Part shown: piece by piece, positions 1 to 20,289 of the stretch
Position numbering within the stretch: position 1 is the stretch's first letter
Layout: each line of letters opens with the position of its first letter
IMG/VR virus record: IMGVR_UViG_3300035698_005703
Location: 1 to 20,289 of that record
DNA: 20,289 bases
Reading direction: 5' to 3' (one strand)
Source of the DNA: a virus
Translations under genes and position numbers: made by a program
Notes under the pieces: generated by a model
What the model was told of the DNA's origin: nothing
Seen by the model: only the letters and a program-made list of their open reading frames with translations
Databases searched by the model: none

Positions 1-3000
1 GTTTCTTCTTCTTGCTGACGCCATAGATTAAAATCATGTATATCAAGAGCCTCATTCTTAACAACTTTTAACTTTACTTTTTCTAAGTCTACATCAGGGT
101 GCCACCCTAACCAATTTGGTGATGGTAAGTATTTCTTAGCAAAAAAATCTGAAAGATCCTCATTCGTTTGCTTTTCTATTCGTGTACTCTCAGTTCCTTC
201 GGGCTTCTTCCTATCCCTTAATTGCCACTGAGCTTCGTATATTCTCTCCATATAGTCAGGAACAATCTCTTTTATTCTTTCTCTTTCTTCGTCTTTAGCC
301 TTAGAGAACTCCATAAAATAACTTCGTTCAGCACTTGGCATTGCTCTGAATATGTTTGACCATGATCCATACGGATTTAATCCGTGCATAGTCTCTTTTG
401 ATCTATCGTCAAATTCCTCTGCAATATCTTCGTCTTCTACTTCTCTAGCCCGTTTAGCTAATTGCTTATACTTAACATATTCAAGTTTATCAAAATAATC
501 TTCTATCTCTCTCTTTTTTTCTACATCAGGTGGAATCCAATTAGGCTGAATCTTTCCTCTTGCCTCTTGATAATATACTTTAGCAAAATCCCTTATTGGT
601 TGTCCCCATGAAGCTGATTCCCTTCCAAATACTTGAAATCTTTCATAATGTTCTATAGGTGTTCTTACTGGCATTATCTTGCTTGTAAGATAACTTAATC
701 CTGGTAGAGGCGTATTAGAAGCTATATGTGCTAAGTTTTCCCACGCAGCAGCAGCTTTCCTTTCTATAGCAGAATACTTCTCTCCTTCATTTGCTTGAGT
801 TAAAGCTTCGTCTACTTGTTTTCTTACCTTTGAAAAGCTTCGAGGCTGAAACTCATAACGTTCCATTCTTGCCTCTCTCTGCTCTCTAGATAAATATACT
901 TTTTCTCTCCACGTCTTGTCAATAACACCAGATCTCATCCAAGCATTTACAATAGTTCTATAGTTCTTAAATTCATTAGAATACGGAGCCACATCAGCAA
1001 GTATAAGATATCTATCTACGGGATCGTATACACCAGGTATATTTGAGTGTAATTCATTTAATGCTTCATACCCAGTTCCAGGAAGTCTAGCTTCACCTAG
1101 GGGTACCTTAGTAAATGGATCACCATGTTTAAAGTCTACAAAATAGTCAGATCCAGGAACCCATGGGTGTTCTTTCCCCATTAGGTTTGGTATAGGATTA
1201 TACTCTTCTATTTGTCTTCTTCTATGAGGAAAAAACCTACGAAATATTTCAGTAGACCCAAGAAGGCCGCCTAAGCTTCTATCCCAATAGTTTCTTTCCG
1301 CGCCAGTAGCCCTAGATGGACTCTGAAGTCTCGCTTGTTCAAATAAACTTTCCCTGCCAGTAATTGCCCTTAGAGCTTCTTGTGTATAAAATCCAGGAAG
1401 ACCCATCCATTCTGTAGTCCTGTATAACTGTTCCCCTATTCTATGCCTTATATCTGTAGGAGAAATAATTTCACCCATTCCTGATCTAGGTATTTCATCT
1501 AGACCAAGACGAGTACTTGTATCAACTGGCATCCTTCGTATTCTAGACGTTTCATCAGGTTGTTCTACTGGGCCATCCTTACCTAACCACTCTTCAGTAT
1601 GCATTAGCTTTCTTGGTTTTATAAGCTTACCAAGAGTAGCATCAAGTGTAGGGCCTATAAGCGGTACGTCCTCAAAGGCTCCTGATGTAATCGGGTATGG
1701 CCTTTCTTTGTAATACTTTTTTTCCCAAGCATAAGGATCTACTTTATTTCCAGTAAGCCGTCCAATAAGCCAATGATTTTGCCATTTCCAATCTTCTGAT
1801 GGATACAATGTTCCTTTTTCTTTGTATCTAGACCTCATTAATGGATACCAATGAGGTTTATAATAATCTATTTTGCCACCCTCGAAAGGCGTCCTACCAA
1901 ACTCCCACCAACGTCCCTTTCTTACTGGTACTTTTTCTTCCCCCGAATATATTCTTTTAAGCTGTTTTGGAGAATAACTAAGAGCTTTTTCTGTAGCGTA
2001 CCCAGCAACACCACCAGCAAAACCCATTATTAATGATGATACAAAGGTATTTGCAAAACTAGAACCAAACGGTTGTGTAGCTTTCATCCCAGAAACAACC
2101 CCAGCAATCATTCCAGCAGCCTTTAAATAGCCTGGAAATAATGTTTGAGTATGTTTATGAAAATCAAGAACACCAAGATTATCAAGAGTCTCCTGCATAA
2201 ACATGCGAGACTTAACCCACATACCAGCACCAGCAGTAGTAATACCTTCTCTTAGTGGAGTTTTATCAAGAGCTTTTGATCTTCTGACTCTGTAGTCTAA
2301 ATAATTGTAACCAACAGTTGCTATATATGCTGGTAGCATTACTCTTGTAGCTACCCTACCAATTACATTTAGTGGACCTCTTGCTCCAGGCTTAAAACCT
2401 GTTCCTACCATTAACCGTTTTACTGCATCTGGGGCTTTTGAAAAACCTGGTAATTCAGAAGGTGTTCCACCTAATATCCATTTTGGTATAGCCTTAAGTT
2501 TTTCCGATGTCTTAGCAAACCCAGCATAACCAACAAAATCTGGTATAGCTTCTATCGTTCTACTATATAGGTGAGCTATACTTTCTTTCGGCCCCCGTAA
2601 ACCATATCCAGTAGCACTTATTTTGCCAACATTTTCTTCAAGCTTTTCCATCCAAAGACGTTGTTTATTCTTGGACATTAATGTCTTACTAAATGGTCGT
2701 CCTTGACTAATTTCAGTAGCTTTTCTTGCAAGACTCTTTACATTCTGAGTTTTTACTGAAGTTATACCACGCAATGGTTTTTCAAATAATGTTTTTTTGC
2801 CAATTTTAATCTTAGGTAAAAGTCGTATTGGTTTTTTAAAAACTATATCTTTTGTTAGCGGGCTCCAGAACTTTTTAGACCCAGGGTAAAAACCAGCACC
2901 CCTGGCACCTCTATACGCAACCATAGTTAATCCAATTCCTACCGCTGCAGCTAAAAGGGCTGAACCAACACCAAACTTTTCTTCAGGAGAACTAAGGTCT

Positions 3001-3056
3001 CCTTCAGTATATGGATTATTGTCTGGCCCTAAGAAATCTTTTTTGTTTAATGCCAT
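1..3056 (-). CDS. Very large virion protein in the tape-measure position (partial, C-terminus beyond left edge)
   Basis: The frame is open from an ATG at 3056 to the left edge, 1,018 codons without a stop; I checked each line of sequence in this frame. The start follows AGGTGGGTG. There is a membrane-like segment at residues 29-48 (core GSALLAAAVGIGLTMVAY) and further hydrophobic stretches near 229-250, 308-325 and 333-352. The rest is unusually rich in Arg, Lys, Trp, Tyr and Pro, with a charged segment near 895-945 (NIFRAMPSAERSYF, then IVPDYMERIYEAQW). It directly follows the two chaperone-like genes, which is where phages normally place the tape measure gene. However, I see no long coiled coil or short-period repeats, so an internal or ejected virion protein is also possible. 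I do not recognise the family. An intrinsic terminator lies just upstream of its start. Confidence 0.75.
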   Translation of the reverse strand, partial: MALNKKDFLGPDNNPYTEGDLSSPEEKFGVGSALLAAAVGIGLTMVAYRGARGAGFYPGSKKFWSPLTKDIVFKKPIRLLPKIKIGKKTLFEKPLRGITSVKTQNVKSLARKATEISQGRPFSKTLMSKNKQRLWMEKLEENVGKISATGYGLRGPKESIAHLYSRTIEAIPDFVGYAGFAKTSEKLKAIPKWILGGTPSELPGFSKAPDAVKRLMVGTGFKPGARGPLNVIGRVATRVMLPAYIATVGYNYLDYRVRRSKALDKTPLREGITTAGAGMWVKSRMFMQETLDNLGVLDFHKHTQTLFPGYLKAAGMIAGVVSGMKATQPFGSSFANTFVSSLIMGFAGGVAGYATEKALSYSPKQLKRIYSGEEKVPVRKGRWWEFGRTPFEGGKIDYYKPHWYPLMRSRYKEKGTLYPSEDWKWQNHWLIGRLTGNKVDPYAWEKKYYKERPYPITSGAFEDVPLIGPTLDATLGKLIKPRKLMHTEEWLGKDGPVEQPDETSRIRRMPVDTSTRLGLDEIPRSGMGEIISPTDIRHRIGEQLYRTTEWMGLPGFYTQEALRAITGRESLFEQARLQSPSRATGAERNYWDRSLGGLLGSTEIFRRFFPHRRRQIEEYNPIPNLMGKEHPWVPGSDYFVDFKHGDPFTKVPLGEARLPGTGYEALNELHSNIPGVYDPVDRYLILADVAPYSNEFKNYRTIVNAWMRSGVIDKTWREKVYLSREQREARMERYEFQPRSFSKVRKQVDEALTQANEGEKYSAIERKAAAAWENLAHIASNTPLPGLSYLTSKIMPVRTPIEHYERFQVFGRESASWGQPIRDFAKVYYQEARGKIQPNWIPPDVEKKREIEDYFDKLEYVKYKQLAKRAREVEDEDIAEEFDDRSKETMHGLNPYGSWSNIFRAMPSAERSYFMEFSKAKDEERERIKEIVPDYMERIYEAQWQLRDRKKPEGTESTRIEKQTNEDLSDFFAKKYLPSPNWLGWHPDVDLEKVKLKVVKNEALDIHDFNLWRQQEEE

Positions 3057-3075
3057 AATGATTTCACCCACCTAT

Positions 3076-3112
3076 AAAAAAAAAGGAATGCAAGCTTATG
3101 AGCCCACATTCC
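3076..3112 (-). terminator. Intrinsic terminator overlapping the end of the second chaperone gene
   Basis: On the minus strand, bases 3112-3085 form a perfect inverted repeat: 12 base pairs (outer arms GGAATG and CATTCC, three G-U wobbles, inner GCT/AGC) closing a CATA loop. It is followed at once by nine T residues (3084-3076). The TAA stop of the 211-residue gene (3098-3096) sits at the loop and the start of the 3' arm. Only 19 bases separate the T-run from the next start codon, so the large downstream gene has no room for its own promoter after the terminator and must depend on read-through or on an upstream promoter. Confidence 0.85.
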
Positions 3113-3731
3113 CTCTATTCAATTTATCAAGATTGTGGTCTTTCTTGGGCATAAAATTGCCTGCCTCTGTTTTAAACAATTCTTTATTGTCTGTCTCAAA
3201 GTTAATTGGACCACTCTCTTGTGTTTTTGTTTTTTGTTTTTTTGGAAGTTCTAATGTAACCCCCAACATTTGTTCAGCGAGGGCTAGATAATGCATAGTT
3301 TTATTGAAATTAAAATTGTCTATTTCTTCTGGAGTTAATGTAGAGAATGCTTTACATAAAATTGCTGTTATCTGGTTATCAACCAGTTCCATTTCTTCTC
3401 TATATTCTGTTAAAGTTTGTGTCAATGCTTCAACTGACGAAAAACCAGATACCTCTATAACTATTCTAGATATTTCTGAAATTGTTCCTGCCAACATGTT
3501 ATCTATATCTTTTTCTGAAATATTCGGATACAAAATACATGTTTTAAAGATAAAGTCCTCTGCTTCGCTAGCTGTAATATTCTGAAGTTCTACCACTATA
3601 TTAAACTCTTTACGGCTAAGGGGTTTAAATATGAAGTAATCTTTATCTATATTCAGTCCATACAGTGTAGACCATTTATCCTTAAGTGTTTGTACCTTCC
3701 TTTTTATTTTATCAGGAAGCTCTTTCTCCAT
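3096..3731 (-). CDS. Tail assembly chaperone-like protein, second of a related pair
   Basis: This 211-residue protein probably helps load or protect the tape measure protein during tail assembly. That is inferred from position (after the tube genes, before the giant gene) and from size. Residues about 20-95 match the preceding 110-residue protein in layout: an acidic or basic lead, a YFIFKPLSRKEF segment (compare YIYRPMKRIEY), an FKTCILYP segment (compare VTKCLISP), then AGTIS followed by a helix ending in SGF or SNF. It then adds a helical part (about 96-165) and a polar, lysine-rich tail that includes an A7 tract. Its ATG overlaps the previous stop as TAATG, so it is probably translated by reinitiation. 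Its stop lies inside a terminator hairpin. Confidence 0.6.
   Translation of the reverse strand: MEKELPDKIKRKVQTLKDKWSTLYGLNIDKDYFIFKPLSRKEFNIVVELQNITASEAEDFIFKTCILYPNISEKDIDNMLAGTISEISRIVIEVSGFSSVEALTQTLTEYREEMELVDNQITAILCKAFSTLTPEEIDNFNFNKTMHYLALAEQMLGVTLELPKKQKTKTQESGPINFETDNKELFKTEAGNFMPKKDHNLDKLNRGNVGS
3237..3243 (-). other. A7 tract in slippery register (possible frameshift site)
   Basis: Within the second chaperone gene, bases 3245-3236 read CC A AAA AAA C in the gene's frame, which is the register of an A_AAA_AAA slippery heptamer. It is followed by two more A-runs separated by single C residues. A -1 slip would end after about eleven codons and give a shorter protein; a +1 slip would stay open for about 35 codons and end near the gene's own stop. 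Neither reaches the next gene. The tract is visible, but its use is not shown. Confidence 0.25.
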
Positions 3732-4063
3732 TACAGCTTAACTGGTTCTTCGTTTATTCCGAAATTACTAGCCGCCATTATAAGATCTGTTAGAGTTGAT
3801 ATTGTCCCAGCCTTCTCTCCGCCTAAATCAGCCGCATTCATTTTTGGAGATATTAAACATTTAGTAACTATTTGTTCTTCCATATAAGCCCTAGGTGGCT
3901 GGGGTTCTGCTATTATAGTTTTATATTCAATCCTCTTCATTGGCCTATAGATATACTGTATATCGTCTGAAAGCTTAGCACTATAAACATCTCCGTACTG
4001 TTCTTTCCATTTTGCTATCTGTTCTGGTGTTACTTCTTGTACTTCTTTCTTTTCTTCACTCAT
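3731..4063 (-). CDS. Tail assembly chaperone-like protein, first of a related pair
   Basis: This is a 110-residue protein with a charged N-terminus (SEEKKEVQEVTPEQ) and a compact alpha/beta body. It carries the motifs YIYRPMKRIEY (about 39-49), VTKCLISP and AGTISTLTDLIMAASNFG that recur in the next gene. Small acidic proteins between tube and tape measure genes in long-tailed phages are usually tail assembly chaperones, often made as a short and a frameshifted long form. Here the two are separate overlapping genes instead. AAGGAGGAAATTGAATC precedes the ATG, with the previous gene's TAA overlapping the site. Function rests on position and the paralogue relationship rather than on a motif I can name. 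Confidence 0.6.
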   Translation of the reverse strand: MSEEKKEVQEVTPEQIAKWKEQYGDVYSAKLSDDIQYIYRPMKRIEYKTIIAEPQPPRAYMEEQIVTKCLISPKMNAADLGGEKAGTISTLTDLIMAASNFGINEEPVKL

Positions 4064-4078
4064 GATTCAATTTCCTCC

Positions 4079-4855
4079 TTAAAATGCTGTTCCCATATAT
4101 TTATCCATATCGCGAGCCATAAAGGAATACGTTTCCCGTACGGGCTCTCCATTACTTTCTATGACCTGGGAAGAACCAAGAAGATGAACTCCTACCAATG
4201 ATTTCGAAGTTGACTTTAGCAGCTCGTTTACTGATCTAGCTTCTGCTGCTTGAATATCACCATAAGTGACTAGTATATTAAATCCGTTTGGCATTGCATC
4301 TTGTTGAGCTATGTCTGGAGTGTCAAATCTCTCTCTATCCTGATCTTCAAGATCGCCCCAAATTGCATTTTCATAAGTAGCCGCAATTTCCCAAAATGAT
4401 TCACTCTTAGGAAGATCAGCTATCTCTTGAAGGGTCCTCTCGTTGAAAGTTCCTTGCTTTAACTGCTTTGATATAAAAGGCCTTAAAGCTTTAAATGTTT
4501 TCTTAGCTTCATCTTCAGTCTGATATTTTCTAATATCTTTTTGAATTCTTGGAAGGTTTTTAACTATATAAGATAAATAACCTTTCTCTCTAAAATTAAT
4601 TTGCATCTGTCCTTGTACTAAAACTTGTCCTTTTGCCACCGCGTCAAAATACTGAGAAGCATAACCATATATTGGTCTTTTCTCTTGATTATACGACCAG
4701 CTTATAGCTGTGATATCGTCTACCCATATATCACCAAACCATATACTAGTTTGCACACCGCTGTAATATCGGGCATCAGAAGAAGTCAAAACCTCATAGG
4801 TATTTTTTTGTGTTCTAAATTGTGCTCCTGGACCATCTGAATCATAAATACCCAT
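4079..4855 (-). CDS. Tail tube-family protein, third of three tandem copies (divergent)
   Basis: This 258-residue protein is a diverged relative of the two preceding tube-like proteins. The shared core starts near residue 40 with DIWVDDITAISWSYNQEKRP, equivalent to the GELQGVSYSVTREKAP strand pair of the first copy. A VLVQGQMQINF segment corresponds to GIAGTVIFTIF. Near 190 GFNILVTYGD corresponds to PFDIVLTAANEYG, and the end, ETYSFMARDMDKYM, corresponds to MTFVAREI. A helical insertion of about 70 residues (roughly 90-160) separates the halves. It may form a special ring, for example at the baseplate end of the tube or a tube initiator, rather than the repeating tube. The site AAGGAG lies before the ATG. 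Confidence 0.6.
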   Translation of the reverse strand: MGIYDSDGPGAQFRTQKNTYEVLTSSDARYYSGVQTSIWFGDIWVDDITAISWSYNQEKRPIYGYASQYFDAVAKGQVLVQGQMQINFREKGYLSYIVKNLPRIQKDIRKYQTEDEAKKTFKALRPFISKQLKQGTFNERTLQEIADLPKSESFWEIAATYENAIWGDLEDQDRERFDTPDIAQQDAMPNGFNILVTYGDIQAAEARSVNELLKSTSKSLVGVHLLGSSQVIESNGEPVRETYSFMARDMDKYMGTAF

Positions 4856-4864
4856 ATTTTCTCC

Positions 4865-5608
4865 TTACACAAATGGACTTCTGTGGTTGTCCATCCTTTT
4901 CTTAGCTTCTGTTAAAAGAAGTTGCCCTCCAGTTTTAAGAGAATCGAATGTTCTAGCATTCTTGAATGGAGGCCCTTTATGTAATAAATCTATGTCCATA
5001 GCTACATAAGTATTGGTTTGTTCAGTTAATATATCATCTACACTAAATGTAGAACCTTCGTTAACCATTCTTATACCATAAATTCCCATAGTAGAAACAT
5101 CACCATATTCATTGTTAAATGTTATTATTATATTAAACAATGGTAATTGATCAACCAGCACTGAGCTGGGATCATATTCACTTACATATGAATATCTTAA
5201 AGCTTCTGCTAATACATATTGGTCCATAGTAGCCCATACCATTGTTCCAGCTATTGTTCTTGGTCCTCTAGTATATGAACTAGGTCTTATGTTTGCCAAG
5301 CATCTTACTGGTACAACCTCTCTATGCGTACTATACGATAAAGATTGGAGTGTTCCTAATATTCCTACTATTGGTGAAGTTTGTCTTAAAGGTCCATTTG
5401 ACTGGTCTCTTGTCTCTTGCGGCGGGATATGTATATACGCAACTATGTCCGCCCCTGAAAAAGAGTTATATGTGCCATATTCGTTTTCCCAATATGCTTT
5501 TGAACCATTTTGGGCATCTTTCCTGGCACGGGATTCTCTTTCAGTGAAACCAAGATCCTTCCTAATATCATTATTAGGCCACCAATACTTTGAAAAATTT
5601 AACCCCAT
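4865..5608 (-). CDS. Tail tube-family protein, second of three tandem copies
   Basis: This 247-residue protein is clearly homologous to the 202-residue protein encoded just before it. Shared motifs are YNSFSGADI, LGTLQSLSYSTHRE, TRGPRTIAGTMVW, DQLPLFNIIITFNNEYG, MVNEGSTFSVDDILTEQ and TYVAMDI. It differs by an N-terminal extension of about 45 residues containing a YWWPNN motif, an insertion of about 15 residues after SGADI, and a longer C-terminus. Duplicated tube genes in myoviruses often encode a variant ring used once, at the neck or baseplate end, but the role here is inferred. AGGAG precedes the ATG at 5608, and a stem-loop separates it from the first tube gene. Confidence 0.65.
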   Translation of the reverse strand: MGLNFSKYWWPNNDIRKDLGFTERESRARKDAQNGSKAYWENEYGTYNSFSGADIVAYIHIPPQETRDQSNGPLRQTSPIVGILGTLQSLSYSTHREVVPVRCLANIRPSSYTRGPRTIAGTMVWATMDQYVLAEALRYSYVSEYDPSSVLVDQLPLFNIIITFNNEYGDVSTMGIYGIRMVNEGSTFSVDDILTEQTNTYVAMDIDLLHKGPPFKNARTFDSLKTGGQLLLTEAKKRMDNHRSPFV

Positions 5609-5626
5609 ATTATCTCCTAAAAGATT

Positions 5627-5654
5627 AGAACGGGAGGTTAAGGCCTCCCGCCCC
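5627..5654 (-). promoter_or_regulatory. RNA stem-loop between first and second tube genes
   Basis: On the minus strand CGGGAGG (5650-5644) and CCTCCCG (5637-5631) form a perfect 7-bp stem around a six-base CCTTAA loop. Four flanking G residues could extend it by mostly G-U pairs. The sequence after it is TTCTAATCTTTT, which is not an unbroken T-run, so it is either a weak terminator or a stem protecting the 3' end of the upstream message. It lies in the second-longest gap of the window, 22 bases beyond the stop of the first tube gene. Confidence 0.6.
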
Positions 5655-5671
5655 TATCTATACATATATCC

Positions 5672-6280
5672 TTAATTTATACTAAAGTTAGTTCCCCATC
5701 CAGCAATATCAACATCAGCTTTAGGTTTCCATGGTTGTATTTCTCTAGCTACAAATGTCATTTGTTGTTCTGTTACAATATCATCAACAGATACGCCTGA
5801 ACCTTCATTCAGAATTTCGCAACTATTAATAGACATAACAGCAACCTGTCCATACTCATTAGCAGCCGTAAGAACGATATCGAACGGTGGTAACTGATCA
5901 GGATACCAAGCTGGTACCCAGATATTATCCGTGAATACACTTTCATGAACCTGAGTCGACCTAGCTCCTTCTTTCTTTTGGTGCCTAGCTACGTCAGTAT
6001 CATGAGCAAAGAATAGAGCGCTTGAATCAGATCTGTCTTGAAATACCGCTACAAGAGCGCTTCTATCAAATATAGTAAATATTACAGTTCCCGCTATACC
6101 CCTTTTACCTCTAGAAAAAGATCTAGGGTCAGCAGAACCCATAGTGTATATAGGAGCTTTTTCACGTGTTACAGAGTAACTAACGCCTTGAAGTTCTCCT
6201 ATAACTTGCCCTCCAAATGTAGCCTTAATGTCTACACCTGAAAAGGAGTTATAGCTTCTTGTATATTCGCTAACAGCCAT
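5672..6280 (-). CDS. Major tail tube protein candidate, first of three tandem copies
   Basis: This 202-residue protein is probably the subunit of the inner tube inside the contractile sheath. It follows the sheath gene by 18 bases, the normal myovirus order. The compact beta-rich fold has YNSFSGVDIKATFGG near the start, then GELQGVSYSVTREKAPIY, a basic loop SFSRGKRGIAGTVIF, DQLPPFDIVLTAANEYG, and a C-terminal strand set with GSGVSVDDIVTEQ and MTFVAREI. It is the shortest copy of the family here and has the strongest ribosome site (AAAAGGAGGATAATA before ATG) plus a downstream stem-loop, which suits the copy made in greatest amount. The family assignment rests on position, size and resemblance to structural proteins next to sheath genes in large myoviruses. 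Confidence 0.75.
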   Translation of the reverse strand: MAVSEYTRSYNSFSGVDIKATFGGQVIGELQGVSYSVTREKAPIYTMGSADPRSFSRGKRGIAGTVIFTIFDRSALVAVFQDRSDSSALFFAHDTDVARHQKKEGARSTQVHESVFTDNIWVPAWYPDQLPPFDIVLTAANEYGQVAVMSINSCEILNEGSGVSVDDIVTEQQMTFVAREIQPWKPKADVDIAGWGTNFSIN

Positions 6281-6298
6281 TATTATCCTCCTTTTCTA

Positions 6299-7645
6299 TT
6301 ATTCTGCGGCAAGTGATATCACTACCGTAACCTGCGTTAATTCAAATGCAGGTACCAATTCTAATTCGACCGTAGCCTTACCCAAGACTTGGTCTGTTGC
6401 TGTAGAATATATATTAAAATCATATCTTCTAAGCGCGCCTACTACCTGCATAGATTTTAAAGCACTATCTATAGCTGTAGACATTGCATTTCTTTGTGGA
6501 GCACTATTCGGCTCACCAACGAACTGGTCAGAAACTGATCTTATATAATTAATAGCATCATGTACTATTCTGACAGTTGTAAGTCTTACAAAATCAGATC
6601 TATAGTATTGACTTATATTATATGCACCAGTCATAGCAGAAGCAGCAACTATACCTTTTGTTTTCTCTATTACTGGCATAAATCTTTTACCAGCTAAAGA
6701 ATCTGCTTGAGTTAATGAAACATACTGTTGCATTGAAAGCCCACTCATAATCTTATTTGTAGGTGCACTTCTAGCATCCAAAGACGATATTAATCCTGCA
6801 TAAGTAGCAGCACCATCTGAATTATAATATCCAAGTGTTGGATATAACTCTACAGCAGCATCATTAATAGCTCTAACTGCTGCGGCAACTACAGAAATGT
6901 ACGCGCCTATATCAACCTTATTTCCTTTCTCATCTTCCACATCTCCTGCAGCATAACTTGCTGGCATATCACCTGTTAATGTAGCAACAAACTTATAATT
7001 ATCAGGAAGTCCATTACCTCCAGCATCTGTTGTACCATCATAACATGCACAATTTGTATATGCAGAAAGTTCAGTTTGCCATGTTGCTATTTCTGTTAAT
7101 GTTGGTGTTCCAGATGCAGATGCATTTGGTTTTTCAACACCGATAACACCAATACAAGTACTGTTGGCTTCTGTAGACAGGTAGCAGTAATTAGCTAACT
7201 GATACCCAAAATTTCTTGTAGTAGGACTAGTTAGAGTTATAGAATCTAGCGTAGCACCTACTGGCACAACTATATCAACAGCGTAATTAAGCATATGTTC
7301 ATACGCTATATCAAGATACCCGTATCTATCATCATCAGAAACAAGAGCTCCACTAGCAGTTGGCAGTATGTTCATTAATTCTATATTTCTTGAACCACCT
7401 ATATGAGCTTCTAACATAGCTTTGTCAAGTTCACTTATTGTTCCATCAGAATTTTTAAAATTGACATAAGCACTAGTAATATTGTTTTCTCCGATTGAAT
7501 ATGGTGTATATGGAGTTGCACTAACATTTGTTGATGTAGTTATTCCAAGGAGCATCACTTTAGGTCCAGAGGTTGGTCTAGTAATACGTAAGCCTTGATC
7601 AGTCACTTGCACCGTTGCTCCTGGTAAATTAGCAAAGGTTGCCAT
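6299..7645 (-). CDS. Contractile tail sheath protein
   Basis: This 448-residue protein is the subunit that stacks around the tube and contracts on infection. The N-terminus has the sheath-type pattern FANLPGATVQVTDQGLRI, followed by a GPKVMLLG strand. The C-terminal third is typical of sheath proteins: RLTTVRIVHDAINYIRS, a helix with SAPQRNAMSTAIDSALKSM, GALRRYDFNIYST, then a final strand pair VELELVPAFELTQVTVVI. The middle (about 60-260) is a more variable outward domain. AAAAAGGAGGATAACA before the ATG is almost identical to the tube gene's leader. The next gene downstream is the tube protein. Its length is within the usual range for sheath proteins. Confidence 0.92.
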   Translation of the reverse strand: MATFANLPGATVQVTDQGLRITRPTSGPKVMLLGITTSTNVSATPYTPYSIGENNITSAYVNFKNSDGTISELDKAMLEAHIGGSRNIELMNILPTASGALVSDDDRYGYLDIAYEHMLNYAVDIVVPVGATLDSITLTSPTTRNFGYQLANYCYLSTEANSTCIGVIGVEKPNASASGTPTLTEIATWQTELSAYTNCACYDGTTDAGGNGLPDNYKFVATLTGDMPASYAAGDVEDEKGNKVDIGAYISVVAAAVRAINDAAVELYPTLGYYNSDGAATYAGLISSLDARSAPTNKIMSGLSMQQYVSLTQADSLAGKRFMPVIEKTKGIVAASAMTGAYNISQYYRSDFVRLTTVRIVHDAINYIRSVSDQFVGEPNSAPQRNAMSTAIDSALKSMQVVGALRRYDFNIYSTATDQVLGKATVELELVPAFELTQVTVVISLAAE

Positions 7646-7675
7646 TGTTATCCTCCTTTTTCTTGTTTTTACATG

Positions 7676-8593
7676 TTATAGTCCACCATCAATAATCTCT
7701 AGTATTCCAGAAGCACTTGTTACTCCACTAGGTTCTGGAGCAATTATACTACTCAGACCAATTGTTAGATCAATCTGGCTAAAGTCTTTCTCTTTGATAG
7801 TTACTATTTTTTCAGTTCTGAAGAAATACCATAATGATCTATAGTTCAAATCGTTTCTCCACTTGGTAGATTCTTCGTCAATTCCTCTTTTATTATATAA
7901 TATTTCTTGAACACCGTTCTTTTTCCATACCCATGTATATTTATACATAAAATCTTCAAACCAAGTAATTAACGAATCCCCACCATTAGCTGTTGTTGTC
8001 CAGAACTCAAACTGTAAAATGTTATCAAACCACTGTCCCATAATATTAATATGGTAACCATGGTTATCTGGATCTACGATGGTCTGTCTTGTTCTTGGTT
8101 TTATTTCTTTTCTCACATCAAAAGGATGAGTAGCCAATGAACCTGGCTCTCTCCTAGATACCTTATATGTAATAGCATCTTTCCATTTCCTTGGGTCTGC
8201 CTGTTCGTGCGGGTATGCAGATATAAAATTAACCATATTATTATCAGCGAGTTCCAATCTATCGCCTGAAGAAGGTTTAGTTGAACCGCTTAACTTGACC
8301 GTGTTGGTTTCTGCGTTTATAATCTCCGCTATAGTGTAGACCGTGTATGGAACAGTGTTCATATTCTTTATTTCATCATTAACAGCAAGGTATCTTGCAT
8401 ATGGGAAAGTGTATGCCCAAGAATGAGCATCTGACTTTTCCCACTTACCCTGATAATCTATCAAGCTTTCATATATATAGCTAGTAACATCATCTAAAGA
8501 TGCACTTCTATCAGCCTGACGATTGTCAGCTAGTATCTTGTATTGGACAGGAGTATCATTGAAGCTTTCTAGTCTAGTCCCTAGTTCCGCCAT
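7676..8593 (-). CDS. Neck or tail-terminator-like virion protein
   Basis: This 305-residue protein sits between the head-closure candidate and the sheath, where T4-like and SPO1-like phages encode neck and tail-completion proteins. It has no signal or membrane segment. The C-terminal half is rich in aromatic residues: GQWFDNILQFEFWTTTANGG, LITWFEDFMYKYTWVW, NDLNYRSLWYFFRTEKIVTI, then a Gly/Ser-rich end. The ring-forming tail terminator is my best guess, from position and this aromatic region; a collar role is also possible. Its start overlaps the previous gene by 20 bases and is preceded by GGAGGAGTTAAGGT, so it is likely translationally coupled. Confidence 0.45.
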   Translation of the reverse strand: MAELGTRLESFNDTPVQYKILADNRQADRSASLDDVTSYIYESLIDYQGKWEKSDAHSWAYTFPYARYLAVNDEIKNMNTVPYTVYTIAEIINAETNTVKLSGSTKPSSGDRLELADNNMVNFISAYPHEQADPRKWKDAITYKVSRREPGSLATHPFDVRKEIKPRTRQTIVDPDNHGYHINIMGQWFDNILQFEFWTTTANGGDSLITWFEDFMYKYTWVWKKNGVQEILYNKRGIDEESTKWRNDLNYRSLWYFFRTEKIVTIKEKDFSQIDLTIGLSSIIAPEPSGVTSASGILEIIDGGL

Positions 8594-9158
8594 ACCTTAA
8601 CTCCTCCTTTTTAACAGCACATCTCCAATACTCTATTCTACCGTTTTGATCTCTGAAAGGTTCAGAAAATGTGATATTATACACATTTCTTCTAACGAAA
8701 GGTCTTTCTGGTTTCCCTTCTGTATCATTATCTACTTCTATAATGCTATCTTTCTCGGTAGGTCTTACATAGAATTTAAAATAATATACTACATAAGAAA
8801 CACCCATTATTGCAAATTCTGTTTGCGCTTCCATTCCACCCATTCCTGTAGCAGGAGTAACAACCCTTCTTCTTACATTGTGAAGTTCTTCGGCATATAA
8901 CCAGCCTTCTCCCTCACAAATAGTACACTCTGCATCAGGTTCATCATATTTTGAGCTATCACCCTTCCAACAAGAACACCTTTGTCTAGTATCCATTCTT
9001 CTTAATAAAATCCAATGCCCTCTTTGTGGAGCATCTTCAGTCCCCTCAATAAGATCTATGAACTGTTGTCTTAAATCTATTTCATGGTCATACCCTTTTG
9101 AAGGGTATAACTTTATGTCTTTTCTTTGTGTCTTTTTTGGCCATAATGACATTGACAT
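8574..9158 (-). CDS. Head-closure/adaptor candidate with a CxC...CxxC metal site
   Basis: This 194-residue protein is placed between the connector-like protein and the neck candidate. Residues 61, 63, 78 and 81 are cysteines in the arrangement CSC, fourteen residues, CTICEGEGW, a likely zinc site whose second half resembles the CxxCxGxG knuckle of DnaJ. After it comes a beta-rich domain (RRVVTPATGMGG, EFAIMGVSYVVYYFKFYVRP, then EYWRCAVKKEELRYGG). Small beta-barrel proteins here usually plug or adapt the head exit; that role is inferred from order. GGAG precedes the ATG and overlaps the upstream stop. It ends with TAG, one of only two TAG stops among the complete genes. Confidence 0.5.
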   Translation of the reverse strand: MSMSLWPKKTQRKDIKLYPSKGYDHEIDLRQQFIDLIEGTEDAPQRGHWILLRRMDTRQRCSCWKGDSSKYDEPDAECTICEGEGWLYAEELHNVRRRVVTPATGMGGMEAQTEFAIMGVSYVVYYFKFYVRPTEKDSIIEVDNDTEGKPERPFVRRNVYNITFSEPFRDQNGRIEYWRCAVKKEELRYGGTRD

Positions 9159-9161
9159 AGA

Positions 9162-10625
9162 TTAACTCCATCTTGAAAATATACTTGGCAGTTTAAGATT
9201 TCTCTGACCTCTTGTATTAGCGGCTGGTACGCCTCTATTTCCTGGGTCTTTTGTCCATGTTCTAACCCCTCTTACTGGTGGTATAGCTGAATTCCTAACA
9301 CCTTTTACTACCATTTTAGGATGCGCTTTTGCATCCTTTCCAACCATCCTATCAACCCAAAAAGCCATACATGCTAATGCTTGATCCATAACTGGTTTTA
9401 AGGCTTTTGATATATCAAGTTGATCTTGTACTGTAAAATCTCCAAGTCTTTTTAGTTGTCCTGCTCCACCTAACCTGTTTAAAAGCTCTGCATTTAATAA
9501 ATCATATTGTGTTTTGCAACATGTATACATTTTAGCAGCAAAACTTGGGCTTTCTATTGACCATTGTTCTTGTCCATATGTTTCATTTGACAGTTGATAT
9601 GCCAATAATGAATTTTCAAATATTTTTCTATTTATAGTATCATTTGGAACTTCTCTTATATATGGACCTATAGACATTCTTATTTTCTGCGTCGAGCAAT
9701 ATAAAGGGTTATACGCAGTGGTAAACATAAATTGGCTATTTTCACCAAGCAAGCTCCCGCTAGCATTCATTATATTCTCTGACAAGGTAACTGTTATCTC
9801 GTTGTTCTGATTCCAACCACTTGGATCTAATGCTGCCCAATACAATATGTTTCCACTAGGTGGATATATATATCCGCTAGGAACAGTAGCGGGGAACATC
9901 GGATCTCCATTTACAGGTTCAGCACTTATTGTAAGCCAATCTAAATAAGCAATTCCATTAGGCCAAAGATCTTCATTAAATGTTACATATATACTAGTTG
10001 GTCCTACAGGCTGAGAAAGTCCAGACGGATCTGGATAACCAGAAGGTTTAGGATTAACTCCAGCTGGTTCTGCTATAAATACATTACCATTAGGAGTTGC
10101 TACATTTTCCCACCCTGACGATAATAATACCCCCATATTAGTATCTCTGTGTTCTGGGGTAGTATCTGTTATCGCAAAATCAAGACTAACAGTAGGCTCT
10201 AATATTGGAATAGTAGGTGACGAAGCTACTGTTTCTTCTGGGTTAGTTGGTTCTGGTTCAGTCTGAGGCGGTACATATATTTCACTACCAGTAACAAACT
10301 GTATCAATCCAGAAACTGCAAGGCTTCCCAATGTAGAACTTTTTACACAATCTGAAGATTGATCTAACCCAACAGTTATAAATGTATAGGCAGTATTTTC
10401 ATCTAACGATTGCTCTGGAATAAACGTAGCTGTAAAATTTGACGAATCATAACTAATCATACCATCTTGCTGAGCGTAATCGCTAGATCTATAAAGCAAC
10501 AAAGTATTTTTATTTACACTAGATGCATGCATGTCCTGATCAAAAACAACAAGTATCTGTTGGTTTAAGTATACATTAGATGCAGCATTTAGTGGTGTGT
10601 TTGTTGTTATGAGTGGGGCAGCCAT
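9162..10625 (-). CDS. Head-tail connector-like protein with two N-terminal Ig-like domains
   Basis: This 487-residue protein has a mosaic layout. Residues 3-115 form an SbsA/Big_5-type Ig-like domain (NTPLNAASNVYLNQQILVVF, then TATFIPEQSLDENTAYTF). A Pro/Glu/Thr-rich linker follows at about 116-145. Residues 150-305 are a second, Pro/Gly-rich Ig-like domain (TSIYVTFNEDLWP, EITVTLSENIMN). From about 310 to the end the character changes to helical and basic, with SLLAYQLSNETYG, KTQYDLLNAELLNRL, a helix with ALKPVMDQALACMAFWVDRM, and a basic end LKLPSIFSRWS. The position after the capsid gene and the helical C-terminus fit a connector or neck ring, with the Ig domains displayed as a collar. The Ig calls are firmer than the connector call. 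Confidence 0.6.
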   Translation of the reverse strand: MAAPLITTNTPLNAASNVYLNQQILVVFDQDMHASSVNKNTLLLYRSSDYAQQDGMISYDSSNFTATFIPEQSLDENTAYTFITVGLDQSSDCVKSSTLGSLAVSGLIQFVTGSEIYVPPQTEPEPTNPEETVASSPTIPILEPTVSLDFAITDTTPEHRDTNMGVLLSSGWENVATPNGNVFIAEPAGVNPKPSGYPDPSGLSQPVGPTSIYVTFNEDLWPNGIAYLDWLTISAEPVNGDPMFPATVPSGYIYPPSGNILYWAALDPSGWNQNNEITVTLSENIMNASGSLLGENSQFMFTTAYNPLYCSTQKIRMSIGPYIREVPNDTINRKIFENSLLAYQLSNETYGQEQWSIESPSFAAKMYTCCKTQYDLLNAELLNRLGGAGQLKRLGDFTVQDQLDISKALKPVMDQALACMAFWVDRMVGKDAKAHPKMVVKGVRNSAIPPVRGVRTWTKDPGNRGVPAANTRGQRNLKLPSIFSRWS

Positions 10626-10634
10626 GCGTTATCC

Positions 10635-11111
10635 TTATATTAGGTTTATTTTAACTTCTTCCTTGTCAGCCAAATCTTCTTCAACATTAGATATACCAGA
10701 CATTGATCCAAGAAGTTCCTCTATTTTATCTATAATAGTTTTCCTATTTTTATCGTTTTTTTCTAACATTAATAACTTTTCAAGTCTAGCAACAGGGGCA
10801 TCTTCATCTTTTCCTGGAGTATTAGATATCTTCTCAAGAAATGGTATCATCTTTTTAACACCTTTTTCTAAAAGATCCTTATCGCTTCTTTGGTTAGGTA
10901 TTTCAATTTCTTTCTCTACCGCATACCCAAGTACCAAAACACCAGTTGCTACTGACCTTTGTATCATTTGAAGATAAGAATCACCTATATCTTCTGGTAT
11001 TACCTCTGTATCTTGAATTCCAGCTCTTAGATTAATTCCATTTTTACCTTGAAAATAATACGCTCTAACATTCTTATTGAGGCTTATCCTGCTTCCTCTT
11101 TTAACTTCCAT
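10635..11111 (-). CDS. Unknown small head or neck protein
   Basis: A 158-residue protein between the capsid and connector-like genes. The first half is mixed alpha/beta (LNKNVRAYYFQGKNGINLRAG, EVIPEDIGDSYLQMIQRSVATG, VLVLGYAVEKEI). The second half is charged and helical (about 72-140: LLEKGVKKMIPFLEK, VARLEKLLMLEKNDKNRK, IDKIEELLGS). I do not recognise a family. Position suggests a minor head or head-completion component. It has a good ribosome site (AGGAGGAATTA before ATG), follows the stem-loop after the capsid gene, and ends 9 bases before the next start. Confidence 0.6.
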   Translation of the reverse strand: MEVKRGSRISLNKNVRAYYFQGKNGINLRAGIQDTEVIPEDIGDSYLQMIQRSVATGVLVLGYAVEKEIEIPNQRSDKDLLEKGVKKMIPFLEKISNTPGKDEDAPVARLEKLLMLEKNDKNRKTIIDKIEELLGSMSGISNVEEDLADKEEVKINLI

Positions 11112-11137
11112 TAATTCCTCCTAGTTTACTAATATGA

Positions 11138-11163
11138 GCAAGAGAGGCCTAAGCCCCTCCTGC
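11138..11163 (-). promoter_or_regulatory. RNA stem-loop after the major capsid gene
   Basis: On the minus strand GCAGGAGGGGC (11163-11153) pairs with GCCTCTCTTGC (11148-11138) over 11 base pairs, two of them G-U, closing a TTAG loop. On the plus strand those two positions would be A-C mismatches, so the structure fits minus-strand RNA. No T-run follows (TCATATTAG), so it is not a standard intrinsic terminator. A role in 3' end stability, processing or partial termination is inferred. It lies in the longest gap of the window, 16 bases beyond the capsid stop codon. Confidence 0.65.
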
Positions 11164-11179
11164 ATCATAATAAATTTCC

Positions 11180-12493
11180 TTAGACACCTGTTTGGTTAAT
11201 GCTAGTTAAAGCACCGCTACCTGCCTGCCATGAAAGTGCGTCTTCAAAGTCATAAGCTCTGACTATGTTAACATTCTTAGCAACAGCTATAGCTAAACCT
11301 TCATTCAGAATACCAAGTCCATATCTTTCCCTGAACTTAATAGATCTTATATCTCTGTTAGGGTCATCCCATTCTTCGGTCGTAACTTCTTCGTCTATAA
11401 CTATAATACCAAGTTCATTAGAATCAGCCATTATAATATCTGTAAATGCTGCTGTAGAACCTGAACTAGCAGTATAAGATACAAATGGGCTTACAACTAT
11501 CCTAAGCGGTGCTGGAAATAGATTAGGAACGTTAGCATATGTAGAAGCAACGTTTTGAGCTGTTGCAACTGGACCAACGTTATTTCCGCCCTGATACCAC
11601 TGACTTGCAAGACCTGGTTTGCCTTGTAGAGGTGAGAATATCGGACCACCATTCGCAAAGCCAAAGGCTCTTAGAATTGGGTCTCTTGCGAAAACTAACC
11701 ATCCTAATGGACTCATGAGCAGAGTATTAGGAACAAAACCTCTTTGCACTATCTTAGAATACATTACTAAAAGATCGTCTAATGTTATTGTACCATTTCC
11801 TGCTCCCGCAGAATCTCTACCGGATGTTTGCTTATTAGCAACGTTATTGTCAAATACTGTCACACCTTCGTTGTTTATCATATTGAAGATTTTTGTTTCT
11901 TTGTGACGAGCAAGTGCACGACCAGCAGCACGAATATGCATGCTCATAACGTCATACTGTGAATACCTAAGCATTTCGTCGGTTATCCTTACCTTTACAC
12001 CACTCTTGCCAATGAAGGCAGTAACGGTTCCTGCAACCTCTAACTTTCTTTCCGGGTATTCTCCGCCTTCTGGAATATCTTCGGCAGTGAATGCACCAGC
12101 TGCAGGGAAGGTAATTTGCTGACCAGCAGAAAATCTAATAGGCTGCAGTAAGCTTGTACCAACAAGAAGAGGCTCTATAGCTTCCTTAACAACGTTTGAT
12201 ATAACTTTAGGAATCAATATTGAAGCGTCCGGTGTAGAAAGAGCATCACAAAGATCTCCAAAACCGATCTTTTTATCTTTCATAACTGAACTATACTGAT
12301 CTTCAATGTTTTCAAAACCATTGTTAATCCATACCTTATAGGCATTCTCGTATTTATCCTGTAGAATAGGGTCAGAAAACATTTTGCGAGAAGTGCTGTC
12401 TGTTCTTTCAGCCATCTTACTTGCAACTTTAACTGAAACTTGATCAACAAGCTCATCAGTTACTTCTAATCCTACCTTTTTTATATCTTCCAT
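11180..12493 (-). CDS. Major capsid protein (HK97 fold)
   Basis: This 437-residue protein builds the icosahedral shell. An N-terminal helical, charged region (about 1-100) could be the delta-domain removed by the prohead protease. The HK97-like body begins with LIPKVISNVVKEAIEPLLVG, an extended loop (GQQITFPAAGAFTAEDIPEG), VRITDEMLRYSQYDVMSM, and the spine helix AAGRALARHKETKIFNMINN. A-domain elements include GTITLDDLLVMYSKI, RGFVPNTLLMSPLGWLVF, FTDIIMADSNELGIIVIDEE and the C-terminal KFRERYGLGILNEGLAIAVA. The site AAAGAAGGAGAAAGATAA precedes the ATG. Context (protease-scaffold and decoration upstream, connector downstream) agrees, and an RNA stem-loop follows the gene. Confidence 0.93.
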   Translation of the reverse strand: MEDIKKVGLEVTDELVDQVSVKVASKMAERTDSTSRKMFSDPILQDKYENAYKVWINNGFENIEDQYSSVMKDKKIGFGDLCDALSTPDASILIPKVISNVVKEAIEPLLVGTSLLQPIRFSAGQQITFPAAGAFTAEDIPEGGEYPERKLEVAGTVTAFIGKSGVKVRITDEMLRYSQYDVMSMHIRAAGRALARHKETKIFNMINNEGVTVFDNNVANKQTSGRDSAGAGNGTITLDDLLVMYSKIVQRGFVPNTLLMSPLGWLVFARDPILRAFGFANGGPIFSPLQGKPGLASQWYQGGNNVGPVATAQNVASTYANVPNLFPAPLRIVVSPFVSYTASSGSTAAFTDIIMADSNELGIIVIDEEVTTEEWDDPNRDIRSIKFRERYGLGILNEGLAIAVAKNVNIVRAYDFEDALSWQAGSGALTSINQTGV

Positions 12494-12537
12494 TTATCTT
12501 TCTCCTTCTTTATATAACATACATGATAGCCGAATTT

Positions 12538-13329
12538 TTACGCTACCATAAGTTGGATCAATAACTTTTCTGCATAAGCAGCAGAATTATCATAATCGTA
12601 CAAATGCTGTGCAATACCGGCTGTATCTGAACCAGAAAGACCCAAACCAGGTACGGTTTGTACTTTGTCTAGATTATCTACAGCTGAGTTTGTAGCTCTT
12701 TGTATACATCTACCTACGATCTGAGATACATCTGTAGTCCCGTCTACCCATCTTATAAATCTACCATTTGCGTCTGAAGATACAAGATCTCCAGCTGCAA
12801 TAGCACCACTTGCATCTGTGGTAGAAAGTACTGGTACTTCAACAAGGTAATCACAAAGTACTGCTACCTTATCTTGATGTTCATAATTAGTATATTTTGT
12901 AGCACCTGATTGACCAAATCCTGCATTTAGGTTCTGGTAGTAATCATAAGGTGCAACACCTATTGGTTTGTTACCAGCTACAGAAGTTGAAGAAGCTCCT
13001 ATGTCTGCTGTAAGCACGTATGTATCATGACCACCATCATCTATATTAACTGTAGTTCCTACATCATTAGCTGTATATGTAAGAGCTCCAGCTGCACCAC
13101 CATTACATAGAACTAAATCACCACTTGGATCAACTGAAACTATTCTTCCAGCTGAAACAACTACCCAATCTTCCAAATATCTATCTTCACGTACAACAGG
13201 AAGATATTGTGCAGGTTTAAGTTCTAGTGCAGGTCTTTGTCCTTCAGAAATCTCAAGAAGACCCCTTGTTCGTTCATATCCTAAGGGAATCCTGTTAACA
13301 TTAGCGTTAGCTGTCCTATCTTGAGCCAT
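12538..13329 (-). CDS. Probable capsid decoration or minor head protein
   Basis: This 263-residue protein is encoded between scaffold and capsid, a usual place for decoration proteins. The N-terminus is extended and polar (ANANVNRIPLGYERTRGLLE). The body is beta-rich with Gly/Asp/Ala turns: DWVVVSAGRIVSVDPSGDLV, GDLVSSDANGRFIRWVDG, and VAVLCDYLVEVPVLST. Paired strands such as SAGDLV and GRFIRW resemble small trimeric capsid-stabilising proteins (DUF2190/gpD-like). The C-terminus is helical (SAAYAEKLLIQLMV). Decoration is inferred from position and composition, and I see no catalytic motif. The site AAAAGGAGGAATGAATA precedes the ATG. Confidence 0.6.
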   Translation of the reverse strand: MAQDRTANANVNRIPLGYERTRGLLEISEGQRPALELKPAQYLPVVREDRYLEDWVVVSAGRIVSVDPSGDLVLCNGGAAGALTYTANDVGTTVNIDDGGHDTYVLTADIGASSTSVAGNKPIGVAPYDYYQNLNAGFGQSGATKYTNYEHQDKVAVLCDYLVEVPVLSTTDASGAIAAGDLVSSDANGRFIRWVDGTTDVSQIVGRCIQRATNSAVDNLDKVQTVPGLGLSGSDTAGIAQHLYDYDNSAAYAEKLLIQLMVA

Positions 13330-13366
13330 TATTCATTCCTCCTTTTCTTAAATAAAATTAGGGTAA

Positions 13367-14077
13367 TTACGCATCTTTGTTTCCAAATAATCTATCTAGC
13401 GTTTGCCCTTTAGATTCATCTTTTTTATCATCTTCTTCTGCCTTCTCTTCTCCAGAATCTTCGTGTTCTATTCCAGGGTTTTCAACAGTAGCAGAAGGTT
13501 TAATTGAAACAGGCATAATGTCTTGTTCTATCAGAAGATCGTTTATCTGATCTTTTAAAGAATCAATACTTCTTTGTGAAAATTCGTTAATCTTCTTAGT
13601 ACGAACATCAGCCGTGTCTATACCAGTAACATCTGGTTTTCCAAGAACTCTCTTTAGATCAAAAAGCCTTTCAGCATTCAACTTATGTAAGTCAGAGTTT
13701 AGTTCAACATTTTCATCAATCAATTTATCTCTGTCTGTTTCTCTTTTGTCTAACTCATCTTTAAGTTGATCTTTTTCTTTTTCTATCGCTTCTTTTTCTT
13801 TTGACAGGGAAAGTTGCGCGTCTTGCGCTGCTTTAGCTTCATCTTGCGCTTTAGCAAGTCCCTCACAATTAGGATCTTTTTTCAGATCTTCAAGTTGTTT
13901 TTTAAGATCTTCAATTTCTTTTGTACTATCGCTATTTTCTAATTGTTTTTTAAGGTTTTCAAGTTCTTCTTCGTGCGAACCATCAATCTTAGCCCCATCA
14001 AGAGCTTCCTGGATCAGTTCTTTAACAGCATCCATATCCTTGAGCTGATCTTTCGTAAGCTCCTCAACTTTAGCCAT
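13367..14077 (-). CDS. Nested in-frame scaffold protein (internal start)
   Basis: Codon 282 of the protease-scaffold gene is an ATG (14077) preceded by AAAGGAGGATCAG, a near-perfect ribosome binding site with normal spacing. From here the product is 236 residues, starting MAKVEELTKDQLKDMDAV, and is exactly the coiled-coil scaffold without the protease. This matches the arrangement of phage lambda C and Nu3 and of other phages that make excess scaffold from an internal start. The start is supported by sequence; separate production is inferred. Being in the same frame, it shares the C-terminus and stop with the longer protein. Confidence 0.75.
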   Translation of the reverse strand: MAKVEELTKDQLKDMDAVKELIQEALDGAKIDGSHEEELENLKKQLENSDSTKEIEDLKKQLEDLKKDPNCEGLAKAQDEAKAAQDAQLSLSKEKEAIEKEKDQLKDELDKRETDRDKLIDENVELNSDLHKLNAERLFDLKRVLGKPDVTGIDTADVRTKKINEFSQRSIDSLKDQINDLLIEQDIMPVSIKPSATVENPGIEHEDSGEEKAEEDDKKDESKGQTLDRLFGNKDA

Positions 14078-14920
14078 CTGATCCTCCTTTTCTTTCTTAT
14101 TGTTCATTTTTATTGATTTGTCAAGAAGGTGAACTATGACCTCTTCAGATTCATCAGTTTCATCCTTCAAATAATCATAAAGATTTTCGCTCCCCTCATC
14201 ACCAAGATCGTGGAGAGTTTTATCTTCATCGTTATTAGCATATACATGTACTCCTATCGGGTCTACAGAACTATCTGAAGAACTTAATGTTAAACCCTCA
14301 ACCTTAGCATATTCATCTGCAGGAATATTAACAAAAGAAAGTTCCTTGTAGGTGAGTTCTCCGGTGGTAATGTATGCTAATCCACTGTCTTCATATTTTC
14401 TGCCGGGCGTATGCTCACACGGTCCGTCTTCGCCAGCCCAGTCAGTTCCGCAAACAGAGCAATATGCATGGTTTGTGCCCATTCTTACGGATACAGTTTC
14501 GTATCTACCGTCCATTATTTTTTCTACTGCGTCTTTATCTGTTACTTTAACTGTTAATTCAACATATCCATATCCATCACTAGCCTTAAGTATAGGCTTA
14601 TAATCTTTGCCATCCAATCCCCTCTGAGTTTTTATATATTTGGCATTAACAACTCTACCTATGGGATCTTTTTCTGAATCGTGGTTTAAAAGCACAGGCT
14701 TTTTATATGGAGTAGTCCAAGATTTTATACCTTTTTTCATAGATACTGGAGGGTAAACCCTATTATTAATAAGCGTTCCAGCATGGGTAGCCGTTACGTT
14801 GCATATGAGGCTTACATTTTCCTTTGCTTCACCAGAATCAGATAAGACTAAATTTTTGTTTGATTTATTTACCATTGTTTTGATAGAAAAACTGTCTATG
14901 ATGTCTAATACTTTACCCAT
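13367..14920 (-). CDS. Prohead maturation protease fused to capsid scaffold
   Basis: This 517-residue protein has two parts. Residues about 35-210 are a prohead serine protease: VLLNHDSEKDPIGRVVNAKY gives the candidate catalytic His80, YETVSVRMG gives Ser144, and YKELSFVNIPADEYAKV is the typical closing motif (Glu193). Between them Cys154, Cys157, Cys168 and His170 form a likely metal knuckle, an addition to the basic protease core. After an acidic linker (about 210-280), residues 283-440 are a long Lys/Glu/Asp/Leu coiled coil (ENLKKQLENSDSTKEIEDLK and onward) and a mixed C-terminal tail, as in internal scaffolds. The enzyme would cleave scaffold and capsid N-termini inside the prohead. The site TAGGGAGATAATT precedes the ATG. 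Confidence 0.88.
   Translation of the reverse strand: MGKVLDIIDSFSIKTMVNKSNKNLVLSDSGEAKENVSLICNVTATHAGTLINNRVYPPVSMKKGIKSWTTPYKKPVLLNHDSEKDPIGRVVNAKYIKTQRGLDGKDYKPILKASDGYGYVELTVKVTDKDAVEKIMDGRYETVSVRMGTNHAYCSVCGTDWAGEDGPCEHTPGRKYEDSGLAYITTGELTYKELSFVNIPADEYAKVEGLTLSSSDSSVDPIGVHVYANNDEDKTLHDLGDEGSENLYDYLKDETDESEEVIVHLLDKSIKMNNKKEKEDQMAKVEELTKDQLKDMDAVKELIQEALDGAKIDGSHEEELENLKKQLENSDSTKEIEDLKKQLEDLKKDPNCEGLAKAQDEAKAAQDAQLSLSKEKEAIEKEKDQLKDELDKRETDRDKLIDENVELNSDLHKLNAERLFDLKRVLGKPDVTGIDTADVRTKKINEFSQRSIDSLKDQINDLLIEQDIMPVSIKPSATVENPGIEHEDSGEEKAEEDDKKDESKGQTLDRLFGNKDA
14082..14088 (-). promoter_or_regulatory. Internal ribosome binding site for the nested scaffold
   Basis: The minus strand reads AGGAGGA here, followed by TCAG and the ATG at 14077. 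It lies inside the coding sequence of the protease-scaffold gene, in a stretch coding for Lys/Glu residues where the protein does not demand such a site. It is as strong as the sites used for the sheath and tube genes. Confidence 0.75.
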
Positions 14921-14922
14921 AA

Positions 14923-15093
14923 TTATCTCCCTACACTTTTAGTTTTTGGAGTACCCGCACCTTTTACACCTGATTGTTTGTTGAGATCTGCTTGAACAGA
15001 AGGCCAGTAACCCGTTTTACCTTTCTTGGAGTTTTCTTTCTGTCGCGGATCATATACACCGCCATTACCAGCTCCTTTTCCCATTGTTGCCAT
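14923..15093 (-). CDS. Small Gly/Lys-rich protein of unknown function
   Basis: This is a 56-residue basic protein (MATMGKGAGNGGVYDPRQK at the start, KGAGTPKTKSVGR at the end). It has no hydrophobic core and is probably largely disordered. I chose the ATG at 15093 rather than the ATG 66 bases upstream because it is preceded by AGGAGGTGTGAT and because the longer version would overlap the previous gene. It sits just upstream of the protease-scaffold gene, with two bases between its stop and that start. Such a basic peptide could be packaged in the head or bind DNA or scaffold, but nothing in it proves this. Confidence 0.6.
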   Translation of the reverse strand: MATMGKGAGNGGVYDPRQKENSKKGKTGYWPSVQADLNKQSGVKGAGTPKTKSVGR

Positions 15094-15112
15094 ATCACAC
15101 CTCCTAGTTACT

Positions 15113-15382
15113 TTATACTGAATTTTGTTGCATTGCACCTGCATCGTCAGGCTTAACAACTATAGTTTTAACCGCCGTCCTAACAGTCTTGCTATCAAGC
15201 GGGTCGTTTTCTATAACAGAATACTGAAGCATAAAACGTGGTAATTGCATATCTAGTGGATCATGACTAAATGCTTCAAGTTTTATCCATCCAACTTCAA
15301 ACTCATTGGTAACATCAACACCATCTATAATGAGTGTTGTATTTTCTGGATGGCCATCTGTGATTAATTGTATTTTTGGCAT
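15113..15382 (-). CDS. Small beta-rich protein of unknown function
   Basis: This 89-residue protein has alternating strands (KIQLITDGHPENTTLIIDG, VTNEFEVGWIKLEAF, RFMLQYSVIEND, VRTAVKTIVVKP) and a short polar tail. No family recognised. The pattern of strand, DG-turn and strand resembles small single-domain virion components. AAAGGAATAAAA precedes the ATG. It is encoded between the fibre-like cassette and the head genes and is probably in the same transcript. Confidence 0.6.
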   Translation of the reverse strand: MPKIQLITDGHPENTTLIIDGVDVTNEFEVGWIKLEAFSHDPLDMQLPRFMLQYSVIENDPLDSKTVRTAVKTIVVKPDDAGAMQQNSV

Positions 15383-15396
15383 TTTTATTCCTTTGT

Positions 15397-15546
15397 TTAT
15401 TTAATACTTAACTTTATTGCTTCTTCTTTTAGTTTTGTCCATTTATCTATATTATCTTGTATTTGATCCAAAGTATATTTTTTCTTTCTGCTTAAACTTC
15501 TTGTTACTATTAATTTATCATCCAAACTCTTTGTATAATCTATCAT
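15397..15546 (-). CDS. Short basic helical protein after the fibre-like gene
   Basis: This 49-residue frame begins MIDYTKSLDDKLIVTRSLSR and ends with a likely helix (TLDQIQDNIDKWTKLKEEAI). The start has AAGGGGAAATA in front and lies 10 bases after the stop of the 865-residue gene; the stop lies 14 bases before the next gene, so it fills the gap neatly. I recognise no family. Its role may parallel the two other small helical proteins of this cassette, but its sequence is not clearly related to them. Confidence 0.6.
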   Translation of the reverse strand: MIDYTKSLDDKLIVTRSLSRKKKYTLDQIQDNIDKWTKLKEEAIKLSIK

Positions 15547-15555
15547 TATTTCCCC

Positions 15556-18153
15556 TTAATTCTTATACTCCATAAATCCCATATCACAAGTAAATATATT
15601 ACCTGCATTTGCCGATGACCAGTCAGCCGTTACAGTTATGTCCAATGCTCCAGTAGTGGTTATTTCAGATACATCACACGCAACGGTTGACGATTCTCCA
15701 TCAATAACCATGTCCATATGCCAAGCCATATGTCCAGTGGATCCAACGTCTCTTACTATTGCCATGCCTTTTATATGCCAACATGCATCGGTAAGTTTAC
15801 CCCCTACCGATACTAATGTGGCTACCGTGTTTGTACCTACCTTAACTCGTATAGTTACATCTTGTGATGTTGCAAAGTTAGTTATAGTTCCTGACATACT
15901 CATTTTAAGTACATTGCCTGCTACCCAAGAATTTGCAGGAACAGAAGCAGTATAAACTACTGTTTCATCTGCATCGTCTGCAACGGTTGTAGTAGAGGTC
16001 TTAACATCAGAAGTTCTGTCAATAGCTTTTTGCAAAGACTTATTAGTTATATATAACTTGTTATCATAAAACTCTAATGTACCTGCTACTGGTGTCCCTA
16101 ATAAGGAACTTGAACCTATATTTATAACTCCATCTACTTCTAATATATTCTTTATATATAAACTATCTTCGTCTAAAGTAAGAGTAGGGCTTGATGAACC
16201 CGAACTATCTATTGAAACATAACCGTCATCACCTGCATTTGCTTTTGCCCCACCGTATAAATATAATACTCCACCATCATAAGGGTCACCACTTACTGAA
16301 TCGTCATCCCCATCTCCTGCATGAATGTATAAATCATATCCATCATCATCTTCGCTTACACAATTAATATTTCCTTCTGCACCTTCCCAATATAATTCCC
16401 CAGCATAACAATCCCAAGAAATATCACCGCTCTCCATACTTAATGCTGAATCATAGTTAGTACCAACATTATAAGCTGATATAAAACTTGTTCCTCCATT
16501 GTCTACATAATCAGAAGCTACAAAACATTTAATTCCTGCATCATTATCATTATCATCACCAACTGGAACGCACGAAAATCCTTTCATTATACCTGTAGAC
16601 CCACCTGAATAATTAGTTACGGTTGCCACATAAGCAGAACCATTAGCGTAATCTGCACCCATAGTATATCTTACCGATATTCCAAATTCATCTGTCTGAG
16701 TTGGGGCTGCAACAATTTCTAAAACTGTTTCATCTACCGCACCAGTTATTTTACTTCTAACACCTGCTGAATTTGTAACATCTATCCCACCTGAAAATGT
16801 TACTAAACCAGTTGAGGTTAAAACTAACTGACCTGTATTTCCACCTGCTTGAAGTGTTATTGTATTAGTATTAAAATCTAAATATGTATCTACGTCGCCT
16901 GTATGATATAACTGATTTGTCATTCCTATATTGTGTGCACCAAATAAGGTTCCAGCCATTGTTATATCATCAGTAGAGGTAATTTGTTCCGCTGATATAG
17001 TTCCAGTAGTAGTTAAATTGTTATCACTAAAATCCCAATCACCTGCTGTATCTATACTTGTTTCAATAGTACCACCTATACTTACGTCTATGGTATCCCC
17101 GTTTAAAGCTGTATTTACGCTATCATCCCCGAAAATAGTTTGTGCATCGTTGGATGACCATATCTCTGCCTCTACGGTACCGCCAGTATTATATGCTACA
17201 ATTGGGGGTGTAAAATTGGTTGTCCAACGAGCTGTCTTACTTATTCTAAACTCGTCTAGTTGACCTATTACACCAGCAGTTTTATCCACATTATTACCAA
17301 CAACAATACCCTTAGAACTACCTACTAATGTTCCAGCTCCACCTGCTGTGCCATCTGCTACACCGTCATAATAGAAAGTTAAAGTTGCTCCATTCTTTAC
17401 AAGGGCTAAATGATGAAAAGCTGTAGCATCTGTATGTGCATTAGTGCTTGTTATTACTGCGTTCCCACCTGAATGAGCAACTACTATCTCAAACTTGTTA
17501 TCAGCTTTATGCCTCATGTAATAAGCAGATGTTACTCCAGCTATATTATTACTCCATCTATCGATTATCCAAGCAGAAGCACCTACCGAAGTACGCTTCA
17601 TTTGAAAGTCTATTGTGAAATCACCGTTAGCAGCGTCCCAGTCAGGAGAATCTGGATATTGCGCCTTATCGTTACCATCGAAACCACCAGCACCCGCACC
17701 AAACTTCTTAGTAACAGTATCTATAGTAGCACCATCAGTAGACGGCGTATGAACCGTTGTAGCCCCTACGGAACTATCAGTATAATCACTATCCATAGTA
17801 AGCAATAAAACTGCGCTACTATCGTTACCTCCGCCACCCGTGCCTATGTTATTATACCTTGTAGCTTGATTATTTGTATCAGATCTAATTATTCTTGTAT
17901 ATTCGGAATTTCCAGTATCTGTTAATCTGATTTCAGGATCAACTTTTGAGATTTCAAGGTTACCAGTTAATGGGTCATTGGAAGTATCAAGCTTTAAATA
18001 TGGTAATGAATTATTTACTACAAGTGTATACACGGCTTCCGAAAGATGATAATAATCATCCGATAAACCACCCTGTATGCTTTTTAATGTATTATGTTTA
18101 TGGCGAAGAAGGTGTTCGTCTGAAGTTAGAATTTCTTTTAAAAATTTAGCCAC
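15556..18153 (-). CDS. Fibre-like surface protein with a LamG/concanavalin-type domain
   Basis: This 865-residue protein starts with GTG (18153) after a run of six G residues (GGGGGGTTAA). Residues 1-50 are helical. At 58-90 there is a typical phage fibre segment (NDPLTGNLEISKVDPEIRLT). Residues about 112-320 are a LamG-type lectin domain (GFDGNDKAQYPDSPDW, GDFTIDFQMKR, FHHLALVKNGATLTFYYDGV, then GQLDEFRISKTARWTTNF). The middle is beta-rich fibre shaft. Residues about 590-632 are very rich in Asp and Gly, possibly binding calcium. The C-terminal 140 residues form another beta domain with SGTITNFATSQDVTIRVKV. It probably binds glycans on the host surface. Whether it is mounted on the tail or on the capsid is unclear; its place beside head genes favours a head fibre. 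Confidence 0.8.
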   Translation of the reverse strand: MAKFLKEILTSDEHLLRHKHNTLKSIQGGLSDDYYHLSEAVYTLVVNNSLPYLKLDTSNDPLTGNLEISKVDPEIRLTDTGNSEYTRIIRSDTNNQATRYNNIGTGGGGNDSSAVLLLTMDSDYTDSSVGATTVHTPSTDGATIDTVTKKFGAGAGGFDGNDKAQYPDSPDWDAANGDFTIDFQMKRTSVGASAWIIDRWSNNIAGVTSAYYMRHKADNKFEIVVAHSGGNAVITSTNAHTDATAFHHLALVKNGATLTFYYDGVADGTAGGAGTLVGSSKGIVVGNNVDKTAGVIGQLDEFRISKTARWTTNFTPPIVAYNTGGTVEAEIWSSNDAQTIFGDDSVNTALNGDTIDVSIGGTIETSIDTAGDWDFSDNNLTTTGTISAEQITSTDDITMAGTLFGAHNIGMTNQLYHTGDVDTYLDFNTNTITLQAGGNTGQLVLTSTGLVTFSGGIDVTNSAGVRSKITGAVDETVLEIVAAPTQTDEFGISVRYTMGADYANGSAYVATVTNYSGGSTGIMKGFSCVPVGDDNDNDAGIKCFVASDYVDNGGTSFISAYNVGTNYDSALSMESGDISWDCYAGELYWEGAEGNINCVSEDDDGYDLYIHAGDGDDDSVSGDPYDGGVLYLYGGAKANAGDDGYVSIDSSGSSSPTLTLDEDSLYIKNILEVDGVINIGSSSLLGTPVAGTLEFYDNKLYITNKSLQKAIDRTSDVKTSTTTVADDADETVVYTASVPANSWVAGNVLKMSMSGTITNFATSQDVTIRVKVGTNTVATLVSVGGKLTDACWHIKGMAIVRDVGSTGHMAWHMDMVIDGESSTVACDVSEITTTGALDITVTADWSSANAGNIFTCDMGFMEYKN

Positions 18154-18162
18154 TTAACCCCC

Positions 18163-18669
18163 CTACCATGATCCATGGCTTTCTGTTATATAATCTGGAT
18201 TATTGTCTTCGTTATATGTAATTGTTTTAACTACACATGGTTGACCTGATGGAGTAACAACAGTTGCCTCTTTAACTTCTATAGGATCACCAAGAGCATT
18301 ATAAGTTACCCTTTTTTTTACAAGCACACCTTCCATCGGGTCGGCAGAATAAATAGCAATAGAATCATTCGACCATGTTTCTATCGCAGGTGTTCCTGAT
18401 GATGACCACACTGACACAGAATCTGTAGCATAGCCTAAGTCAACATCAACAGTTGTGGAAAAATTACCTTCAACTATAAGACCACCACTAGCAGAAACTC
18501 TAATCGGATAAACTTGACCATCTGATAAAGAAGGAGGCGTTGTAACATATAACCCCAAGGGAGACGTTGAAAGACCAAGGGCACTGATAGATAGCTCATC
18601 GACTGTTACAGCCTTTGATCCAGAATCATTCCATATAGTAATTTCTTGAGTAGAATTGAAGTTAGACAT
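18163..18669 (-). CDS. Small beta-rich surface protein with two similar C-terminal repeats
   Basis: This 168-residue protein is rich in Ser, Thr, Val and Asp. The N-terminal part is beta-type (TQEITIWNDSGSKAVTVDEL, QVYPIRVSASGGLIVEG). Near the end two related strand-turn-strand units occur: KRVTYNALGDPIEVKEA and KTITYNEDNNPDYITES. It ends in GSW. No catalytic motif is visible. It is probably a virion surface or fibre-associated component because it lies between a coiled-coil gene and the LamG fibre gene. It overlaps the preceding gene by 8 bases and has GGGAAGGTAAGACCAA before its ATG. It ends with TAG. Confidence 0.65.
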   Translation of the reverse strand: MSNFNSTQEITIWNDSGSKAVTVDELSISALGLSTSPLGLYVTTPPSLSDGQVYPIRVSASGGLIVEGNFSTTVDVDLGYATDSVSVWSSSGTPAIETWSNDSIAIYSADPMEGVLVKKRVTYNALGDPIEVKEATVVTPSGQPCVVKTITYNEDNNPDYITESHGSW

Positions 18670-18889
18670 TTGGTCTTACCTTCCCTTGTTTTATCTGGTC
18701 TTTTATCCAAACTATATTTTTTTCTATTTCTAATATTTCTTCATCTGCCAGTATTATCTGAAGGTCATATTTATCTATCTGATGATATATCTCATCTTTT
18801 TTAAGAATGAGCTGACGTTTTTTTAGCGTCAACCCATCCAACTCAACTTCGTGTTTCTTTAATTGTATTTTATATGATTCTTCGTACAT
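18662..18889 (-). CDS. Small coiled-coil protein
   Basis: This 75-residue protein consists almost entirely of helix with heptad-like Leu/Ile spacing and alternating charge (KIQLKKHEVELDGLTLKKRQ, DKYDLQIILADEEILEIEKN). It resembles the 56-residue coiled coil two genes upstream, notably in the DxQI and E-E-I segments. It has no good Shine-Dalgarno sequence. The start lies just after the TAA of the previous gene (TATAATGCTATG), so translation probably depends on coupling to the 303-residue gene. It could be a trimerising foot or assembly factor for the neighbouring surface protein, which is inference. Confidence 0.65.
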   Translation of the reverse strand: MYEESYKIQLKKHEVELDGLTLKKRQLILKKDEIYHQIDKYDLQIILADEEILEIEKNIVWIKDQIKQGKVRPNV

Positions 18890-18893
18890 AGCA

Positions 18894-19805
18894 TTATACA
18901 GTTACGTAACTTATTGTAGCATAACCAGTAAAATCAGAAGTTGGTGATGCCACGGTTTCAAGGTTTGTTACTGATATATATATAGTGTCCAATGATGTAA
19001 GTTCTAGTTCAGATGAAAATTCAAAATCAACGTTTGGATTAGAAGCACTTGTATAAAATGTATGCTTTCTAACTTCTGAAACTGTTACTCCATAATATAT
19101 GTCTACCTGTGCCTTACCAGATCCACCATATGTAACTCCTAATATTTCTTCATCTGCTCCAGGTGTATGTGTAACAACTGTAACGGGCGTATCTTTAACA
19201 CAGTTAACAGATCCAGCAGCCTCTGCTAATGATCCCACTCTACCTGTATTGACATATAGAGCACCATCGCTATCAACTTTTAACGCTTGATAATTTGCAG
19301 TTCCGTTCTGGCCAAGTACTAATACACCAGCTGTATCAGAATCATAGGTATCAGCATCTTTTAATAGTGCCAACCTATCTGTACCATCATCTAGTATAGA
19401 CAATGATATTCTATCAGCTGTCATTCTAGGAAGACCTATATCCCCCTCATCAACTGAATCTGTAGTTATATCATCATAAATATTACCTATTGCAGCTATT
19501 CTATCCGAACCAACATTAAATGCACTATCATCTTTGTAATCATAACTTACTACTATTTCTGTATCTGCTGTAACCTGCAATCTACCACTTGCATCTGTAA
19601 GCAACGGAACAGCATCACCATCATCATATGTAGATGGGGTTGCTTCGTATTTTCCAAGAAATGCCATACCATTTGGTGCCGCGCCGAAAGCACTATCTAC
19701 GGTCAAGACATCTGCTATAGTAGTGTTATCACTGCCAGCAAGAGTAATAGTTAAGTCACCAATGCTTTCATGCCGTACTGGTAATGAACTTTTATAAACA
19801 GCCAT
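18894..19805 (-). CDS. Beta-rich virion surface protein of unknown family
   Basis: This 303-residue acidic protein is rich in Asp, Thr, Ser, Gly and Val. It has repeated strand-turn units of the type GDAVPLLTDASGRLQV (about 63-78), GDIGLPRMTADRISLSI and ALKVDSDGALYVN (about 180-190), which look like three copies of a short beta motif carried by many environmental phage structural proteins. The last third (about 200-303) is a separate beta-sandwich (TPVTVVTHTPGADEEILGV, TSLDTIYISVTNLE). No enzyme motif is seen. ACAGGAGGATAAC precedes the ATG, and the upstream coiled-coil gene's stop codon lies within that site. A fibre or capsid-surface role is inferred from its neighbours. Confidence 0.7.
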   Translation of the reverse strand: MAVYKSSLPVRHESIGDLTITLAGSDNTTIADVLTVDSAFGAAPNGMAFLGKYEATPSTYDDGDAVPLLTDASGRLQVTADTEIVVSYDYKDDSAFNVGSDRIAAIGNIYDDITTDSVDEGDIGLPRMTADRISLSILDDGTDRLALLKDADTYDSDTAGVLVLGQNGTANYQALKVDSDGALYVNTGRVGSLAEAAGSVNCVKDTPVTVVTHTPGADEEILGVTYGGSGKAQVDIYYGVTVSEVRKHTFYTSASNPNVDFEFSSELELTSLDTIYISVTNLETVASPTSDFTGYATISYVTV

Positions 19806-19806
19806 G

Positions 19807-19977
19807 TTATCCTCCTGTCACTGCTAGTTCTTCTTCTATTTTTGATTTTGCTTCTTTTGTAAAAACAATTTTGTCTTCTAATTCAAGAATCTGTACATCA
19901 TAATTCTTGAGTAAAATCTTTTTTTGTTCAATTTGTATTTCTTTTTTTAGTTTTTCTATCTTGCTTTTTGAGTCCAT
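19807..19977 (-). CDS. Small coiled-coil protein
   Basis: This 56-residue frame begins MDSKSKIEKLKKEIQIEQKK and ends EEELAVTGG. It is helical and highly charged, with regular Ile/Leu spacing. AAGGGGAATACA precedes its ATG at 19977, 10 bases after the previous stop. Its stop overlaps the ribosome site of the 303-residue gene. It resembles the 75-residue coiled coil downstream in composition and in the segment DVQILELEDKI (compare DLQIILADEEI). Confidence 0.7.
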   Translation of the reverse strand: MDSKSKIEKLKKEIQIEQKKILLKNYDVQILELEDKIVFTKEAKSKIEEELAVTGG

Positions 19978-19987
19978 TGTATTCCCC

Positions 19988-20289
19988 TTACATTAAAATT
20001 CCTGCTACATTACCCCAAAAATTCTGAGTACCATGTGTTGCCGTATCTTCTTCATGATATACTCTTATCCTAACTACACTTCCTCCGTCTGCCTGAAATG
20101 CCCCCTGAGATGTTTCAAAGTTTGCTGTTCTGTCACACCAACTAGTTCTTACGCTTTCTATATTATTACCATCAACCTGTAGATAATATGTAGCTTCTGT
20201 ATCTCCAGTGGCTTTTCCAGCCGTAAAGCTAAATACTTCTCCTATTGGTACTATATAATCTACTATTGTAGTCTCTACAAGCCTAGGTA
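19988..20289 (-). CDS. Beta-rich protein, C-terminal part (start beyond right edge)
   Basis: The frame is open from the right edge to a TAA at 19990-19988, about 100 codons. It reads as a single beta-sandwich: VDYIVPIGEVFSFTAGKATG, TYYLQVDGNNIESV, then GGSVVRIRVYHEEDTATHGT and a closing NFWGNVAGILM. Such domains occur in phage fibre and receptor-binding proteins, but no family can be named from this fragment. It is the first member of the surface-protein and coiled-coil series that follows. Confidence 0.65.
   Translation of the reverse strand, partial: PRLVETTIVDYIVPIGEVFSFTAGKATGDTEATYYLQVDGNNIESVRTSWCDRTANFETSQGAFQADGGSVVRIRVYHEEDTATHGTQNFWGNVAGILM

Follow-up and report, generated by a model that had tools for sequence, protein, structure and literature searches.

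A hairpin followed directly by a U-tract lies between a tail-chaperone-type gene and a large structural gene in the window, a virus record of 20,289 bases. This fragment comes from an uncultured phage with a contractile tail, and the genes recognised in it are all on the minus strand. The element recurs at the same junction in close relatives of the phage, and the combination of hairpin and U-tract at this position is not due to chance. It is probably a leaky intrinsic terminator within the late structural operon that produces a fixed transcriptional step-down.

The hairpin, the T-run, and the chaperone stop codon are all on the minus strand, and their positions are listed in Table 1 together with those of the neighboring genes. 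The stem is composed of nine Watson-Crick and three G-U pairs, and four further pairs are possible between the preceding A-tail and the T-run, extending the stem to 16 bp (3116-3081). The stop codon of the 211-aa open reading frame contributes two bases to the loop and one to the 3' arm, and 19 nt separate the T-run from the ATG of the large gene. The original prediction had described a 12-bp stem, a four-base loop, nine T residues, a stop codon within the hairpin, and a distance of 19 bases, all of which are confirmed, with the strand now specified as minus. The minus-strand fold of 3040-3130 has an energy of -21.6 kcal/mol (z = -2.29), a value equaled or bettered by 4 of 200 shuffled sequences; the plus-strand fold of the region is ordinary (z = -0.80). 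The combined score for hairpin and U-tract at the window junction is reached by none of 400 dinucleotide shuffles. The element thus has the two features of an intrinsic terminator, a stable hairpin and a U-tract directly after it.

Table 1. Positions of the junction element, its neighboring genes, and two further hairpins in the window
Feature	Position	Strand	Basis or remark
Large downstream gene, virion structural, cut by the window edge	1..3056	minus	homologue of ME3_35
ATG of the large gene	3056-3054	minus	
Shine-Dalgarno-like AGGTGG of the large gene	3068..3073	minus	by eye
U-tract, nine T directly 3' of the stem	3076..3084	minus	U-tract at the junction in 8/8 relatives
Putative terminator stem, 12 bp, CATA loop	3085..3112	minus	fold, shuffles, 8/8 relatives
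3' arm AGCTTGCATTCC	3096-3085	minus	
TAA stop of the 211-aa chaperone-type gene, within the hairpin	3096..3098	minus	
Loop CATA	3100-3097	minus	
5' arm GGAATGTGGGCT	3112-3101	minus	read 5' to 3' on the minus strand
Second tail-chaperone-type gene, 211 aa	3096..3731	minus	homologues and paralogy with neighbor
First tail-chaperone-type gene, 110 aa	3731..4063	minus	TAA overlaps next ATG
Hairpin after the first tube gene, poor U-tract	5622..5659	minus	other scan lists 5654-5627
Hairpin 3' of the major capsid gene, lacking a U-tract (-23.1 kcal/mol)	11133..11169	minus	

A search of IMG/VR with a tube-protein profile identified hundreds of relatives, of which eleven are at least 75% identical, and one further relative was found in a contig of a Fermentibacteria metagenome-assembled genome (MAG). 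The junction is readable in eight loci having tube proteins at least 75% identical (the window, L002, L007, L008, L011, L012, L014, and L164), and in all eight a hairpin and U-tract lie between the chaperone and large genes, with energies of -14.4 to -20.1 kcal/mol. In every one of the eight the score is reached by 0 of 400 shuffles; the combined p of 2e-13 ignores relatedness, and the loci are kin and therefore amount to fewer than eight independent cases. The basal stems are diverse across the clade (GGAATG/CATTCC, GAGGAG/CTCCTC, GGGGATA/TATCCCC; the arm types comprise GGAATG, GGGAAT, GAGGAG, and GGGGATA), and the C-terminal tails of the chaperones are mostly dissimilar. Since the arms and the chaperone C-termini diverge while the hairpin stays, it is the structure that has been kept and not the sequence. 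The idea that the hairpin is peculiar to one genome can be rejected, as it is present at all eight junctions. The window's branch forms a group in the tube tree, possibly with L017 within it. A hairpin at this junction was not found in MTATph1, KLEB27-3, or ME3, nor in almost all of the more distantly related loci that are readable there; L045 has a weak hairpin overlapping the stop (-13.4). Rfam gave no match at the gathering score in the window or seven related loci, and no nearby DNA relatives were found among named phages.

Within the operon the element stands alone. In every clade contig containing the junction, including one of 75 kb (G004), it exceeds all other coding-strand U-tract hairpins outside genes. 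Leaving aside a low-complexity repeat where the contig ends (-15.5), its best genuine rival in G004 has an energy of just -10.1, and no further comparable site occurs across the ~32 kb of same-strand genes that follow the junction. These co-directional genes contradict the earlier statement that the hairpin ends the head-and-tail block. Sheath, tube, and capsid genes lie upstream of the hairpin and the large structural gene downstream, and in the contig of L002 a Baseplate_J protein is encoded among the genes downstream of the junction.

Other hairpins of the clade are of a different kind. Those after the capsid gene mostly have energies of -23 to -32 kcal/mol; the range for those following the first tube gene is -16 to -28. 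In most of them the U-tract is weak or absent, and nearly all begin after their own stop codon, most of them nearby (+3 to +17). The hairpins of the window at 11133-11169 and 5622-5659 (minus strand), which recur across the clade, are candidate stabilizers of mRNA 3' ends. The operon therefore uses hairpins that are not terminators, and the junction hairpin might similarly be an element of RNA stability or processing that guards the 3' end of the upstream mRNA or separates transcripts. This is improbable, as the junction hairpin alone consistently carries a U-tract (8 of 8), which processing does not need. The capsid and tube hairpin sites of the clade are also the positions of U-tract terminators in other lineages, and the tube hairpin of the window in particular matches a site where many of them have one.

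Strong U-tract terminators are also present in this module in other lineages of the superfamily, where most of them follow tube or capsid genes. In these lineages, including Acinetobacter phage ME3, they stand 3' of the tube gene and/or of a gene of ~420-430 aa, probably encoding the capsid protein, and in KLEB27-3 and L165 the terminator sits between two chaperone genes. Spacing from stop to terminator in these lineages is 10-40 nt, with a median of 26 nt; a few overlapping cases, one of them in MTATph1, are not included in this median. In some of the broader relatives the stretch examined contains no U-tract hairpin close to the end of a gene, so that such a terminator is not a universal feature. 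The comparison suggests that the position of the internal terminator varies by branch, falling after the capsid gene, after the tube gene, between the chaperone genes, or after them.

The gene upstream of the hairpin is plausibly a tail chaperone. In MTATph1 and KLEB27-3 its homologues immediately precede the homologous large gene, with a weaker candidate in ME3. The two small genes of the window are paralogues sharing PHROG 29362, and the chaperone profile also matches ME3_33, annotated as 'putative tail chaperonin'. As adjacent paralogous small genes between the tube genes and the large tail genes they have the features expected of a two-gene tail chaperonin, and they resemble gp143/gp144 of phage 0305phi8-36, also a paralogous pair, which are placed one gene from the tape measure gp146 (PMC2147016). 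The large gene is well conserved and homologous to ME3_35, MTATph1 CDS26, and KLEB27-3 gp031/gp033. The annotation of ME3 matches its hub to 0305phi8-36 YP_001429638 and ME3_35 to YP_001429636, which fits a gp145-like large gene, as judged via the matches of ME3. The gene following the large gene has no blastp similarity between the contig of L002 and G004, as expected of a fast-changing tape measure, a role that the large gene probably does not have. The chaperone identity in the original prediction is thus plausible, given the paralogy, ME3_33, and gp143/gp144, whereas its description of the downstream gene as occupying the tape-measure slot is probably wrong, given the homology to ME3_35 and the published gene order (PMC2147016).

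Several irregularities were observed in these genes and others of the module. In L002 a group I intron-like match (RF00028, 2510-2689, plus strand; E 5.4e-7, with 35.1 bits falling short of the gathering score of 50) lies near an apparently split major capsid gene having a 152-aa ORF between its pieces, and G004 has a 375-nt gap in the capsid region with a motif similar to that of L002; the capsid gene of the window (11180-12493) is intact. The large-gene homologue of Bacillus phage KLEB27-3 (L004, 13827-20980) is in two pieces, gp031 and gp033, separated by the 211-aa gp032, a possible intron or homing-gene insertion. In the lake-type loci L058, L066, L074, and L076 (about 10600-11830) the chaperone-profile matches are ~150-220 nt apart, whereas the genes of the window touch, and in L009 (11131-11497) an in-frame TAA close to the end of the contig interrupts the second chaperone frame, through sequencing error or mutation. 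L011 and L014 lack a Shine-Dalgarno sequence between the U-tract and the ATG of the large gene, though most genes there have one, so that translation of this gene may be weak or unusually started. The structural block of the window also encodes an 865-aa protein (15556-18153, minus strand) with a Laminin-G/concanavalin-like domain (PF13385, E 1.1e-13). Fusion of the chaperone to the large gene by read-through or by slippage on the T-run was considered and rejected in view of a second in-frame TAG (3074-3072) in the window; the two frames agree in the window but differ in L007, and L002 has a TGA.

Tailed phages contain hundreds of capsid, sheath, and tube subunits and few copies of each tail-tip part. 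A leaky terminator at this junction would act at the border between the two classes: polymerase arriving from the capsid, sheath, tube, and chaperone genes would mostly halt at the U-tract, and the fraction reading through would transcribe the large structural gene together with the probable tape-measure gene and the genes of the baseplate. We infer both the partial efficiency and this purpose. The stop codon would fall within the hairpin as a consequence of the terminator being built partly from the fast-changing 3' end of the chaperone gene. The need for read-through follows from the lack of a recognised promoter. Within the clade only 24-54 nt separate the chaperone stop from the listed start of the large gene, and a scan of the minus strand of the window from 3150 to 3056, covering promoters of the sigma-70-like type alone, found none. 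With 19 nt between U-tract and ATG and no sigma-70-like site, transcripts of the large gene must pass the terminator unless a promoter of another type overlaps the hairpin, and one of an unrecognised, phage-specific type is possible. Alternatively, termination might be complete and the large gene might have its own promoter, concealed within the hairpin or just past it; stretches vaguely resembling a -10 element do follow the stem (TTTTTATAGG in the window and L002/L007, TTTTTTATAGG in L164). This arrangement is nevertheless very improbable: the resemblance is not conserved in L008, L011, L012, or L014, and the stretch is more simply explained as U-tract plus Shine-Dalgarno, with no sigma-70 match there.

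The same junction is distinguished by the position of its stop codon. The stop lies inside the hairpin in five of the eight loci. In two others it overlaps or just reaches the base of the hairpin, and in the remaining one it precedes the hairpin by 7 nt; counted from the end of the stop to the start of the hairpin, the distances are -20, -15, -16, -34, -19, 0, -2, and +7. Overlap or contact is therefore found for 7 of 8 junction hairpins but for at most 2 of 19 capsid and tube hairpins of the clade (Fisher p = 3e-4, relatedness ignored), and it has been kept while the hairpin and the chaperone C-terminus changed almost completely. The original prediction of a terminator-like element containing the chaperone stop is in this respect supported by the same junction hairpin and U-tract in 8 of 8 close relatives.

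The overlap could make termination dependent on translation. A ribosome at or near the chaperone stop would cover the 5' arm and block the hairpin so that polymerase continues, and without translation of the chaperone the operon would be cut off. In E. coli, moving the stop codon from 28 to 5 bp from the terminator tR2 lowered termination from ~90% to under 10%, full termination was regained at distances above 27-30 nt, and the effect disappeared when translation was removed (PMC4824070). Masking at such spacing makes gating physically sound if the host couples transcription and translation, and the persistence of the overlap in seven of eight loci despite sequence turnover, together with the placement of the other hairpins of the clade past their stops and of terminators in other lineages a median of 26 nt past theirs, is in its favor. 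The restriction of the overlap to the junction hairpin within the clade keeps gating a possibility, but on balance an unlikely one. Coupling is not universal (PMC7858274), the coding strands of the clade are purine-rich, a bias in the same direction as that described in species showing runaway transcription (PMC13323073), and tight intergenic space can by itself give overlap. Still less likely is a stronger form, in which the terminator over the chaperone stop serves as a cis-acting assembly checkpoint and ribosomes completing the chaperone license transcription of the tail-tip module. The tie between chaperone and client output suggested earlier is, even with coupling, unlikely to be one of amount, since halving upstream translation barely altered termination in E. 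coli (PMC4824070).

Alternatively, the overlap may be neutral. If the host transcribes faster than it translates, a terminator over a stop codon carries no regulation, an explanation that concerns the overlap only and is compatible with a leaky terminator. In B. subtilis polymerase outruns ribosomes, and the distance from stop to terminator is accordingly only a few nt (PMC7858274). The capsid and tube hairpins of the clade are for the most part near their stops as well. The coding-strand purine excess of the clade (0.116-0.159) is mostly above that of other loci and is matched among the comparators only by Bacillus phage KLEB27-3. As a proxy for an uncoupled host this excess is suggestive only: across 52 loci it correlates weakly with the distance between stop and hairpin (Spearman -0.25, p = 0.07), and the MAG holding a relative has an excess of 0.056, with too few terminators to judge and a link to the phage made via binning. 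Neutrality also leaves unexplained why only the junction hairpin lies over its stop, and it is a tenable but doubtful account. Clues to the host are few, as no tRNA was found in eleven clade loci, and for Fermentibacteria the tube gene is absent from the 42 other genomes of the phylum that were searched and the composition is mismatched. The leaky terminator is consistent with either kind of host; in one that couples transcription and translation, masking of the hairpin by ribosomes that complete the chaperone would add to read-through.

Among known systems, the closest parallel for the step-down is Tphi of phage T7, which lies after capsid gene 10; expression of genes 11 and 12 depends entirely on its read-through (PMC5592923). 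Here as there a terminator comes right after high-copy structural genes, the junction divides high-copy from low-copy genes on one strand, and the downstream genes, having no sigma-70-like promoter before the next gene, would be reached by read-through. Tphi differs in acting on the phage's own polymerase and in following the capsid gene, whereas in the present phage the terminator follows a chaperone pair and has a stop codon within its hairpin. The broader 0305phi8-36/ME3-type lineages likewise have strong U-tract hairpins within the same structural operon, but at other junctions and mostly 10-40 nt past the stop rather than over it. The original prediction compared the overlap with the trp attenuator, which resembles it in principle as translation-dependent termination. 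That system, however, requires mutually exclusive hairpins and a sensing leader peptide, neither of which is seen here, and the fold of 3040-3130 contains no alternative antiterminator hairpin but one dominant hairpin and a small one over the start region. A closer analogue is pyrBI, in which the ribosome masks the hairpin directly, tight coupling preventing its formation (Roland, Liu and Turnbough 1988, as described in PMC5021804 and PMC4824070). In both cases a translated frame runs into the terminator, here with the stop inside or touching the hairpin in 7 of 8 loci; in the pyrBI system the frame is a short leader-peptide gene, pausing is programmed, and UTP is sensed, whereas the present frame is a 211-aa gene of the structural module, with a presumed role in assembly. 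The tR2 reporter series shares a terminator a few nt from a stop within an operon, but is a synthetic construct in a known coupling host. The stop overlap in the window's branch is thus the arrangement known in E. coli to make termination translation-dependent, and for this lineage of large tailed phages an internal terminator is suggested as a partial solution to the differing need for high- and low-copy proteins. The overlap of this conserved, probable terminator with a stop codon is unusual and is itself conserved.
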